From assembly GCF_024345185.1 (NCBI RefSeq), contig NZ_BROB01000006.1, forward strand, positions 1-64,000: DNA of 64,000 nt, given 5' to 3'. This document shows, piece by piece, positions 1 to 64,000 of this stretch; position 1 is the stretch's first letter, and every line of letters starts with the position of its first letter. This stretch comes from Levilactobacillus humaensis (GTDB lineage Bacteria > Bacillota > Bacilli > Lactobacillales > Lactobacillaceae). The position numbers were made by a program, and so were the translations under genes. The notes below the pieces were generated by a model. The model was not told the DNA's origin. It did not search any database and worked only from the letters and a program-made list of their open reading frames with translations.

Positions 1-33
1 ATTGGTTCAATAAAGATCGAATTTCGATGAAGA

Positions 34-72
34 CAAAAGGCTTGAGCCCTATAAATTATAGGAATCAAGCCT
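34..72. terminator. Hairpin at window start, possible terminator
   Basis: Arms AGGCTTGA (38-45) and TCAAGCCT (65-72) enclose a second pairing, CCTATAA with TTATAGG. On the minus strand the stem runs into TTTTG; on the plus strand there is no T-run. Which transcript it would end is not visible in this window. Confidence 0.35.
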
Positions 73-176
73 CAGTAGCATAAATTAAATTACTATTTGT
101 CTAACTTTTCTATTGCACTTCATCTCTGGGTTCCTTTTTTTATTCGCATCTTTGTCAATTAATATTCTCCTTTAAG

Positions 177-204
177 TTGACAAAATTGAAAATCGGCGTA
201 TATT
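177..204 (+). promoter_or_regulatory. Promoter for the hypothetical operon
   Basis: A consensus TTGACA (177-182) is followed after 16 bases by TATATT (199-204). It lies about 75 bases upstream of the start codon at 281. Bases 73-176 show nothing I recognise. Confidence 0.6.
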
Positions 205-280
205 AGAGAGTGAAAGACGAGGTGAGTGGGTGTTTCTTTTCTTTGATGGTTGTTGTGGTCAACGAATCGGAGGTTAAATA

Positions 281-610
281 ATGGCAGTTAATATCATTAC
301 CCTTGGTGAGATGCAGAAAACAACGTATGCGATGAAACTCTATGACACTTTGGGAGAGTACACCGTGGATTATCTTTTAAATGATGACCATGCTGTGGAC
401 GAGAAAGTCGAGGACAAAACAGTGGCCTTACTTCAGGAGTGTAATGCCTATGCCAAGGCCAACGGGTTACCCGCACTTTGCGATATCTATGATGTGTTCG
501 GCCTTGAGCAGGACGCCGCAATTATTTACCACATGGTGGCGGATCACTTGATTCAGGAAAAGCAGCAAATCGAAGAATGTGAAATCACCATTAAGCGGCG
601 GCACAACTAG
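281..610 (+). CDS. Hypothetical protein, 109 aa
   Basis: I do not recognise this protein. It is small, acidic and soluble, with no signal peptide or membrane segment, and looks mostly helical. The start is supported by TCGGAGG eight bases upstream. It lies 23 bases before the next gene on the same strand and shares its promoter, so the two probably work together. The C-terminus turns basic (KRRHN). No catalytic motif or HTH is obvious. The compact pair with its own strong promoter and a strong terminator looks like a self-contained cassette, but function is unknown. Confidence 0.7.
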   Translation: MAVNIITLGEMQKTTYAMKLYDTLGEYTVDYLLNDDHAVDEKVEDKTVALLQECNAYAKANGLPALCDIYDVFGLEQDAAIIYHMVADHLIQEKQQIEECEITIKRRHN

Positions 611-633
611 AACACGCAAAGGGAGGAATTTAA

Positions 634-1539
634 ATGAGTAGTGAGGAATGGGTCACAACTTGGTTGCGGCTTTGCGAGAAACACGCGGTTAAACCGTGGG
701 AGTTTGATTTTAAACAGTTCTATCTACTAGCGTTGATGACGCCGGAAACCTCTCACTTGGATCTTTGGTTGGATTATAAAAGAGAAGTGTTGGAAGAACC
801 GCGACCGAACGTCTTTACGACACCTTTGGCAGTAGTCGACCATGATCCGGATAAGGTCGCCGGTCCAATCTATGACGAGTTGGGGTGGCCCAACGATGAG
901 AACGTTAAAGGAGATACGATGAACTCCTTTAAAACGACCTTTACCCAGACGATTAGGGCGATGTCGGAAGCTGATAGAAATGAAATTTACCAGAAAATCG
1001 GCATTGACGCCGATGAAAAACTTGACCGGCAATATGGCAGACTCCTAAGCGACAAAAATTTTGGCGAGTTTCCCATTATTGCGGAAAACTTTGACCAAAT
1101 TGAACGGTTTGCTCAGCTGACCCAAGCCATTGGCAATTTTTGGACGCTGGACGCTGAGACCAATCAATTTAGAGGAACCAACGCTGGTATTCGAGATTAC
1201 TTCGACATTACACTGAGTCAACTTAAAGGCAAGCGGCGTTCCGAGGAATGGTCTAAGTTTATTAAACAGTATTTTCTCCAGCCGTATGTTTATCAGGGAA
1301 GTGGTCAGGTTGGGGAACTTTGGCAAGACCACTTCAAACATGGCGTCTATCCCAAGACCAGTCAAGACTTCAAACAGTTTTACACGAATGCCAACCTGAT
1401 GATTGAAGAGCGGGGAAAGTGGCTGACGAAGAGACTCTGTGAGGACCTCGGGTTGACTAACTTAGCATTCTATCAAGAAGATTTAGCCAATATGACTAAA
1501 ATTAAGTACTTCGACCAAATTAAAGGAATTATGAGATAA
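634..1539 (+). CDS. Hypothetical protein, 301 aa
   Basis: Second gene of the two-gene unit that starts at 281, with GGGAGGAA upstream of its ATG. It is rich in Trp, Phe, Lys and Asp and has no signal peptide, membrane helix or recognisable nucleotide-binding motif. Residues near 90-140 (DTMNSFKTTFTQTI...) could form amphipathic helices. Length and composition suggest a cytosolic, mainly helical protein. I cannot place it in a family. The strong terminator just after the stop closes the operon. Confidence 0.7.
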   Translation: MSSEEWVTTWLRLCEKHAVKPWEFDFKQFYLLALMTPETSHLDLWLDYKREVLEEPRPNVFTTPLAVVDHDPDKVAGPIYDELGWPNDENVKGDTMNSFKTTFTQTIRAMSEADRNEIYQKIGIDADEKLDRQYGRLLSDKNFGEFPIIAENFDQIERFAQLTQAIGNFWTLDAETNQFRGTNAGIRDYFDITLSQLKGKRRSEEWSKFIKQYFLQPYVYQGSGQVGELWQDHFKHGVYPKTSQDFKQFYTNANLMIEERGKWLTKRLCEDLGLTNLAFYQEDLANMTKIKYFDQIKGIMR

Positions 1540-1560
1540 GTCAATTCAGCAGTCGACTCT

Positions 1561-1610
1561 AAAAGCTGTTGTCATCAACCAAGCAGAAGTGGTTGTTGCC
1601 AACAGCTTTT
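1561..1610 (+). terminator. Rho-independent terminator of the hypothetical operon
   Basis: AAAAGCTGTTG pairs with CAACAGCTTTT. Inside it, ATCAACCA pairs with TGGTTGT, giving a long stem that ends in TTTT, 22 bases after the stop at 1539. Confidence 0.8.
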
Positions 1611-1661
1611 CACATCCAAAAAAGATCCACCGTCTCACGTGGCACTAGGGGGTCAAAAGTG

Positions 1662-1667
1662 TATAAT
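1662..1667 (+). promoter_or_regulatory. Probable -10 box of pepN
   Basis: A perfect TATAAT lies 32 bases before the pepN ATG. No good -35 element is seen at the expected distance. Confidence 0.45.
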
Positions 1668-1698
1668 GAGATTATTCTAATAATTCAAGGAGGAAATC

Positions 1699-4233
1699 AT
1701 GACAAAATCCACACACTTTTATCAGATGTTCCAACCCAACCATTACGATATCGCATTAAATATTAACCGCGAAACCAAAGAAATCTCCGGGACGTCCACC
1801 ATCACCGGTGACGCCTTGGAAAATAAAATTTCTGTTCACCAGAAGTTTATGACCATTCAGTCGGTAACTGCCGACGGTCAAGCCGTTCCCTTTACCTTTG
1901 ATGACCAGAGCGAAGGCATCCACATCGACCTGGGCAAGACCGGGGAAACGACCGTGGCCATTGCCTTTACGGCACCCCTGACCGACAGCATGATGGGGAT
2001 TTACCCATCCTACTACGAATTAAACGGGGAGAAAAAGCAGATCATCGGGACGCAGTTTGAAACGACGGCTGCTCGTCAAGCCTTCCCATGTGTCGACGAA
2101 CCCGAAGCCAAGGCCACTTTTGACCTGGCCATCAGTTTTGACGAACATGAAGGCGAAACGATTATCAGCAACATGCCGGAAGTGAAGACTGAAAATGGCG
2201 TCCACACCTTTGACACCACAGTTCGGATGTCGACCTACCTGATTGCGTTTGCCTTTGGGGATCTCCAAAGCAAATTGACTACTACCAAGAGTGGGGTTCA
2301 GGTTGGGGTCTTCGCTACGAAGGCGCACCAAGCCAACGAACTCGACTTCGCCTTAGACATTGCTAAGCGCTCAATCGAATTCTACGAAGATTTCTACCAG
2401 ACACCATACCCACTACCACATTCATGGCAATTGGCCTTACCTGACTTCTCAGCCGGGGCCATGGAGAACTGGGGGCTGGTCACTTACCGGGAAGCTTACC
2501 TGGTCTTAGACCCTGACAACACGACGCCTGACATGAAGATGTTAGTTGCCACGGTGATCTCTCACGAACTGGCGCACCAATGGTTCGGGGACCTCGTCAC
2601 CATGAAATGGTGGGACAACCTCTGGCTTAACGAGAGTTTTGCCAACATGATGGAATACGTGGCGATCGACGCCATCGAACCCGACTGGCATGTCTGGGAG
2701 ATGTTCCAGACTTCTGACGTTCCGATGGCTCTGCAACGGGACGCAACGGATGGGGTTCAACCCGTCCACGTTCAGGTTGAAGACCCCGCCGAAATTGACG
2801 CCATCTTCGACAGTGCCATCGTTTACGCCAAGGGTGCTCGGATGTTAGTCATGGTCCGGACGCTGATTGGGGACGATGCCTTACGCAAGGGCTTGAAGGC
2901 CTACTTTGCCGCTCACCACTACGGCAATGCCACGGGGGATGACCTCTGGGCGGCCTTGGGTGACGCCTCCGGGATGGACGTTGGGGCCGTCATGAACTCT
3001 TGGTTGGAACAACCGGGTTATCCAGTCGTTTCCGCTAAGGTTGTCGACGGGCAATTGACGTTGTCCCAGAAGCAATTCTTCATTGGTGAAGGCCAAGAGG
3101 TTGGCCGTCAATGGCAAGTGCCATTGAACAGCAACTACGATGCCGCTCCCGTCCTCTTAAAGGATCACGAGGTTGTCGTTGGGGATTACGCCCAGCTACG
3201 TCAAGCCAGTGGCAAGCCGTTCCGCTTAAATGTTGGGAACAACTCCCACTTTATCGTGGCTTACGACGACACGTTGCTGCAAGACATTCTGGATCACGTG
3301 GATGACTTCGACAGCATTACCCAGCATCAAATTCTGCAAGACCTTCAGCTCTTAGCCGAAGGCCGTCAGATTTCTTACGGGACCTTAGTTCCACTGTTGA
3401 CGCGTTTTGCCGATAACCAATCGACATTGGTTGCCACGTCACTGTACGCCATCGCTGGCGAGTTGAAGAAATTCGTCACGCCAGGTTCAGCTGAAGAGAC
3501 CCAAGTGAAGGCTTACTTTGATCAACTGAGTGCCGGTCAAGTTGCCCGTTTGGGTTGGGATGATCGCGACTCTGACAGTCTCGATGACCAGTTAATCCGG
3601 CCAACAGTGCTGAGTGCCGCCTTATATGCTGAGAACCCGGCAGCGGTTGCGGCCGCCCATGACTTGTTCACGGCTAACAGGGATCACTTGGAGAGCTTAC
3701 CAGCCTCGACGCGTTTCCTGATTATTCGTAATGAAGTTAAGCATTTCGGCAGTGCTGCCTTGATTAGCGACTTACTGGCAGCCTACCGGGCAACCAGCAA
3801 TGCCAGCTACAAGTCTGACCTGACCTACGCGGTAACGGCCACGACTGACCCCGAACAAATCACGCGCTTGGTTGGTATTTTTGAAGATACCGACACCGTT
3901 AAGCCCCAAGACTTGCGGTCATGGTTCTACGGCGTTCTGCGTAACGACCGTGGCGAACAAGCGGCCTGGGATTGGATTCGGACTGACTGGCAATGGCTGG
4001 AAGACACGGTTGGTGGGGATATGGAATTCAGTACCTTCATCACCTTCATCTCTCGTATCTTCGGGACACCAGAACGATTGGCAGAATTCAAGGCCTTCTT
4101 CGAACCTAAGATCAACACCCCAGGTTTGACCCGTGAAATTCAGATGGACATCAAGGTCATCGAGAGTCGCGTAGACTTGATTGAAGCCGAAAAGTCGGCG
4201 GTCACTGCAGCTGTTGCAGAGGCTGTTAAATAA
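1699..4233 (+). CDS. pepN: Aminopeptidase N (M1 family, lysyl aminopeptidase)
   Basis: Zinc metallo-aminopeptidase that removes N-terminal residues from casein-derived and other peptides in the cytoplasm. The M1 hallmarks are present: the exopeptidase motif GAMEN near residue 253 and HELAH with zinc ligands H289, H293 and downstream E312 (in LNESF). E290 is the catalytic base. The 844-residue length is normal for lactobacillary PepN, and the C-terminal half fits the ERAP1-like helical domain. No signal peptide is present. The start follows AAGGAGG. The gene is monocistronic, with its own -10 box and a terminator after the stop. Confidence 0.97.
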   Translation: MTKSTHFYQMFQPNHYDIALNINRETKEISGTSTITGDALENKISVHQKFMTIQSVTADGQAVPFTFDDQSEGIHIDLGKTGETTVAIAFTAPLTDSMMGIYPSYYELNGEKKQIIGTQFETTAARQAFPCVDEPEAKATFDLAISFDEHEGETIISNMPEVKTENGVHTFDTTVRMSTYLIAFAFGDLQSKLTTTKSGVQVGVFATKAHQANELDFALDIAKRSIEFYEDFYQTPYPLPHSWQLALPDFSAGAMENWGLVTYREAYLVLDPDNTTPDMKMLVATVISHELAHQWFGDLVTMKWWDNLWLNESFANMMEYVAIDAIEPDWHVWEMFQTSDVPMALQRDATDGVQPVHVQVEDPAEIDAIFDSAIVYAKGARMLVMVRTLIGDDALRKGLKAYFAAHHYGNATGDDLWAALGDASGMDVGAVMNSWLEQPGYPVVSAKVVDGQLTLSQKQFFIGEGQEVGRQWQVPLNSNYDAAPVLLKDHEVVVGDYAQLRQASGKPFRLNVGNNSHFIVAYDDTLLQDILDHVDDFDSITQHQILQDLQLLAEGRQISYGTLVPLLTRFADNQSTLVATSLYAIAGELKKFVTPGSAEETQVKAYFDQLSAGQVARLGWDDRDSDSLDDQLIRPTVLSAALYAENPAAVAAAHDLFTANRDHLESLPASTRFLIIRNEVKHFGSAALISDLLAAYRATSNASYKSDLTYAVTATTDPEQITRLVGIFEDTDTVKPQDLRSWFYGVLRNDRGEQAAWDWIRTDWQWLEDTVGGDMEFSTFITFISRIFGTPERLAEFKAFFEPKINTPGLTREIQMDIKVIESRVDLIEAEKSAVTAAVAEAVK

Positions 4234-4249
4234 TTAAAGTTTAAAACGA

Positions 4250-4280
4250 AACGGGAGCCCATGAGGGGTTCCCGTTTTTG
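4250..4280 (+). terminator. Terminator of pepN
   Basis: AACGGGA-CCC pairs with GGG-TCCCGTT, followed by TTTT, 17 bases after the pepN stop. Confidence 0.85.
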
Positions 4281-4320
4281 AGTCGACTGGAAAGTCGGTT
4301 TCGAAGATTAAAGTCTATGG

Positions 4321-4400
4321 TATACTGAGACTACCAATGTGAGCGGCTAACTTTGAAGCAAGTCAGGACCTCCGGCGGAACACCGCGGGGGTCCTTTCGT
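4321..4400 (+). promoter_or_regulatory. Promoter and 5' UTR hairpin upstream of the papain-like gene
   Basis: TATACT (4321-4326) is the likely -10 box; the -35 is weak. In the untranslated leader, AGGACC (4366-) pairs with GGGTCCT and is followed by TTTCGT, forming a GC-rich hairpin just before the ribosome binding site at about 4411. It could modulate expression, but the T-run is short for an attenuator. Confidence 0.45.
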
Positions 4401-4424
4401 ATTTGATAAGGTGAGGAGACCAGC

Positions 4425-5501
4425 ATGACTGAACTGCTAAACTACTTTCAATCGATTCAAATTAAGGGGATGGGGTGGATTCTCCTGGTGAGCCTGTTCC
4501 TCTTGGGCAATCTCCCCATCCTGATTATCGTCTATACCTATCTAGCGGCAGTGATGATCATGCGGACAATCTTGGCCCATTTTCCTAAAGGTGCCAAGCT
4601 GGGGCTTATCGGGATTTATGGCCTACTACTGGCCTTGCAGATTGTCTTTGTTTCTGTCGGCGTCTTCCCGCTACGGGGCCAGACGGTGATGTACTTTCCA
4701 GCCAAGGCACTGGGTGTGGTGATGCTCCTCTTTCCCCTATGGGTAGAGCGATTTGTGACGACAAATAACCAGACGGCATTTTATCTGCCGACCGTGGAGG
4801 AGTTCGCTACGGTTAGTTTTGATGAAATGCGGCACGATACCGATAAATTACGGTCGGTCTTGGCCGCAACCACCGATGCCAAGGACAAGGTTTCTGTGGC
4901 TCATCTCAAGACGATTCTGGCGGATTTACCACGGCACAGTGCCACCCGTTATATCAATCATGGCACCTTGACCGAGGATTATTTCGAGGCCGCGACGGCC
5001 ACTTTAGATGACCAACGGCTGTATTTAGCGGTTTCCAACACGGGGAGTGCGGCCAGCGAAATGATCTCTGTGGTAACGCGCAAGCAGTTCAATCACGTGT
5101 CCCTGGCATTTGACCGGGATCTGGCGACCATCATCAGTTACAACGGGGGTGACAACGTCTATCCACCGGGGATGAATGCTGAAACGCTGGAATTCTTCCA
5201 TCAGAAGGCTGGCGCGTCTATTCTGGTGTATAGTCTGCCGGTGACCGTGGCGCAGAAGCAATTCGTGATTGATAAGATTGCCGAGATTAACCGCGAGGGG
5301 AGCGCCTACAACATGGTAGGCCTCGTCTCCAAGCATTCGGCCAAGCCTAACATTATGTTTTGTTCTCAGTTTGTCTATAAGATGTTGAAGCAAGCTGGGG
5401 TCGCTTACTTCGATAAACCCGGTGGCGATGTGCGTCCGACCGATTTTATTGAACAGGACTATTACAAGAAATTAAAATTTGAATATGAGCTGACCTTCTA
5501 G
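4425..5501 (+). CDS. Membrane-anchored permuted papain-like (YiiX/YebB-type) protein
   Basis: The protein starts with about three hydrophobic segments (residues about 15-110). A soluble region of about 230 residues follows. It contains FNHVSLAF (His candidate near 227) and FCSQFVYKML (Cys candidate near 309). This His-before-Cys order, with CSxFV on a helix, is the signature of the circularly permuted NlpC/P60-like YiiX/YebB family. Members are thought to act as amidases or peptidases, but the substrate here is unknown. It is monocistronic behind its own leader. The fold assignment is from motifs only. Confidence 0.65.
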   Translation: MTELLNYFQSIQIKGMGWILLVSLFLLGNLPILIIVYTYLAAVMIMRTILAHFPKGAKLGLIGIYGLLLALQIVFVSVGVFPLRGQTVMYFPAKALGVVMLLFPLWVERFVTTNNQTAFYLPTVEEFATVSFDEMRHDTDKLRSVLAATTDAKDKVSVAHLKTILADLPRHSATRYINHGTLTEDYFEAATATLDDQRLYLAVSNTGSAASEMISVVTRKQFNHVSLAFDRDLATIISYNGGDNVYPPGMNAETLEFFHQKAGASILVYSLPVTVAQKQFVIDKIAEINREGSAYNMVGLVSKHSAKPNIMFCSQFVYKMLKQAGVAYFDKPGGDVRPTDFIEQDYYKKLKFEYELTF

Positions 5502-5511
5502 GTTGGCTGGT

Positions 5512-5537
5512 GGCTCGGAACTTTTCCGGGCCTTTTT
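5512..5537 (+). terminator. Terminator after the papain-like gene
   Basis: GGCTCGG pairs with CCGGGCC (one G-U pair) and is followed by TTTTT. Confidence 0.75.
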
Positions 5538-5669
5538 GATCCGGTAAACTAGCATTGGTGTCGGTTCCATTGGGAGACTTGTAAGGAGTTTACGTTTCGG
5601 TCTATACGGCCATAGGTTAAGGTAGTTATACTGACAAGAAAGATTAAATTAGCCATTAGGAGGCATTCC

Positions 5670-5822
5670 ATGACGACGACTCAACCGCCTGTCTCACCCA
5701 TCTCAAGGAACCAGGATCTGCCGACACCACCGCTCGCTTTAACCAATGAAGCACGGGTGACCTGGGCCATGGAGGCCTTCCGCACCCGTTTACGAGATAA
5801 TAATTGGTGTCGCGAAAACTAA
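5670..5822 (+). CDS. Small hypothetical protein, 50 aa
   Basis: The ATG at 5670 follows a strong TTAGGAGG with good spacing. A TATACT -10 box lies at 5627-5632. The reading frame gives a Pro/Thr-rich N-terminal half and an amphipathic C-terminal helix ending NNWCREN. The stop sits right at the terminator of the convergent pepD gene. No family is recognised, but promoter, ribosome binding site and ORF together suggest a real small gene. Confidence 0.5.
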   Translation: MTTTQPPVSPISRNQDLPTPPLALTNEARVTWAMEAFRTRLRDNNWCREN

Positions 5823-5854
5823 AAAAGCCCGTTTCCGAAGATGGGAAACGAGCC
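5821..5854 (-). terminator. Terminator of pepD
   Basis: On the minus strand, GGCTCGTTTCC pairs with GGAAACGGGC and is followed by TTTTTT. It overlaps the last bases of the 50-aa ORF. Confidence 0.85.
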
Positions 5855-5869
5855 GTGAGACAGTTTAAA

Positions 5870-7276
5870 TTAGTCGTTCAAGTTGTAACGAAGCTTCATG
5901 TGTTCGGAACCAAAGGTGACCATGTCGCCCAATAACTTCGTGGTCCGAGTGAAGGATTCTTGGGACAACTTTTCGTTGGCATCCAGCAACGTGGACTTAA
6001 CGTCGGCACCATCTTGGATGGCGGCATCAGTGGCATGTTGTATTTCACGATAAGCTGACATTGCTTGCAGAGCATACGTGTTCCGGAAGTCGACGTACAG
6101 GTCGTAGTCGGTGTCTCCCAGCAGAGCAACGGTACAACTGAGCCAGTACATGTGGTTCATGTTGAAGGTGCCATCGGCATCCTTGTAAACGGCTGGTGTA
6201 TCATCAACGTTAGCGTAGAATGGGACAACCGTGTTGAACGTGTTGGCACCGAAGGCTAACCAGTGAATTCCGCCGATACTTTCTGGCACGTTGTTCCGGA
6301 TTTGCAAGATGTGAACGTCGTGGTTCCGGTTGATCCCGATTGGACGGAAGAGCTTCTTGTCGTCTTCAGAGCCGTGACCATAAACGTCATACTTCGTGTT
6401 TTCGTAGTGAGAACTCAGCACGAATTTCACGTCTTCAATCGAAATCTTACGGTTAGCATGGCAGATAAATGGTAAGTCTTGGCCTTGTGGATCTTGTTCG
6501 ATTTCTGGGTTGAAGTACTTTTGACCGAACCAGGCACGGGGGTTGTTGTAAACCGTATCCTTGGTGGAAGCACTCCCGAAAATGTGACGCAGGTTAACAC
6601 CCTTGAAGTCAGGGTTCAATTGGTATTTGGCGATCAGGTCTTCCAAATCGTCAGAAGCCAGCGTGTCATCGGCAGCAAAGTCAAAGTCGTCGATGTTCAT
6701 CCGGTTAGGGGCAACCACGTAGGCGTCATCGGGGATGCGCTTAGCAGCCCAGTGATGACCACCGATGGTTTCTAACCACCAAATTTCGTCATGGTCAGAG
6801 AAGGCAATACCGTTTGGTTCGTAGGTCCCGTATTCTTTAAGTAGGCTACCTAAACGTTCAACACCTTCACGGGCGCTGTGAATGTAAGGCAGAACCAAGG
6901 TAACGAGGTCTTCTTCACCAATACCACCGGCAACGTAAGGGTCAATACCTAAGATGCGGGAGTTCGTGGTAATGGTTTCGGTTGCGGACATGGCCACATT
7001 CTCACTGTTGATACCGGCGGCTGGCCAGATACCATTAGTCAGAATTGAGTTAGGAATAGAGGTGTAACGCATTGGGTTATCGGGTAATTTAACTTCAACA
7101 CCACTGATAACCGCCTTGTAATTGGTAGGTTGGTCGCTAGGATTAACGACAACAAAGCGTTCTGGATCAAGCGCCTCGTGACCGTCATCGTTCCGTGAGA
7201 TAATTGTGGAACCATCTAGTGACGCTTTTTTACCGACTAAAATCGTTGTACATGAGCCTTTTATTCTTTTTTCCAT
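5870..7276 (-). CDS. pepD: C69-family dipeptidase
   Basis: Cytoplasmic dipeptidase of the Ntn-hydrolase superfamily that completes peptide breakdown after PepN-type enzymes. In this family the catalytic nucleophile is an N-terminal Cys exposed by processing. Here it is Cys9 in [16 protein letters not shown], followed by the conserved SRNDDGH segment. I chose the ATG at 7276 because AAGGAG lies eight bases upstream. A longer TTG start at 7300 would lie almost at the predicted transcription start. Length is 468 residues, as expected. It lies downstream of the marR-type gene on the same strand but has its own promoter. Confidence 0.93.
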
Positions 7277-7301
7277 GAATGCAGCACTCCTTTTGATCAA
7301 T

Positions 7302-7331
7302 ATTATAGCATTGATAACTAGGGGAATTGAA
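7302..7331 (-). promoter_or_regulatory. Promoter of pepD
   Basis: On the minus strand an extended -10 element TGCTATAAT (-10 hexamer at 7302-7307) has TTCAAT 18 bases upstream. It lies between marR and pepD. Confidence 0.6.
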
Positions 7332-7339
7332 GTGGTTCC

Positions 7340-7804
7340 TCATTTTTCTTTAATGATTGATTGGTGAGCCAGCAGGCGTTGGAGATCAGCGATAATAGCT
7401 TGATTTTCCAGTAACGCCAGTTGACCCTCGGTGGGTGAAAGTTGTTGTTGTGCGGTCAGTTGTTGAATGGCCTGGCCGACCGGCACTTGCGCCTGACGTC
7501 CCTGATCGGTGAGGTGAATGATCAGTTGTCGGCGATCGGTAGCTACCGGACGACGCTGAATCCAGCCACGTTGCTCCATGCGGCGTAGGAGGGGCGTTAA
7601 GGTATTACTGCCGAAGTCGAGTTGGGTGCCCAAAGTATGGAGCGGTTGATGGTCAGCCTCCCACAACATGCGAAGAACCAGGTATTGTGGATAGGTCAGT
7701 GCAAATGGCTGGAGGGCTTGCTGATAAAGTTTGATATAGAGACGACTGGCGCGATAAAGCGCAAAGCAAAGCTGGTTGGCCAACGACTGATCCGACACGT
7801 TCAT
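7340..7804 (-). CDS. MarR-family transcriptional regulator
   Basis: A winged-helix regulator of 154 residues. The central region (TYPQYLVLRMLWEADHQPLHTLGTQLDFGSNTLTPLLRRMEQRGWIQRR) has the MarR DNA-binding helices. The next residues (PVATDRRQLIIHLTDQG) form the wing with the conserved D-R pair. The architecture resembles OhrR/MarR proteins. No clearly conserved redox Cys is seen beyond Cys13 (NQLCFALYRASR), which sits where OhrR-type peroxide sensors carry their reactive Cys. The start follows AGGAGG. A strong sigma-A promoter and a palindrome upstream suggest autoregulation. Targets are unknown. Confidence 0.85.
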   Translation of the reverse strand: MNVSDQSLANQLCFALYRASRLYIKLYQQALQPFALTYPQYLVLRMLWEADHQPLHTLGTQLDFGSNTLTPLLRRMEQRGWIQRRPVATDRRQLIIHLTDQGRQAQVPVGQAIQQLTAQQQLSPTEGQLALLENQAIIADLQRLLAHQSIIKEK

Positions 7805-7833
7805 ACCTGATTCCTCCTAATATTTCGCCGTTT

Positions 7834-7847
7834 AATTGCACACAATT
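7834..7847. promoter_or_regulatory. Putative MarR-type operator
   Basis: The palindrome AATTG-CACA-CAATT lies just downstream of the marR -10 box and upstream of its ribosome binding site. That is the position expected for autorepression. Binding is inferred. Confidence 0.5.
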
Positions 7848-7853
7848 TAGTTC

Positions 7854-7882
7854 ACTATAGGCGAATTGATCTTAGCTGTCAA
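7854..7882 (-). promoter_or_regulatory. Promoter of the marR gene
   Basis: Minus-strand TTGACA (7877-7882), 17-base spacer and TATAGT (7854-7859): a near-consensus sigma-A promoter. Confidence 0.8.
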
Positions 7883-7915
7883 CCATTTTTGCCGTTTACC
7901 GAATAAATTCATTAG

Positions 7916-7944
7916 TTGTCAGGGCGACTAATTGCCAGTAAAAT
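7916..7944 (+). promoter_or_regulatory. Promoter of recQ
   Basis: TTGTCA (7916-7921), 17-base spacer, TAAAAT (7939-7944). It lies 30 bases before the recQ start and diverges from the marR promoter. Confidence 0.7.
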
Positions 7945-7974
7945 GGGACCAGTGACTAAAAGGAGTAAGCATTA

Positions 7975-9756
7975 ATGGACTTAACGGCTGCACAAAAAAT
8001 TTTAAAAACGACCTTCGGGTATGACACCTTCCGGCCGGGACAACGGGCCGTGATTGAGCATGTCCTTTCAGGCGAGAGTAGTCTGGCAATCATGCCCACG
8101 GGTGGGGGAAAGTCGCTCTGTTATCAGATCCCGGCTTTGCTCTTCAATGGCATTACCGTTGTTGTGTCGCCGCTAATCTCTCTGATGAAGGATCAAGTTG
8201 ATGCTTTAAATGATAGCGGCGTGCCAGCAACCTTTATTAACAGCTCGCTGGAATGGCCGGAGATTCAGGATCGACTGGCCGCGCTCCATCGAGGAGATTA
8301 CAAGTTACTCTACGTGGCGCCTGAACGACTCGATTCTGCCGCCTTTTTGGCAGCATTGGGGCAATTACCCGTCGATCTGTTGGCCGTGGATGAAGCGCAC
8401 TGTATTTCACAGTGGGGCCATGACTTCCGGCCTAGTTATTTAGCATTGAGCACGGCCATTGAGCAACTGCCAACACGGCCGCAGGTGCTCGCCCTCACGG
8501 CGACGGCGACGACTCAGGTAGCGGCAGATATCTGTCAGCAACTCAAGATTGATCCCCAAAATGAGGTCAATACCGGCTTTGCTCGGGACAACCTGGATTT
8601 AACCGTGGTCAAGGACCAAGATACAGATCGCTATATTTTAGATTATTTAAAAGTAAATGAAGGGGAAACTGGCATTATTTACGCCAGCACCCGTAAAGAA
8701 GTTACCCGATTAACGGCGATGTTAGGCCGGCACCACGTCAAGGCGGCTGCCTATCACGCGGGTCTTGATGATGACGTTCGTCGTCAAAACCAAGAGGACT
8801 TTCTCTACGATCGGATTCAAGTAATGGTGGCCACCAATGCCTTCGGGATGGGGATCGACAAGAGCAATGTACGCTTCGTGATTCATGCCCAGGTGCCTGG
8901 TACCCTTGAAGCTTACTATCAAGAGGCTGGGCGAGCCGGACGAGATGGTCTACCCAGTGAAGCCATCTTGCTCTTCCGGGCCCAAGACCTCCAGATTCAA
9001 CACTTCTTCATTGACCAGTCCGAACGAGACGATGATCACAAGCAACGGGAGTATCAGAAGCTGCAGGTGATGAGTCAGTATGCCAATACTGAAGATTGCC
9101 TGCAACAGTTTATTCTGGCTTATTTTGGCGAAAAATCCGAGCCGTGTGGCCGTTGTAGTAATTGTCGTGACGATCGGGAACAACAGGATATCACACTGGA
9201 CGCTCAGAAGGTGTTGTCCTGCGTGATGCGACTGCGCTCACGTTATGGCAGGAGTATCGCGGCTCAGGTCCTGACGGGGTCCAACAACCAACGGATTCGC
9301 GAGAATCACCTGGAAGACGTGAAGACCTATGGCATCATGGCTTCCGAACGCCAGAAAACAGTTAGTGAGCTGATTGATTTTCTAACGGCAACGGGCTACC
9401 TGAATGCTGTGGGTGGACAATACCCAATTCTTCAAGTGACCGAACAAGGTGGTGAGGTCTTGCGGGGAGGGACCCAGGTTTACCGCAAGATGGCCCGTCA
9501 GGCTAAACGGCTGGCTCCGGTGGATGACGAACTCTTCCAACGGTTACGTGGCTTACGACATACGTTAGCCGAACAACAACACGTGCCACCGTTTGTGATC
9601 TTTTCGGATAAGGCGTTACGTGCAATGTGCGCGGACCAACCCCAAACGGACGAGGCCTTCCTCGCAGTCAAGGGTGTGGGCCAAAGCAAGTTAGCTAAGT
9701 ATGGGGAACAATTTATGAATGAAATTCGGGGATTCTTGGCGGTCAAGGATGACTAA
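7975..9756 (+). CDS. recQ: ATP-dependent DNA helicase RecQ
   Basis: 3'-5' superfamily 2 helicase for recombination and replication-fork repair. In order it has Walker A (GGGKSLCYQIPALL, near residue 45), the DEAH box (VDEAHCISQWGHDF, near 140) and helicase motifs V-VI (ATNAFGMGIDKSNVRFVIH...YYQEAGRAGRDG). A zinc-binding Cys cluster (C...CGRCSNC, near 380-400), a winged-helix region and a C-terminal HRDC domain (VPPFVIFSDKALRAMC...) follow. The length of 593 residues is typical. AAAGGAG lies before the ATG. Monocistronic with its own promoter and terminator. Confidence 0.97.
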   Translation: MDLTAAQKILKTTFGYDTFRPGQRAVIEHVLSGESSLAIMPTGGGKSLCYQIPALLFNGITVVVSPLISLMKDQVDALNDSGVPATFINSSLEWPEIQDRLAALHRGDYKLLYVAPERLDSAAFLAALGQLPVDLLAVDEAHCISQWGHDFRPSYLALSTAIEQLPTRPQVLALTATATTQVAADICQQLKIDPQNEVNTGFARDNLDLTVVKDQDTDRYILDYLKVNEGETGIIYASTRKEVTRLTAMLGRHHVKAAAYHAGLDDDVRRQNQEDFLYDRIQVMVATNAFGMGIDKSNVRFVIHAQVPGTLEAYYQEAGRAGRDGLPSEAILLFRAQDLQIQHFFIDQSERDDDHKQREYQKLQVMSQYANTEDCLQQFILAYFGEKSEPCGRCSNCRDDREQQDITLDAQKVLSCVMRLRSRYGRSIAAQVLTGSNNQRIRENHLEDVKTYGIMASERQKTVSELIDFLTATGYLNAVGGQYPILQVTEQGGEVLRGGTQVYRKMARQAKRLAPVDDELFQRLRGLRHTLAEQQHVPPFVIFSDKALRAMCADQPQTDEAFLAVKGVGQSKLAKYGEQFMNEIRGFLAVKDD

Positions 9757-9783
9757 TTGTCGTTGCCAAGAATGATTCTCATA

Positions 9784-9814
9784 GGCGGCTGGAACCAAGT
9801 TTCGGCCGCCTTTT
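9784..9814 (+). terminator. Terminator of recQ
   Basis: GGCGGCT pairs with GGCCGCC and is followed by TTTT, 27 bases after the recQ stop. Confidence 0.8.
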
Positions 9815-9934
9815 GGCTACTATCGGCGATATGACCACTTAGTGATGATTCATAAGCCAACTTACTTTGATGATGAACTAGATTGTGATACGCTATTTTA
9901 GCTGTGTTGCTCAGGTTTTGCGAGGAGGTCCAGG

Positions 9935-12181
9935 ATGGCTAATTCAGATTTTATCGAGATTATTAATGACCGGGAAAACAACTTACAGAATGTGAGTTTG
10001 AAGATTCCCAAGAACCAACTGACGGTCTTTACCGGCGTGTCGGGTTCAGGGAAGTCCTCGATTATCTTCGAGACGATTGCCCAGGAGGCGGGACGTCAGC
10101 TTAACAGTACATATGACAGCTTTACACGGTTGTACCTGCCTCATTATCAGCGACCGGATGTAGATGCGGTTCACAATCTATCACCGGCCATTGTGATTGA
10201 TCAGAAGCCCCTTGGTGGCAATGCGCGTTCAACTTTGGGAACGGTCAGTGATATCAGTGCCCTATTTCGTATTCTGTTCTCACGCTTTGGCCGTCCCCAG
10301 TATGGCTCGGGAAGCAATGCCTTTTCTTTTAACGATCCAGCGGGGATGTGTCCCGACTGTGAGGGAATTGGCAAGACTTATCGGATTGATGAATCGGCCA
10401 TCTTAGACGATCACTTATCGATTGCCGAAGGGGCTATCCAGTTACCTGGCTATGGACCGAAAGGGTTTCAATACCAGGCATTAAAGGCTACCGGCTGGTT
10501 TGATCTAGATCTTCCAATAGCGGACTATTCGGCGGAGACGAGAGAACGCCTCTTAAATGGCGAATGTCCAGTAACAGTGGCGTTTAAGGAGACCATCTTC
10601 AACGTGAACTTCGAAGGCCTGATTCGGCAATTCACGCGGCAGAACTTGAAGAACGGCAAGGGTAACACCGAGGGTGCCCGCAAGAAAATTGAAAAGTTTG
10701 CGACCATGCAACCTTGCCCAACCTGTGAGGGCAAACGTTTCAACCCGTCAGTGTTGGCGGCTAAGATTAAGGGCTATAACATCTACGACTTCACGGCACT
10801 GCAACTCGATGAGCTGTTAGAAGTACTGACCACCTTTGATGAGGCCCCAATGGCGGGACTGATCGCGGGCATCCGCGAGCGCGTCCAAGGTCTAGTCGAT
10901 GTGGGCTTGGATTATTTGAGCCTGACCAGAGAGACCACGACCTTGTCCGGCGGTGAGTCGCAGCGGGTGAAGACCGTGAAGTATTTGGCCAATAGTCTGA
11001 CGGGGATGCTCTACATCTTGGATGAACCCAGTACGGGACTTCATCCGCGTGATGTTCATCGCCTCAATGATCTCCTCTGTCGATTGCGGGACAAAGGAAA
11101 TACCGTGCTGGTGGTTGAACACGATCCCGATGTGATACAGGTGGCGGACTATGTCGTTGACATGGGGCCGGGTGCCGGGATTCATGGGGGTCAGGTGATG
11201 TTTACGGGGACCTACGACGCCTTACGTGACTCAGATACCTTGACGGCCCGGTATCTCAATCGCCATTTGCCGATCAATCCCACACCTCGACAGGCCCAGG
11301 ACTTTTTAACGAGTCAGCCAAGTTCACGGCATAACTTGAAGAACGTTGCCCTGGCGATTCCGAAGGGCCTGTTTACCGTCATCACCGGGGTGGCAGGTTC
11401 CGGCAAGAGTACCTTGGTCGAACAAGTCTTTGCGCAGGAACATCCTGAGGCCATTCAGATTACGCAGCGGCCACTCCATGCCAATAGTCGGTCGAATCCA
11501 GCCACTTATATGGGGGTGCTCAACGATATCCGGGAACAGTTGGCAACGGCCAATAACGTCAGTGACAGCCTGTTCAGTGCCAACTCTGCGGGGGCTTGTC
11601 CTAAATGTCAGGGGAAGGGAACGCTTGAATTAAATCTTTCCTTTATGGAAAACGCAACGATCGAATGTCCCGTTTGCCATGGTGGTCGTTTCGATCCTCA
11701 GGTACTGCAATATCAACTTCGCGGTCAAAACATTCAAGAAATTATGGCAATGACGGTGGAAGAAGCCAGCACCTTCTTTGCCGATACCAAGGTGGCAAAG
11801 AAACTTGCCCATTTACAAGAGGTCGGATTAGATTATCTCGCTTTAGGCCAACCCCTCAGCACTTTGTCTGGTGGGGAAGGGCAACGGCTGAAAATTGCCA
11901 AGGAACTCAACAAGAAGGGTAATCTCTATATCTTAGACGAGCCCACGACGGGACTCCATGCGGCCGACATTAAAGTGATTATCGGGATTATTAATCGACT
12001 GGTAGACCGTGGCAACACGGTCATTGTAATCGAACACAACCTGGATGTGATGCGTAGTGCGGACTGGCTGATTGATATCGGTCCAGACGGCGGGTCTAAG
12101 GGTGGCGAAATCTTATACAGCGGGCCAGTAGCGGGCGTTACGGCCGTTGAACGCTCCGTCACCGGACAGTATTTGAAATAA
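9935..12181 (+). CDS. Short UvrA-like ABC ATPase (excinuclease paralogue)
   Basis: Two ABC modules in the UvrA layout. Walker A motifs are GVSGSGKSS (near residue 32) and GVAGSGKST (near 485). LSGGE signatures are in TTLSGGESQR and STLSGGEGQR. Walker B regions are LYILDEPSTGL and LYILDEPTTGL. Zinc-type CxxC pairs occur at CPDCEG, CPTCEG, CPKCQG and CPVCHG. The protein has 748 residues against about 940-950 for canonical UvrA. The N-terminal region that normally holds the UvrB-interaction domain is much reduced. This matches the UvrA2/DrrC-like branch, sometimes linked to drug tolerance. AGGAGG precedes the ATG. Confidence 0.88.
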   Translation: MANSDFIEIINDRENNLQNVSLKIPKNQLTVFTGVSGSGKSSIIFETIAQEAGRQLNSTYDSFTRLYLPHYQRPDVDAVHNLSPAIVIDQKPLGGNARSTLGTVSDISALFRILFSRFGRPQYGSGSNAFSFNDPAGMCPDCEGIGKTYRIDESAILDDHLSIAEGAIQLPGYGPKGFQYQALKATGWFDLDLPIADYSAETRERLLNGECPVTVAFKETIFNVNFEGLIRQFTRQNLKNGKGNTEGARKKIEKFATMQPCPTCEGKRFNPSVLAAKIKGYNIYDFTALQLDELLEVLTTFDEAPMAGLIAGIRERVQGLVDVGLDYLSLTRETTTLSGGESQRVKTVKYLANSLTGMLYILDEPSTGLHPRDVHRLNDLLCRLRDKGNTVLVVEHDPDVIQVADYVVDMGPGAGIHGGQVMFTGTYDALRDSDTLTARYLNRHLPINPTPRQAQDFLTSQPSSRHNLKNVALAIPKGLFTVITGVAGSGKSTLVEQVFAQEHPEAIQITQRPLHANSRSNPATYMGVLNDIREQLATANNVSDSLFSANSAGACPKCQGKGTLELNLSFMENATIECPVCHGGRFDPQVLQYQLRGQNIQEIMAMTVEEASTFFADTKVAKKLAHLQEVGLDYLALGQPLSTLSGGEGQRLKIAKELNKKGNLYILDEPTTGLHAADIKVIIGIINRLVDRGNTVIVIEHNLDVMRSADWLIDIGPDGGSKGGEILYSGPVAGVTAVERSVTGQYLK

Positions 12182-12192
12182 ATGACGACATG

Positions 12193-12243
12193 AAAAAGGT
12201 CTCATCGCAACGACAGAAAGTCATTGTGATGAAACCTTTCTTA
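12193..12243. terminator. Bidirectional terminator
   Basis: AAAGGTCTCATCGCAA pairs with TTGTGATGAAACCTTT (two mismatch or G-U positions). T-rich flanks occur on both strands. It separates the uvrA-like gene from the convergent small membrane protein gene. Confidence 0.75.
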
Positions 12244-12252
12244 GACCAAAGT

Positions 12253-12438
12253 CTAGATGCAGAGCCAACCGCCCATGCCAACTAGTGCCACGCCAATCAC
12301 TGAGAAAATGGCGAGTAGCACCGTCGCATCGTGGTCTTTCTTCATGGCCGGATAGAGCTTGACCGCGATAAAAATCAAAAGTAATACGCCGGTAATTAAA
12401 ATCAGCGTCCCCGTGAGACTATTGTGTGACATCATCAT
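12253..12438 (-). CDS. Small two-helix membrane protein, 61 aa
   Basis: Two hydrophobic stretches (about residues 11-27 and 39-58) are separated by a charged loop with KKDHD, so it should be a small integral membrane protein. A minus-strand TATAAT lies at 12465-12470. The ATG at 12438 is well spaced from AAGGGGG. A GTG at 12447 would add three residues. No family recognised. Confidence 0.65.
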   Translation of the reverse strand: MMMSHNSLTGTLILITGVLLLIFIAVKLYPAMKKDHDATVLLAIFSVIGVALVGMGGWLCI

Positions 12439-12520
12439 GGTGTCCACACCCCCTTATTGCTCCTATTATACCCATTTTAGGTTAAGAGGTGGTAAATAAT
12501 TCCCGCGGATTATGGGCCTA

Positions 12521-12529
12521 TGTTAAAAT
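12521..12529 (+). promoter_or_regulatory. Extended -10 promoter of the gcvH-like operon
   Basis: TGTTAAAAT fits an extended -10 (TGn-TAAAAT), 44 bases before the first start codon. No clear -35 is seen, as is usual for extended -10 promoters. Confidence 0.55.
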
Positions 12530-12572
12530 GAAACTTAATGAGAAGTCAGACGAAAGGTGAGGGGTGACAGGA

Positions 12573-12890
12573 ATGATTGACAAAGCAGAATTAAGCGCCA
12601 GTGCCTTGTGGTTAGCGCCGCAAGAAGCGGGCGTTATTCGGATTGGTTTTGCCGACGACGGTCGGGAGCTCTTGGGTCCGGTCACGCAAATTGCGTGGTT
12701 GGTTAAGTCGGGGAACTTAGAACTTGGGACACCATTCATGACGGTCAAGGGTGCCAAAGATGGACTTGTACTCCGAACACCTTTTGCCGGGCGAATTGTT
12801 CGGATTAATACCGGATTGGTGGACCATCCGGAATGGTTGGATCACCGCAATGATGAGCTCGATTGGCTGTTTGACGTCGTCGATGACTAG
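12573..12890 (+). CDS. gcvH: Glycine cleavage H-like lipoyl-domain protein
   Basis: A protein of about 105 residues with the H-protein/lipoyl fold. The lipoyl-lysine position is conserved in MTVKGAKDG, matching the ESVKA context of GcvH, and is followed by LRTPFAGRIVRIN, the usual second half of the domain. No glycine decarboxylase genes are nearby. In such bacteria the protein probably acts as a lipoyl carrier or lipoate relay rather than in glycine cleavage; this is inference. The ATG at 12573 is preceded by AGGTGAGGGG; a GTG at 12564 is an alternative. It is first in an operon with the pseudouridine synthase gene, 18 bases apart. Confidence 0.8.
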   Translation: MIDKAELSASALWLAPQEAGVIRIGFADDGRELLGPVTQIAWLVKSGNLELGTPFMTVKGAKDGLVLRTPFAGRIVRINTGLVDHPEWLDHRNDELDWLFDVVDD

Positions 12891-12908
12891 GTAGGGGGCA
12901 AACAAACG

Positions 12909-13802
12909 ATGGAACTTTCTTGGCGGGTGCAGGCACCCGTATCCAGTATGAAAAAATTTTTGAATCAGCAAGGCCTCAGTCACCGGGTTTATAGTGATTT
13001 AAAGGCACAGGGAATCATTCGCGTTAATGGGAAGCAGGCCAGTCCAGCCGTCGATCTCCTAGTTGGGGACACGGTTCAGGTGGACTTACCCCCCGAGGTT
13101 GCTGACGATAGTGTGGCCACCAGTGACGTGCCGATTGACGTGCTCTTCGAGAATCGTGATTGGCTCTTGGTCGACAAGCCTGCCGGCCTCAACGTCGTTC
13201 CCGGTCCCGCTAATCGAACAGATACCTTGGTGAACCGCATCAAGGGGCATTGGCAGGCTACCAACGCTGAGAATCAAGTGCCCCACATTTTGACCCGGCT
13301 GGACCGCTTCACGAGTGGCGTGGTCTGGGTGGCTCGGCACCGGTTAGCCAACAGTCTTGCCAGTCAAATGCAGGCGGACAAGCGGCTTCAGAAGCGATAC
13401 TTTGCCATTGTGAGTGGCCAGGTTAAGGATGACCATGGGACGATTGACGCCCCGCTAGCCAGTGATCCCGGTGGCTTTAACCAGATGGTATCACCAGAAG
13501 GAAAGCCGGCCTTAACGGAGTATTGGGTGCGTGAGCGTTTTGCTGCCGCAACACTGGTTGAGGTGCAATTACATACGGGCCGGACGCATCAGATTCGGGC
13601 ACATTTTGCCTCGATTGGTCACCCCTTGATTGGGGATGACCTGTACGCGGGTCCAGCCAATCCGGGCATCGATCGACAGGCTTTGCATGCACGCCTGCTG
13701 GCCTTTACGGATCCCTTTAGCGGAGAACCTCGCAAATTTATCAGTCCCTTTCCAGCAGATTGGGAAGCTTTAGTGACGGCACTAAGGAGTGAGTCCAAAT
13801 GA
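12909..13802 (+). CDS. RluA-family pseudouridine synthase
   Basis: Converts uridine to pseudouridine in rRNA or tRNA. Residues 1-60 form an S4-like RNA-binding part (FLNQQGLSHRVYSDLKAQGIIRVNGK). The catalytic domain follows, with the motif HILTRLDRFTSG, in which D132 should be the nucleophile. The tail HTGRTHQIRAHFASIGHPLIGDDLY is characteristic of RluA/RluD proteins. The exact target site cannot be told from sequence. The last four bases overlap the next gene (ATGA), so translation is coupled. Confidence 0.93.
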   Translation: MELSWRVQAPVSSMKKFLNQQGLSHRVYSDLKAQGIIRVNGKQASPAVDLLVGDTVQVDLPPEVADDSVATSDVPIDVLFENRDWLLVDKPAGLNVVPGPANRTDTLVNRIKGHWQATNAENQVPHILTRLDRFTSGVVWVARHRLANSLASQMQADKRLQKRYFAIVSGQVKDDHGTIDAPLASDPGGFNQMVSPEGKPALTEYWVRERFAAATLVEVQLHTGRTHQIRAHFASIGHPLIGDDLYAGPANPGIDRQALHARLLAFTDPFSGEPRKFISPFPADWEALVTALRSESK

Positions 13803-14575
13803 CAACTGAAAATCAACTAACCTGTCTGGTGGATGGGGAACCGGTCTCGCTCGAAACGAGCCTGCAATTGGCAGAACTCGATGCCGGTCTGAGAAATCGG
13901 ATCAAGCGGGAGTTTCCTCAGTCTCAGCCAGGGGACTATATTTGTGGCCATCACCTGTTAAAGTATCGGTTGGAACATGTCGACGCCATGATTAACGCCG
14001 ATCTCAAGCAAACGAAAAAGATTAATAACAAGTTAACCAAGGCTTTACAGAGCGACGACTACGATATTGTCGATGTTAACGAAACCTTGACGGAGAGCTT
14101 AACCTTTGGGCAAAAGGTTTCCGATGACGTGGCGCACTTTGGGGGGTCTTGGGGGTTCATCTTGGCCTTTATGATTGTGTTATTGGCCTGGATGTTTGTC
14201 AATGGGCTCCACTTATTTGGCATCAACTTTGACAACTACCCCTTCATTCTGTTAAATTTAGTGCTTAGTTGTGTGGCGGCCATTCAAGCCCCCATCATCA
14301 TGATGAGTCAAAACCGGTCGGCTGATCGGGACCGCATGATGGCTGAAAACGACTATCACGTAAATTTGAAGTCAGAACACGAACTCCGGTTACTCCATGC
14401 AAAGGTGGATCACTTGGCGCAAAACCAAGTGCCTCACACCATGGAGATTGCCCGGTTCCAATTAGAAATTCTCGGTGAAATTCGCCAAGAATTAGGTGAG
14501 CTTCGAACCCAAGAACATGTGGGTTCGACCACCACACGAAGGGAGTCGCCCCATGAAGACGTGGATCACAGCTAG
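13799..14575 (+). CDS. DUF1003 membrane protein
   Basis: 258 residues with two adjacent membrane segments near 115-165 (WGFILAFMIVLLAWMFVNG... and YPFILLNLVLSCVAAIQAPIIMMSQNR). The MMSQNRSADRDRMMAENDYHVNLKSE block is the DUF1003 signature. A C-terminal coiled-coil-like region (ELRLLHAKVDHL...EILGEIRQELGELRTQE) follows. The N-terminal part carries a C-x(n)-C pair that may bind metal. Function of the family is unknown. It overlaps the pseudouridine synthase gene by four bases and itself overlaps the 27-aa ORF at 14553. Confidence 0.88.
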   Translation: MTTENQLTCLVDGEPVSLETSLQLAELDAGLRNRIKREFPQSQPGDYICGHHLLKYRLEHVDAMINADLKQTKKINNKLTKALQSDDYDIVDVNETLTESLTFGQKVSDDVAHFGGSWGFILAFMIVLLAWMFVNGLHLFGINFDNYPFILLNLVLSCVAAIQAPIIMMSQNRSADRDRMMAENDYHVNLKSEHELRLLHAKVDHLAQNQVPHTMEIARFQLEILGEIRQELGELRTQEHVGSTTTRRESPHEDVDHS

Positions 14576-14636
14576 TGCATTATTTGTTGTTGGCTTGTTC
14601 TTTGGTCAACGCGTGGCCGTTAAATTGGCCCACTAA
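14553..14636 (+). CDS. Tiny single-helix peptide, 27 aa
   Basis: An ATG at 14553, eight bases after GGGAG, opens a 27-codon frame inside the 3' end of the DUF1003 gene but in another phase. The peptide is a lone hydrophobic helix (about residues 5-20) with Lys2 in front and FGQRVAVKLAH behind. It looks like a small membrane protein translated together with DUF1003. Too short for any family match by eye. Confidence 0.5.
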   Translation: MKTWITASALFVVGLFFGQRVAVKLAH

Positions 14637-14657
14637 TGCGGCTTTATTAAGTCTAAA

Positions 14658-14709
14658 ATAAAGGTCCGCCGTTCCACCGGTTATTCATCCGGGGATGGGG
14701 GACCTTTAT
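14658..14709. terminator. Terminator of the gcvH-like operon
   Basis: ATAAAGGTCC pairs perfectly with GGACCTTTAT. The T-run after the stem is weak, so termination may be partial. Confidence 0.6.
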
Positions 14710-14766
14710 GACTGATTGTCACTTTTTGTTAACGATCCTCATAGATTATGTAAGGAGTTGTAACGG

Positions 14767-15165
14767 ATGAAGGATAATATTCAACTCGGCGATGCCGAAT
14801 TTGGTCAAATGATGCTGGTTCTTAAGGAACCGGTCACGCAGGCCAATCACAAGGAATTCAAGTTTCTCGACGGTGAAATGCAGGAGATTGCCCCAGATAT
14901 CTGGGCTATGCCAGCCTACATGACGGATGATGACGACTTCACCATGTTTTTCCTAACGACGCAGATCGAGTCTGGAGAAACGGTGGTAGCCTTCGCTACC
15001 GGGGATGCCAGTCATGGCGACTTCCGGTTAAGTGACCCACTGATTACGGGAGAGGGCTTGAATCTGCTGCACCAGCAAAAGCCGGATCGGGCCAAACGCG
15101 TCCTTAAGTTTTTGAACGACATTTCTAAGGCCAGTGAAGGTAACTGGCGGATGGTTACTGACTAA
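14767..15165 (+). CDS. Hypothetical protein, 132 aa
   Basis: Small acidic soluble protein, with AAGGAG and good spacing before its ATG. The sequence reads as alternating strands followed by a C-terminal helix (PDRAKRVLKFLNDISKA). No signal peptide, membrane segment or catalytic motif is visible, and I do not recognise the family. It stands alone between the gcvH-like operon and the PyrR attenuator. Confidence 0.7.
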   Translation: MKDNIQLGDAEFGQMMLVLKEPVTQANHKEFKFLDGEMQEIAPDIWAMPAYMTDDDDFTMFFLTTQIESGETVVAFATGDASHGDFRLSDPLITGEGLNLLHQQKPDRAKRVLKFLNDISKASEGNWRMVTD

Positions 15166-15208
15166 CCGACTTGTTGGCTTAGAGGATTAACGGGCAAAAC
15201 GATAACGC

Positions 15209-15238
15209 TTGACACACCGGCATTTCGGCCGGTATACT
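15209..15238 (+). promoter_or_regulatory. Promoter of uraA
   Basis: TTGACA (15209-15214), 18-base spacer, TATACT (15233-15238). The spacer contains an inverted repeat, CCGG...CCGG. Confidence 0.8.
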
Positions 15239-15360
15239 AATAAAAATTTAGTTCCTTTAACAACGTCCCGTGAGGCGGTGAAGGGTTCGATTCCTGGCGA
15301 TAGTTGCCTGGCTAATTGGCGAACGCGCTTCCTTACGGAATGTGTTCGCTATTTTTTTAT
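15239..15360 (+). promoter_or_regulatory. PyrR-dependent transcription attenuator
   Basis: The segment 15264-15285 (GTCCCGTGAGGCGGTGAAGG) matches the PyrR-binding loop, with its TCC-G-GAGG core. Downstream, GCGAACGCGCTTCC (15319-) pairs with GGAATGTGTTCGC and is followed by TTTTTTT to 15358, an intrinsic terminator. In known systems PyrR with UMP stabilises the binding hairpin and lets the terminator form. Uracil uptake is then shut off when pyrimidines are plentiful. No pyr biosynthetic genes are in this window. Confidence 0.85.
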
Positions 15361-15383
15361 AATGAGACTGGAGGGTCAGGAAC

Positions 15384-16652
15384 ATGTCAACACAGCGTTA
15401 TCGCAACCCGGACGCCCTGATTGATATTTGGGAGCGCCCCAGCTGGGGTCAGTGGTTCGGCTTATCGTTACAGCACTTATTTTCGATGTTTGGATCTACC
15501 GTTCTTGTCCCCATTCTAGTGGGGTTGAATCCGGGGATTGCGCTCTTTAGCTCCGGGGTCGGGACTCTAATGTACATTCTGATTACGCGGGGAAAGATTC
15601 CAGCATATATGGGATCGAGTTTTTCGTTTATCGTGCCCATGATTGCCCTAATGAAGACCACCGGTTATCCCGGTATCGCTCAGGGGACCATGGCGGTGGG
15701 ACTGGTTTATCTGATTGTGGCGCTACTCGTGGCACTCATCGGGTCGGACTGGATTAATCGGGCACTGCCACCGATCGTGGTGGGACCGATGGTGATGGTC
15801 ATCGGTCTTTCTCTGGCCGGCAGTGCCGCCCAAAAGGCGACGGTCGACAGCCAGGGAACGTATCACTGGCAGTTCTTCGCGGTGGCCATGGCAACGTTAC
15901 TCCTGACGGTCGGGTTCAACCTTTACTTGAGGGGGGTTCTAGCGTTAGTCCCGATTCTACTGGGCATCGTGGTGGGGTACCTCATCGCGGTGATGGCCGG
16001 TTTGGTTAACTTTCAACCAGTCTTGGATGCGGCGTGGTTCCAGTTACCGAAGTTTGAGATTCCGGGTGTCAGTTACCCACTACACTTCTATTGGGGAGCC
16101 GTCCTGAGTTTGGCACCGATTGCCTTCGTGACCATGACAGAACACATTGGACACATCACGGTCTTAAATGAACTGACGCACCGCGACTTCTTCAAAGATC
16201 CCGGGTTGCATCACACGCTGGCTGGGGACGGTTTAGCCTCGATTGTGGCCAGTCTGGTCGGTGGACCGCCGGTGACATCTTACGGGGAAAACGTGGGCGT
16301 GCTCGCCATCACCCGGGTACACAGTGTCTACGTGCTGATTGGTGCAGCGACGTTTGCCATCATTTTCAGTTTTGTCGGCAAGTTGAGTGCGCTGATTGAA
16401 AGTATTCCGAACCCGGTCATTGGGGGCATCAGTTTTCTCCTGTTTGGGGTGATTGCCTCGAGTGGTCTACGGATTTTGATTGAAAAACATGTCGATTTTA
16501 ATAAAAAGCGTAATCTGATGATTGCTTCGGCCATTCTGGTGATTGGGATTGGCAATGCCTACCTGAAGGTCGGTCAGTATGAATTCTCTGGCCTGGCCGT
16601 GGCTGCAGTCTTAGGAATTGTGCTCAATCTGGTATTACCTAAGGACGTTTAG
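15384..16652 (+). CDS. uraA: Uracil permease (NCS2 family)
   Basis: Proton-coupled uracil transporter with 12 or more hydrophobic segments over 422 residues. NCS2 features include SLQHLFSMFGSTVLVPILVGLNPGIALFSSG at the start. The central acidic motif TEHIGHITVLNELT and the GGPPVTSYGENVGVLAITR segment follow. This E...GE pattern is the substrate-binding region of UraA/PyrP. The upstream PyrR attenuator supports uracil over xanthine as substrate. Ribosome binding site GGAGGG. Also called pyrP. Confidence 0.94.
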   Translation: MSTQRYRNPDALIDIWERPSWGQWFGLSLQHLFSMFGSTVLVPILVGLNPGIALFSSGVGTLMYILITRGKIPAYMGSSFSFIVPMIALMKTTGYPGIAQGTMAVGLVYLIVALLVALIGSDWINRALPPIVVGPMVMVIGLSLAGSAAQKATVDSQGTYHWQFFAVAMATLLLTVGFNLYLRGVLALVPILLGIVVGYLIAVMAGLVNFQPVLDAAWFQLPKFEIPGVSYPLHFYWGAVLSLAPIAFVTMTEHIGHITVLNELTHRDFFKDPGLHHTLAGDGLASIVASLVGGPPVTSYGENVGVLAITRVHSVYVLIGAATFAIIFSFVGKLSALIESIPNPVIGGISFLLFGVIASSGLRILIEKHVDFNKKRNLMIASAILVIGIGNAYLKVGQYEFSGLAVAAVLGIVLNLVLPKDV

Positions 16653-16696
16653 ACGAAAAAAGGATTCAGAGTAATTTCCGAATCCTTTCGTTTTTT
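16653..16696. terminator. Bidirectional terminator, uraA / azlD
   Basis: AAAGGATTC pairs with GAATCCTTT. There is a T-run on the plus side (to 16696), and an A-run before the stem serves the minus strand. Confidence 0.85.
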
Positions 16697-16701
16697 AAGC
16701 G

Positions 16702-17025
16702 TTAAATGCCAAAGTAACGCAGGCAGGCCATTGCGGCAATGCCGACAATCACCACGGCCAAGAGACTCTTGGTGAGGATGCCGGCAATCGTGGCGGGGAT
16801 GGCAGCCCAGAGATTTTCCCAGTTAACCGTCGCCAGGTGCCCAGGATGGGCAATGAAGAGGCCCTGACAGGTGAGGGCGGTCATGATGGTAATCGGGACG
16901 AAGGTGAGAAAACTCAGTAGCCAATCGGGCATCTGGAGCTGTTTAACGAAGACGAACGGCAGGACCCGGGACAAGAGCGTCACCGCGGCACAACCAAGAA
17001 TGATCCAGAGTTCCGTTAACGACAT
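16702..17025 (-). CDS. azlD: AzlD-family branched-chain amino acid transport subunit
   Basis: About 107 residues with four hydrophobic segments. It starts with TELWIILGCAAVTLLSRVLPF and includes the AzlD pattern FLTFVPITIMTALTCQG. It forms a two-part exporter with AzlC for branched-chain amino acids or analogues. The ATG at 17025 overlaps the azlC stop by about ten bases, with GGAG upstream inside azlC, so translation is coupled. A longer start at 17052 would only read through azlC sequence. Confidence 0.88.
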   Translation of the reverse strand: MSLTELWIILGCAAVTLLSRVLPFVFVKQLQMPDWLLSFLTFVPITIMTALTCQGLFIAHPGHLATVNWENLWAAIPATIAGILTKSLLAVVIVGIAAMACLRYFGI

Positions 17026-17720
17026 TTCTTCATCTCCATTCCAAAGAGGCAACCGGCCGCGGTGGCGACGAGTAGGGCCATATTTTCACTGATCAGACCA
17101 ATCGCGAAGTAGTAAATGAGGGCGACGAAGGCCATTACCAAGAGTTGCAGGCGAACCCCAAGCTTACGATCACTGATCAGTTGGAGATAGACCAACCCAA
17201 TGAACATGGCCGTGAGGGCAAAGTCGAACCCGAACTGGTCAGGGTTCTTAATCAAGCCACCTAGGTAGGCCCCTACGAGAGTTGCGACACCCCAGACCAA
17301 GTAAGCGATGAGGTTGGCGGCGGACTGCCAGGCAAAGCTGAGTTTGCCCGCGGTGTGGTTCTGCTTGTTCATAGCCAGGGCAAAGGTTTCGTCGGTCACC
17401 AGTGACCCTAAGAGAATATTGCGGGTCAGTGACTCGTGTCGAAAATACTGTGCCAGGCTGGTACTCATGAGAATCATCCGGGAGTTGACCAGGAAGGTGG
17501 AGAGGATGATTGAGGTAATAGGATCCTGGGCCAACAGCATACTTGTAATAATGAACTGGGCGGACCCGGCATACACGATAAAGGAAAGTCCGGCGACCAT
17601 CCAGAGTCCCAGGTGGCTGGTGTGGGCCACGATCCCGAAGGCGAGACCCACACCGATATACCCAAAGACAGTCGGGAGGACGTCCTTGATTCCAGTCCTA
17701 AAAGTTAACGAAGAATCCAT
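17016..17720 (-). CDS. azlC: AzlC-family branched-chain amino acid exporter subunit
   Basis: 234 residues, about six to eight membrane segments. The N-terminus (TFRTGIKDVLPTVFGYIGVGLAFGIVA) and FIVYAGSAQFI, the most conserved part of AzlC, identify the family. It pairs with AzlD immediately downstream to make the exporter. The start follows AAAGGAAAG. No Lrp-like regulator adjoins, unlike in Bacillus; the gene upstream in the opposite direction is a MerR-like fragment. Confidence 0.92.
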   Translation of the reverse strand: MDSSLTFRTGIKDVLPTVFGYIGVGLAFGIVAHTSHLGLWMVAGLSFIVYAGSAQFIITSMLLAQDPITSIILSTFLVNSRMILMSTSLAQYFRHESLTRNILLGSLVTDETFALAMNKQNHTAGKLSFAWQSAANLIAYLVWGVATLVGAYLGGLIKNPDQFGFDFALTAMFIGLVYLQLISDRKLGVRLQLLVMAFVALIYYFAIGLISENMALLVATAAGCLFGMEMKKCR

Positions 17721-17833
17721 CCAAACACTTTCCTTTCGTCATTAAAAATAAGTTGATTTCTCTATTTTAGCGCTGTGACGCGGGCCCGTAAACCACTAAT
17801 CCCGGGCAAATGATCAGTGGCGGAAACAAAAGG

Positions 17834-17862
17834 TTGCTTTTTAGGATTGGCGGTTGTATGAT
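17834..17862 (+). promoter_or_regulatory. Promoter of the MerR-like gene
   Basis: TTGCTT (17834-17839), 17-base spacer, TATGAT (17857-17862). It overlaps a possible upstream TTG codon, which argues for the downstream start at 17896. Confidence 0.65.
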
Positions 17863-17895
17863 ACTCTCATCAACCACGAGGAAAGCGGGGGAAAG

Positions 17896-18138
17896 ATGAT
17901 GGAGATGAACTTAACTGAACTGGCTCAGACCACGAATGTGGACGCCAGTCGAATTCAAGAATACGTTGCCATGGGCCTCTTAGGCGCTGACCATTCCGCA
18001 ACGGCATTCGATGATTCGGACATGTATTGGATCGACATGATTCAATGTTTTCAGGATAACGGGACGTCTTTAGAAGACCTATCCGGATTAATGCCACGGT
18101 GTCGCAAGGCACAGACGCGGTTAACGCAAGTGAACTAA
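17896..18138 (+). CDS. MerR-like HTH-only protein, 80 aa
   Basis: The sequence MNLTELAQTTNVDASRIQEY fits the MerR helix-turn-helix and the start of its wing, and WIDMIQCFQDNGTSLEDL fits the second helical pair. After that the protein ends, so the long dimerisation helix and effector domain of normal MerR regulators are absent. The conserved RyYE motif is also altered (RIQEYVAMGLL). It may be a minimal regulator or an antagonist forming mixed dimers; this is speculation. The ATG is close behind GGGGGAAAG. Confidence 0.65.
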   Translation: MMEMNLTELAQTTNVDASRIQEYVAMGLLGADHSATAFDDSDMYWIDMIQCFQDNGTSLEDLSGLMPRCRKAQTRLTQVN

Positions 18139-18173
18139 ATTTAAGCTTGGTATTCGGCATAGGAGTACCCCTG

Positions 18174-18205
18174 AAATTGCAGCCCTCGTGGACTGCAATT
18201 TTTTT
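18174..18205 (+). terminator. Terminator of the MerR-like gene
   Basis: AAATTGCAG pairs with CTGCAATTT and is followed by a run of T. Confidence 0.9.
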
Positions 18206-18240
18206 GTGGGTTGGAAACGGTGGTGTCGTAGGTCAGAAGG

Positions 18241-18432
18241 CCGCCTGCGGCTGCCAGAGATTCCGCCTGCTGTGGGGACGCTTCAGCCTGAGGCCCGGGC
18301 TTCTCGCTCGCTTTGAAGCCCCGCCAGAGGCGCGGGTCTTCAAAGTCGCCCGTGGTGTAGGGCCGAGAAACTCGCTCGGTCCAACACCACCTCCACGGCT
18401 GGCTCCATCTCTGGCCTCCTCCGGCTAGGTGG
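18241..18432 (+). repeat. Structured intergenic repeat, copy A
   Basis: About 190 bases closely similar to 26603-26787. Helices: CCGCC (18241) with GGTGG (18428); GCCAGAGAT (18253) with ATCTCTGGC (18407); CTTTGAAG (18311) with CTTCAAAG (18338); CCCGC (18320) with GCGGG (18332); GTGGTGT (18352) with ACACCAC (18384). Above the last lies an eight-pair helix, 18360-18367 with 18375-18382, closing a seven-base loop. Differences from copy B keep these pairs. It lies in a convergent gap after a terminator, with no clear promoter. Bases 18433-18623 beyond it hold nothing I recognise. The strand of action is unproven. Confidence 0.8.
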
Positions 18433-18623
18433 TGACATGGCAACACCGGTGGCAGTCAGTAATTGCTAATGACGAGTTATTGGCAGGATTTCAGCATTTT
18501 GAGTTCTCCGGGTTAGCTAAGGTGTTCCGGCATGAGTGCTTCTGGGGGAGGGCAGTGGTCGTGCATGCCTTGTACATAATTATTCTGTTGGGGGATCTTG
18601 TTTTGAACGCCAATTTAGGCCAT

Positions 18624-18654
18624 AAAAAAATCGCCATCCTCTCTGGAATGGCGA
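18624..18654 (-). terminator. Terminator of the DUF4811/MFS operon
   Basis: On the minus strand TCGCCAT pairs with ATGGCGA, followed by TTTTTTT. Confidence 0.88.
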
Positions 18655-18669
18655 CTCTTTGCGGTTAAC

Positions 18670-19395
18670 CTAGTTAGCCTTAACTTGCTTGATCAGCTGC
18701 TTCATTGCTTGTGCTTGGTATTCAGCTGCGGCGGCTTGGGTAACCTTCTTCTGTTCTGCTGTGGACATCGTTGGGTTCTTGGTCATAGCGGCCATCACCT
18801 TAGTCTTCACATAGTTGGTTGCTGCGGTCTTTTGCTTGGCTTGGAAACTCTTGGAACTAGTCATCTTCTGAAGTTGCTTAGCCTGAGTGGCACTGAGGAC
18901 CGTCCAGGACTTGTTCAGGTAGATCGTGTTCGTTTCCTTCACGTACTTGTGACCATTACCGGTCAGACCGAACCAGAAGCGGCTAGAACCGTTCTTGAAT
19001 TCTCGGTAGACCTTCTTCGTCACGATCCGGTTGGCCCCGGAAGTCCGCTTGACGATGTTGGTCGTCGTCACTTTAGCGGCGGTGTGAGTGGCCTTCTTGG
19101 CGTTAGCGCTGGTCTTGTAAACGTAGACCCGGTGCTTGTCAGCCGTTCCGACAGATTGGTAAATCATCATGGGCATCTGCTTAGAAGGCGAGGCCGAGTA
19201 AATCTTTTGCGTCCGTGTTGTCGACTCGTTATGCAGGCCGAAGTGGTAATGATCATTGCGAATCATGAAGAAGATACTCGTCAGTAACGATAAGATGGCG
19301 AGGCCAGTTAAGATGTTGCTGACGGTTCGGTTGTCAATATAGATAAAGAAGATAAACGCGAGAACCGCGGATAATGCGAGCGTTACTAAAATCAT
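18670..19395 (-). CDS. DUF4811 protein, partner of the MFS transporter
   Basis: 241 residues. Two membrane helices at the start (about 1-20 and 28-46) are followed by a long extracytoplasmic or cytoplasmic domain. That domain has an Ala/Lys/Gln-rich helical C-terminus (TAEQKKVTQAAAAEYQAQAMKQLIKQ). The family is known mainly from lactobacilli, beside DHA2 transporters. Its start overlaps the MFS stop by one base (TAATG), with AGGAGG inside the MFS gene, so the two are translationally coupled. It likely assists the transporter, but the role is not established. Confidence 0.85.
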   Translation of the reverse strand: MILVTLALSAVLAFIFFIYIDNRTVSNILTGLAILSLLTSIFFMIRNDHYHFGLHNESTTRTQKIYSASPSKQMPMMIYQSVGTADKHRVYVYKTSANAKKATHTAAKVTTTNIVKRTSGANRIVTKKVYREFKNGSSRFWFGLTGNGHKYVKETNTIYLNKSWTVLSATQAKQLQKMTSSKSFQAKQKTAATNYVKTKVMAAMTKNPTMSTAEQKKVTQAAAAEYQAQAMKQLIKQVKAN

Positions 19396-20879
19396 TAGGC
19401 GGCACCTCCTTGTTGGCTGTCCTCGTCCGCTAAGTGAACGGAATGGTTGCTCCCCTTTAAGAAGAAGGCAACAAAGAGCGCGACAAGACTAAAGCCAATA
19501 GCGATCCCGAAGGCGGCATGGTAACCGGATAACGTGGCATCGATGGCACCCTTGGCATAGCTCAAGGGATTCGTCGTTAAGACGTGCTTAGCAGGCATAC
19601 TGTTCTTGGTGACGTTGGTCAAGACACTGACCAGGATAGCCGTCCCCACGGAACTAGCCACTTGCCGTTGCGTGTTGTTCACGGCAGTCCCATGACTAAT
19701 CATGTTGGCAGGTAAGGCGTTCATCCCGGCAGTTGTAGATGGCATCATAACCATGGCGATCCCAAACATCCGGATAGCGTAGAGGACCACGATGTAAATC
19801 GTCGAAGTATCTTTAGTAATCCAAATGAATGGTAAGGTCCCGATAGTCAGGAGGAACATCCCCAATGTTGCCAGGTGCTTGGCCCCGAAGCGGTCAAAGG
19901 CACGGCCGGTAATTGGACTCATGATCCCCATCATTAAGGCCCCAGCTAACAGCGTCAGACCAGAGTGGAAGGCAGACATTCCCTTAACCATTTGAAGGTA
20001 AAGCGGAATAACCATTTCGACTCCGACCATGGCCATGTTAACCACGGAACTCAGGATAGCGGCAATCGTAAATTCCTTGGACTTGTAAACGCGGAAGTTT
20101 AAGAATGGATCGTCCATGACGAGTTGACGCCAGACGAATAACCCCACGAAAACAAATCCGATAATTAAGGTTGAGAGCACGGTGAGACTTCCCCAACCGT
20201 CGTCCCCAACGGATGAGAAACCATAGAGCATGCTCCCAAATCCAATCGTTGAGAGGATAGCGGACAATACGTCGAGTGGGGACTTGTGCGTTTCCAGCAC
20301 GCTCCGCATAATCCAGAAGCTGGCAAGAATGACGATAGCAACAATAGGAATGATCATCCCAAAGAGGTCACGCCAAGTCCAGTTGTCGATAACCCAACCG
20401 GAAAGGGTAGGTCCAATAGCTGGTGCCAGTCCGATAACGATTCCGGCCAGACCCATGGCAGTCCCACGCTTGTTAGCGGGGAAGATGGTCAGCATCATGG
20501 TTTGTAACAGTGGCATTGACACCCCAACCCCGACGGCTTGAATTAAACGACCTGTCAGAAGCATAGGGAAGTTAACGGCCGACCAACACGTGATCGTACC
20601 GATTAAGAATGTTGACATGGCTGAGATGTACAACCATTTGGAACTGAAAGTTGTCAGTAACCATGCGCTAATTGGAATCATAATCCCATTGACCAGTAAG
20701 AAGCCGGTCGTCAACCATTGAACCGTTGATGTGGTAACATCAAACGTCTTCATCAAGGTTGGAAAGGCGGTGGTTAAAATCGTTTGGTTTAAAACGGTAC
20801 AAAACGTCCCCACTAATAGGAGGATAACCAGCAGTGAGCGGTTATAAGGTTTGCCGTTAGTATCAAGTGCATTACCCAA
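19395..20879 (-). CDS. DHA2-family MFS multidrug transporter
   Basis: 494 residues with about 14 membrane segments, matching EmrB/QacA/LmrB-type proton-coupled drug exporters. Visible signatures include PTLMKTFDVTTSTVQWLTTGFLLVNGIMIP, GRLIQAVGVGVSMPLLQTMM (motif C-like GVG) and the WRDLFGMIIP segment. A TTG start at 20879 follows AGAGGG by seven bases. It is first in the operon with DUF4811. It diverges from a MerR regulator whose likely operator lies in this gene's promoter, so drug-inducible control is plausible. Confidence 0.92.
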   Translation of the reverse strand: MGNALDTNGKPYNRSLLVILLLVGTFCTVLNQTILTTAFPTLMKTFDVTTSTVQWLTTGFLLVNGIMIPISAWLLTTFSSKWLYISAMSTFLIGTITCWSAVNFPMLLTGRLIQAVGVGVSMPLLQTMMLTIFPANKRGTAMGLAGIVIGLAPAIGPTLSGWVIDNWTWRDLFGMIIPIVAIVILASFWIMRSVLETHKSPLDVLSAILSTIGFGSMLYGFSSVGDDGWGSLTVLSTLIIGFVFVGLFVWRQLVMDDPFLNFRVYKSKEFTIAAILSSVVNMAMVGVEMVIPLYLQMVKGMSAFHSGLTLLAGALMMGIMSPITGRAFDRFGAKHLATLGMFLLTIGTLPFIWITKDTSTIYIVVLYAIRMFGIAMVMMPSTTAGMNALPANMISHGTAVNNTQRQVASSVGTAILVSVLTNVTKNSMPAKHVLTTNPLSYAKGAIDATLSGYHAAFGIAIGFSLVALFVAFFLKGSNHSVHLADEDSQQGGAA

Positions 20880-20918
20880 GTGAATTCCCTCTTTTTTCTA
20901 AAATTAAGTCTGAGAACT

Positions 20919-20947
20919 ACTATACTCACGAAAGTATTCTTTGTCAA
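20919..20947 (-). promoter_or_regulatory. Promoter of the MFS/DUF4811 operon
   Basis: Minus-strand TTGACA (20942-20947), 17-base spacer, TATAGT (20919-20924). Confidence 0.8.
20922..20937. promoter_or_regulatory. Putative MerR-type operator in the MFS promoter
   Basis: ATACT-CACGAA-AGTAT is an inverted repeat filling the spacer between -35 and -10. That is where MerR-family regulators bind and distort promoters. The adjacent divergent MerR gene is the natural candidate. The spacer is 17 bases rather than the 19 typical of MerR activation, so repression is possible. Confidence 0.5.
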
Positions 20948-20952
20948 CTAGC

Positions 20953-20980
20953 TTGACATGTATTTTAGAATATATATACT
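20953..20980 (+). promoter_or_regulatory. Promoter of the merR gene
   Basis: TTGACA (20953-20958), 16-base spacer, TATACT (20975-20980), diverging from the MFS promoter with only five bases between the -35 boxes. Confidence 0.75.
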
Positions 20981-21004
20981 GTTTGGAGAAAAGAGAACAT
21001 TCGA

Positions 21005-21097
21005 ATGAAATTACCTAACAAAATTCACAAGCGCTTTCATCGTGATCAGCAGGCGATTTTCACGAAAACGAATTTAATAGAAGAAAGTGGGCAATAA
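21005..21097 (+). CDS. Possible 30-aa leader ORF upstream of merR
   Basis: An ATG at 21005 opens a basic 30-codon frame (MKLPNKIHKRFHRDQQ...) whose TAA ends two bases before the merR ATG. The predicted transcript starts about 15 bases upstream. A GGAG is rather far from this ATG, so initiation would be weak or leaderless-like. The tight spacing to merR, which itself lacks a strong ribosome binding site, suggests coupled translation. Confidence 0.4.
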   Translation: MKLPNKIHKRFHRDQQAIFTKTNLIEESGQ

Positions 21098-21099
21098 GC

Positions 21100-21543
21100 A
21101 TGATTCACGAAGATGCGGCAAAATTATTTAAAAAAATTCCGATGGAGCAAATTGTTTTAGGAATCGGCGATGTGGCCAAGGCAACGGGGGTCTCACAGAG
21201 TCAGATCCGTTACTGGGAACGGAAGGGCTATATCGAAAGTCAGGTCGTGGAAGATGGTAAGAATCGCAAGTTTTCCTATAAGACGCTACTCAGGGTGCAG
21301 CAGATTAAGATGTACATGGATGATGGCTACACCTTAGTGACAGCGGTTAAGCAGGCTAAACAACGCGGGACATTCCTCGACGCCTTACGTTCCTTCTTCG
21401 AAGAACGCTTTGTTCATATTGAGTTAGTTGACGATGACATCCAGATTAATATGGGGGTCTTCGATCCAGAACCCACGAAAGACTTAGTAGCGGAACGCAT
21501 CGCTGGCAAGTGGAACTTTAAGCTGATTGCGCACGAGAAGTAG
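21100..21543 (+). CDS. MerR-family transcriptional regulator
   Basis: 147 residues. The DNA-binding part is LGIGDVAKATGVSQSQIRYWERKGYIESQ (about 20-48), with the family's RYWERKGYI motif. The wing and second helix pair (LLRVQQIKMYMDDGYTLVTAVKQA) follow. The C-terminal 50 residues contain a short effector or dimer region. It probably controls the divergent MFS/DUF4811 operon through the palindrome at 20922-20937. Its own ribosome binding site is poor. Confidence 0.88.
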   Translation: MIHEDAAKLFKKIPMEQIVLGIGDVAKATGVSQSQIRYWERKGYIESQVVEDGKNRKFSYKTLLRVQQIKMYMDDGYTLVTAVKQAKQRGTFLDALRSFFEERFVHIELVDDDIQINMGVFDPEPTKDLVAERIAGKWNFKLIAHEK

Positions 21544-21835
21544 GGGCAAACCGTTGTGTCTCACCGTTAACAATGGTAATCTGAAGGCACGGGAGGAACT
21601 TAAGGCCCCGGGCAGAAAAAACTTTCGATACCAATCGATCTTCTGGCTGGATTGGTGGTCAATCATGTTGTTGACGTGTTGTGAAACCAGGCGAATAACC
21701 ATGAGTAATAGCGCGTTTATCTCGCGCCTAGACTACGTTAATGAATGTTAACGTAAGCGATCGTGAAACTAAAACGACGTGTTTTTGGAAAATTGATGTA
21801 TTTTGATTTTTCGCTCGCCCGGCGCGGCTCCCGTG
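21544..21835 (+). other. Long untranslated region after merR
   Basis: No credible gene. Several local inverted repeats occur: ACCAATC with GATTGGT (about 21630-21655) and GCGCG with CGCGC (about 21713-21728). The region ends at a 13-bp terminator stem. It could be a long merR 3' UTR or a small RNA, but no convincing internal promoter is seen. Confidence 0.4.
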
Positions 21836-21876
21836 ACGGCTAGTCAAGTTTAGAAAGTTCTTGACTAGCCGTTTTT
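21836..21876 (+). terminator. Strong terminator downstream of merR
   Basis: ACGGCTAGTCAAG pairs perfectly with CTTGACTAGCCGT (13 bp) and is followed by TTTTT. Confidence 0.9.
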
Positions 21877-21887
21877 GTGTGGTGAAG

Positions 21888-21945
21888 AATCCCTGAGAAT
21901 ATGGCGAAATTATTAAAATGGTAAAGTCAGTCGCCACAAGGGATT
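21888..21945. other. Stem with asymmetric internal loop
   Basis: AATCCCT (21888) pairs with AGGGATT (21939), and TGGCGA (21902) pairs with TCGCCA (21931). The structure lies between the merR terminator and the GNAT promoter. No T-run follows and its role is unknown. Confidence 0.35.
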
Positions 21946-22000
21946 TCTTGCGACGGTCTCGAGCAGACAAAATAATTTTAAAAAAAGTGAATCAAGATTG

Positions 22001-22028
22001 TTGTAATTTATTGCTGGCATGTTAATAT
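22001..22028 (+). promoter_or_regulatory. Promoter of the GNAT gene
   Basis: TTGTAA (22001-22006), 16-base spacer, TAATAT (22023-22028). Confidence 0.5.
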
Positions 22029-22072
22029 AACAAAATCGCTTTAAACCAAAACTATGAAGGATGGTGTTATAC

Positions 22073-22636
22073 ATGCTGTTACGACAAGCTACTATGGCTG
22101 ACTTACCACAAATTGAATCGATTATCCGTGATGGCCGTGAGTTATTGGCGGCGCAATCCATTGATCAGTGGCAAGGAACTTATCCCAACACGGCCGTTAT
22201 GGTCGACGACATTCACCAAGGGTGGACGGTCGTCTTGGAGGAGAATGACGAAATTTTAGGAACTGCTGCCGTCATTCCTGGAATCGACGTGAGCTACGAA
22301 CAGATTGAAGGGGCTTGGTTGACCCAAGATTCGCCATATTTGGCTATTCATCGTGTCGCAGTATCCAGCCATCATCATGGTCGCGGTCTCGCTGGGGAAC
22401 TTTTCCAACGGCTCTTCGCTCAGGCTGACCAGTCAGCGGACATCGAAAGCATTCGGATTGACACGCATCCCGATAACCGAGGCATGCAACACGTTATCAA
22501 GAAGAATGGCTTCACTGAAACCGGTAAGGTGGAACTGAAGGGGATGGACTTACAAGGGGTGAAGGACTTTGCTTACGAACGTCTGACCGCCAATGTAAAG
22601 CCAGCGCACTTGAACCAAGCAGTCTTTACTAAATAA
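22073..22636 (+). CDS. GNAT-family N-acetyltransferase
   Basis: 187 residues. The GNAT core is visible as LAIHRVAVSSHHHGRGLAGELFQRLFAQAD, which gives the acetyl-CoA pyrophosphate loop (H-H-G-R-G-L-A). IRIDTHPDNRGMQHVIKKNGF, the usual late strand and helix, follows. The substrate is not predictable. The ATG at 22073 has AAGGATGG eight bases ahead. An ATG at 22061 is too close to that site. Stands alone between two terminators. Confidence 0.88.
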   Translation: MLLRQATMADLPQIESIIRDGRELLAAQSIDQWQGTYPNTAVMVDDIHQGWTVVLEENDEILGTAAVIPGIDVSYEQIEGAWLTQDSPYLAIHRVAVSSHHHGRGLAGELFQRLFAQADQSADIESIRIDTHPDNRGMQHVIKKNGFTETGKVELKGMDLQGVKDFAYERLTANVKPAHLNQAVFTK

Positions 22637-22652
22637 ATCATCTTATATATAG

Positions 22653-22691
22653 AAGGATTGTTGCCAAGCTAATCTTGGGGCAATCCTTTTT
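22653..22691 (+). terminator. Terminator of the GNAT gene
   Basis: AAGGATTG-TTGCC pairs with GGCAATCCTT, followed by TTT. Confidence 0.85.
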
Positions 22692-22781
22692 ACATAGTCG
22701 GGTCGAGCCAAAAGGACCTTTTCATTCTCCCTAAACTCTGCGATAATAAGACTTAGCAGAGGCAAATTGAGGTGACGAGAA

Positions 22782-23681
22782 ATGACACAAAATGGATTGA
22801 CGGGTGGCCGTTTTCTACTGGTCACGGTACTCAACGTGGTCATTACGGCTTTTGAACTCATCGGCGGACTATTCTCCGGCAGTCTTTCTCTATTGTCTGA
22901 CGCCTTTCATAACCTGGGAGATGCGCTGTCCGTGGTGCTTAGCTACGTGGCACATCGGATCGGGGGGCGACAACAGAGTCGGACCAACACCTTCGGTTAT
23001 CGTCGGGCAGAAATTTTAGCGGCCCTGTTGAACTCGGGGATTTTGATTATCGTCTCGCTGGTTTTGGCAATCGAGGCCGTTCGGCGGCTCTTGCATCCGG
23101 AACCCGTCAAAGGGGATATCATGTTATTGGTGGCGGTGATTAGCTTTGCGGCTAACCTGCTGTCAACACTGCTCCTGAACAAGGGTGCTAAGCACAACCT
23201 CAATATTCGCGCAACGTACTTGCACCTGTTGAGTGATGCCTTGGCTTCAGTCGGGGTGATCGTCGGGGCTATTCTGATTACCATTTGGCAAATCAGTTGG
23301 GTGGACCCGGTGATTACGATTATCGTAGCTGGGTACATCACATGTGAATCATGGCCGATTATCAAACAGACCTTTAGGATTTTGATGGAGGCTGCACCAA
23401 ACTTGGACTATGAAGCCATTGCCCATGATATTCTTCAGTTACCGGAGGTTGAAGGGGTCCACCATATTCACGCGTGGTTGATTGACGAAAACAATATCGT
23501 TTTCTCCGTCCACGTGAACATGGATAACCTCCCCTTAGCCAAGATCGAACCTACGTACCGGCAGATTGAGAAGCTTCTCTGTCATCGATACGGGATTAAT
23601 CACGTCACCGTGCAGGCTGAATGCCGCCGGGGGATGGGAACGGACCTGATTCATAAAACAAATGATTGGCGTCATGAGTAG
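22782..23681 (+). CDS. czcD: Cation diffusion facilitator (CzcD-type metal exporter)
   Basis: 299 residues with six membrane segments. Both metal-site motifs are present: DAFHNLGDA in segment 2 and YLHLLSDALASVGV in segment 5, each giving HxxxD. That pattern is typical of zinc/cobalt-exporting CDF members. The C-terminal cytoplasmic domain (VEGVHHIHAWLIDENNIVFSVHVNMDN) is the usual ferredoxin-like dimer domain. It is followed 42 bases later by a DtxR-type metal regulator, suggesting a metal-homeostasis operon. An extended -10-like TGCGATAAT lies near 22740. Confidence 0.9.
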   Translation: MTQNGLTGGRFLLVTVLNVVITAFELIGGLFSGSLSLLSDAFHNLGDALSVVLSYVAHRIGGRQQSRTNTFGYRRAEILAALLNSGILIIVSLVLAIEAVRRLLHPEPVKGDIMLLVAVISFAANLLSTLLLNKGAKHNLNIRATYLHLLSDALASVGVIVGAILITIWQISWVDPVITIIVAGYITCESWPIIKQTFRILMEAAPNLDYEAIAHDILQLPEVEGVHHIHAWLIDENNIVFSVHVNMDNLPLAKIEPTYRQIEKLLCHRYGINHVTVQAECRRGMGTDLIHKTNDWRHE

Positions 23682-23723
23682 GGCAGTTGTTGTTCGGAAC
23701 GTAAATTAGATGAGGTGAACAGT

Positions 23724-24371
23724 ATGACTCCGATGAAGGAGGATTATTTAAAAATTATTTTCGAACTAGGTGGTCGGCAGAAGAAGGTTTCCAACAAGCA
23801 GATCGCAATTAGTTTGAACATTGCGGCCGGTTCCGTGACCGAAATGGTGAATAAGATGGCAGCCGAAGGATTGGCTGAACATACACCTTATGCCGGGATT
23901 TCATTGACTAGCCGCGGCATTCGCTTGGCCGAGGACTTGGTCAGAAAGCACCGGATTTGGGAAGACTTTCTGGTTGAAAAATTAGGCTATGCCCTGCCTG
24001 ATGTACACGATGAGGCTGAGGTCTTGGAACACGTGACGAGTCCTAAACTTATCAATGCCCTGGACGACATGTTGGGTAACCCAACACATTGTCCTCACGG
24101 TGGGGTTATTCCCGATCGCCTGGGTCATTATCACGAGGACAGCCATACCGTGCTCAATGATGCCGAAGATGGTACCGTGGTGACGGTGGACCGGTTCATC
24201 GACAATCATGATCTCCTGACCTACCTAGGCGATCTGAAGTTAGATATCGGTGATCAACTGAAGGTACTCAAGCACGATCCATTTGAAGGCCCCGTGACGG
24301 TGCAGAACCTCACGGACAATGCCGAACTCATCGTGAGCTACAAGGCGGCCCACTATATTTTTGTGAAATAA
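23724..24371 (+). CDS. DtxR/MntR-family metal-dependent regulator
   Basis: 215 residues. The N-terminal winged helix reads VSNKQIAISLNIAAGSVTEMVNKMAAEGL. A dimerisation domain with metal ligands follows (HDEAEVLEHVTS and NPTHCPHGGVIPD). The C-terminal SH3-like FeoA-type domain (GDQLKVLKHDPFEGPVTVQN) is present as in the longer DtxR/IdeR/SirR branch and absent from short MntR. It likely senses Mn or Fe. The start ATG at 23724 has GAGGTG six bases ahead. A GTG at 23715 overlaps that site. Confidence 0.88.
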   Translation: MTPMKEDYLKIIFELGGRQKKVSNKQIAISLNIAAGSVTEMVNKMAAEGLAEHTPYAGISLTSRGIRLAEDLVRKHRIWEDFLVEKLGYALPDVHDEAEVLEHVTSPKLINALDDMLGNPTHCPHGGVIPDRLGHYHEDSHTVLNDAEDGTVVTVDRFIDNHDLLTYLGDLKLDIGDQLKVLKHDPFEGPVTVQNLTDNAELIVSYKAAHYIFVK

Positions 24372-24378
24372 ACATTTG

Positions 24379-24411
24379 GGAGCGAAGAGGCCATCTTCGA
24401 CTCCTTTTTTT
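24379..24411 (+). terminator. Terminator of the czcD-dtxR unit
   Basis: GGAG-CGAAGA pairs with TCTTCG-CTCC, followed by TTTTTTT. Confidence 0.88.
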
Positions 24412-24486
24412 ATCACTCGGATATTCTCGCGGGGCGCGGAGTGTCGTATAATGAATGAGATAATGTCATCGATAGGAGGGTCTGCG

Positions 24487-25242
24487 TTGAGTGGCCAGAA
24501 GAAAAGGGATCAATTAATCTTACATACGGCGCTAACGGCAGGCCGCATCATGATCGAAAACGGGTCTGAAATCGAACGGGTCGAGGATACCATGACTCGG
24601 ATTGCCCACAATGCTGGGGCTGAGACAAGCCAACTCTTCGTGATGATTACCGGGATTCTCATGGCCATCAACGGGGAGGTCGGTGCTCAGATTCAACCGG
24701 TCAAGCGGCGCACGTTTGATTTGGAAAAGATTGCCGTCGTCAACCAGCTCTCCAGAGAGTTTGCGGCCCACGACATCACGTTGCGGCAGTTTGCCGACAA
24801 GTTGGATCACCTCGACAGTGAAACCAAGTACTTCCCAATGTGGGCGCAGTTACTAGCTGCCGCAATGGTCAGTGGCCCCCTGGAAGTAGTCTTTCGTCAC
24901 AACCTACATGACTTTTGGATCTCGTGTTTCGTGGGGATGATTGGCTGGCTGGTCTTTTACCTGCTGAATAAGTTCATTCAGATTCGGTTTTTGTCAGAAT
25001 TTGCTGGTGCCGCAACGATTGGGATCTTAGCGGTATTTGCTGTCCATCTTGGTCTGGGAATCAGTGTCGATGACATCATCATCGGTGGGGTCATGCCGCT
25101 GGTTCCCGGGGTACCCATCACCAACTCGGTACGAGACGTTCTAGCCGGTAACCTGGTAAGTGGGCCGGCCCGAGCGGTGGAAGCCTTGGTGAGTGCCGCT
25201 GCCATTGGATTTGGGATCGCCATGGTCCTGCAGTTCTTATAA
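24487..25242 (+). CDS. Threonine/serine exporter family, ThrE N-terminal component (DUF1212)
   Basis: About 251 residues. The first 100 are a soluble domain with the family pattern GRIMIENGSEIERVEDTMTRIAHNAG. Five hydrophobic segments follow, with GGVMPLVPGVPITNSVRDVLAGNLVSG, the signature of ThrE-like exporters. It works with the second component encoded 12 bases downstream. A TTG start at 24487 follows AGGAGGG by six bases. The upstream ATG at about 24451 sits inside a TATAAT region and is unlikely to be used. Confidence 0.85.
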   Translation: MSGQKKRDQLILHTALTAGRIMIENGSEIERVEDTMTRIAHNAGAETSQLFVMITGILMAINGEVGAQIQPVKRRTFDLEKIAVVNQLSREFAAHDITLRQFADKLDHLDSETKYFPMWAQLLAAAMVSGPLEVVFRHNLHDFWISCFVGMIGWLVFYLLNKFIQIRFLSEFAGAATIGILAVFAVHLGLGISVDDIIIGGVMPLVPGVPITNSVRDVLAGNLVSGPARAVEALVSAAAIGFGIAMVLQFL

Positions 25243-25254
25243 GGAGCGATCGAC

Positions 25255-25704
25255 ATGACACTATTAGAGTTTTTTATCGAGGTCGCCGGGACTTATGTGT
25301 CGACACTGGCCTTCGGGGTCTTAATCAACATTCCCAGACGCGCGTTAAACTTTGGCGGTTGGATTGGGGTTCTCGGCTTTCTACTTTACCGGTTCACCGT
25401 GTTGAGTGGCGGCGGCTACGTGGTCGGCAACCTGTTAGGGGCCTTCGCCATTGGGGTGGCTTCCTTGCAAGCGGCGCGGATTAAGAAAATGCCAATGATT
25501 CTCTTCAATATTCCGGCATTGGTACCGCTGGTTCCTGGGGGCCAAGCTTATCAAATGATTAAGAATTTCGCTCTAGGTCAGAACGCCACCGCCTTTGTCT
25601 TCATGATGCAAGTGGTGATGATCTCCGGTTCTATTGCGTTTGGGTTCCTCTTATCGGAACTGGTGAACCGGGTCCAACAACGTGCTTGGCGGCATCGGCG
25701 CTAG
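25255..25704 (+). CDS. Threonine/serine exporter family, small component (DUF3815)
   Basis: 149 residues with about five hydrophobic segments. PALVPLVPGGQAYQMIKNFALGQ is the counterpart of the ThrE C-terminal half. It is separated from the first component by 12 bases with AAGGAG between. The two halves of a fused ThrE protein are split into separate genes here, which is usual in Firmicutes. Substrate inferred from the family. Confidence 0.85.
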   Translation: MTLLEFFIEVAGTYVSTLAFGVLINIPRRALNFGGWIGVLGFLLYRFTVLSGGGYVVGNLLGAFAIGVASLQAARIKKMPMILFNIPALVPLVPGGQAYQMIKNFALGQNATAFVFMMQVVMISGSIAFGFLLSELVNRVQQRAWRHRR

Positions 25705-25800
25705 GCAAATCCCCAGCCCCCTCTAGAAATCTAGGCGGGAGGTGGTATACTCATTGCTAGGGGTTTCCCAGAATCGGGTAAGACGAAAGGAATTACAATC

Positions 25801-26469
25801 ATGATGCTATTTGATCGAGACCGGGATCGGCCGTGGAAGTTCACACTTGCCACCGTCCTCTTCCTGGTCGTTGCGTTTTTCGTAAAGGCACAGAATGCCT
25901 ATGTGAGCTTCTTGGATTCATCGATTGTCGATGTTATCCAGAAGAATCAACCAGGTTGGAAAACGCTATTTTATCGGGGAGTGACCAGCCTAGCTGAACC
26001 CAAGTTAGCTATTATTTGGGTCTTAGTGCTGGCGTTCTTCCTTTGGGGCTTTAAATTTAAGATTCCAGCACTCTGGTGCTTGGCAACCTTGGCTAGTGGG
26101 GATGTTATCGCGTCACTTGTCAAAAAGATTGTGGCACGACCAAGACCCGCTGCACATTTGGCCATTGATGATGGCTTTAGTTTTCCTAGTGGACACGTGT
26201 TTGGCACATTCCTAGTCATCGCAATGATTTGGGTGATTCTAATTCCCATGATTGGCAGAGCCTGGAAGGCTTGGTTGCTCCGAATCGTCTTGATTCTTTG
26301 GATGGCTGTCGTGATGATCTCACGGGTCTATCTCAATGCCCATTACCCAACGGATACGATTGGGGCGGTTCTGTTGGCTTACCTGTGGTTACAGGTGGCT
26401 GAGGGACTCTACATTCGGTTTGCACCGATGATGCAGGGATGGCCGTTACTGAAGCGTTCCGAGATCTAA
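25801..26469 (+). CDS. PAP2-family phosphatase
   Basis: 222 residues, about five or six membrane segments. The three acid-phosphatase motifs are in order: KKIVARPRP (K-x6-RP), FPSGH, and SRVYLNAHYPTDT (SRxxxxxHxxxD). This fits lipid phosphatases such as undecaprenyl-diphosphate or phosphatidylglycerol-phosphate phosphatases. The exact substrate is open. A TATACT lies about 55 bases upstream; AAAGGA precedes the ATG. Confidence 0.9.
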   Translation: MMLFDRDRDRPWKFTLATVLFLVVAFFVKAQNAYVSFLDSSIVDVIQKNQPGWKTLFYRGVTSLAEPKLAIIWVLVLAFFLWGFKFKIPALWCLATLASGDVIASLVKKIVARPRPAAHLAIDDGFSFPSGHVFGTFLVIAMIWVILIPMIGRAWKAWLLRIVLILWMAVVMISRVYLNAHYPTDTIGAVLLAYLWLQVAEGLYIRFAPMMQGWPLLKRSEI

Positions 26470-26518
26470 CTCTTCTACCAGATGGTCAGGTGGGTTAATG
26501 ACTGAATAAACTAAAAAT

Positions 26519-26569
26519 AGAGCACATCAACAACTAACTGTTTTGGTTGTTGGTGTGCTCTTTAATTTT
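26519..26569 (+). terminator. Terminator of the PAP2 gene
   Basis: AGAGCACA-TCAACAAC pairs with GTTGTTGG-TGTGCTCT, followed by TTAATTTT. Confidence 0.9.
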
Positions 26570-26602
26570 GTTTGAACTTGTCATGAGGGTAGTGCTGGAT
26601 AG

Positions 26603-26787
26603 CCACCTGCGGCTGCCAGGGATTCCGCCTGCTGTGGGGACGCTTCAGCCCGGTGGGCTTCTCGCTCGATTTGAAGCCACGAAGATCACGTGTCTTCAAA
26701 GTCGCCCGTGCTGTAAACTAGCCTAAAACGCTAGTTAACACCACCTCCACGGCCGGCTCCATCCCTGGCCTCCTCCGGCTATGGTGG
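26603..26787 (+). repeat. Structured intergenic repeat, copy B
   Basis: Second copy of the element at 18241-18432, in the same orientation. The same helices form with changed bases: CCACC (26603) with GGTGG (26783); GCCAGGGAT (26615) with ATCCCTGGC (26761); TTTGAAG (26670) with CTTCAAA (26694). CACG (26678) pairs with CGTG (26689). AACTAGC (26716) pairs with GCTAGTT (26730) around a seven-base loop, above an A-A mismatch shared with copy A. It again follows a terminator in a convergent gap. Confidence 0.8.
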
Positions 26788-26827
26788 TTCACTGCAATTA
26801 AAGAGCATGAGTCATACAGACTTATAT

Positions 26828-26875
26828 AAAATGGTCAACATCATCTGGTACACGCCAGGTGGTGTTGACCATTTT
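26828..26875. terminator. 21-bp bidirectional terminator hairpin
   Basis: The arms 26828-26848 and 26855-26875 pair over 21 positions with only two G-U pairs and a six-base loop. The stem begins with AAAA and ends with TTTT, so it can terminate on both strands. Confidence 0.8.
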
Positions 26876-26944
26876 GGGTTATCTCTGGTTCAGTTACGTA
26901 TTGGTATTTGGCAAGTTGACTAGGAACGACAGTCGAAGCCGTGA

Positions 26945-27095
26945 GGCTGGTAGATATGGGCTCAGGCGCGTCGTTCACCTTAGTCAGTGAGTGTTGTTCT
27001 CACTGGCTTAGGTGAAAGCCAAGCTTGTAGACTCGTGTCGTGTTCTTCGAGGCTTCAAGTTGTGCTCGCACCGTTCCAGCCCATATCTACCAGCC
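26945..27095. repeat. Large inverted-repeat element
   Basis: An 18-base perfect inverted repeat (26945-26962 and 27078-27095, arm GGCTGGTAGATATGGGCT) encloses 115 bases. Inside lies a second stem: TTCACCTTAG..CAGTGAG (26974-26991) with CTCACTG..TTAGGTGAA (26999-27016). It lies 35 bases beyond the esterase stop. It could be a folded 3' UTR, a small RNA or a MITE-like remnant. No target-site duplication is evident. Confidence 0.6.
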
Positions 27096-27129
27096 GGTAA
27101 GGCGGCCACTGTCGCAGCAACAGACATCG

Positions 27130-27924
27130 TTAGTCGAGTTCATTCAGCCATTCTTGAGCCAGATCCATCCAGTGGGCCACGTGAGGCAAGGCCGTTCCCG
27201 GCTTCCATGCCGTCACTGGATTGGCCAGTGCGAGGCCGTGTGGGCCGTGGTGGAAAAGATGGAGCTCGGTGTCCACACCTTGGGCAATGGAGGCCTGTGC
27301 GTAGGCTAGGGCGTTCTGAACGGGCACTAAGGGGTCAGCCGCAGTGGCCCAGACAAAGGTCGGCGCATTCTGTGCGGTGACTTGGTGGTCAGCCGCAATC
27401 TTTTCCGGGTCGTCGGTCCAAGCATCTAACATGGCGGGATCGGTTGGAAAGCCAGCCTTAGGCGTGATAACTGGGTAGCCTAAGATGACTGCCTGAGGCT
27501 TTAAGGCCGCGGTTGAAACGCCGACCCGTTTTGCAAAGTCGTCACTGTGCCAGAGATCATTGTAGAGGGCGACAATGTGGCCCCCAACCGAGAAGCCAGC
27601 AATCGCGATGCGGTTGGTGTCGATCTGCCAGTCCGTCGCGTATTCCTTTAAGCTAGCCACCGTCTGACCCAATTCGATCACGGGGGCTGGCAAGAGAGGG
27701 TGTTTTTCGGCGACGAAACTATAGCGGAGGAAGAAGGTCTGATAGCCGCGTGCCGACCAGGCCAATGCTAAGTCTTCGGCCTGTTGTTCGGGGATATGGG
27801 TGTAGGACCCACCGGGAACGATAATCATGGCCGGATAATGTTGGGGTGTCCCCGCGTCCTGGCGTAAATAACCCTGTAGGTAGGCGTTGGCGTCAGATGA
27901 CAGGGCTTGTTTGATAATTTTCAT
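27130..27924 (-). CDS. Alpha/beta-hydrolase (acetylxylan-esterase-like)
   Basis: 264 residues. The catalytic triad is visible: the nucleophile Ser in GFSVGG (about residue 115), Asp in ATAADPLVPV, and His in HHGPHGLA. The oxyanion HGGS-type motif is replaced by PGGSYTHIP, as in the BD-FAE/Axe2-like esterase group. No signal peptide, so it should act in the cytoplasm on small esters. AGGAGG precedes the ATG. It diverges from a GNAT gene across a 9-bp-arm palindrome. Confidence 0.88.
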   Translation of the reverse strand: MKIIKQALSSDANAYLQGYLRQDAGTPQHYPAMIIVPGGSYTHIPEQQAEDLALAWSARGYQTFFLRYSFVAEKHPLLPAPVIELGQTVASLKEYATDWQIDTNRIAIAGFSVGGHIVALYNDLWHSDDFAKRVGVSTAALKPQAVILGYPVITPKAGFPTDPAMLDAWTDDPEKIAADHQVTAQNAPTFVWATAADPLVPVQNALAYAQASIAQGVDTELHLFHHGPHGLALANPVTAWKPGTALPHVAHWMDLAQEWLNELD

Positions 27925-27996
27925 TGCGAAACCTCCTGTTTTCAGTCATGATAGGGACAACAAACCGAACCTATCTTAGGCCAGGTTTGCGAAGCT

Positions 27997-28020
27997 AATT
28001 GCGTTTATTGTAACGCAATT
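27997..28020. promoter_or_regulatory. Palindromic operator between divergent genes
   Basis: AATTGCGTT-TATTGT-AACGCAATT is a perfect inverted repeat with 9-base arms. It sits between the esterase and GNAT genes. A minus-strand TACAAT overlaps its centre, so a bound regulator would block the esterase promoter. The regulator is unknown. Confidence 0.55.
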
Positions 28021-28052
28021 CAACGAGTGACGGAAATGAAGAGGGTGCAAGC

Positions 28053-28583
28053 ATGATTGTAGAAACGAAACGTTTAATCGTTAGACCGGTAACCGACAGT
28101 GACCGTCAGGCCTATGGTGAACTTCTTTCAACACCTGAGGTTGCGTCACCGGCTGGGCAGAGCATGGCCCCAACCTCCAAACAGTTAGATAGCTGGTTTC
28201 AAAGTGAGAAGGCCACTGGTATGGCGTTTGCCATGGTGGATAAGACCACGAACCGCTATATTGGGTCAATCGTCTGGTATCCGGTCGTTAATGAAAATGG
28301 TGAACCAGATGAGACGCGGCGTGAATTGGGCTACCTGATGTTACCAGAGTACTGGGGGCAAGGTCTGATGACGGAAGCTTTGCAAGGCAGTATACAGGGT
28401 GTTCGTGAACATTATGCAGGAATACGGGAAATTCAGGCCGCCGTTCTGAAAAGTAATACGCGATCTTTACATGTTTTGGAAAAACTAAATTTCCGAGTGG
28501 TGGATCCGGAGGTTCGCTTGCCCGTTGGGGAGAGCTTGACCCCAAAACCACAAGTTTTATTGGCATTTAGCCTCGATTTGTAA
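28053..28583 (+). CDS. GNAT-family acetyltransferase (RimJ/RimL-like)
   Basis: 176 residues. It starts METKRLIVRPVTDSD-like (IVETKRLIVRPVTDSDRQAYG), the usual RimJ/RimL opening. It continues with LGYLMLPEYWGQGLMTEALQG, the acetyl-CoA-binding motif, and VLKSNTRSLHVLEKLNFRV, the late strand-helix. The family acetylates protein N-termini or small amines; the target is not predictable. GAGGG precedes the ATG. Confidence 0.9.
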   Translation: MIVETKRLIVRPVTDSDRQAYGELLSTPEVASPAGQSMAPTSKQLDSWFQSEKATGMAFAMVDKTTNRYIGSIVWYPVVNENGEPDETRRELGYLMLPEYWGQGLMTEALQGSIQGVREHYAGIREIQAAVLKSNTRSLHVLEKLNFRVVDPEVRLPVGESLTPKPQVLLAFSLDL

Positions 28584-28618
28584 GAAGAAAAACAATTTGC
28601 GCTCACACCAAATTAACC

Positions 28619-28647
28619 TTGCAAAATCAGATAGCGGTAGCTATACT
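28619..28647 (+). promoter_or_regulatory. Promoter of lysP
   Basis: TTGCAA (28619-28624), 17-base spacer, TATACT (28642-28647). It implies an untranslated leader of about 255 bases. Confidence 0.7.
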
Positions 28648-28654
28648 ACAATGT

Positions 28655-28900
28655 GTTGATGAAAAGGGTACCGCTAATAATATTTATTCATCCGTAAAAA
28701 GGCGGTTTTTTACGGTGGCGAATGTTGGGAGCAAAACCAATCGCAGTCTGTGATTCGGTGGGGTGACCGCATTCAAAGTTCTGAGACCGCCATAGCAACG
28801 TAAAGCGTTATGAAGTGCTTTCAATGGTTTAGTCATGTGCATTTCTTCACCATGGTGAAAAGTTATGGGGCTATGTTGAGAAGGTCCTTCGAGCAAGAAG
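28655..28900 (+). promoter_or_regulatory. Structured leader of lysP
   Basis: The leader can fold in two ways. CCGTAAAAA (28692) can pair with TTTTTACGG (28707). Alternatively GGCGGT (28701-28706), which lies in that loop, can pair with ACCGCC (28786-28791). The second fold encloses GAATG/CATTC (28720/28770), TTGG/CCAA (28725/28737) and ATCGCA/TGTGAT (28740/28749). Further on, TTCACCATGGTGAA (28846-28859) is a perfect palindrome. The sequence does not resemble the lysine riboswitch consensus as I know it. Confidence 0.5.
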
Positions 28901-28912
28901 GAGGAAAAGAAC

Positions 28913-30403
28913 ATGAAGCAGGATATTACAAAGTCATCCACACCAGAAGTCACGGAATCCGTTAAGCGTGGTCTTAAGACCCGTCACGTTTCCATGATTG
29001 CCTTAGGTGGGTGCATTGGTACCGGGCTTTTCGTAGCAAATGGTTCTGCCATTTCTACAGCTGGACCCGGTGGGGCGTTAGTAGCATACATTGGGATGGG
29101 CCTGATGGTCTACTTCCTAATGACAAGTTTGGGAGAAATGGCAACGAACATGCCAATTTCAGGGTCGTTCGCGGCTTATTCTTCCAAGTATGTGGATCCA
29201 GCACTTGGATTCGCAATGGGTTGGAACTACTGGTTTAACTGGGCTATCACGGTTGCCGTGGATATTTCGACGGCAGCATTGGTGATGAAGTTCTGGTTAC
29301 CAGGCGTTCCTGGCTGGATCTGGAGTCTGATTGCACTGGTCTTGATTGTCTTTATCAATGCCATGTCGGTTCAGGCCTTCGGTGAAACCGAATTTTGGAT
29401 GTCCTTAATCAAGGTCATCACGATCTTCGTCTTCCTGGCCGTTGGGTTCATGACTATCGTGGGTATCATGGGTGGTCACGCAACTGGCTTGGACAACTTT
29501 ACTTACAAAAAGGCACCGTTCGTGGGTGGCTTCCCAGCCATTCTGAGTGTGTTCGTGGTTGCCGGATTCTCCTTCCAAGGGACCGAATTAGTCGGGATCA
29601 CGGCTGGTGAATCAGAAGACCCTGAACATGATGTGCCAAAGGCAATTAACCAGGTATTTTGGCGGATTATTTTATTCTATATCTTAGCTATTTTCGTTAT
29701 TGCCGCCGTCTTACCTTACACGAGTCCTGATTTACTTGGGTCTTCTGCTAGTGACGTTGCCATCAGTCCCTTCACGCTGGTCTTCCGGCGTGCCGGTTTG
29801 GCTGCGGCAGCGAGTGTGATGAACGCGGTTATCTTAACCTCCGTCATCTCATCTGCTAACTCTGGGATGTACGCGTCAACTCGGATGCTCTACTCCCTGT
29901 CCAAGGAAGGCTATGCACCAAAGCTCTTCGAACGGACTTGGAAGAACGGGATTCCTTATCCAGCATTGATTGCAACGACTGTCGTTGCCGCCGTAACCTT
30001 CTTCACGAGTATTGCCGGTCCACAGATTTACCTGTGGTTGGTGGCTGCTAGTGGGTTAACCGGGTTCATTGCTTGGTTCGGGATTGCCTTATCACACTTC
30101 CGTTTCCGGCGGGCATTCGTTCGTCAAGGCCACAAGCTCAGCGAGTTGAAGTACCATGCTAAGTGGTTCCCAGTGGGCCCAATCCTGGCTTTGGTTCTCT
30201 GTGTCGCCGTGATTGTTGGTCAAGACCCACAATCGTTCTTTACTGGTAACTGGGAACAAGTCCTGATCACCTACATCAGTGTGCCATTAGTTTTGGTACT
30301 CTACACGGTGTACAAGATCCGGCACCACACGAAGTTAATTCCTTTGGATGAGGTTGACGTTTCGCCAATCCACGAAGAGGGAACACTGAAAAACAAAGAT
30401 TAA
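28913..30403 (+). CDS. lysP: Lysine-specific permease (APC family)
   Basis: 496 residues with about 12 membrane segments. The match to E. coli LysP is recognisable along the whole length: LKTRHVSMIALGGCIGTGLFVANG, AGPGGALVAYIGMGLMVYFLMTSLGEMA, the GFSFQGTELVGITAGESEDP block and NAVILTSVISSANSGMYASTRMLYSL. It imports lysine with protons. AAGGAGG precedes the ATG. Monocistronic, with a long structured leader suggesting post-initiation control. Confidence 0.92.
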   Translation: MKQDITKSSTPEVTESVKRGLKTRHVSMIALGGCIGTGLFVANGSAISTAGPGGALVAYIGMGLMVYFLMTSLGEMATNMPISGSFAAYSSKYVDPALGFAMGWNYWFNWAITVAVDISTAALVMKFWLPGVPGWIWSLIALVLIVFINAMSVQAFGETEFWMSLIKVITIFVFLAVGFMTIVGIMGGHATGLDNFTYKKAPFVGGFPAILSVFVVAGFSFQGTELVGITAGESEDPEHDVPKAINQVFWRIILFYILAIFVIAAVLPYTSPDLLGSSASDVAISPFTLVFRRAGLAAAASVMNAVILTSVISSANSGMYASTRMLYSLSKEGYAPKLFERTWKNGIPYPALIATTVVAAVTFFTSIAGPQIYLWLVAASGLTGFIAWFGIALSHFRFRRAFVRQGHKLSELKYHAKWFPVGPILALVLCVAVIVGQDPQSFFTGNWEQVLITYISVPLVLVLYTVYKIRHHTKLIPLDEVDVSPIHEEGTLKNKD

Positions 30404-30444
30404 TAGTCTGACTTGATCATCAACAATTAAAATTAAATTTTCTG

Positions 30445-30483
30445 CGGCGCCCAGTCGAGTAAATCTTGACTAGGCGCCGTTTT
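30445..30483 (+). terminator. Terminator of lysP
   Basis: CGGCGCC..AGTC pairs with GACT..GGCGCCG, followed by TTTT. Confidence 0.92.
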
Positions 30484-30539
30484 GTATCCCACAAGGGGAC
30501 AAATAGCGTCACCTGCTGAGACAAAATTCCCACGACATA

Positions 30540-30605
30540 TTGTCTTTTTACGGTGAGGTTGGTACAATATGTAGTGTTGAAAAATTTCCGGGGGCAAGTC
30601 CCCGG
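30540..30605 (+). promoter_or_regulatory. Promoter and leader hairpin of the deoxynucleoside kinase gene
   Basis: TTGTCT (30540-30545), 17-base spacer, TACAAT (30563-30568). The leader then has a short GC hairpin, CCGGGG with CCCCGG (30588-30605), with no T-run. Confidence 0.65.
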
Positions 30606-30632
30606 TGCGTCAGTAAATAAAGGAGAGATTGC

Positions 30633-31265
30633 ATGCTCGTACTATCAGGAACCATTGGCGCCGGCAAGACTAGTCTGACTAGTCTGCTTGCCGACCACCT
30701 TCACAAACCAGCTTTTTATGAATCAGTGGATGACAACAAGATCTTACCGTTGTTCTACAAAAATCCACAGAAGTATGCCTTTCTGTTACAGATCTATTTC
30801 CTAAACAAGCGGCTGGACAGCATCAAGGCAGCCAACGCTGATGACGAGAGCGTGCTCGATCGGTCCATCTTCGAAGATTCCTTACTCTTTCATTTGAACG
30901 CCGACTTAGGCCGGGCTACGGCTACTGAAGTTGACATCTATGACTCCTTGCTGGCTAACATGATGGAAGAACTTCCTGACGCAACGCACAAGAAGAACCC
31001 TGACTTGTTGATTCACATCAACATCTCCTTTGAAACGATGTTGGCTCGGATTCAAAAACGTGGCCGTTCGTTCGAACAAATTGACCACGATCCAAGCCTG
31101 TACGAGTACTACAAGGAACTCGATCAACGCTACGTCGACTGGTACAACAACTACGACAAGTCACCTAAGATGCAAATCGATGGGGACAAGTTGGACTTCG
31201 TTGAAGATGCCGACGCCCGCCGTCAGGTTCTCCAATTAATTGATGAAAAGATTGCCACGCTCTAA
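30633..31265 (+). CDS. Deoxyadenosine/deoxyguanosine kinase
   Basis: 210 residues. Phosphorylates purine (and possibly pyrimidine) deoxynucleosides to monophosphates in the salvage pathway, which is prominent in lactobacilli. The P-loop GTIGAGKTSL lies at residues 6-15. ESVDDNKILPLFY carries the substrate-binding Glu. LDRSIFEDSLLF gives the conserved D-R-S, and a lid-like RIQKRGRSFEQ segment follows. Length and motifs match lactobacillary dAK/dGK subunits. Only one kinase is present here, whereas L. acidophilus has a tandem pair. AAAGGAGAG precedes the ATG. Confidence 0.9.
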   Translation: MLVLSGTIGAGKTSLTSLLADHLHKPAFYESVDDNKILPLFYKNPQKYAFLLQIYFLNKRLDSIKAANADDESVLDRSIFEDSLLFHLNADLGRATATEVDIYDSLLANMMEELPDATHKKNPDLLIHINISFETMLARIQKRGRSFEQIDHDPSLYEYYKELDQRYVDWYNNYDKSPKMQIDGDKLDFVEDADARRQVLQLIDEKIATL

Positions 31266-31268
31266 GCG

Positions 31269-31297
31269 TTGTCTAATCCGTTAAAATGCGGTATGAT
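31269..31297 (+). promoter_or_regulatory. Promoter of serS
   Basis: TTGTCT (31269-31274), 17-base spacer, TATGAT (31292-31297), just after the kinase stop. Confidence 0.65.
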
Positions 31298-31299
31298 TA

Positions 31300-31512
31300 T
31301 GGCAATTAGTAAACACGACGTGCCTATTAAGTAGATGGCCAGAGAAGCGGGGTAAGCTGAAAACCGCCACATCGAAACTTCCAGCACGACTAAATAGTGG
31401 GCGGGTAATGCCGCACGGTGCAGACCGTTATCATGTTCAAGTGTATGGCTATGCCATGAACTTGGGTGGTACCGCGAAGGTCTTCGTCCCATGTGACGGA
31501 GGCTTTTTTTGT
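31300..31512 (+). promoter_or_regulatory. T-box riboswitch for serS
   Basis: The T-box core TGGGTGGTACCGCG is at 31463-31476. Stem I carries AGAGAAGCGGGG and GCTGAAAACCGC. The region CTTCCAGCA (31378-31386) offers TCC (31380-31382) or AGC (31383-31385) as specifier, both serine codons. The terminator GTCTTCGTC with GACGGAGGC plus TTTTTTT is at 31480-31510. Uncharged tRNA-Ser should favour the antiterminator and raise serS expression. Confidence 0.93.
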
Positions 31513-31542
31513 ACCATCCAGCAAATCGAAGGGAGTTTAACC

Positions 31543-32814
31543 ATGTTAGATTTAAAGTTAATTCGCCAAGAACCAGACTTCATTAAAGAGAAGTTAGCCA
31601 CGAGAAACGTTGATCCAGCCGACATCGATGCCTTACTGGCCTTAGATGCCAAACGGCGGGAGTTGATCGTTAAGAGTGAAACCATGAAGGCCCAACGCAA
31701 CACGGTCTCCGATGAGATTTCCCAGTTGAAGCGTAACAAGGAAGACGCCGATGACAAGATTAAGGAAATGCGCCAAGTTAGTGCCGACATCAAGGCCTTA
31801 GACGCTGAACTAGATACCTTGAAGGACCAAGTTCACGATGCCGCTGCCCACTTGCCTAATATTCCGAATGACAACGTGCCAGTTGGTTTGGATGAAGATG
31901 GCAGTGTTGAATTGCGGCAATGGGGGGAGAAGCCTAACTTAGACTTCGAACCTAAGGCACACTGGGAGATTGGGGAAGACCTTGGTATCCTCGACTTTGA
32001 ACGCGGAGCTAAGGTCTCAGGTAGCCGTTACCTGTATTACATGGGTCTCGGGGCACGTTTGGAACGGGCCGTTTACAACTTCTTCTTAGACCAAAATACA
32101 GAAGCTGGCTTCACCGAAGTCTTGCCACCATACATCGTCAACGATGACTCCATGTACGGGACGGGCCAATTCCCTAAGTTTAAGGAAGATGTCTACCAGT
32201 TACGTGATGAAGACATGACGTTGATTCCAACGGCCGAAGTGCCTTTGGTGAACTACTACCGTAACGAAGTCATTCCTGAAGAAAAGTTGCCAGTCTGGTT
32301 CACAGCCCTGACCCCAGCCTTTCGTTCCGAAGCGGGGAGTGCCGGTCGCGATACCCGGGGTTTGATCCGGCTTCACCAATTTAACAAGGTTGAAATGGTG
32401 AAGTTCTGTAAGCCAGAAAACTCTTGGGATGAACTGGAGGCTCTGACTAAGCACGCTGAGATGCTCTTACAGAAGCTTGGACTGGCCTACCACGTTATTA
32501 CGCTGACAACCAGCGACATGAGCTTTACAGCCGCTATGACGCACGATTTAGAGGTCTGGTTCCCGAACCAGAACACCTACCGTGAAATCTCTAGCTGTTC
32601 CAACACCACCGATTTCCAAGCACGGCGCGCTCACATTCAGTACCGTGATGACAAGGGTAAGTTACAATACGTCCATGCCCTGAACGGATCTGGCTTGGCC
32701 GTTGGTCGAGCGGTTGCTGCAATTTTGGAAAACTACCAAAATGCCGATGGTTCCGTGACCGTTCCAGATGTTTTGGTTCCTTACATGGGTGGCGTCACCC
32801 GGATCACCAAGTAA
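31543..32814 (+). CDS. serS: Seryl-tRNA synthetase
   Basis: 423 residues, class II aminoacyl-tRNA synthetase. The N-terminal coiled-coil arm (about 30-105, rich in Lys/Glu/Asp) grips the long variable arm of tRNA-Ser. The catalytic core shows motif 2 ([28 protein letters not shown]) and motif 3 ([19 protein letters not shown]). The ATG at 31543 follows AAGGGAG. Any upstream start would fall in the T-box terminator. Confidence 0.98.
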
Positions 32815-32850
32815 CGCATTTTTGGATAATTAAACGACAGGTTTCAGCGA

Positions 32851-32880
32851 AGAGTTCGACCCATTGGTCGGGCTCTTTTT
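32851..32880 (+). terminator. Terminator of serS
   Basis: AGAGTTCGACC pairs with GGTCGGGCTCT, followed by TTTTT. Confidence 0.9.
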
Positions 32881-33039
32881 GCGTTTTCGAAAGGGAAGTG
32901 AGCGTCCAGCACAGTTTCTTGTAAAAAAATTCAAAAAAAGGCTAGCTTTTTTATTTGGGATACGCTACAATATTAAATGTTGTTACGGGAGTAGTTATTC
33001 AGTCAGCGAATATTTATTCAAAATAATTTGAAATTGTTG

Positions 33040-33068
33040 TTGACATCATCTTCCCGGCATGGTAAATT
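33040..33068 (+). promoter_or_regulatory. Promoter of the tRNA cluster
   Basis: TTGACA (33040-33045), 17-base spacer, TAAATT (33063-33068); a TATAAT overlaps at 33068-33073. Bases 32881-33039 hold nothing else I recognise. Confidence 0.7.
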
Positions 33069-33110
33069 ATAATAGTTGTTTCGAACGAGATAGTTTGTTT
33101 GAAAGCACAT

Positions 33111-33183
33111 GGAGGATTAGCTCAGTTGGGAGAGCGTCTGCCTTACAAGCAGAGGGTCACAGGTTCGAGCCCTGTATCCTCCA
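33111..33183 (+). tRNA. tRNA-Val (UAC)
   Basis: 73-base cloverleaf with acceptor GGAGGAT/ATCCTCC, discriminator A and anticodon TAC in CTGCCTTACAAGCAG. CCA is not encoded. First of eight tRNAs in one transcript. Confidence 0.96.
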
Positions 33184-33220
33184 TTGGGAATAAAATCCCT
33201 GGCGTTAGTTCGCCAACGTT

Positions 33221-33302
33221 GCAGGTGTGGCGGAACTGGCAGACGCGCTAGATTTAGGTTCTAGTGTCTTATGACGTGGGGGTTCGAGTCCCTTCACCTG
33301 CA
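33221..33302 (+). tRNA. tRNA-Leu (UAG)
   Basis: 82-base class II tRNA with acceptor GCAGGTG/CACCTGC, long variable arm and anticodon TAG in CTAGATTTAGGTTCTAG. Confidence 0.96.
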
Positions 33303-33339
33303 TAATTAAATATTGCAAAATATTTGTTTAAAATATTTT

Positions 33340-33412
33340 GCCGACTTAGCTCAGTTGGCAGAGCATCTCACTAGTAATGAGGAGGTCGGAGGTTCGAATC
33401 CTCTAGTCGGCA
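33340..33412 (+). tRNA. tRNA-Thr (AGU)
   Basis: 73-base cloverleaf with acceptor GCCGACT/AGTCGGC. The anticodon stem is TCTCA/TGAGG and the loop CTAGTAA, so the anticodon is AGT with A at position 34. The usual bacterial choices are GGT, TGT or CGT. Confidence 0.93.
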
Positions 33413-33439
33413 TGGTTCCATTAATTTTATAGCCAATTT

Positions 33440-33511
33440 GCGGAAGTAGTTCAGTGGTAGAACATCACCTTGCCATGGTGGGGGTCGCGGGTTCGAATCC
33501 CGTCTTCCGCT
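33440..33511 (+). tRNA. tRNA-Gly (GCC)
   Basis: 72-base cloverleaf with acceptor GCGGAAG/CTTCCGC, discriminator T and anticodon GCC in TCACCTTGCCATGGTG. Confidence 0.96.
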
Positions 33512-33523
33512 TTTTAACCCTTT

Positions 33524-33609
33524 GCCGGGGTGGCGGAATTGGCAGACGCACAGGACTTAAAATCCTGCGGTCAGTGATGACCATACCGGTTCGATCCCGG
33601 TCCTCGGCA
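33524..33609 (+). tRNA. tRNA-Leu (UAA)
   Basis: 86-base class II tRNA with acceptor GCCGGGG/CCTCGGC (one G-U pair) and anticodon TAA in GGACTTAAAATCC. Confidence 0.96.
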
Positions 33610-33629
33610 TTTAACTTAATAATAATTAT

Positions 33630-33703
33630 GCACCCATAGCGCAATTGGATAGAGTGTCTGACTACGAATCAGAAGGTTGTAGGTTCGACTCCTACTGGGT
33701 GCA
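33630..33703 (+). tRNA. tRNA-Arg (ACG)
   Basis: 74-base cloverleaf with acceptor GCACCCA/TGGGTGC and anticodon ACG in CTGACTACGAATCAG. This is the standard TadA substrate, so inosine at 34 is expected. Confidence 0.96.
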
Positions 33704-33734
33704 TTTTTGTTGCTTATGTCTCATAAGCAATTTT

Positions 33735-33808
33735 CGGGAAGTAGCTCAGCTTGGTAGAGCACCTGGTTTGGGACCAGGGGGTCGCAGGTTCGAATCCTGT
33801 CTTCCCGA
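33735..33808 (+). tRNA. tRNA-Pro (UGG)
   Basis: 74-base cloverleaf with acceptor CGGGAAG/CTTCCCG and anticodon TGG in CTGGTTTGGGACCAG. Nearly identical outside the anticodon arm and T arm to the next tRNA. Confidence 0.96.
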
Positions 33809-33845
33809 TTTTTACTAGCTTAATATTTCGCTGGTGAGCTTTCTT

Positions 33846-33919
33846 CGGGAAGTAGCTCAGCTTGGTAGAGCACCACGTTCGGGACGTGGGGGTCGCAAGT
33901 TCAAATCTTGTCTTCCCGA
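33846..33919 (+). tRNA. tRNA-Pro (CGG)
   Basis: 74-base tandem relative of the preceding tRNA-Pro with anticodon CGG in CACGTTCGGGACGTG. The T arm differs by paired changes (GCAAG/CTTGT instead of GCAGG/CCTGT), so the stem is kept. The T loop reads TTCAAAT instead of TTCGAAT. Confidence 0.94.
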
Positions 33920-33952
33920 TTTTTTTATCTCTCGAATACATATTATGATAAT

Positions 33953-33998
33953 AACGACCGGATTCCTTACTAATTGTTTGGAAGCTGGTCGTTTTTTT
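33953..33998 (+). terminator. Terminator of the tRNA cluster
   Basis: AACGACC pairs with GGTCGTT, with an inner TTCC/GGAA pairing, followed by TTTTTTT. Confidence 0.88.
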
Positions 33999-34045
33999 GT
34001 TATGATAGTTTACCAGAACTTCTCCAGGAGGGACGGGCTAATCCG

Positions 34046-34093
34046 TTGCTTTTTCGGTGGAATTTCGTATAATATTAGTCAACATTAGTCAGA
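34046..34093 (+). promoter_or_regulatory. ctsR promoter with CtsR box
   Basis: TTGCTT (34046-34051), 16-base spacer, TATAAT (34068-34073). Just downstream lies the direct repeat AGTCAACATTAGTCAGA (34077-34093), close to the CtsR heptad consensus GGTCAAANANNGTCAAA. CtsR bound here would repress its own operon until heat or protein stress. Confidence 0.85.
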
Positions 34094-34118
34094 TAACTGT
34101 GGCGAAGGGGGGACGATA

Positions 34119-34586
34119 ATGGAGAATCAGAATATTTCGGATATTATTGAATCTTACCTGAAGCAGATTCTGGCGGAATCCCAACAGGTTGAGATCCGCA
34201 GAGCGGAGATTGCCGATCAGTTTAATGTGGTGCCTTCACAGATTAATTACGTGATTAAGACCCGTTTCACCATTCAGGACGGCTATGTCGTTCGCAGTAA
34301 GCGGGGTGGCGGTGGCTACATTCGGATCGAGAAGGTTAAGTTACTAGATAACTTAGACTTCATTGATTCGTTGGTGAGCGCTGTTGGGGACCAAATTTCA
34401 CGGCATGATAGCCTGGCAGTGGTGCGTAACCTCTTTGAGGCAGGGACCATTAACCGGCGTGAGGCCAATATTATGCTAGCAGCCATTAATAAGGATGCGA
34501 TTAATACGGGTAGCCGTGAAATGGATGAACGCGTACGCGCGGCGGTCTTGAATTCAATTCTGGACCATTTACGTTATGAGAGTTAG
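34119..34586 (+). CDS. ctsR: Class III stress-gene repressor CtsR
   Basis: 155 residues. The N-terminal winged HTH ([45 protein letters not shown]) is followed by the glycine-rich wing [14 protein letters not shown]. That wing is the CtsR hallmark and the heat-sensing element in Bacillus. The C-terminal dimer domain follows. It represses clp genes. GGGGGGA precedes the ATG, and clpC starts 17 bases downstream. mcsA and mcsB, present between the two in Bacillus, are missing. Confidence 0.97.
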
Positions 34587-34603
34587 GAAAGCGAGGAGCT
34601 GCA

Positions 34604-37099
34604 ATGGATAACCTATTTACACCGAGTGCTAAGAGTGTTTTGGTCTTGGCACAGGAACAAGCAAAGTATTTTAAGCACCAAGCGGTGGGAACGGAACACC
34701 TGCTACTCGCCCTTACAATTGAAAAGAATGGCATTGCCAACAAGGTTTTGCAGCAGTTTTCGATTACTGAAGACGATGTTCGCGAGGAAATCGAACGGTT
34801 CACGGGCTACGGCACGTTAGCCAACACGGACAAGGACAGTTACCTGCCATATTCGCCAAAGGCCAAAACGATGTTAACGTTGGCTGGCGACGAAGCCAAA
34901 CGGCTGGGAGCCACGAAGATTGGAACGGAACACATTTTGTTAGCGTTGCTTAGCGACGAAACGATTCTGTCTTCCCGGATCCTAAAGAACCTGAGTGTCG
35001 AATTAACGGACGCCCGTAAGGTTGTTTTACGGAAGCTTGGGATTACTGATACGCCAAAACGTCGCAATGACAATCGGTCACAACGTCGGGCTGCCCAAGG
35101 AGGCACGCCAACGCTGGATTCTCTGGCTCGTAACTTAACCGAAGCGGCTAAGGAAGGCCGAATGGATCCAACGGTCGGTCGTGAGAAGGAAGTTAAACGG
35201 GTCATTCAAATTCTGAGTCGGCGGACCAAGAATAACCCGGTTCTTATCGGCGAACCCGGTGTTGGGAAGACGGCGATTGCCGAGGGTTTGGCCCAACGGA
35301 TTGTCGCCGGCGATGTGCCAGAAGATATGCAAAACAAACGGTTAATGATGCTCGACATGGGGTCACTTGTGGCGGGAACTAAATACCGTGGTGAGTTTGA
35401 AGATCGTTTGAAGAAAGTTATTGAAGAAATCTACAATGATGGACAGGTTATCCTGTTTATCGATGAACTTCACACTCTGATCGGGGCTGGTGGGGCTGAA
35501 GGGGCCATTGATGCCTCTAACATCTTGAAGCCAGCCTTGGCTCGTGGTGAACTCCAAACCATTGGGGCCACAACGTTGGACGAATACCAGAAGTACATCG
35601 AATCCGATGCTGCTCTGGAACGTCGATTTGCCACGGTTCAGGTTAATGAACCAACGCCAGACGAAGCCTTGGAAATCTTGAAGGGTTTACGTTCACGTTA
35701 TGAGGACCACCATCACGTGAACATCACGGATGATGCGTTGGATCAAGCTGTTAAGTTGTCAACACGCTACATCAGTGACCGGTTCTTACCTGATAAGGCC
35801 ATTGACCTGATGGATGAAGCGTCGGCTAAAGTCCGCATTGACCAGATGGTTAAACCAACGCCAGCCTCTAAGCAGGCCCAGGAGTTGGCTAAGCTCGCTG
35901 ATGAGAAGGAAGCCGCTATCGAACAACAAGACTTCGAACGGGCCGCTAAGTTACGGACCCAAGAGATGGCTTTACGGGAGAAGCTGGACGCACGCAAGGC
36001 CAAGGCAGCCGCAGCAGCGGCTGCTAGTGACCAACAGTATACGACGGATGTCACGGGTGAAGATGTGGCTGAAGTTGTTGCTGAATGGACCGGTGTGCCA
36101 ATTACGCAGTTGAAGCAAACCGATGCTGATCGTTTGGTTAACCTCGAGAAGATTCTGCACCAACGGGTCGTTGGCCAAGAAGAAGCCGTTTCCGCGGTTT
36201 CTCGAGCCATTCGGCGGGCACGTTCCGGATTGAAAGATCCCAACCGGCCAATCGGGTCCTTTATGTTCTTAGGACCAACCGGTGTGGGGAAGACCGAATT
36301 AGCTAAGGCCTTGGCCGAGGCAATGTTTGGGTCCGAAAACAACATGATTCGTGTCGACATGAGTGAATACATGGAGAAGTACTCCACAAGTCGTTTGATT
36401 GGGTCTGCTCCGGGTTACGTCGGCTATGATGAAGGTGGCCAATTAACCGAAAAAGTTCGCCAAAAACCATACTCTGTCGTTCTATTTGATGAAGTGGAAA
36501 AAGCCCATCCCGATGTCTTCAATATCCTTTTACAGGTATTGGACGACGGGTACTTGACGGATTCCAAGGGTCGTAAGGTGGACTTCAGAAATACCATCTT
36601 AATCATGACCTCTAACTTAGGTGCCACAAAGTTGCGGGATGAAAAGACCGTCGGCTTTGGTGCTGAGGACCAGGCTAATAGCTACAAGGCGATGGCTCAG
36701 ACCATTCGGGAGACGCTTAAGCAGTCATTCCGGCCAGAATTCTTGAACCGGATCGATGAAACGGTCATCTTCCACTCCTTGAAGAAGGATGAACTTCATG
36801 AGATTGTGAAGTTGATGGCTAAGCAAATCATCTTGCGAGTTGCTGACCAGTCCATCAAGTTGAAGATTACGCCAGCCGCAATCGACGTGATTGCTAAGGC
36901 TGGGTTCGATCCCGAGTACGGGGCACGACCAATTCGTCGGGCTTTACAGACTCAGGTTGAGGACCGGTTGAGTGAGGCTTTGCTAAGCGGTGAAGTCAAG
37001 ACCCATGATCAAGTGACCATGGGGGCTTCTCACGGCAAGATGACTATGGCCATCAAGTCTAGCAAGAGCCAGGAACCAACGGCAGTCGTTAGTCACTAA
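34604..37099 (+). CDS. clpC: ATP-dependent Clp protease ATPase subunit ClpC
   Basis: 831-residue AAA+ unfoldase that feeds ClpP. Order: double Clp-N repeat (1-145), first AAA domain with [15 protein letters not shown] (about 210), and the middle UVR segment ([27 protein letters not shown], about 425-455). The second AAA domain follows, with [15 protein letters not shown] (about 560) and [17 protein letters not shown]. Cotranscribed with ctsR and therefore under CtsR control. Confidence 0.97.
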
Positions 37100-37116
37100 A
37101 AGTAAAATAAACGCTG

Positions 37117-37153
37117 AGGTAGTCATTCCGAATTAAGGATGGCTACCTTTTTT
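37117..37153 (+). terminator. Terminator of ctsR-clpC
   Basis: AGGTAG-CATTCC pairs with GGATGG-CTACCT, followed by TTTTT. Confidence 0.88.
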
Positions 37154-37244
37154 GACAGGGCGTCGAGTCGATGTAACTGGTGATAAATGAAATGTGGTAC
37201 ACTAGTTTAGGAAATTTAATTTGAGAAAGGACGACGGCCTGTAA

Positions 37245-37844
37245 ATGAAGAGAGAAGAGCAATTGACTCGGACGCACGCGGCCATTTTGACTGCGGCTCG
37301 GGAACAATTTTTGTCACAGGGTTATCAAGCAACGTCGACGCGTGAGATTGCGCGTCAGGTAGGTATTACGCAACCTGCCTTGTATCATCACTTTAGTGAT
37401 AAGGAAGTTATCTTCTTAGAGGTGATTCGGACAGTCGGCGAGGAGATTCGTGAGGGCATCACACAGGTCGTTGCCCAGTTGACACCCGATGTTGACTCAG
37501 TCGACTCCCTAACGGCGGTAACTGAAGTTCTAACCTCGGCCCATCCTAGAGATATTTTCACGGTAATTCACGGGAGTTTTCGCTTCCTGAAGCCAGAGAA
37601 CCAGCGGCAGCTGGGGATGATCTTTCAACAAGATTACCTGGTCCCACTGACGACCTTCTTCGCCACGGATGCGGTTCAGTTACAGGGTGAGGTTCAACCA
37701 CAAGACGCTGCTTCCTTCTATCTGACTAGTCTGAGCCCGCTCTTTAATACGTTCCATCACGTGGGTCCTAAGGATGCGACGCAGCACGAGCAAACGGTCG
37801 CGTTGGTCCGGCTAATCTTGTTTGGCGTTGCCACTAGAAAGTAA
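37245..37844 (+). CDS. TetR-family transcriptional regulator
   Basis: 199 residues. The N-terminal HTH is typical: TRTHAAILTAAREQFLSQGYQATSTREIARQVGITQPALYHHFSDKEVIFLEVI. The remaining 140 residues form a helical ligand-binding domain without recognisable specificity. AAAGGA lies about 13 bases before the ATG, so initiation may be modest. No obvious partner gene is adjacent: clpC ends upstream and rpoB starts downstream with its own promoter. Confidence 0.9.
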   Translation: MKREEQLTRTHAAILTAAREQFLSQGYQATSTREIARQVGITQPALYHHFSDKEVIFLEVIRTVGEEIREGITQVVAQLTPDVDSVDSLTAVTEVLTSAHPRDIFTVIHGSFRFLKPENQRQLGMIFQQDYLVPLTTFFATDAVQLQGEVQPQDAASFYLTSLSPLFNTFHHVGPKDATQHEQTVALVRLILFGVATRK

Positions 37845-37854
37845 AGTCAATGTA

Positions 37855-37883
37855 TTGACATTTGGTGCTAGATTTAGTACTAT
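37855..37883 (+). promoter_or_regulatory. Promoter of rpoBC
   Basis: TTGACA (37855-37860), 17-base spacer, TACTAT (37878-37883). It overlaps the end of the tetR region and leaves a leader of about 190 bases. Confidence 0.75.
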
Positions 37884-37889
37884 ATTATT

Positions 37890-38070
37890 CGTATGCAACT
37901 GTGAACTGAAATTGGTAGCGCCGATATATTGTCCGGAGCTATCACTATAAGAAGCCAAAAGCAAACTTTGGGTTTGTTTTTGGATTTTTTTTGCCAAAAA
38001 TCCGGGTCTAAATGCAATTGTAATCAAAATGTAACATTCCGGATTGGCCAGTTGACAGAATAAATAGGAG
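37890..38070 (+). promoter_or_regulatory. rpoB leader, probable Lacto-rpoB RNA with alternative hairpins
   Basis: The Lacto-rpoB motif is a published conserved RNA found only in lactic acid bacteria upstream of rpoB; position and context fit. Within it CCAAAAGCAAAC (37955-37966) pairs with GTTTGTTTTTGG (37972-37983). It is followed by ATTTTTTTT, an intrinsic terminator. The tail can instead pair: GGATTTTT (37982-37989) with AAAAATCC (37996-38003). The two stems exclude each other, which suggests attenuation. Confidence 0.65.
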
Positions 38071-38081
38071 AGGTGAACAAC

Positions 38082-41000
38082 TTGGCAGGACACTTAGTGA
38101 AATACGGGAAACACCGTACTCGCCGTAGCTATTCGCGGATCAAGGAAGTCCTTGATCTCCCTAACTTAATCGAGATTCAGACCAATTCGTATAACTGGTT
38201 CCTTGACGAAGGTTTACGCGATATGTTCGACGACATCATGCCAATCGAAGATTTTCAAGGAAACCTTTCGTTAGAGTTTGTTGATTATCAATTACTAGAA
38301 CCCAAATATACGGTCGATGAAGCACGGGAGCATGATGCGAACTATTCTGCACCATTGCATGTAACCCTTCGCTTGACGAACCATGAAACGGGCGAAATTA
38401 AGTCACAAGACGTCTTCTTCGGTGATTTCCCATTAATGACGGCCCAAGGGACCTTCATTATTAACGGGGCAGAACGGGTAATTGTTTCCCAATTAGTCCG
38501 GTCACCAGGCGTTTACTTCAATGACGATACTGATAAGAACGGTCGGACCATCTTCGGTGCCACTGTTATCCCTAACCGGGGTGCTTGGCTTGAATTTGAA
38601 ACCGACGCTAAGAACGTTTCTTACGTTCGGATCGACCGGACTCGTAAGATCCCAATGACTGAATTAGTTCGGGCATTAGGTTTCGGTTCTGACGATGAAA
38701 TCTTGGATATCTTGGGTGACAACGAAAGTCTTTCACAGACGTTGGAAAAGGATATTCACAAGAACAGTGACGATTCACGTGTCGAAGAGTCCTTAAAGGA
38801 CATCTACGAACGTCTACGTCCAGGTGAACCTAAGACGGCTGACTCTTCACGGAGTTTACTGACTGCACGGTTCTTCGATCCAAAACGTTACGACATGGCA
38901 CCTGTTGGTCGTTACAAGACCAACAAGAAACTTAGCCTGAAGACCCGTTTACTTGGCTTAACCTTAGCCGAAACGTTAGCTGACCCAGATACTGGTGAAG
39001 TTATCGCACAAAAGGGCACGGTTGTTGATAAAGACGTCATGAAGACCTTGGCTCCTTACTTGGACCAAGAAGACTTCAAGATGGTTACTTTCCAACCTTC
39101 AGACGAAGCCGTTGTCACTGAACCACTTAAATTACAAATTATTAAGGTACAATCACCAGACGATCCAGAACAAGAAGTTCCTGTTATTGGGAATGGCAAC
39201 ATTGATATCAAGCTGAAGCACATTCGTCCAGCCGACATCATTGCTTCCATGAACTACTTCTTCGATCTCCAAGTTGGCATTGGGAACGTCGATGACATTG
39301 ACCACTTGGGTAACCGGCGGATTCGTTCCGTGGGTGAACTCTTGCAAAACCAATTCCGGATCGGGTTATCTCGGATGGAACGGGTTGTGCGTGAACGGAT
39401 GTCCATTCAGGATGCTGCGACGGTAACGCCACAACAACTGATTAACATTCGTCCAGTGGTTGCCTCAATCAAGGAATTCTTTGGGTCATCTCAATTGTCA
39501 CAATTCATGGACCAGACCAACCCACTTGGCGAATTAACGCATAAGCGTCGGTTGTCTGCCCTTGGACCTGGTGGTTTGACGCGTGACCGTGCCGGATATG
39601 AAGTCCGAGACGTTCACTACACCCACTATGGCCGTATGTGTCCAATTGAAACCCCTGAAGGTCCTAACATTGGGTTGATTAACAGTCTTTCCAGTTATGC
39701 TCGGGTTAACAAGTACGGGTTTATCGAAACGCCATACCGTCGTGTCTCATGGGACACACACAAGGTTACCGACAAGATCGATTACCTGACGGCTGACGAA
39801 GAAGATAACTACGTCGTTGCCCAAGCCAATACGCCATTGAACGATGACGGTTCATTCGATACGGATACCATCATGGCCCGTTCCGAAGCCGATAACATCG
39901 AAACGACGGCTGACCGGATTGACTACATGGACGTTTCGCCTAAGCAAGTAGTTGCTGTGGCCACGGCATGTATTCCTTTCTTGGAAAACGATGACTCCAA
40001 CCGTGCCTTGATGGGTGCCAACATGCAACGGCAAGCTGTGCCATTGCTTGACCCTCATGCACCATTGGTTGGGACTGGTATCGAATACAAAGCAGCGCAT
40101 GACTCCGGGGTTGCTTTAATTAGCCAACACGAAGGTACTGTTGAATACGTCGATGCACGTGAAATCCGTGTACGTCGTGCCGACGATGCGCTGGACACTT
40201 ACAAGCTGATGAAGTTCCGCCGTTCTAACGGTGGGAAAAACTACAACCAACGTCCAATCGTTAAGGTTGGCGATCACGTCGACAACGACGAAATCTTGGC
40301 TGATGGTCCTTCAATGGAAAATGGGGAACTGGCCTTAGGTCAAAACCCATTAGTTGCCTTCATGACTTGGCAAGGGTACAACTTCGAAGATGCCATCGGG
40401 ATCAACGAGCGGTTGGTTCGCGATGACGTTTACACGTCGATTCATATTGAAGAATACGAATCAGAAGCACGTGATACGAAGCTTGGACCTGAAGAAATGA
40501 CTCGCGAAATTCCTAACGTGGGTGAAGACGCCTTGAAGAATTTGGACGAAGACGGAATTATCCGGATTGGTGCCGAAGTTCAAGACGGTGACATCCTGGT
40601 TGGTAAGGTAACGCCTAAGGGTGTGACTGAATTATCAGCCGAAGAACGTTTACTCCATGCCATCTTTGGTGAAAAGGCCCGTGAAGTTCGGGATACTTCC
40701 CTGAAGGTTCCTCATGGTGGTGGCGGGATTATCCAGGACGTGAAGATCTTTACTCGTGAGAACGGGGATGAACTTTCACCTGGTGTTAACATGATGGTTC
40801 GGGTCTACATCGCGCAAAAGCGGAAGATCCAAGTTGGGGACAAGATGTCTGGTCGTCACGGTAACAAGGGGACGGTTTCCGTCGTTATCCCTGAAGAAGA
40901 TATGCCGTACATGCCAGATGGAACCCCAATCGACATCATGTTGAGCCCAATGGGTGTGCCTTCTCGTATGAATATCGGGCAAGTGCTCGAATTGCATTTA

Positions 41001-41696
41001 GGGATGGCTGCTCGTAAGTTGGGTATCCACGTGGCAACGCCTGTCTTTGATGGTGCCCAAGATACTGATATTGCGGACGCTGTTAAGGAAGCCGGTATGG
41101 CTGCCGATGCTAAGACTGTCTTATACGATGGTCGGACCGGTGAACCATTCGACAAACGAGTTGCCGTTGGTGTTATGAACTACTTGAAGCTGGCCCACAT
41201 GGTCGACGACAAGATGCACGCCCGTTCCATCGGACCTTACTCACTGGTTACGCAACAACCACTTGGTGGTAAAGCGCAATTTGGTGGCCAACGTTTCGGT
41301 GAAATGGAAGTTTGGGCCTTGGAAGCTTATGGTGCCGCTTATACGTTACAAGAAATTTTAACGTACAAGTCTGATGACGTGGTTGGACGGGTTAAGACCT
41401 ACGAAGCCATCGTTAAGGGCGATCCAATTCCAAAGCCTGGTGTGCCTGAATCCTTCCGTGTTCTGGTCAAGGAATTACAATCCTTGGGTCTGGATATGAA
41501 GGTCTTAAACGGGAACAACGAAGAAATCGAACTCCGGGATATGGACGATGATGATGATGATGTTGTGAACGTTGATGCGTTGAGTAAGCTTGCCCAACAG
41601 CAAGAAGAACAACGTAAGGCGCAAGCTCAGGCTGAAAGTGCCAAAGCAGCACCAGAAACCACTAAAAATGAGAGTCAACCGAACACACAAGACTAA
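38082..41696 (+). CDS. rpoB: RNA polymerase beta subunit
   Basis: 1204 residues. The rifampicin region [32 protein letters not shown] has wild-type-like D, H and S at the resistance positions. [12 protein letters not shown] and the C-terminal [28 protein letters not shown] are also present. The variable tail after residue 1160 is acidic and Gln-rich. A TTG start at 38082 has AGGAGAGGTG six bases upstream; the GTG at 38073 overlaps that site. rpoC follows after 21 bases. Confidence 0.98.
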
Positions 41697-41717
41697 TTAA
41701 TAAGGGAGGTCGCTTCT

Positions 41718-44700
41718 TTGGTCGATGTCAATAAGTTCGAAAGCATGCAGATCGGGCTGGCTTCACCTGATAAGATCCGTAGCTGGTCTTACGGGGAAGT
41801 TAAAAAGCCTGAAACCATCAACTACCGGACATTAAAGCCTGAAAAAGATGGACTTTTCGACGAGCGTATTTTCGGTCCTACCAAGGACTGGGAATGTGCC
41901 TGTGGGAAGTACAAGCGGATCCGTTACAAGGGTGTCGTTTGTGACCGTTGTGGGGTCGAAGTTACGCGTTCTAAGGTTCGTCGTGAACGGATGGGCCATA
42001 TTGAATTAGCAGCTCCTGTAACCCACATCTGGTACTTCAAGGGTATTCCAAGTCGGATGGGTCTTGTCTTAGACATGAGCCCCCGCGCCCTGGAAGAAAT
42101 CATCTACTTCGCATCCTACGTTGTGCTTGATCCCGGTGATACGCCTCTGGAAAAGAAACAACTCCTTTCAGAACGCGATTACCGTGACAAGCTCGTAGAA
42201 TACGGTAGCCAAGCCTTCAAGGCTGAAATGGGTGCCGAAGCCATCAAGAAGTTATTGATGGCCGTGGATTTAGATAAAGAAGTCACGGAATTAAAGGAAC
42301 AATTGAAGGATGCTACTGGCCAAAAGCGGACGCGTGCCGTTCGTCGTTTGGACATCTTGGAAGCCTTCGTGACATCTGGTAACCGTCCTGAATGGATGGT
42401 AATGGATGCTATTCCGGTAATCCCACCTGACTTACGGCCAATGGTACAACTCGAAGGGGGACGTTTCGCAACGTCTGACCTTAATGACTTGTACCGGCGG
42501 GTTATCAACCGGAATAGCCGGTTGAAGCGTTTGTTAGACTTAAACGCACCTGGTATCATCGTTCAAAACGAAAAGCGGATGCTTCAAGAAGCCGTTGACG
42601 CCTTGATCGATAACGGTCGTCGTGGCCGTCCAGTTGCTGGTCCTGGTAACCGTCCATTGAAGTCTCTTTCACACATGTTGAAAGGGAAGCAAGGACGTTT
42701 CCGTCAAAACTTGTTAGGGAAGCGGGTTGACTACTCTGGTCGTTCCGTTATTGACGTTGGTCCTTCCCTCAAGTTCAACCAAATGGGTCTCCCAGTGCCA
42801 ATGGCTTTGGAATTATTCCGGCCATTCATCATGAAGGAACTCGTTGCGCGTGGCTTGGCTTCTAACATTAAGAATGCCAAGCGCCAGATTGACCGTGAAG
42901 ATGACGATGTCTTTAATGTTCTTGAAGATGTTATCAAGGAACACCCAGTTCTGTTGAACCGGGCCCCTACGCTTCACCGTTTAGGGATTCAAGCGTTTGA
43001 ACCAGTCTTGGTTAGTGGTAAAGCTATGCGTCTTCACCCATTGGCTTGTGAAGCTTACAATGCCGATTTCGATGGGGACCAAATGGCCATCCACGTGCCT
43101 TTATCCGACGAAGCACAAGCTGAAGCACGTTTGCTGATGTTGGCTGCTCACCATATCTTGGCACCTGCCAGTGGTAAGCCAGTCGTTGCGCCTTCACAAG
43201 ATATGGTTATCGGGAACTACTACCTGACGATGGAAGAAGACAACCGTGAAGGGGAAGGTATGATCTTTACCGACCTCAACGAAGCTGTCTTAGCTTATCG
43301 TAATGGGTTAGTTCACTGGCACAGTCGGGTCGGAGTCCAAGTCTCTGGCATGACTGACAAGCCATTTACCGATGAACAACGTTCTAAGATTATGGTAACG
43401 ACTGTTGGGAAGTTGATCTTTAACAACATCCTGCCAAAGTCATTCCCATACTTGAATGAACCTACAAATACAAACTTGAATGGTTACGTTCCTGACAAGT
43501 ACTTCTTGGCACCGGGCGAAGACATTCATGATTACTTGCAAAATGCTGAATTAGTTGGACCGTTCAAGAAGGGCTTCCTGTCTGACATTATCGCGGCCGT
43601 TTACCAACAATACAAGGTTACTGAAACCTCTAAGTTGTTGGACCGGATCAAGGATTTGGGTTACGACGAATCCACAAAGTCTGGGTTAACGGTTGGGATG
43701 GTCGACGTTACCGACTTGAAGGAAAAGCCAGAAATTACCGAAGCCGCCCACAAACAGGTTGCGACGGTAACGAAGCAATTCCGACGCGGTTTGATTACGG
43801 ACCACGAACGTTACGAACGGGTCATTGGGATCTGGAACGATGCCAAGGATGACATTCAAAACGCTCTGATCCACAGTTTCGACCAACAGAACCCTATCTT
43901 TATGATGAGTGATTCTGGTGCTCGTGGTAACATTTCTAACTTTACGCAATTAGCTGGTATGCGTGGATTGATGGCCGCACCTAGTGGGGACATCATGGAA
44001 CTGCCTATCACGTCTAACTTCCGTGAAGGCTTGACGGTTATGGAAATGTTCATTTCGACCCATGGTGCTCGTAAAGGGATGACCGATACGGCCCTCAAGA
44101 CTGCCAACTCAGGTTACCTGACTCGGCGTCTGGTCGATGTGGCGCAAGATGTTATCATTCGGGAAAAGGACTGTGGGACTGACCGTGGTTTGACGATTCG
44201 GGCCATCACTGATGGTAACGAAATGATCGAGCCTCTGTACGACCGGATCCTCGGCCGTTACACTCAGAAGTCAGTTGTCGATCCTAAGACCGGTGACGTT
44301 ATCGTGCCAAAGAACCAAATGATCGTTGAAGACACGGCTCAAAAGATTGTTGATGCCGGTGTTGAAGAGGTCACGATTCGCTCCGCCTTCACTTGTAACA
44401 CTGAACACGGTGTTTGTGAACACTGTTATGGCCGTAACATGGCTACCGGTGACGAAGTTGAAGTTGGTGAAGCAGTCGGAACTGTTGCCGCACAATCTAT
44501 CGGTGAACCAGGGACGCAATTAACCATGCGTAACTTCCATACCGGTGGTGTTGCCGGGAACGAAGATATCACCCAAGGGCTTCCTCGTGTTCAAGAATTA
44601 TTTGAATCTCGGAACCCTAAAGGTAAAGCTGAGATTACTGAAGTTACTGGGACGGTTGAATCAATCGAAGAAAACCCAGCTGACCGTGTCAAAGAAGTTA

Positions 44701-45365
44701 CCATTAAGGGTGAGGCTGACACTCGGAGTTACAAGTTACCAATCACTGCCCGCATGCGGGTTTCTGAAGGCGACTTTATCCACCGTGGTGCTGCCTTGAA
44801 CTATGGGTCTGTTGATCCTAAGGAACTTCTGCGTGTTCGTGATGTGTTGTCTACTGAAACCTATATCTTAGGCGAAGTCCAACGTGTTTACCGGATGCAA
44901 GGTGTGGCCATCAGTGACAAGCACGTTGAAATCATGGTTCGTCAGATGCTTCGGAAGGTTCGGATCATGGATCCGGGCGATACCGATGTCTTACCTGGGA
45001 CTTTGATGGACATTCAAGACTTCCGTCGCGCTAACTACCAGACGTTAATCTCTGGTGGGATCGCCGCTACGGCTCGTCCAGTTATCTTGGGGATCACCAA
45101 GGCTGCCCTGGAAACGAACAGTTTCTTATCAGCTGCTTCCTTCCAAGAAACGACGCGTGTCTTGACCGATGCTGCTATTCGAGGCAAGAACGACCCATTA
45201 GTTGGTTTGAAGGAAAACGTTATTATTGGGAAGATTATTCCTGCCGGTACTGGGATGCCAGATTACCGTCAGATCAAGCCCAAGGAAGTTGGCGGTTCGT
45301 CAACCGAAGGCGTCTACTCGATCAGCGATTTGGAAAAGCAAATGCAAGAAGACTCTCAAGCCTAA
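41718..45365 (+). CDS. rpoC: RNA polymerase beta' subunit
   Basis: 1215 residues. N-terminal zinc site [20 protein letters not shown] (about 60-80); active-site motif [12 protein letters not shown]-like sequence [18 protein letters not shown] with the three Mg-binding Asp (about 450-457). The second zinc region is CGTDRGL...[13 protein letters not shown]. Trigger-loop and bridge-helix segments follow. A TTG start follows GGGAGGT. Forms one operon with rpoB. Confidence 0.98.
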
Positions 45366-45388
45366 CTTCGGTTAAGCGACTTAGTCGG

Positions 45389-45417
45389 GGACTCGTCAGA
45401 GATGGCGGGTCCTTTTT
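45389..45417 (+). terminator. Terminator of rpoBC
   Basis: GGACTCGTC pairs with GGCGGGTCC (two G-U pairs), followed by TTTTT. Confidence 0.85.
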
Positions 45418-45423
45418 GTTTGT

Positions 45424-46077
45424 CTAGGACCAGAGCCACCACCCCAAGGCACTGATGGTTAGATAGGGGAGAAGGGCAATCCGTCCAGAAGACTGGCGAT
45501 TGAGAACCAGGGCCAAGAGACAGGCGGTTAGTAGCCACCAAGCCGTTGCTTGCACGCCAAAGGCCAGGGCATAGAGACCTATAAACTCCAGGTCGCCGTC
45601 GCCGATAAGCGGTCGGGAAAGGTGTGGCCAAATGAGGTGGATGCCAAGAAGCCAGAGTGCTCCCAGTCCCCAGACAAATGGGCCAGCTGACCAGAACAGC
45701 ACGGGGAGACTTAACCAGCTGATGATACCAGGGAAGGTTTGGGTGGCAGCATCACATAGCGCCGCATAGCTCCACAGGTAGAGCCAGATGACAGCAAGTA
45801 GGGTGGCTGGCCCAGTAATGGTAGTGGCTAACCAGCCGCCGGCGACTTCGAGGACGAGAACTTGCAATGGAATCGCTGTACCACAGGCGTGGCAGTGGCC
45901 CCGTTGGCAGAGGTAGCTTAGAATGGGGATGAGTTGCCAAGGGCGGAGTGGCGTCCGGCAGGTGTCACAGTGTGAGCGCGGAGAATACGGTGATTCGTGG
46001 CGGGCATAGCGACCGCTGGTGGCACAGATTAAAGAACCAAAGCAAGAGCCATAACAGAATAAGAAAAAAGTCGACAT
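45424..46077 (-). CDS. comC: Prepilin peptidase (A24 family)
   Basis: 217-residue membrane aspartic protease that cleaves leader peptides of competence pseudopilins and methylates them. The N-terminal part has two CxxC pairs (HCDTC and HCHAC) for zinc. The catalytic Asp residues are in ALCDAATQTFP and LIGDGDLEFIG (the GxGD motif). About seven membrane segments. AGAGGTG precedes the ATG. It lies tail to tail with rpoC. The substrate pilin genes (comG) are not in this window. Confidence 0.9.
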   Translation of the reverse strand: MSTFFLFCYGSCFGSLICATSGRYARHESPYSPRSHCDTCRTPLRPWQLIPILSYLCQRGHCHACGTAIPLQVLVLEVAGGWLATTITGPATLLAVIWLYLWSYAALCDAATQTFPGIISWLSLPVLFWSAGPFVWGLGALWLLGIHLIWPHLSRPLIGDGDLEFIGLYALAFGVQATAWWLLTACLLALVLNRQSSGRIALLPYLTISALGWWLWS

Positions 46078-46146
46078 TTGTGATCACCTCTTAGATACCT
46101 CCGTGAAAAATGGCCGATTGTTTCCAGAGAATTGTGACAACCCTTA

Positions 46147-46175
46147 TTGACATTGGTTTTCTGGCATGGTATTCT
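46147..46175 (+). promoter_or_regulatory. Promoter of the str genes
   Basis: TTGACA (46147-46152), 17-base spacer, TATTCT (46170-46175), followed by a long leader to rpsL. Confidence 0.8.
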
Positions 46176-46229
46176 ATTCAAGGTGCTTTTCGCAGACAGG
46201 TCTCGGGTAACATACCAGACATGCTGACT

Positions 46230-46302
46230 GACGGCGGGAGGGACACTTCAATTAGATCCCCCGTCTAGGTGGCTTTTTTCTTTCAAGAAAAATGAACCAC
46301 CT
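46230..46302 (+). promoter_or_regulatory. Structured rpsL leader
   Basis: GACGGCGGGAGGGA (46230-46243) pairs with TCCCCCGTC (46257-46265). A TTTTTT run follows eight bases later. That T-run lies within a second hairpin: AGGTGG (46267) with CCACCT (46297), plus TTTTTCTT with AAGAAAAA. The second stem could hide the terminator tail. This looks like attenuation or r-protein feedback, not proven. Confidence 0.5.
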
Positions 46303-46352
46303 GGATGTGTGGACTTAAACTCTATCAGAATACAGAAAGGAGGACTAGTTAG

Positions 46353-46766
46353 ATGCCTACTATCAACCAATTGGTGCGTAAAGGTCGTAAATCTAATAGT
46401 TCTAAATCAGATGCCCCAGCTTTAAACTACGGGTATAACAGTTTCAAAAAAGCTCAAGTTAAGAATCCTGCTCCTCAAAAGCGTGGGGTTGCTACCCGTG
46501 TCGGTACCATGACACCTAAGAAACCTAACTCAGCTTTACGGAAATATGCACGTGTACGGTTGTCAAACTTAATTGAAGTGACTGCTTACATTCCTGGTAT
46601 TGGTCATAACCTTCAAGAACATAGTGTTGTCTTAATTCGTGGTGGCCGGGTGAAGGATTTACCTGGGGTTCGTTACCACATCGTGCGTGGTGCGCTTGAT
46701 ACTGCCGGTGTTACCGACCGTCGTCAAAGCCGTTCTAAGTACGGTACCAAGAAGCCTAAGGATTAA
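46353..46766 (+). CDS. rpsL: 30S ribosomal protein S12
   Basis: 137 residues, decoding-centre protein. The streptomycin-linked lysines are both wild type: K56 in TPKKPNS and K101 in GGRVKDLPG (E. coli K42 and K87). The N-terminal insert ([21 protein letters not shown]) gives the longer length common in lactobacilli. AAAGGAGG precedes the ATG. Confidence 0.99.
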
Positions 46767-46779
46767 GAATCACGACATT

Positions 46780-46812
46780 AACTGACTTGCACGGATGCCG
46801 TCAAGCAGTTAC
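46780..46812 (+). other. Intercistronic hairpin rpsL-rpsG
   Basis: TAACTG-CTTG pairs with CAAG-CAGTTA around 12 bases. In E. coli S7 represses translation at this gap; a similar role here is inference. Confidence 0.4.
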
Positions 46813-46839
46813 TAAACAATATTCAAGGAGGATAATATA

Positions 46840-47310
46840 ATGCCTAGAAAAGGAATTGTACAAAAGCGTGAAGTCCTTCCTGATCCAATTTACAACTCAA
46901 AGTTGGTTACTCGTTTGATTAACCACACGATGATGGATGGGAAACGCGGAACTTCAACTAAAATCATTTATGGTGCCTTCGACATCATTAAGAACGAAAC
47001 TGGTAACGATCCAGTGGAAGTCTTCGAAGAAGCAATGAAGAACGTTATGCCAGTCTTGGAAGTCAAGGCTCGCCGGGTTGGTGGATCAAACTACCAAGTC
47101 CCAATCGAAGTTCGTCCAGATCGTCGGACGACTCTTGGTCTTCGTTGGATGGTACAGTACTCTCGTTTACGTGGTGAACACACCATGGTTGAACGCTTAG
47201 CGCGTGAAATCATGGATGCTGCCAACAACACGGGTGCTGCTGTTAAGAAGCGTGAAGACACTCACCGGATGGCAGATGCCAACCGTGCCTTCGCCCACTA
47301 CCGTTGGTAG
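46840..47310 (+). CDS. rpsG: 30S ribosomal protein S7
   Basis: 156 residues, primary 16S 3'-domain binder and head-assembly initiator. [28 protein letters not shown] and the [11 protein letters not shown]-like [17 protein letters not shown] are typical. AAGGAGG precedes the ATG. Confidence 0.99.
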
Positions 47311-47341
47311 AAGCAGCCATCGCACTGCTTTAATCGCGGTG

Positions 47342-47350
47342 TGATAAAAT
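47342..47350 (+). promoter_or_regulatory. Possible extended -10 promoter for fusA
   Basis: TGATAAAAT (TG-n-TAAAAT) lies 150 bases before the fusA start. No convincing -35. Confidence 0.4.
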
Positions 47351-47415
47351 GTTAGAGCGGAGTGTCTCATGACTCTCTCGCCTCTAACTTAAGGGAGCAA
47401 TCCTTTAATCCAGAG

Positions 47416-47456
47416 GTGGCTACTAAAATCATTTGCGATGTTAGTAGTCACTTTTT
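47416..47456 (+). terminator. Terminator or attenuator between rpsG and fusA
   Basis: GTGGCTACTAA pairs with TTAGTAGTCAC and is followed by TTTTT. A further stem, TTAGAG with CTCTAA, lies just before it (47353-47389). Confidence 0.75.
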
Positions 47457-47499
47457 GGCACAATCTACGATCAATTTTGAGAGGAGTTACACATTAATC

Positions 47500-49599
47500 A
47501 TGGCTAATACTCGTGAATTCCCGCTTGATAAGACTCGTAATATCGGTATCATGGCCCACATCGATGCCGGTAAGACGACGACCACTGAGCGTATCCTGTA
47601 TTACACTGGTAAGATCCACAAGATTGGTGAAACCCACGATGGGGCTTCACAAATGGACTGGATGGAACAAGAACAAGAACGTGGTATCACGATCACTTCT
47701 GCCGCTACGACTGCGGAATGGAAGGGTCACCGGATCAACATCATCGATACTCCAGGGCACGTGGACTTCACTGTTGAAGTTGAACGTTCTCTGCGTGTGC
47801 TTGATGGTGCCGTAACCGTCTTAGATGGTCAAGCCGGTGTTGAACCACAAACCGAAACTGTTTGGCGTCAAGCCTCAGATTTCGATGTTCCTCGTATCGT
47901 GTTCGTGAACAAGATGGATAAGCTGGGTGCCGACTTCGACTTCTCAGTTAACTCCATTCACGACCGTTTACAAGCCAACGCGGTTGCCTTACAAATGGCA
48001 ATCGGTGCCGAAGATGATTTCGCCGGTGTTGTTGACTTAATCGAAATGAAAGCCTACGTGTACGACAAGGATGAACTGGGTTCCTCATGGGACACTGTTG
48101 AAATTCCTGCCGACATGAAGGAAGAAGCTGAAAAGCGTCATGAAGGCATCATCGAAAGCGTCGCTGACGTTGATGATGAAATCATGGAAAAGTACCTTGA
48201 AGGTGAAGAAATCACCAAGGCAGAATTAAAGGCCGCTATTCGGCGTGCTACGTTGAAGCTGGAAATGTTCCCAGTCTTCGCTGGTTCTGCTTTCAAGGAT
48301 AAGGGTGTTCAAATGTTGATGGACGCCGTTGTGGACTACTTACCATCTCCATTGGATGTTAAGCCATACAACGCCACTGTTCCTGATACTGAAGAAGCCG
48401 TTACGTTGCGTGCCGATGACGATGCGCCATTCGCTGCTTTAGCATTCAAGGTTGCCACCGACCCATTCGTTGGTCGTTTGACTTACATCCGGGTTTACTC
48501 CGGTACCTTGGAAGGTGGTTCATATGTCTTGAACGCCACTAAGGACAAGCGTGAACGTGTTGGACGTCTGCTGCAAATGCACTCCAATCACCGTCAAGAA
48601 ATTCCAGAAGTCTTCTCTGGTGATATTGCCGGGGCCATTGGTTTGAAGAACACCACTACTGGTGACTCTTTAACTGACCCTGATCACCCACTTCACTTGG
48701 AATCCATGAACTTCCCAGATCCAGTCATCCAGGTTGCCGTGGAACCTAAGACGAAGGCTGACCAAGACAAGATGAACAACGCCTTACAAAAGCTTTCTGA
48801 AGAAGACCCTACTTTCAAGGCTGAAACTAACCCTGAAACTGGTGAAACTCTGATCGCTGGGATGGGTGAACTTCACTTGGACATCATCATTGACCGTATG
48901 AAGCGTGAATTCAAGGTTGAAGCGGACATTGGTGCTCCTCAAGTTGCTTACCGTGAAGCCTTCACGAAGTCAACTAAGGTTCAAGGCAAGTTCGTTCGTC
49001 AATCTGGTGGTAAAGGTCAATATGGTGACGTTTGGATCGAATTCACCCCTAACGAACGTGGTAAGGGTTACGAATTCGAAGACGCTATCGTTGGTGGGGT
49101 TGTTCCTCGTGAATTTATCCCTTCAGTTGACCAAGGTCTGCAAGAAGCCATGGCAAACGGTGTGTTAGCCGGTTACCCATTGGTTGATGTTAAGGCCAAG
49201 TTATACGATGGTAGTTACCATGAAGTCGATTCTAGTGAAGCAGCCTTCAAGGTTGCCGCTTCATTGGCTTTACGTAAGGCCGTCCAAACTGCCGGTCCTG
49301 TTATCTTGGAACCAATCATGAAGGTTGATATCCTGGTACCAGAAGACTACATGGGTGATATCATGGGCCAAGTTACCGCACGTCGTGGTAAGGTCGATGG
49401 TATGGAAGCTCGTGGGAACGCACAAATGATTCACTCCTTCGTTCCGTTATCCGAAATGTTCGGTTACGCGACGACGTTACGTTCTGCTTCTCAAGGTCGT
49501 GGTACCTTTACCATGACGTTTGACCACTACGAACCAACGCCAAAGAGTGTTCAAGCTGATATTATCAAGAAGAACGGCGGTACTCCAGTCGAAGACTAG
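47500..49599 (+). CDS. fusA: Elongation factor G
   Basis: 699 residues, translocation GTPase. G motifs: [18 protein letters not shown] (G1), DTPGHVDFT (G3), [12 protein letters not shown] (G4). Domains II-V follow, including the C-terminal [23 protein letters not shown]-type segment. The ATG at 47500 opens [22 protein letters not shown] lies 13 bases upstream, so spacing is longer than usual. Upstream in-frame codons would run through the terminator. Confidence 0.97.
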
Positions 49600-49618
49600 T
49601 CCGACTCTTCTTTAAAGA

Positions 49619-49649
49619 AACGTCCTACCTCTCGGTGGGGCGTTTTTTT
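49619..49649 (+). terminator. Terminator of fusA
   Basis: AACGTCCTACC pairs with GGTGGGGCGTT, followed by TTTTTTT. Confidence 0.92.
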
Positions 49650-49663
49650 GCGTCTTGGTAACG

Positions 49664-49672
49664 TGCTATAAT
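49664..49672 (+). promoter_or_regulatory. Extended -10 promoter of the MATE gene
   Basis: TGCTATAAT is a full extended -10 element, 40 bases before the start codon. Confidence 0.6.
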
Positions 49673-49711
49673 TTGTGAGGCATAAGTTTAAAAGAGAGAA
49701 GTGACCATATA

Positions 49712-51049
49712 ATGGAAGAATTGTTTGAAAAAGCACCGGTTCCACGGGCCTATTTTAAGCTGGCATTGCCTGTCGTACTCGGCATGGTGGCTAGTATGAT
49801 TTACAATTTAGCGGATACATACTTTGTCTCACAGACGCAGAATACGGCATTGGTTGCGGGGGTGGCGCTCTGTACGCCATTATTTTCATTTCTGATTGCG
49901 GTCGGGGATATCTTCGGTTTAGGGGGAAGTTCTCTGATTTCGCGGTTGCTTGGAGAAAAGGACTATCAGACGGCCAGGCGGGTCAGTAGCTTTTGTCTCT
50001 ACGGGGCGATTGTGGTGGGGTTACTGGTGACGGTTCTCCTGTTAGCCTTTACCCGTTCCATCCTAATGATGTTCGGGGCCACGCCGGCCACTTACCACTA
50101 TGCTGAGCAGTTTTATCATATTATGGCCTTGGGTGCCATGCCAATCATGGTGTCAATTGTCCCAGGAAACCTGATTCGAACTGAGGGCTTTGCGACCCAG
50201 TCGATGATTGGCACGATGGTGGGAACGGTGGTTACCATTATTCTTGATCCCATTTTGATTTTTTCCGCAGACATGGGGGCTGCTGGGGCAGCCTTGGCAA
50301 CAGTGATTGGTTATAGCGTGTCGGCAACCCTCTTAGTCTGGCTTGCTGGGCGCTATTGCCAGGTTGTAACGATTGATGTGCGACAGAGTCGGATTAACCG
50401 GCAACTTTTAGGACAAGTACTCTTTATTGGGATTCCGGGTTCAATTACCAATCTAATGCAGGCATTCGGAACGGCCGTCTTGAATCGTTATCTGGTGGAT
50501 TTTGGCCCGACACGGGTGGCAGCGATGGGGATTGTCCTCAAGGTCTATATGATTATCATGCTGGTCATGATTGGATTTGCCTTCGGTGCCCAGCCGTTGA
50601 TCGGCTATACCTACGGAGCGAGAAATCAGAAGCGGTTCAAACAGGTTCTCCGCTTTGATCTTCTGGTAGAGGTCGGGTACGCTTTAGTCTTTGCCGTTCT
50701 CCTAATGGTCTTCGCCCCACAAATCATCGGCCTCTTTCTCCATGACCAGGCTGTTATTACGGCAGGGACGTTTATGCTCCGTGCTTTCCTCTCGACGACG
50801 CCGTTCGTGGGCGCGGTATTAGTGTACACGACGGTCTTCCAGAGCACAGGGAAGGCACTAGCAGCTCTCTTGATGTCTATTTCACGGCAGGGAGTTGCCT
50901 TCTACTTGTTCATTGTTGTTGGAGCGGGGCTACTGGGCTATCACGGGATTATCTGGGCCCAACCGGCTGCCGATGTTGTGACCTGTCTGCTGGGTTGGAT
51001 CTTGGCCCGGGTAACCTTTAAGCAACAATGGGGTGAGGAGAAGGACTAG
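49712..51049 (+). CDS. MATE-family efflux transporter
   Basis: 445 residues with about 12 membrane segments in two related halves. FKLALPVVLGMVASMIYNLADTYFVSQ opens the first half, and LFIGIPGSITNLMQAFGTAVLNRYL opens the second. The closest group is the DinF/NorM-like branch of Firmicutes. Exports cationic drugs or metabolites using Na+ or H+; substrate unknown. Monocistronic, inserted between fusA and the S10 operon. Confidence 0.92.
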   Translation: MEELFEKAPVPRAYFKLALPVVLGMVASMIYNLADTYFVSQTQNTALVAGVALCTPLFSFLIAVGDIFGLGGSSLISRLLGEKDYQTARRVSSFCLYGAIVVGLLVTVLLLAFTRSILMMFGATPATYHYAEQFYHIMALGAMPIMVSIVPGNLIRTEGFATQSMIGTMVGTVVTIILDPILIFSADMGAAGAALATVIGYSVSATLLVWLAGRYCQVVTIDVRQSRINRQLLGQVLFIGIPGSITNLMQAFGTAVLNRYLVDFGPTRVAAMGIVLKVYMIIMLVMIGFAFGAQPLIGYTYGARNQKRFKQVLRFDLLVEVGYALVFAVLLMVFAPQIIGLFLHDQAVITAGTFMLRAFLSTTPFVGAVLVYTTVFQSTGKALAALLMSISRQGVAFYLFIVVGAGLLGYHGIIWAQPAADVVTCLLGWILARVTFKQQWGEEKD

Positions 51050-51121
51050 TCACGACGACACAGGGCAGAGACTATTTAAGAGAATTACGGTAAATTCATT
51101 AGGAAATTTGTCAAAGATAAG

Positions 51122-51185
51122 GTATAATAACACGCGTTGGCCTTAATTAGGAAAAACTGGATGACCAGTCGTTCTTTTTCATTGA
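51122..51185 (+). other. Orphan -10 box and short hairpin
   Basis: A perfect TATAAT (51122-51127) is followed by ACTGG-ATGA-CCAGT (about 51156-51169) and CGTTCTTTTT. This could be a very short transcript or a remnant promoter. The rest of 51050-51295 shows nothing else. Confidence 0.3.
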
Positions 51186-51295
51186 ATTCAGTTAAATTGT
51201 ATTTAATTAGAAGAAAGTTGATTAAAACTTCCAGGTTATGCTAGGAATAGCCAATAATTATTTAAGACAAATCGCAGGCAATTTCGCGAAAACCC

Positions 51296-51324
51296 TTGCC
51301 ATATGGCACTTTATTTAGTATGAT
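51296..51324 (+). promoter_or_regulatory. Promoter of the S10 operon
   Basis: TTGCCA (51296-51301), 17-base spacer, TATGAT (51319-51324). It drives the ribosomal protein genes from rpsJ onward. Confidence 0.75.
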
Positions 51325-51329
51325 AGTTA

Positions 51330-51480
51330 AGTGCTGAATTTCTGAGGGGACATTTGCGCCCCCGGGGATCGCCAAAAAGTTTAAGCGATGATGTGGGAGA
51401 TTGCGACACGCCCGGCCGCTTTGCCATGAGGGTGTGGCGGGAATTTCCACGGAGTTAGTCTTATTTTTAAAATAGACGAA
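51330..51480 (+). promoter_or_regulatory. Structured leader of the S10 operon
   Basis: Two stems: GGGG with CCCC around 51346-51364, and a larger one at 51393-51450 in which GTGG-A-ATT pairs with AAT-TCCAC and ACAC-CCC pairs with GGGTGT. In proteobacteria L4 regulates at this position; whether an r-protein binds here is unknown. Confidence 0.45.
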
Positions 51481-51492
51481 GGAGGGAACACA

Positions 51493-51801
51493 ATGGCAAA
51501 ACAAAAAATTCGGATTCGGTTGAAGGCATACGAACATCGTATCCTCGACCAATCAGCAGAGAAGATCGTTGAAACTGCTAAGAGAACTGGTGCCGGTATC
51601 TCAGGTCCTATTCCATTACCAACAGAACGGACGATCTACACCGTATTACGTTCACCACATAAGTTTAAGGACTCACGTGAACAGTTCGAAATGCGGACTC
51701 ACAAGCGTTTGATCGATATCGTTAACCCAACGCCAAAGACAGTTGACTCATTAATGAAGCTCGACTTGCCTAGTGGTGTTGACATCGAAATCAAGTTATA
51801 A
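51493..51801 (+). CDS. rpsJ: 30S ribosomal protein S10
   Basis: 102 residues; [29 protein letters not shown] and the [36 protein letters not shown] block are diagnostic. First gene of the S10 operon; also the antitermination factor NusE. GAAGGAGGG precedes the ATG. Confidence 0.99.
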
Positions 51802-51840
51802 TTTCTTCAAAATAAATACAATATAATCGGAGGTGTACTC

Positions 51841-52491
51841 ATGACCACAAAAGGAATCTTAGGGAAAAAGGTCGGGATGACGCAGGTCTTCACTGATGCT
51901 GGCGAATTAATCCCCGTTACTGTTGTCGAAGCAACCCCAAACGTAGTGTTGCAAGTTAAGACAATGGAAAACGACGGTTACGATGCCATTCAACTTGGTT
52001 ACCAAGACAAGCGTGAAGTACTCAGCAACAAGCCCGAACAAGGTCATGTAGCAAAAGCAAACACGACTCCTAAGCGCTTCATTCGTGAATTCAGAGATGT
52101 TGAGCTGGGAGATTACAAGGTAGCAGACGAAGTTAAAGTTGATACCTTCCAAGCAGGAGACATCGTTGATGTCACTGGTGTGACTAAAGGTCATGGTTAC
52201 CAAGGTAACGTTCACAAAGACGGTCAACGTCGTGGCCCTATGGCTCACGGTTCTCGTTTCCACCGTCGTCCAGGTTCTCTGGGTGCTATCATTAACCGGG
52301 TATTCCCTGGTATGAAGCTTCCAGGCCGGATGGGTAACAAGACAGTTACTATCTTAAACCTTGAAGTCGTTAAGGCAGATGTTGAAAACAACGTTCTGTT
52401 GATTAAGGGTAACGTGCCAGGCGCCAACAAGTCACTCGTTACTGTTAAGAGTGCTGTTCGCCCACCACGTGAAAAGCATTCAGATAACTAA
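51841..52491 (+). CDS. rplC: 50S ribosomal protein L3
   Basis: 216 residues; [13 protein letters not shown] at the start and [15 protein letters not shown] near the peptidyl-transferase loop. Early 23S assembly protein. CGGAGGTG precedes the ATG. Confidence 0.99.
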
Positions 52492-52512
52492 TTAGGAAGG
52501 GAGGATAATTAA

Positions 52513-53136
52513 ATGACAAGCGTAGCATTATACAAACAAAATGGTAGCCAAAACGGCGACGTCACGTTGAATGCCGATATCTTCGGTATTGAACCTAACG
52601 AAAACGTTGTGTTCGACACGATTTTGATGCAACGAGCATCTTTACGCCAAGGAACTCACGCCGTTAAAAACCGGAGTGCCGTTCGTGGTGGTGGGAAGAA
52701 GCCATGGCGTCAAAAAGGTACTGGTCGTGCACGTCAAGGTTCCATCCGTTCACCACAATGGGTCGGTGGTGGTGTGGTCTTTGGACCAACCCCTCGCTCA
52801 TACAGTTACCACCTTCCTAAGAAGGTTAGCCGTTTAGCATTGAAGTCCGTTCTTTCCCAGAAGGTTCTCGATGACAGTTTCGTCGTAGTTGACGGATTAT
52901 CATTCGACACCCCTAAGACGAAAGAATTCGCTGATATGCTGGCTGGTTTGAACGTCACAACTAAGACGCTGGTTGTCCTTGAAGACGACAACGTTAAGGC
53001 CGCATTAGCAGCCCGGAACTTAGCAAATGTTAAGGTAATTCCTGCCAAGAGCTTGAACGTCCTTGATATTGCTAACGCCGACAAGTTAGTGATTACCCAA
53101 CCAGCACTTTCTCAAGTAGAGGAGGTACTCGCATAA
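52513..53136 (+). CDS. rplD: 50S ribosomal protein L4
   Basis: 207 residues; the exit-tunnel loop [19 protein letters not shown] is intact. That loop is where macrolide-resistance changes arise. Stop overlaps the rplW start by one base. Confidence 0.99.
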
Positions 53137-53423
53137 TGGAATCACGCGATATTATTTTACGTCCAGTTGTCACTGAAGCATCAATGGCTACTATGGATGA
53201 CAAGCGTTACACGTTCGACGTTGACGTACGAGCAACCAAGACTCAAGTCAAGCATGCCATTGAAGACATCTTTGACGTTAAGGTTGTTAAGGTCAACATC
53301 ATGAACTTGAAGGGTAAGAAGAAGCGTCAAGGTCGCTACGAAGGCTTAACTAAGAAGCGTCGTAAGGCCATTGTCAGCTTATCTGCCGACTCTAAAGAAA
53401 TCAAGTTATTCAACGAAGAATAA
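53136..53423 (+). CDS. rplW: 50S ribosomal protein L23
   Basis: 95 residues, lines the tunnel exit and docks trigger factor and [35 protein letters not shown] is typical. Its ATG shares the last base of the L4 stop (TAATG). Confidence 0.98.
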
Positions 53424-53449
53424 AATCTCAGATATAGGAGGGAAATAAC

Positions 53450-54298
53450 GTGGCGATTAAGAAATACAAACCAACAAGCAATGGTCGTCGTAACATGACC
53501 AGCATGGTTTACAAAGACGTCATCACTAAGACGACTCCTGAAAAGTCATTGCTTGATTCACAAAGTCACTCAGCCGGCCGTAACAACGCTGGTAAGATGA
53601 CTGTCCGCCATCGTGGTGGTGGTAACAAGCGTCAGTACCGGATCATCGATTTCAAGCGGATTAAGGATGATGTTCCTGCAACCGTTAAGGCTATCGAATA
53701 TGACCCAAACCGGACTGCCAACATTGCCTTATTAGTATATGCTGATGGTGTAAAGTCTTACATCATTGCACCTAAGGGCTTAAAGGTTGGTGCTCAGGTT
53801 CAGTCAGGTCCAGATGCTGATATCAAAGTTGGTAATGCATTACCATTGAAGAACATTCCATTCGGAACTGTTATTCACAATATCGAATTGAAGACTGGTA
53901 AGGGTGGCCAATTGGTCCGTTCTGCTGGGACTTCAGCTCAATTGTTAGGTAAGGCCAACGATGACAAGTACGTATTGGTTCGTTTATCATCTGGTGAAGT
54001 TCGGATGATCTTGAACGTTAACCGTGCTACTATCGGTGCCGTAGGTAACGAAGAACACGAATTGATTGTTGTCGGTAAGGCCGGCCGTAATCGTTGGGCT
54101 GGTCAACGTCCACATGTTCGTGGTTCTGTAATGAACCCTAACGATCACCCACATGGTGGTGGTGAAGGTAAAGCACCTGTTGGTTTACCATCTCCTCTTT
54201 CTCCATGGGGTAAGAAGACCGTTGGTAAGAAGACGCGGAAGAAGAAGAACAAGACTAGCAAGTTCATCGTTCGTCGTCGTAAGGGTTCCAAGATGTAA
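53450..54298 (+). CDS. rplB: 50S ribosomal protein L2
   Basis: 282 residues; [19 protein letters not shown] and the C-terminal [29 protein letters not shown] with the conserved functional His. GTG start after AGGAGGG. Confidence 0.99.
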
Positions 54299-54376
54299 TC
54301 ATCCGGTAATCCGGATGTTAAGAGACCTGGTGATCATCGTGTATAACGATGCGCCACAAGTAGAGGAGGTTTCATA

Positions 54377-54658
54377 ATGGGTCGTAGTTTGAAAAAAGGA
54401 CCTTTTGCCGATGCGCATTTGCTCAAGAAGATTGATGTGCAAAAGGATCAAGACAAGAAGACCGTCATCAAGACCTGGTCACGTCGGTCTACTATTTTCC
54501 CTAGCTTCGTAGGTTACACCATTGCAGTTTATGACGGACGGAAGCATGTCCCAGTTTACGTGCAAGAAGATATGGTTGGCCACAAGCTTGGTGAATTCGT
54601 ACCGACTAGATTATTCCGTGGTCATGGTAGCAGTGAAGATAAGAAAACAACTCTTTGA
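54377..54658 (+). CDS. rpsS: 30S ribosomal protein S19
   Basis: 93 residues; [16 protein letters not shown] and [29 protein letters not shown] are diagnostic. Head protein next to S13. AGAGGAGG precedes the ATG. Confidence 0.99.
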
Positions 54659-54675
54659 TAAGGAGGATTAACTAA

Positions 54676-55032
54676 ATGGCTGAACAAGTTACATCAGCGC
54701 AAGCAACCGCCAAAACGGTTCGAGTTGCTGCTCGCAAACTCCGCCTTGTCATCGATCTTATCCGCGGCAAGAGCGTAGCTGAAGCGCTAGCTATTCTAAA
54801 GTTCACACCGCGTGGTGGTTCACCGGTTGTGGCAAAAGTTTTAAACTCTGCGATTGCTAATGCAGAAAACAATTTTGACTTAGATCGTCAAGATCTAGTT
54901 GTCAGCGAAGCCTTCGTTAACGAAGGACCAACCCTCAAGCGGTTCCGTCCTCGTGCCAAGGGTTCTGCTTCACCAATCAACAAGCGTACGAGTCACATTA
55001 CGGTTGTTGTATCTGAAAAGAAGGAGGGATAA
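54676..55032 (+). CDS. rplV: 50S ribosomal protein L22
   Basis: 118 residues; [27 protein letters not shown], with the beta-hairpin [19 protein letters not shown] that lines the exit tunnel. AAGGAGG precedes the ATG; rpsC follows after three bases. Confidence 0.99.
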
Positions 55033-55035
55033 CGC

Positions 55036-55695
55036 GTGGGACAAAAAGTAAATCCAACTGGATTACGGGTCGGTATCATTCGCGACTGGGAAGCAAAGTG
55101 GTATGCTGAAAAAGACTTTGCTGCTTACCTCAAGGAAGACCTTGCAATTCGTAAATTCATTGAAAAGCGTCTCGTTGACGCCTCTGTCTCAACTGTTGAG
55201 ATCGAGCGTGCTGCAAACCGCGTCAACATCTCAATCCACACTGCCAAGCCAGGGATGGTTATTGGTAAGGGTGGTTCTGAAGTCGAAAATCTCCGTAAGG
55301 AATTGAACGACTTAACTGGCAAGCGGGTTCACATCAACATTGTTGAAATCAAGAAGCCAGATTTAGATGCAAAATTGGTCGGCGAAAACATCGCTCGTCA
55401 ATTGGAGGGCCGTGTTGCCTTCCGTCGGGCTATGCGTGGAACGATGCAACGGACTATGCGCTCTGGTGCCAAGGGTATCAAGACGCAAGTCGCTGGTCGT
55501 TTGAACGGTGCTGATATGTCTCGTACTGAAAGCTACGCTGAAGGTACGGTTCCTCTGCACACGTTGCGTGCCGATATCGATTATGCTTGGGTAGAAGCTC
55601 ACACTTCATACGGTTCTCTGGGTGTTAAGACCTGGATCTACCGTGGTGAGATCTTGCCTGAAAAGAAACAAACTAACGGACAAGGAGGGAAATAA
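55036..55695 (+). CDS. rpsC: 30S ribosomal protein S3
   Basis: 219 residues; KH domain with [18 protein letters not shown] (GxxG loop) and [12 protein letters not shown]. mRNA-entry protein. GTG start after GGAGGGA; rplP starts one base after the stop. Confidence 0.99.
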
Positions 55696-55696
55696 C

Positions 55697-56131
55697 ATGC
55701 TGGTACCTAAGCGAGTAAAGTTCCGTCGTGTCCACCGTGGTAAGCTACGTGGCGAAGCCAAGGGTGGCAAGAGTGTTGCTTTCGGCGACTACGGTTTGCA
55801 GTCATTAGATTCCAAGTGGATCTCTAACCGTCAAATCGAAGCAGCCCGTGTTGCAATCACTCGTTACATGAAGCGTGGTGGGAGAGTTTGGATTAAGATT
55901 TTCCCTCACAAATCCTACACTGAAAAAGGTGTTGGGGTCCGGATGGGTAATGGTAAAGGTACACCTGCTGGCTGGGTAGCCCCAGTTAAGCGTGGTAAAG
56001 TAATGTTTGAAGTCGGTGGCGTCTCTGAAGAAGTCGCTCGCGAAGCATTACGCCTTGCTGCTATGAAACTTCCCGTTCGTACGAAAGTTATTACCCGAGA
56101 GGAAGTAGGTGGCGAATCTAATGAAGGCTAA
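55697..56131 (+). CDS. rplP: 50S ribosomal protein L16
   Basis: 144 residues; [24 protein letters not shown] and [21 protein letters not shown] are typical. The ATG at 55697 follows AGGAGGG. The 3' end overlaps rpmC by 11 bases. Confidence 0.99.
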
Positions 56132-56315
56132 GGAAATTAACGAATTGACCACTGCCGAAATGCTCGATAAAGAAAAGAGCTATAAGGACGAATTATTCAA
56201 CTTGCGCTTCCAATTAGCCACTGGCCAACTGGAAAACACCGCTCGGTTGAAGCAAGTTCGTAAGAACATTGCACGGATTAAAACCGTTCTTCGCCAACAA
56301 GAACTGAACAAATAG
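56121..56315 (+). CDS. rpmC: 50S ribosomal protein L29
   Basis: 64 residues. [14 protein letters not shown] matches the usual L29 start, and [25 protein letters not shown] follows. A GTG at 56109 with GAGAGG upstream would add four residues; I prefer the ATG by family comparison. Confidence 0.96.
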
Positions 56316-56340
56316 AATACGATAAAGGAGGTCACAATAC

Positions 56341-56607
56341 ATGAGTGATGTACGTAATCACCGCAAGGTATACCGTGGTCGTGTCGTGTCTGACAAGATG
56401 GACAAGACGATCACTGTTGTCGTTGAAACGACAAAAACGGATGCACGATACGGTAAGCGTGTCAAGTACTCTAAGAAGTACAAGGCACATGATGAAAAGA
56501 ATGAAGCCCAAACCGGCGACATTGTTGAAATCATGGAAACGCGGCCAATGTCTGCTACCAAGCGGTTCCGCTTAGTCGACATTGTTGAAAAAGCAGTAAT
56601 CATTTAA
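56341..56607 (+). CDS. rpsQ: 30S ribosomal protein S17
   Basis: 88 residues; [23 protein letters not shown] and [20 protein letters not shown] are diagnostic of this OB-fold primary binder. AAGGAGG precedes the ATG. Confidence 0.99.
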
Positions 56608-56656
56608 GTGTCGTTTTATCGTATTCTGAACTAGAACTGAAGGGAGGACACTAGCC

Positions 56657-57025
56657 GTGATCCAACAAGAAAGTCGCTTAAAGGTAGCCGATAACTCTGG
56701 CGCCCGTGAAATTCTGACAATCAAGGTTCTGGGTGGCTCAAAGCGTCGCTACGCCGGAATCGGTGATGTCATCGTTGCTACTGTCAAACAAGCAACACCA
56801 GGTGGCGTTGTCAAAAAAGGTGATGTTGTTAAGGCGGTCGTTGTTCGTACGAAGTCTCGTGTACGTCGTAACGACGGTTCATACATCAGTTTTGATGAAA
56901 ATGCTGCTGTGCTGATTAAAGATGACAAGAGCCCACAAGGGACTCGTATCTTTGGGCCAGTTGCTCGTGAATTACGAGACAACGACTACATGAAGATTAT
57001 CTCATTAGCACCCGAAGTACTGTAA
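56657..57025 (+). CDS. rplN: 50S ribosomal protein L14
   Basis: 122 residues; [19 protein letters not shown], and the C-terminal [28 protein letters not shown]. Start of the classical spc segment. GTG start after GGGAGGA. Confidence 0.99.
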
Positions 57026-57059
57026 TTAAGAATCGTGTAAACAAGGAGGTGCCCACAGA

Positions 57060-57371
57060 ATGCTTATTAAAACTGGTGACAAGGTCCGCGTGATCGCTGG
57101 GAAAGACAAAGGCAAAGAAGGAACTGTATCTAAGGTTCTGAATGCCAAGAACCGCGTGATCGTTAAAGGCGTCAATATGATCAAGAAGCACCAAAAGGCT
57201 TCTCAAGCTAGCCCACAAGGCGGGATCATTGATATTGAAGCACCAATTCATGCATCCAACGTAATGCTCATTGATCCTTCGAACAACGAACCAACCCGGC
57301 TTGGCGTTCGAGTTGAAGATGGTCACAAAGTCCGGTTCGCTAAAAAGTCCGGCGAAACCATCGACAAATAA
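57060..57371 (+). CDS. rplX: 50S ribosomal protein L24
   Basis: 103 residues; the KOW motif [22 protein letters not shown] near the start, needed for 23S assembly initiation. AAGGAGGTG precedes the ATG. Confidence 0.99.
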
Positions 57372-57396
57372 TCACTGAAAGGAGGAACATAATTTC

Positions 57397-57939
57397 ATGT
57401 CAGCTCGTTTAAAAGAAAAGTACGTTAATGAAATTACCCCATCATTGGTGGAAAAGTTCAGCTACAGTTCTGTTATGCAAACACCAAAGATCGACAAGAT
57501 CGTTTTGAACATGGGTGTTGGTGACGCTGTTACCAACGCTAAGAACCTTGATGAAGCCGTTGAAGAGCTTGGTTTGATTTCTGGTCAAAAGCCATTGGTT
57601 ACTAAGGCCAAGAAGTCAATCGCAACCTTCCGTCTTCGTGAAGGCATGTCAATTGGTGCTAAGGTTACCCTCCGCGGGGACCGCATGTACGAATTCCTGG
57701 ATAAGTTGATCAACGTGTCATTGCCACGTGTTCGTGACTTCCATGGTGTTAGCTCCCGTGCCTTTGATGGCCGTGGTAACTACACTTTGGGGATCAAGGA
57801 ACAATTGATCTTCCCAGAAATTAACTTTGATAACGTTAACCGTGTTCGTGGTTTGGACATTGTTATCGTAACGACGGCTAACACCGATGAAGAATCACGT
57901 GAATTGTTGACTCAATTCGGTATGCCGTTTACACACTAA
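57397..57939 (+). CDS. rplE: 50S ribosomal protein L5
   Basis: 180 residues; contacts 5S r[21 protein letters not shown] and [21 protein letters not shown] are typical. AAAGGAGG precedes the ATG. Confidence 0.99.
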
Positions 57940-57957
57940 AAAGGAGGTTCACACAAA

Positions 57958-58143
57958 TTGGCTAAGAAATCACAAATTGCTAAGAACAAGCGTCCTGCGA
58001 AGTTCTCTACTCAGGAATATACTCGTTGCGAACGTTGTGGACGTCCACACTCTGTTTATCAAAAATTCCACCTTTGCCGTTTATGCCTACGCGAACTTGC
58101 CCACAAGGGTCAAATTCCTGGTATGAAGAAGGCTAGCTGGTAA
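57958..58143 (+). CDS. rpsN: 30S ribosomal protein S14, zinc-binding type
   Basis: 61 residues with [20 protein letters not shown], giving the two CxxC pairs that bind zinc. This is the short type Z form rather than the 89-residue zinc-free paralogue. TTG start after AAGGAGG. Confidence 0.99.
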
Positions 58144-58176
58144 TACGAATTTTAAACAAAGGGAGGGAAATCGTTA

Positions 58177-58575
58177 ATGTCCATGACTGATCCTATTGCA
58201 GACTTCTTGACTCGGATCCGTAACGCGAACATGGTTCGCCACGAATCACTCGAAGTACCTGCATCAACAATTAAACGTGACATCGCTGAAATCCTGAAGC
58301 GCGAAGGTTTCATCCGTAACGTTGAATACATCGATGATGACAAGCAAGGTATCATCCGCGTATTCCTCAAGTACGGTAAAGACAACCAACGTGTTATCAG
58401 TGGTTTGAAGCGTATTTCAAAGCCCGGCTTACGTTCATACGTTAAGGCCGATGCTGTTCCAAAGGTATTGAACGGTTTAGGTATCGCTATTATCTCCACC
58501 TCTGAAGGTGTAGTTACTGATAAAGAAGCGCGTGCCAAGAAAATCGGTGGCGAAGTTCTCGCCTACGTTTGGTAA
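58177..58575 (+). CDS. rpsH: 30S ribosomal protein S8
   Basis: 132 residues; [16 protein letters not shown] and the C-terminal [28 protein letters not shown]. In E. coli S8 is the spc-operon repressor. GGGAGGG precedes the ATG; a second ATG lies two codons later. Confidence 0.99.
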
Positions 58576-58605
58576 AACTTTTAAGAAGATAGGAGGTGCC
58601 TTACA

Positions 58606-59142
58606 GTGAGTCGTATTGGTTATAAAACTGTCAAAGTCCCAGCTGGCGTTGATGTTAAGCGCGATGGCGATCAAGTTACGGTTAAAGGTCCTAAGGGTTC
58701 TTTAACCCGTACTTTCTCTGACTTCATTACGATGAAGATCAGTGACGGTGCCGTTGATTTCGACCGTCCAGATAACAACAACAAGACGCGGGCCCTTCAT
58801 GGTACGCAACGAGCTAACTTGAACAACATGGTTGAAGGTGTTGTCAATGGCTTCGCAAAGACCTTGAAGTTAGTCGGTGTTGGTTACCGTGTTCAGGCTA
58901 AGGGTAAGACCTTGGTATTGAGCGTTGGTTATTCTAACCCTGTTGAAATGGCTATTCCAGAAACTTTAGAAGTTAAGGTTCCTGACAACACCACTATCAA
59001 CATTTCAGGCATTAGTAAGCAAGAAGTCGGTGACTTCGCTGCTGAAATCCGTGCCGTCCGTTCACCAGAACCTTACAAAGGTAAGGGTATCCGTTACGAA
59101 AACGAATTCGTTCGCATTCGTGAAGGTAAAACTGGTAAGTAA
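58606..59142 (+). CDS. rplF: 50S ribosomal protein L6
   Basis: 178 residues; [14 protein letters not shown] and [26 protein letters not shown] are diagnostic. GTG start after AGGAGGTG. Confidence 0.99.
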
Positions 59143-59182
59143 AGCAGCTTAATGCTGATAATTCTACAAAGAGGTGACTATT

Positions 59183-59539
59183 TTGATTACGAAACCAGAT
59201 AAGAACAAGACACGTCAAAAGCGTCATATGCGTGTCCGCAACAAAATTTCTGGAGATGCAGTACGCCCACGCTTAAACGTTTTCCGCTCTAACAAAAACA
59301 TCTACGCTCAAGTCATTGATGACGTAGCGGGTGTCACGCTTGTTAGTGCCTCGACGTTAGATAGCGAAGTGACTGGTGACAACAAAACTGACCAAGCTAA
59401 GGCTGTCGGTGTTTTAGTTGCTAAGCGCGCTATCGAAAAGAAGATTAGCAATGTTGTGTTTGACCGTGGCGGATACTTATATCATGGCCGGGTACAAGCA
59501 TTAGCAGAAGCTGCTCGTGAAAACGGGTTGAAATTTTAA
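59183..59539 (+). CDS. rplR: 50S ribosomal protein L18
   Basis: 118 residues, 5S rRNA binder; [18 protein letters not shown] and [30 protein letters not shown] start at 59183 has GAGGTG six bases ahead; a longer start at 59174 would overlap that site. Confidence 0.98.
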
Positions 59540-59561
59540 CAGTAAGGAGGAATAACCACAC

Positions 59562-60065
59562 ATGGCAAAATTTATTGATCCCGACAAGTTAGAACTTGAA
59601 GACAACGTTGTTGCTATCAACCGAATTACCAAAGTTGTTAAGGGTGGCCGTCGTCTTCGGTTCTCTGCTTTAGTAATCGTTGGTGATAAGAACGGCCACG
59701 TTGGCTTTGGTACTGGTAAAGCACAAGAAGTCCCAGAAGCCATTCGTAAGGCTGTTGAAGCCGCTCGTAAGAACTTGATCGAAGTTCCAGTCGTGGGAAC
59801 GACCATTCCTCACGAAGTACTGGGAACATTTGGTGGTGGCAAGATTATGCTCAAGCCAGCCGCTGAAGGTTCTGGAGTTACGGCCGGTGGTGCCGTTCGT
59901 TCCGTCATGGAACTTGCAGGTATCGCTGACGTTACTTCAAAGCGTTTAGGTTCTAACACGCCGGTCAATGCAGTTCGTGCCACTTTTGCTGGCCTGACTG
60001 AATTGAAGCGTGCTGAAGAAGTTGCCGCTCTCCGTGGTGTCTCTCTTCAACACTTAGCTGAATAA
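59562..60065 (+). CDS. rpsE: 30S ribosomal protein S5
   Basis: 167 residues; [26 protein letters not shown] holds the spectinomycin-linked loop, and [21 protein letters not shown] follows. AAGGAGG precedes the ATG. Confidence 0.99.
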
Positions 60066-60079
60066 GGAGGGGTATTAAA

Positions 60080-60262
60080 ATGGCTCAATTAAAAGTTACT
60101 TTAATTCATAGTGTCGCTCACCGCCTCCCTAAACAGCGGAAGATTGTGGAAGCTATGGGCTTACACCGAGTTAACAGCTCAGTGGTACAGCCTGATAACG
60201 AAGCAACTCGCGGTGCGCTTTTCCAAATCGCACATTTGATTAAGGTTGAAGAAGTTAAGTAG
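60080..60262 (+). CDS. rpmD: 50S ribosomal protein L30
   Basis: 60 residues; [37 protein letters not shown] is diagnostic. AAGGAGGGG precedes the ATG. Confidence 0.99.
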
Positions 60263-60297
60263 TACTCATATCATTAAATAAGGAGGTGCGCAATAGC

Positions 60298-60732
60298 ATG
60301 AAGTTGAATGAATTAAAACCTGCTGAAGGCTCACGGAAGGTTCGTAACCGAGTTGGCCGTGGTGATTCTTCTGGTAATGGTAAGACCTCTGGTCGTGGCC
60401 AAAAGGGTCAGAAGGCTCGTAGCAAGACTCGTTTGGGTTTTGAAGGGGGCCAAATGCCTCTTTACCGTCGTATTCCAAAGCGTGGGTTTACCAACATTAA
60501 CCGTAAGGAATTTGCTGTCGTAAACGTATCCGCTTTGAACGTCTTCGATGACGGCGCCGAAGTAACCCCAGTTAACTTGGTAGAAGCTGGTATCGTGAAG
60601 AACGAAAAGGCCGGTATCAAGGTTTTGGGTAACGGTGAGTTAACGAAGAAGTTGACGGTAAAGGCCGCTAAGTTCTCCAAGTCAGCTGTACAAGCTATCG
60701 AAGCTGCTGGTGGTAAGACTGAGGTGATCTAA
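60298..60732 (+). CDS. rplO: 50S ribosomal protein L15
   Basis: 144 residues; [41 protein letters not shown] is typical. The ATG at 60298 follows AGGAGGTG; a GTG at 60286 overlaps the ribosome binding site. The stop shares one base with the secY start. Confidence 0.98.
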
Positions 60733-62042
60733 TGCTATCAAGCTTGAAAAACGCCTTTAAGATTAAAGACATTCGTAATAAGATACTCTTTACTCTTCTG
60801 GTTTTGATTGTCTTTCGGTTGGGTACCTACATTACTGTCCCCGGCATTAACGCGAAGGCACTTCAAAGCGTCGCGTCTTCTGGGTTGGTTAGTATTTTAG
60901 ATACTTTTAGTGGTGGTGGGTTGAGTAACTATTCCATCTTTGCGATGGGGGTCTCACCTTACATCACGGCACAAATCGTTATTCAATTGCTACAAATGGA
61001 CATCGTACCGCGCTTCGTTGAATGGAGTAAGCAGGGTGATGTTGGTCGTCGGAAGTTAAACCAAGCCACACGTTACTTGGCGATTTTTCTCGCTTTCGTT
61101 CAGTCTATCGGGATTACGGCTGGTTTCAGTGCCTTAAGTTCACTGAAATTAGTTCAAAACCCGAGTGTCACAACGTACCTCTCGATCGGGTTAATCCTGA
61201 CCGGTGGGACGATGTTGACGACTTGGATGGGTGACATGATCACCGACCGTGGGTTAGGGAATGGGATCTCAATGATTATCTTTGCGGGTATCATTGCTCG
61301 GACACCTAATTCCGTCTACAAACTTTACAAAACTTATTTTGTCGACATTGCATCAGGTGACATGTGGAAGAGTGTTTTGTTCATCTTAGGCTTGATTGTT
61401 TTGGTTCTGATGATCGTCACGTTTACGACGTGGGTTCAACAGGCTGAACGTCGAGTACCGATGCAATACACACGTCGAGTATCTGGTTCGCCAGATAGCA
61501 GCTACCTTCCTTTGAAGGTTAACGTTGCTGGTGTTATCCCAGTTATCTTCGCAAGTTCGTTTATTGCGACGCCTCAAACTATTTTGATGGCGTTCCAAAA
61601 TACGCACTCATCGGATGGCTGGTATCAAACGCTCTCGAACATCTTTAACATGCAAACCTTGGATGGTGCCATTTTGTACACCGTTCTGATCGTTGTGTTC
61701 ACGTTCTTCTATGCGTTTGTTCAGGTTAACCCTGAAAAGTTAGCTGAGAACCTGCAAAAGCAGGGGAGCTACATTCCAGGCGTTTGGCCAGGACATGAAA
61801 CGCAGTCATATGTTTCCAACTTACTTATGCGTCTCAGCACTGTTGGGGCCTTGTTCCTTGGATTCATTTCCTTAATTCCGTTATTAGCCCAAAACCTTTG
61901 GGACTTAGATGAGTCAATTGGTTTGGGTGGTACCAGCCTCTTAATCGTGGTTGGGGTTGCCATTGAAACCATGCGCCAAGTTGACGGATTGATGATGAAG
62001 CGCGAATACGTTGGCTTTATCCAAGATCCAGAACCAGCTTAA
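60732..62042 (+). CDS. secY: Protein translocase subunit SecY
   Basis: 436 residues, ten membrane segments, channel of the Sec translocon. NKILFTLLVLIVFRLGTYITVPGIN at the start and the plug region SGLVSILDTFSGGGLSNYSIFAMGVSPYITAQIVIQLL are present. The cytosolic loop QAERRVPMQYTRRV is conserved for SecA and ribosome contact. Translationally coupled to rplO (TAATG). Confidence 0.98.
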   Translation: MLSSLKNAFKIKDIRNKILFTLLVLIVFRLGTYITVPGINAKALQSVASSGLVSILDTFSGGGLSNYSIFAMGVSPYITAQIVIQLLQMDIVPRFVEWSKQGDVGRRKLNQATRYLAIFLAFVQSIGITAGFSALSSLKLVQNPSVTTYLSIGLILTGGTMLTTWMGDMITDRGLGNGISMIIFAGIIARTPNSVYKLYKTYFVDIASGDMWKSVLFILGLIVLVLMIVTFTTWVQQAERRVPMQYTRRVSGSPDSSYLPLKVNVAGVIPVIFASSFIATPQTILMAFQNTHSSDGWYQTLSNIFNMQTLDGAILYTVLIVVFTFFYAFVQVNPEKLAENLQKQGSYIPGVWPGHETQSYVSNLLMRLSTVGALFLGFISLIPLLAQNLWDLDESIGLGGTSLLIVVGVAIETMRQVDGLMMKREYVGFIQDPEPA

Positions 62043-62051
62043 TGAGTTTCC

Positions 62052-62092
62052 AGCGGGTGTGTTGATCTCTTAGCACACCTGCTTGTGTTTTT
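62052..62092 (+). terminator. Possible terminator between secY and adk
   Basis: AGCGGGTGTG pairs with CACACCTGCT, followed by TGTGTTTTT. It may reduce read-through into adk. Confidence 0.55.
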
Positions 62093-62125
62093 AAGGCGAA
62101 TAATTTCGAAGTAAGGAGCATGAAC

Positions 62126-62785
62126 ATGACAGCAATGAATTTAATTCTCATGGGCTTACCGGGTGCCGGTAAGGGGACACAAGCCCAAAAAATCATCGAT
62201 GAGTTCCATTTGCCACATATTTCAACGGGAGATATCTTCCGTGCGGCAATGAAGAATGAAACGAAGATGGGCTTGGCCGCTAAAACCTACATCGACAAAG
62301 GCGAATTGGTTCCTGACGAAGTCACTAACGGCATCGTTAAGGAACGGTTAGCCGAAGCCGATACGGCTAAGGGGTTCATGTTGGATGGGTTCCCCCGTTC
62401 CATTGTTCAAGCCGAAGCTTTAGATAGCTTTGGCCCAGAACTGGACCGGACCATCAACGCCGTGATTAATATTCACGTCGAACCGGATGTTCTAATCGAA
62501 CGACTCTCAGGTCGTTACATTTGCCGGAATTGTGGGGCAACTTACCACAAGCTCTACAACAACCCTAAGGTTGAAGGAACTTGTGATGTTTGTGGTCACC
62601 ATGACTTTTACCAACGTGAAGACGACAAGCCGGAAACGGTTAAGAATCGTTTAGCAGTTAACTTAAAGGCCAACACGCCTTTGGTTGATTACTATACGAA
62701 GAAGAACCTCTTGTTTACGGTGGATGGTAATCGAGATATCGATGACGTTTACGTCGACATTGAAAAGATCTTGAAGGCCCTGTAA
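62126..62785 (+). CDS. adk: Adenylate kinase
   Basis: 219 residues, converts AMP and ATP to two ADP. P-loop [13 protein letters not shown]-binding segment [15 protein letters not shown] domain with zinc Cys pairs [12 protein letters not shown]...CDVCGHHD, the long zinc-binding Gram-positive form. The ATG at 62126 has AAGGAG seven bases ahead; ATGs at 62120 and 62135 are less well placed. Confidence 0.98.
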
Positions 62786-62940
62786 GTCGAGGTAATTCTT
62801 GCGTCAATGTAAGAATTATGGTAGACTTATTCAGGTTTAGCCTGTAAATGGCGCGCTGTCGCAATTCACAGGTGCTAGGTGGGTGCCGCATCCGCGGCCC
62901 GACCGCTTTTACGTGTGTATGCACGCAATTAAAAGGGAGG
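62786..62940 (+). other. Leader between adk and infA
   Basis: TAATTCTT pairs with AAGAATTA (about 62792-62819), and CCTGT with ACAGG (about 62840-62872) frames a GC-rich loop. No T-run follows and no clear promoter is seen. It may hold an infA regulatory structure. Confidence 0.35.
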
Positions 62941-62947
62941 TACTTTC

Positions 62948-63166
62948 GTGGCGAAAAGCGATGTCATCGAAATCGAAGGTAAAGTTACCGAAACATTACC
63001 TAATGCAATGTTTCGAGTCGAATTAGAAAACGGTCATGAGATTCTTGCTCATGTCTCCGGTAAGATTCGGATGCATTATATCCGGATTCTACCTGGTGAC
63101 CGAGTAACTGTTGAAATGTCACCGTATGACTTGTCTAAAGGCCGGATTACTTATCGTTTCAAGTAA
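62948..63166 (+). CDS. infA: Translation initiation factor IF-1
   Basis: 72 residues, S1/OB fold; [52 protein letters not shown] is essentially the family consensus. GTG start after GGGAGG. Confidence 0.99.
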
Positions 63167-63196
63167 TCGGTTTGGACAGATGTAGGAGGGATATTC

Positions 63197-63316
63197 ATGA
63201 AAGTAAGACCATCAGTTAAGCCAATGTGCGAACACTGCAAGGTTATCAAGCGTAAAGGCCGAGTTATGATTATTTGCTCAGCCAACCCTAAGCATAAACA
63301 ACGCCAGGGTAAGTAA
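63197..63316 (+). CDS. rpmJ: 50S ribosomal protein L36
   Basis: 39 residues, [21 protein letters not shown] and [16 protein letters not shown], with the C-x2-C...C...H zinc ligands intact. GTAGGAGGG precedes the ATG. Confidence 0.99.
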
Positions 63317-63343
63317 TTTCAATTTATAGGAGGTGTACATTCA

Positions 63344-63709
63344 ATGCCACGTATTGCTGGAGTGGATTTACCACGTGATAAGCGTATCGCTTATGGTTTA
63401 ACTTACATTTTTGGGATTGGTATCAACACGGCTCACAAGATCGTTGCTGCTGCCGGTGTCTCTGAAGACGTTCGGGTTCGTGATTTAACTCCCGACCAAG
63501 AAGACAAGATCCGTGCTGAAGTCGACAACTACAAAGTTGAAGGTGACTTACGGCGTGAGGTTACGCTGAACATCAAGAACTTACAAGAAATTGGTTCTTA
63601 CCGTGGAATGCGTCACCGTCGCGGATTACCTGTTCGCGGTCAACACACTAAAAACAATGCCCGCACTCGGAAGGGTAAAGCCGTTTCCGTTGCCGGTAAG
63701 AAGAAGTAA
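63344..63709 (+). CDS. rpsM: 30S ribosomal protein S13
   Basis: 121 residues; [25 protein letters not shown]-type start and the C-terminal [20 protein letters not shown] tail that contacts P-site tRNA. AGGAGGTG precedes the ATG. Confidence 0.99.
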
Positions 63710-63726
63710 AGGAGGGTTATCACTTT

Positions 63727-64000
63727 ATGGCTACTAGAAAAACTAGTCGCAAGCGTCGGGTCAAGAAAAATATTGAAGCCGGTGTTGCACACATTCATGC
63801 TACGTTTAACAATACATTAGTTATGATCACTGACGTTCAAGGGAACGCCATTGCTTGGTCATCAGCTGGTGCCTTGGGCTTTAAGGGTAGTCGGAAGTCA
63901 ACACCATTTGCTGCGCAAATGGCTGCTGAAGCCGCTGCTAAGTCCTCAATGGAACACGGTGTCAAGTCCGTAGAAGTTGCTGTTAAGGGTCCTGGTTCAG
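63727..64000 (+). CDS. rpsK: 30S ribosomal protein S11 (partial, cut by window end)
   Basis: The first 91 codons are present: [34 protein letters not shown] and [26 protein letters not shown] are diagnostic. The C-terminus (about 38 residues) lies beyond the window. AAGGAGGG precedes the ATG. Confidence 0.98.

Follow-up and report, generated by a model that had tools for sequence, protein, structure and literature searches.

The DNA analysed here, hereafter the window, is a 64,000-nt stretch of the Levilactobacillus humaensis genome (contig NZ_BROB01000006.1, positions 1 to 64,000) in which two gaps between convergent genes carry copies of a folded element. The gap between a MerR-like gene and a DUF4811 gene holds copy A, and the gap between a PAP2 superfamily gene and an alpha/beta hydrolase gene holds copy B together with a third, diverged copy, which faces copy B across ~160 nt (Table 1). 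The window also carries eight clustered tRNA genes on the plus strand (33110-33920).

Table 1. Element copies, their paired parts and their neighbours in the window (R1 and R2, covariance models; A2, alignment).
Feature	Position	Strand	Evidence
Element copy A, family I	18240..18427	+	R1 203.8 bits; fold z -4.52 on 18200-18460
Element copy B, family I	26602..26781	+	R1 203.1 bits; fold z -3.96 on 26575-26810
Third copy, diverged, family III	26944..27116 (R2: 26936-27105)	-	R1 38.9 bits; R2 133.6 bits; clustering
Closing stem of copy A, 5' arm, GCCAGAGAT	18253..18261	+	sequence; 6/7 pairs changed on both sides (helix 2, alignment A2)
Closing stem of copy A, 3' arm, ATCTCTGGC	18407..18415	+	sequence; covariation in alignment A2
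Third hairpin of copy A, GTGGTGT...ACACCAC	18352..18390	+	sequence; 11/13 pairs changed on both sides (helix 7, alignment A2)
Terminator-like hairpin and T tract, between MerR-like gene and copy A	18174..18205	+	sequence; terminator scan
Terminator-like hairpin and T-rich tract, between PAP2 gene and copy B	26520..26569	+	sequence; terminator scan
Terminator-like hairpin with A and T tracts, between copy B and third copy	26828..26875	.	sequence; terminator scan
Gene upstream of copy A, MerR_1 (PF13411)	17854..18138	+	
Convergent gene adjoining copy A, DUF4811 (PF16069)	18670..19395	-	
Gene upstream of copy B, PAP2 superfamily (PF01569)	25801..26469	+	
Convergent gene adjoining third copy, alpha/beta hydrolase (PF20434 best)	27130..27924	-	

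The original prediction had described copies A and B as sharing helices in which the differences between the copies compensate each other, and rereading both stretches bore out the sequences, the helices and the compensating differences. The closing stem reads GCCAGAGAT/ATCTCTGGC in copy A and GCCAGGGAT/ATCCCTGGC in copy B, and CCCGC/GCGGG in copy A is CACG/CGTG in copy B. The third hairpin is likewise as it had been claimed, with a stem of 8 bp in copy A and 7 bp in copy B built from different pairs, a seven-base loop and an A-A mismatch common to both. Both copies beat 200 of 200 dinucleotide shuffles on folding, and within the window their 26-base core is confined to A and B (chance expectation 0.00). 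The lengths of family I copies differ by steps that are not multiples of three, so a reading frame is unnecessary as an explanation of the element.

The consensus fold comprises a closing stem, a second stem and a junction with two or three hairpins. In alignment A2, 97.4% of the cells are paired and 122 are doubly changed against 31.4 after shuffling; the covariation score of 0.322 (0.142 shuffled) was reached by none of 500 shuffles, and slid controls stayed at or below 0.082. The number of further pair types in A2 did not beat the shuffles (48 versus 45.9 shuffled; 121 of 500 shuffles). Alignment A4 gave 95.3% paired cells, 161 doubly changed cells against 45.6, and a score of 0.642 against 0.185, with slid controls at or below 0.115. 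Kinship alone can push sequences above shuffles, and the structure was derived from these same alignments; the comparison of copies at the same site in two species, described below, therefore weighs more. In III-type copies the letters of the outer stem vary widely, and the core retains letters such as CTGGAACG, GAAGCC, GGTCT and CTGAG; conservation of hairpin and loop letters extends over 18 sequences from the own genus and two other genera. On the given strand, G-U cells stand to A-C cells as 144:24 in family I, 35:13 in III, 23:8 in IIb and 28:40 in IIa, the cells not being independent. Clusters of double changes within one helix were also observed. The families have in common short, imperfect ends, GCC..GG, and CCTCCGGCTA is found at the ends as well.

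The element is not a two-copy family, as it had been taken to be, since beyond the third copy in the window it occupies at least 127 distinct places in the genome. The R1 covariance model, built from 27 copies, matched 135 places in this genome (G000), of which 128 were carried on and gave 127 distinct places after one antisense echo was dropped; the seven left out were six antisense echoes and one weak place (C2:119928-120099, 32.6 bits). As 150 of 696 candidates were scored, this count is a lower bound, and so are the copy numbers per genome from the R1 and R2 searches. Even so, it falls among the tens to hundreds of intergenic folded copies by which BOX-like repeats are recognised. From 457 kb of this genome, 92 distinct copies were sorted into families I (33, including copies A and B), IIa (22), III (20, including the third window copy), IIb (14), IV (2) and V (1).

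R1 matches were found in 34 of 35 Levilactobacillus genomes and in 3 of 148 genomes of the order, the own genome included. Blastn with copy A matched 29 of 58 relatives, each of the own genus, and an exact 20-base core pattern was present in at least 106 stretches of named genomes, the matches listed being Levilactobacillus throughout. The search of Lactobacillaceae with a covariance model, proposed along with the original prediction, did yield further homologues: R2, built from 18 III-type sequences with two other genera among them, matched 57 of 201 Lactobacillaceae genomes, representing 12 of 40 genera. Across the order R2 matched 25 of 395 genomes, with a marginal match in another family (G099, E 9.9e-4). 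That no named RNA family has this arrangement also held in the stretches searched. Rfam 15 returned eight tRNAs and nothing else at gathering score for the whole window, no match at E<=1 for the region of copy A, and five hits, none overlapping an element, for eight loci with diverged or foreign-genus copies and three stretches of this genome. In another Lactobacillaceae genus, an element pair has a T-box leader close by (L257:2103-2310, minus strand). A phage or plasmid origin was rejected, as no match to phage or plasmid was found and the exact core pattern was absent from viral contigs. A literature search, mostly without full text, brought up nothing that we recognised as this element.

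None of the 91 copies placed in the 457 kb overlapped a called gene by more than 60 nt (our own gene caller). Elements occupied 18 of 53 convergent, 34 of 177 tandem and 9 of 55 divergent gaps, so that convergent gaps were occupied more often than the others (18/53 versus 43/232, p 0.025). The families differ in this respect: counted as convergent/tandem/divergent, family I gave 20/11/1, IIa and IIb together 2/20/14 and III 6/14/0, with an association between gap type and family I versus II at p 6.6e-7. A tie of each family to one gene end was rejected; families I and III favour gene 3' ends, and the sides are mixed in tandem gaps. Altogether 58 copies adjoin a gene 3' end, often within 100 nt. 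Our own scan placed a terminator-like hairpin before the element in 28 of these, after it in 13 and on both sides in 2, and found none in 15. Because these hairpins are usually found separately, the copies are not themselves terminators. Routine transcription is doubtful for the 28 copies behind a terminator and the 2 with one on both sides, and many copies would be reached only by read-through.

The orientation of neighbouring copies is strikingly regular. Over all sets, 87 of 93 neighbouring pairs face inward (+-) and none stands back to back (-+), which gives the inverted doublets characteristic of REP/REPIN-RAYT systems. Inward-facing pairs made up 29 of 30 adjacent pairs in this genome (the remaining one being --) and 23 of 23 in L. 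paucivorans (G032), where many sites are common to both genomes and the two counts are thus not independent. For other named species the figure was 23 of 24 and for further genomes 6 of 10, and loci from outside the genus that had been picked for holding two hits gave 6 of 6. Inspection by eye also revealed ++ neighbours in other genera (G211:C11, G248:C5) and -- neighbours in G008:C1. Of the 32 single copies, 26 have their nearer gene on the 5' side. The rule left standing is that 5' ends never face each other within a pair and usually face the nearer gene. Facing pairs within family I are spaced at 300-335 nt (4 of 4) and mixed-family pairs mostly at 32-251 nt, a difference which may reflect the instability of long palindromes lying close together. 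In the DNA searched, the spacers matched orthologous places only, and a pair with its spacer was for that reason rejected as a single mobile unit.

We then compared copies at the same site in this genome and in L. paucivorans. The 62 occupied gaps included 32 that we could locate in the L. paucivorans DNA searched; these contain 50 copies, 39 of which align over more than 93% of their length. In 33 of the 39 the identity of the copy exceeded that of the remaining gap sequence (p 1.4e-5, two-copy gaps being counted twice). Over all 39, paired positions diverged by 8.1%, unpaired positions by 15.1% and the remaining gap sequence by 17.2%; the 31 copies at 85% identity or more gave 3.9%, 11.1% and 17.0%, respectively. 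In those 31, both partners had changed in 24 pairs and pairing was kept in 22, while slid controls (partners shifted by 1 to 4) gave 6-17 doubly changed pairs with 0-5 kept. These controls were used in place of the expectation under independence (2.8 doubly changed pairs), which is too low because changes cluster. One-sided changes break 143 of 2313 pairs across the 39 copies. The claim that selection acts on how the element folds, and not on its letters, is thus supported, both by covariation above the shuffled and slid controls and by compensation at same-site copies of two species.

Three same-site copies (C20:6530, C20:7874 and C19:24401) hold 17, 13 and 9 doubly changed kept pairs, and these look like cores exchanged with another copy rather than compensation point by point; such exchange may be the source of part of the compensation. 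Two III copies close to each other (L189:6530-6667 and L189:7874-8021) sit at the same site in this genome and in L. paucivorans (L300) with much the same outer stem, and their cores differ as if swapped between copies. In another case (L188:13969-14664 versus L116:5842-6541), the two facing family I copies look closer to each other's L. paucivorans counterpart, and 48 nt of the spacer match the other way round; the gap may have been inverted, or the match may simply be a palindromic terminator. A large internal deletion was seen in L177:7447-7628 (G000 C2:27447), of which L. paucivorans has an intact counterpart (L118:3194-3378).

Copies are lost by decay and deletion. The site of copy A is intact in this genome and in L. 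paucivorans, decayed in G031 and reduced to an end with the CGGCT repeat in G008; the site of copy B is intact in this genome and broken in L. paucivorans, and both G008 and G031 lack the copy. Another deletion bounded by end repeats was found at C11:13846 in L. paucivorans. The sites examined for a clean empty site showed remnants or deletions, two of which lie between AGCCG/CGGCT repeats close to the element's ends, and the clear absences inspected among the 50 copies in 32 gaps compared with L. paucivorans likewise read as deletions and not as empty sites. In five orthologous gaps of G031, none of eight copies is intact and the remaining gap sequence is 78.7-93.5% identical; a reading of these as empty sites was rejected, as the alignments show decay. 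Genome-wide, G031 has two R1 places and no R2 place, and G021 has neither, although its copies may be too diverged for R1 and R2. The family is thus lost, or nearly so, from two species of the genus. Low counts of R1 and R2 places were also found in G015 (7 and 12), G034 (23 and 38) and G012 (25 and 39). Excision scars were rejected, the joined-end motif being uncommon (four in this genome, two in L. paucivorans, one in G031 and one in named loci) and about as frequent as in the largest controls; hence the two precise deletions look like slippage. No clear direct repeat indicative of a target duplication was seen, the best z being 2.9 over many combinations with the true ends uncertain.

A search for a trans-acting partner was made across the 35 genomes of the genus. 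A Y1 transposase (PF01797) is found in 23 of them; it is absent from the element-rich G032, G002, G030, G011, G016 and G029 and present in G031 and G021, so that a RAYT or IS200-type partner was rejected because the distribution of the transposase does not track element abundance. The sole Y1 transposase match of the window's genome (G000:C51:1747-2103) has an in-frame TGA. Reverse transcriptase (PF00078) is found in 10 of 35 genomes, with none in this genome or L. paucivorans at the search threshold, and it does not track abundance either, which led us to reject a reverse transcriptase partner or a group II intron derivative. The presence or absence of SbcD was also rejected as an explanation of abundance or loss, as SbcD is found in 35 of 35 genomes.

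The element is a high-copy dispersed structured non-coding repeat of Lactobacillaceae, BOX/REP-like in character, and the evidence supports that the RNA-like fold of its resident copies is kept by selection. As a whole explanation we favour, at a little short of an even chance, a selected dispersed folded element that works as an RNA-level module at transcript ends with a dedicated trans-acting factor. The folded strand, most likely RNA, would be recognised by that factor. Since the 5' end usually lies toward the nearer gene, a polymerase leaving this gene into the gap would produce the folded strand, and the element may serve as a transcript-end module for stability, processing or limiting read-through. 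The action as RNA at gap edges through a dedicated factor is the part that we infer. Past spread was probably by transposition in trans, and losing the factor would free the copies to decay. A bolder form, namely a new class of structured RNA acting as genome-wide punctuation, with at least 100 inward-facing copies at gap edges and one dedicated factor whose loss leads to decay, we consider rather unlikely.

The main rival is selfish persistence with gene conversion. On this view the repeat is a non-autonomous mobile element (MITE, BOX or REP type) that is selfish throughout: its fold would serve mobilisation by an enzyme encoded elsewhere, transposition would spread the copies and gene conversion would keep them alike, with no gain to the host. 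We regard it as distinctly possible, the more so as copy number is high, families exist within genomes, the short ends (GCC..GG and CCTCCGGCTA) are conserved, sites are present or absent between species, convergent gaps are over-occupied and cores are exchanged between copies. However, same-site copies are constrained, spacers match orthologous places only in the DNA searched, the clear absences inspected relative to L. paucivorans read as deletions and not as empty sites, no target duplication stood out, and abundance follows neither the Y1 transposase nor reverse transcriptase. It is conceivable that the extruded or single-stranded form acts on DNA, buffering supercoils or binding a protein or gyrase as proposed for some REP/BIME, given the preference of family I for convergent gaps (20 of 32), the long stems on both strands and the missing G-U excess in IIa. 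Yet I, III and IIb do show an excess of G-U over A-C, the 18 sequences from three genera keep their hairpin and loop letters, and many copies lie in divergent or tandem gaps, and this action on DNA is improbable in our estimation.

Purely mutational covariation seems less probable again: template switching in imperfect palindromes could rewrite both arms without any selection, in keeping with the long stems and with double changes clustered in one helix, but paired positions change more slowly than unpaired ones and these more slowly than the rest of the gap, the copies of G031 lose their stems, and loops are conserved across genera, which together make it very unlikely. That the elements are no more than terminators or 3' UTR hairpins belonging to single genes is scarcely credible, for all that 58 of them adjoin a gene 3' end, often at less than 100 nt, since terminator-like hairpins are usually separate, before or after the element, and the fold turns up again beside unrelated genes and in divergent gaps. 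If the selected module read by a dedicated factor is right, food and fermentation bacteria hold a large uncatalogued set of folded elements under selection, and the two related species in which the family is lost or nearly lost are a natural experiment for finding the factor that reads them. Even if the element is selfish, it is a well-sampled case for asking why resident sites keep a fold and why back-to-back neighbours never occur.

Among known systems, group IIC introns insert behind intrinsic terminators in a fixed orientation. The element resembles them in that 28 of the 58 copies beside gene 3' ends lie behind a terminator, and differs in that no intron fold was identified in it and no reverse transcriptase was found in the genome at the search threshold. 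The BOX, RUP and SPRITE repeats of Streptococcus pneumoniae are dispersed, intergenic and folded, usually shorter than ~200 bp, over-represented between convergent genes, slow in turnover and thought to be non-autonomous; BOX and RUP have ~100 copies each with target duplications reported, and BOX is modular (PMC3049150). Our element is alike in being dispersed, intergenic and folded, in its length below ~200 bp, its ~100 copies, its excess in convergent gaps, its slow turnover and its presumed non-autonomy, and is set apart, by description, by a three-hairpin core, strong covariation, several families per genome, inward-facing neighbours and presence in 12 sampled genera. REP/REPIN sequences with RAYT are dispersed palindromic repeats with inverted doublets and families within a genome (PMC3116915), features that the element has as well; here, however, the unit is ~150-190 nt with a junction, the Y1 transposase is untied to abundance and spacers give no sign of moving as a unit. 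The MRSC-65-2 motif is presented as having dozens of copies per genome and strong covariation, possibly as a DNA-level selfish element, with a single long stem, a spread over diverse phyla and the repeat UYCCGG (PMC11109978). This repeat resembles the CCGG near the ends of our element, which differs, going by that description, in its branched core and, over the genomes of the order searched, its near confinement to Lactobacillaceae. The Lacto-int motif is a candidate structured RNA of Lactobacillales listed with phages (PMC2864571), and is set apart by that description from an element with no phage, plasmid or viral-contig match. In essence, what distinguishes the element from BOX and REP is a branched, strongly covarying core, constraint at the level of the site, neighbours that face inward and its occurrence in at least 12 genera.
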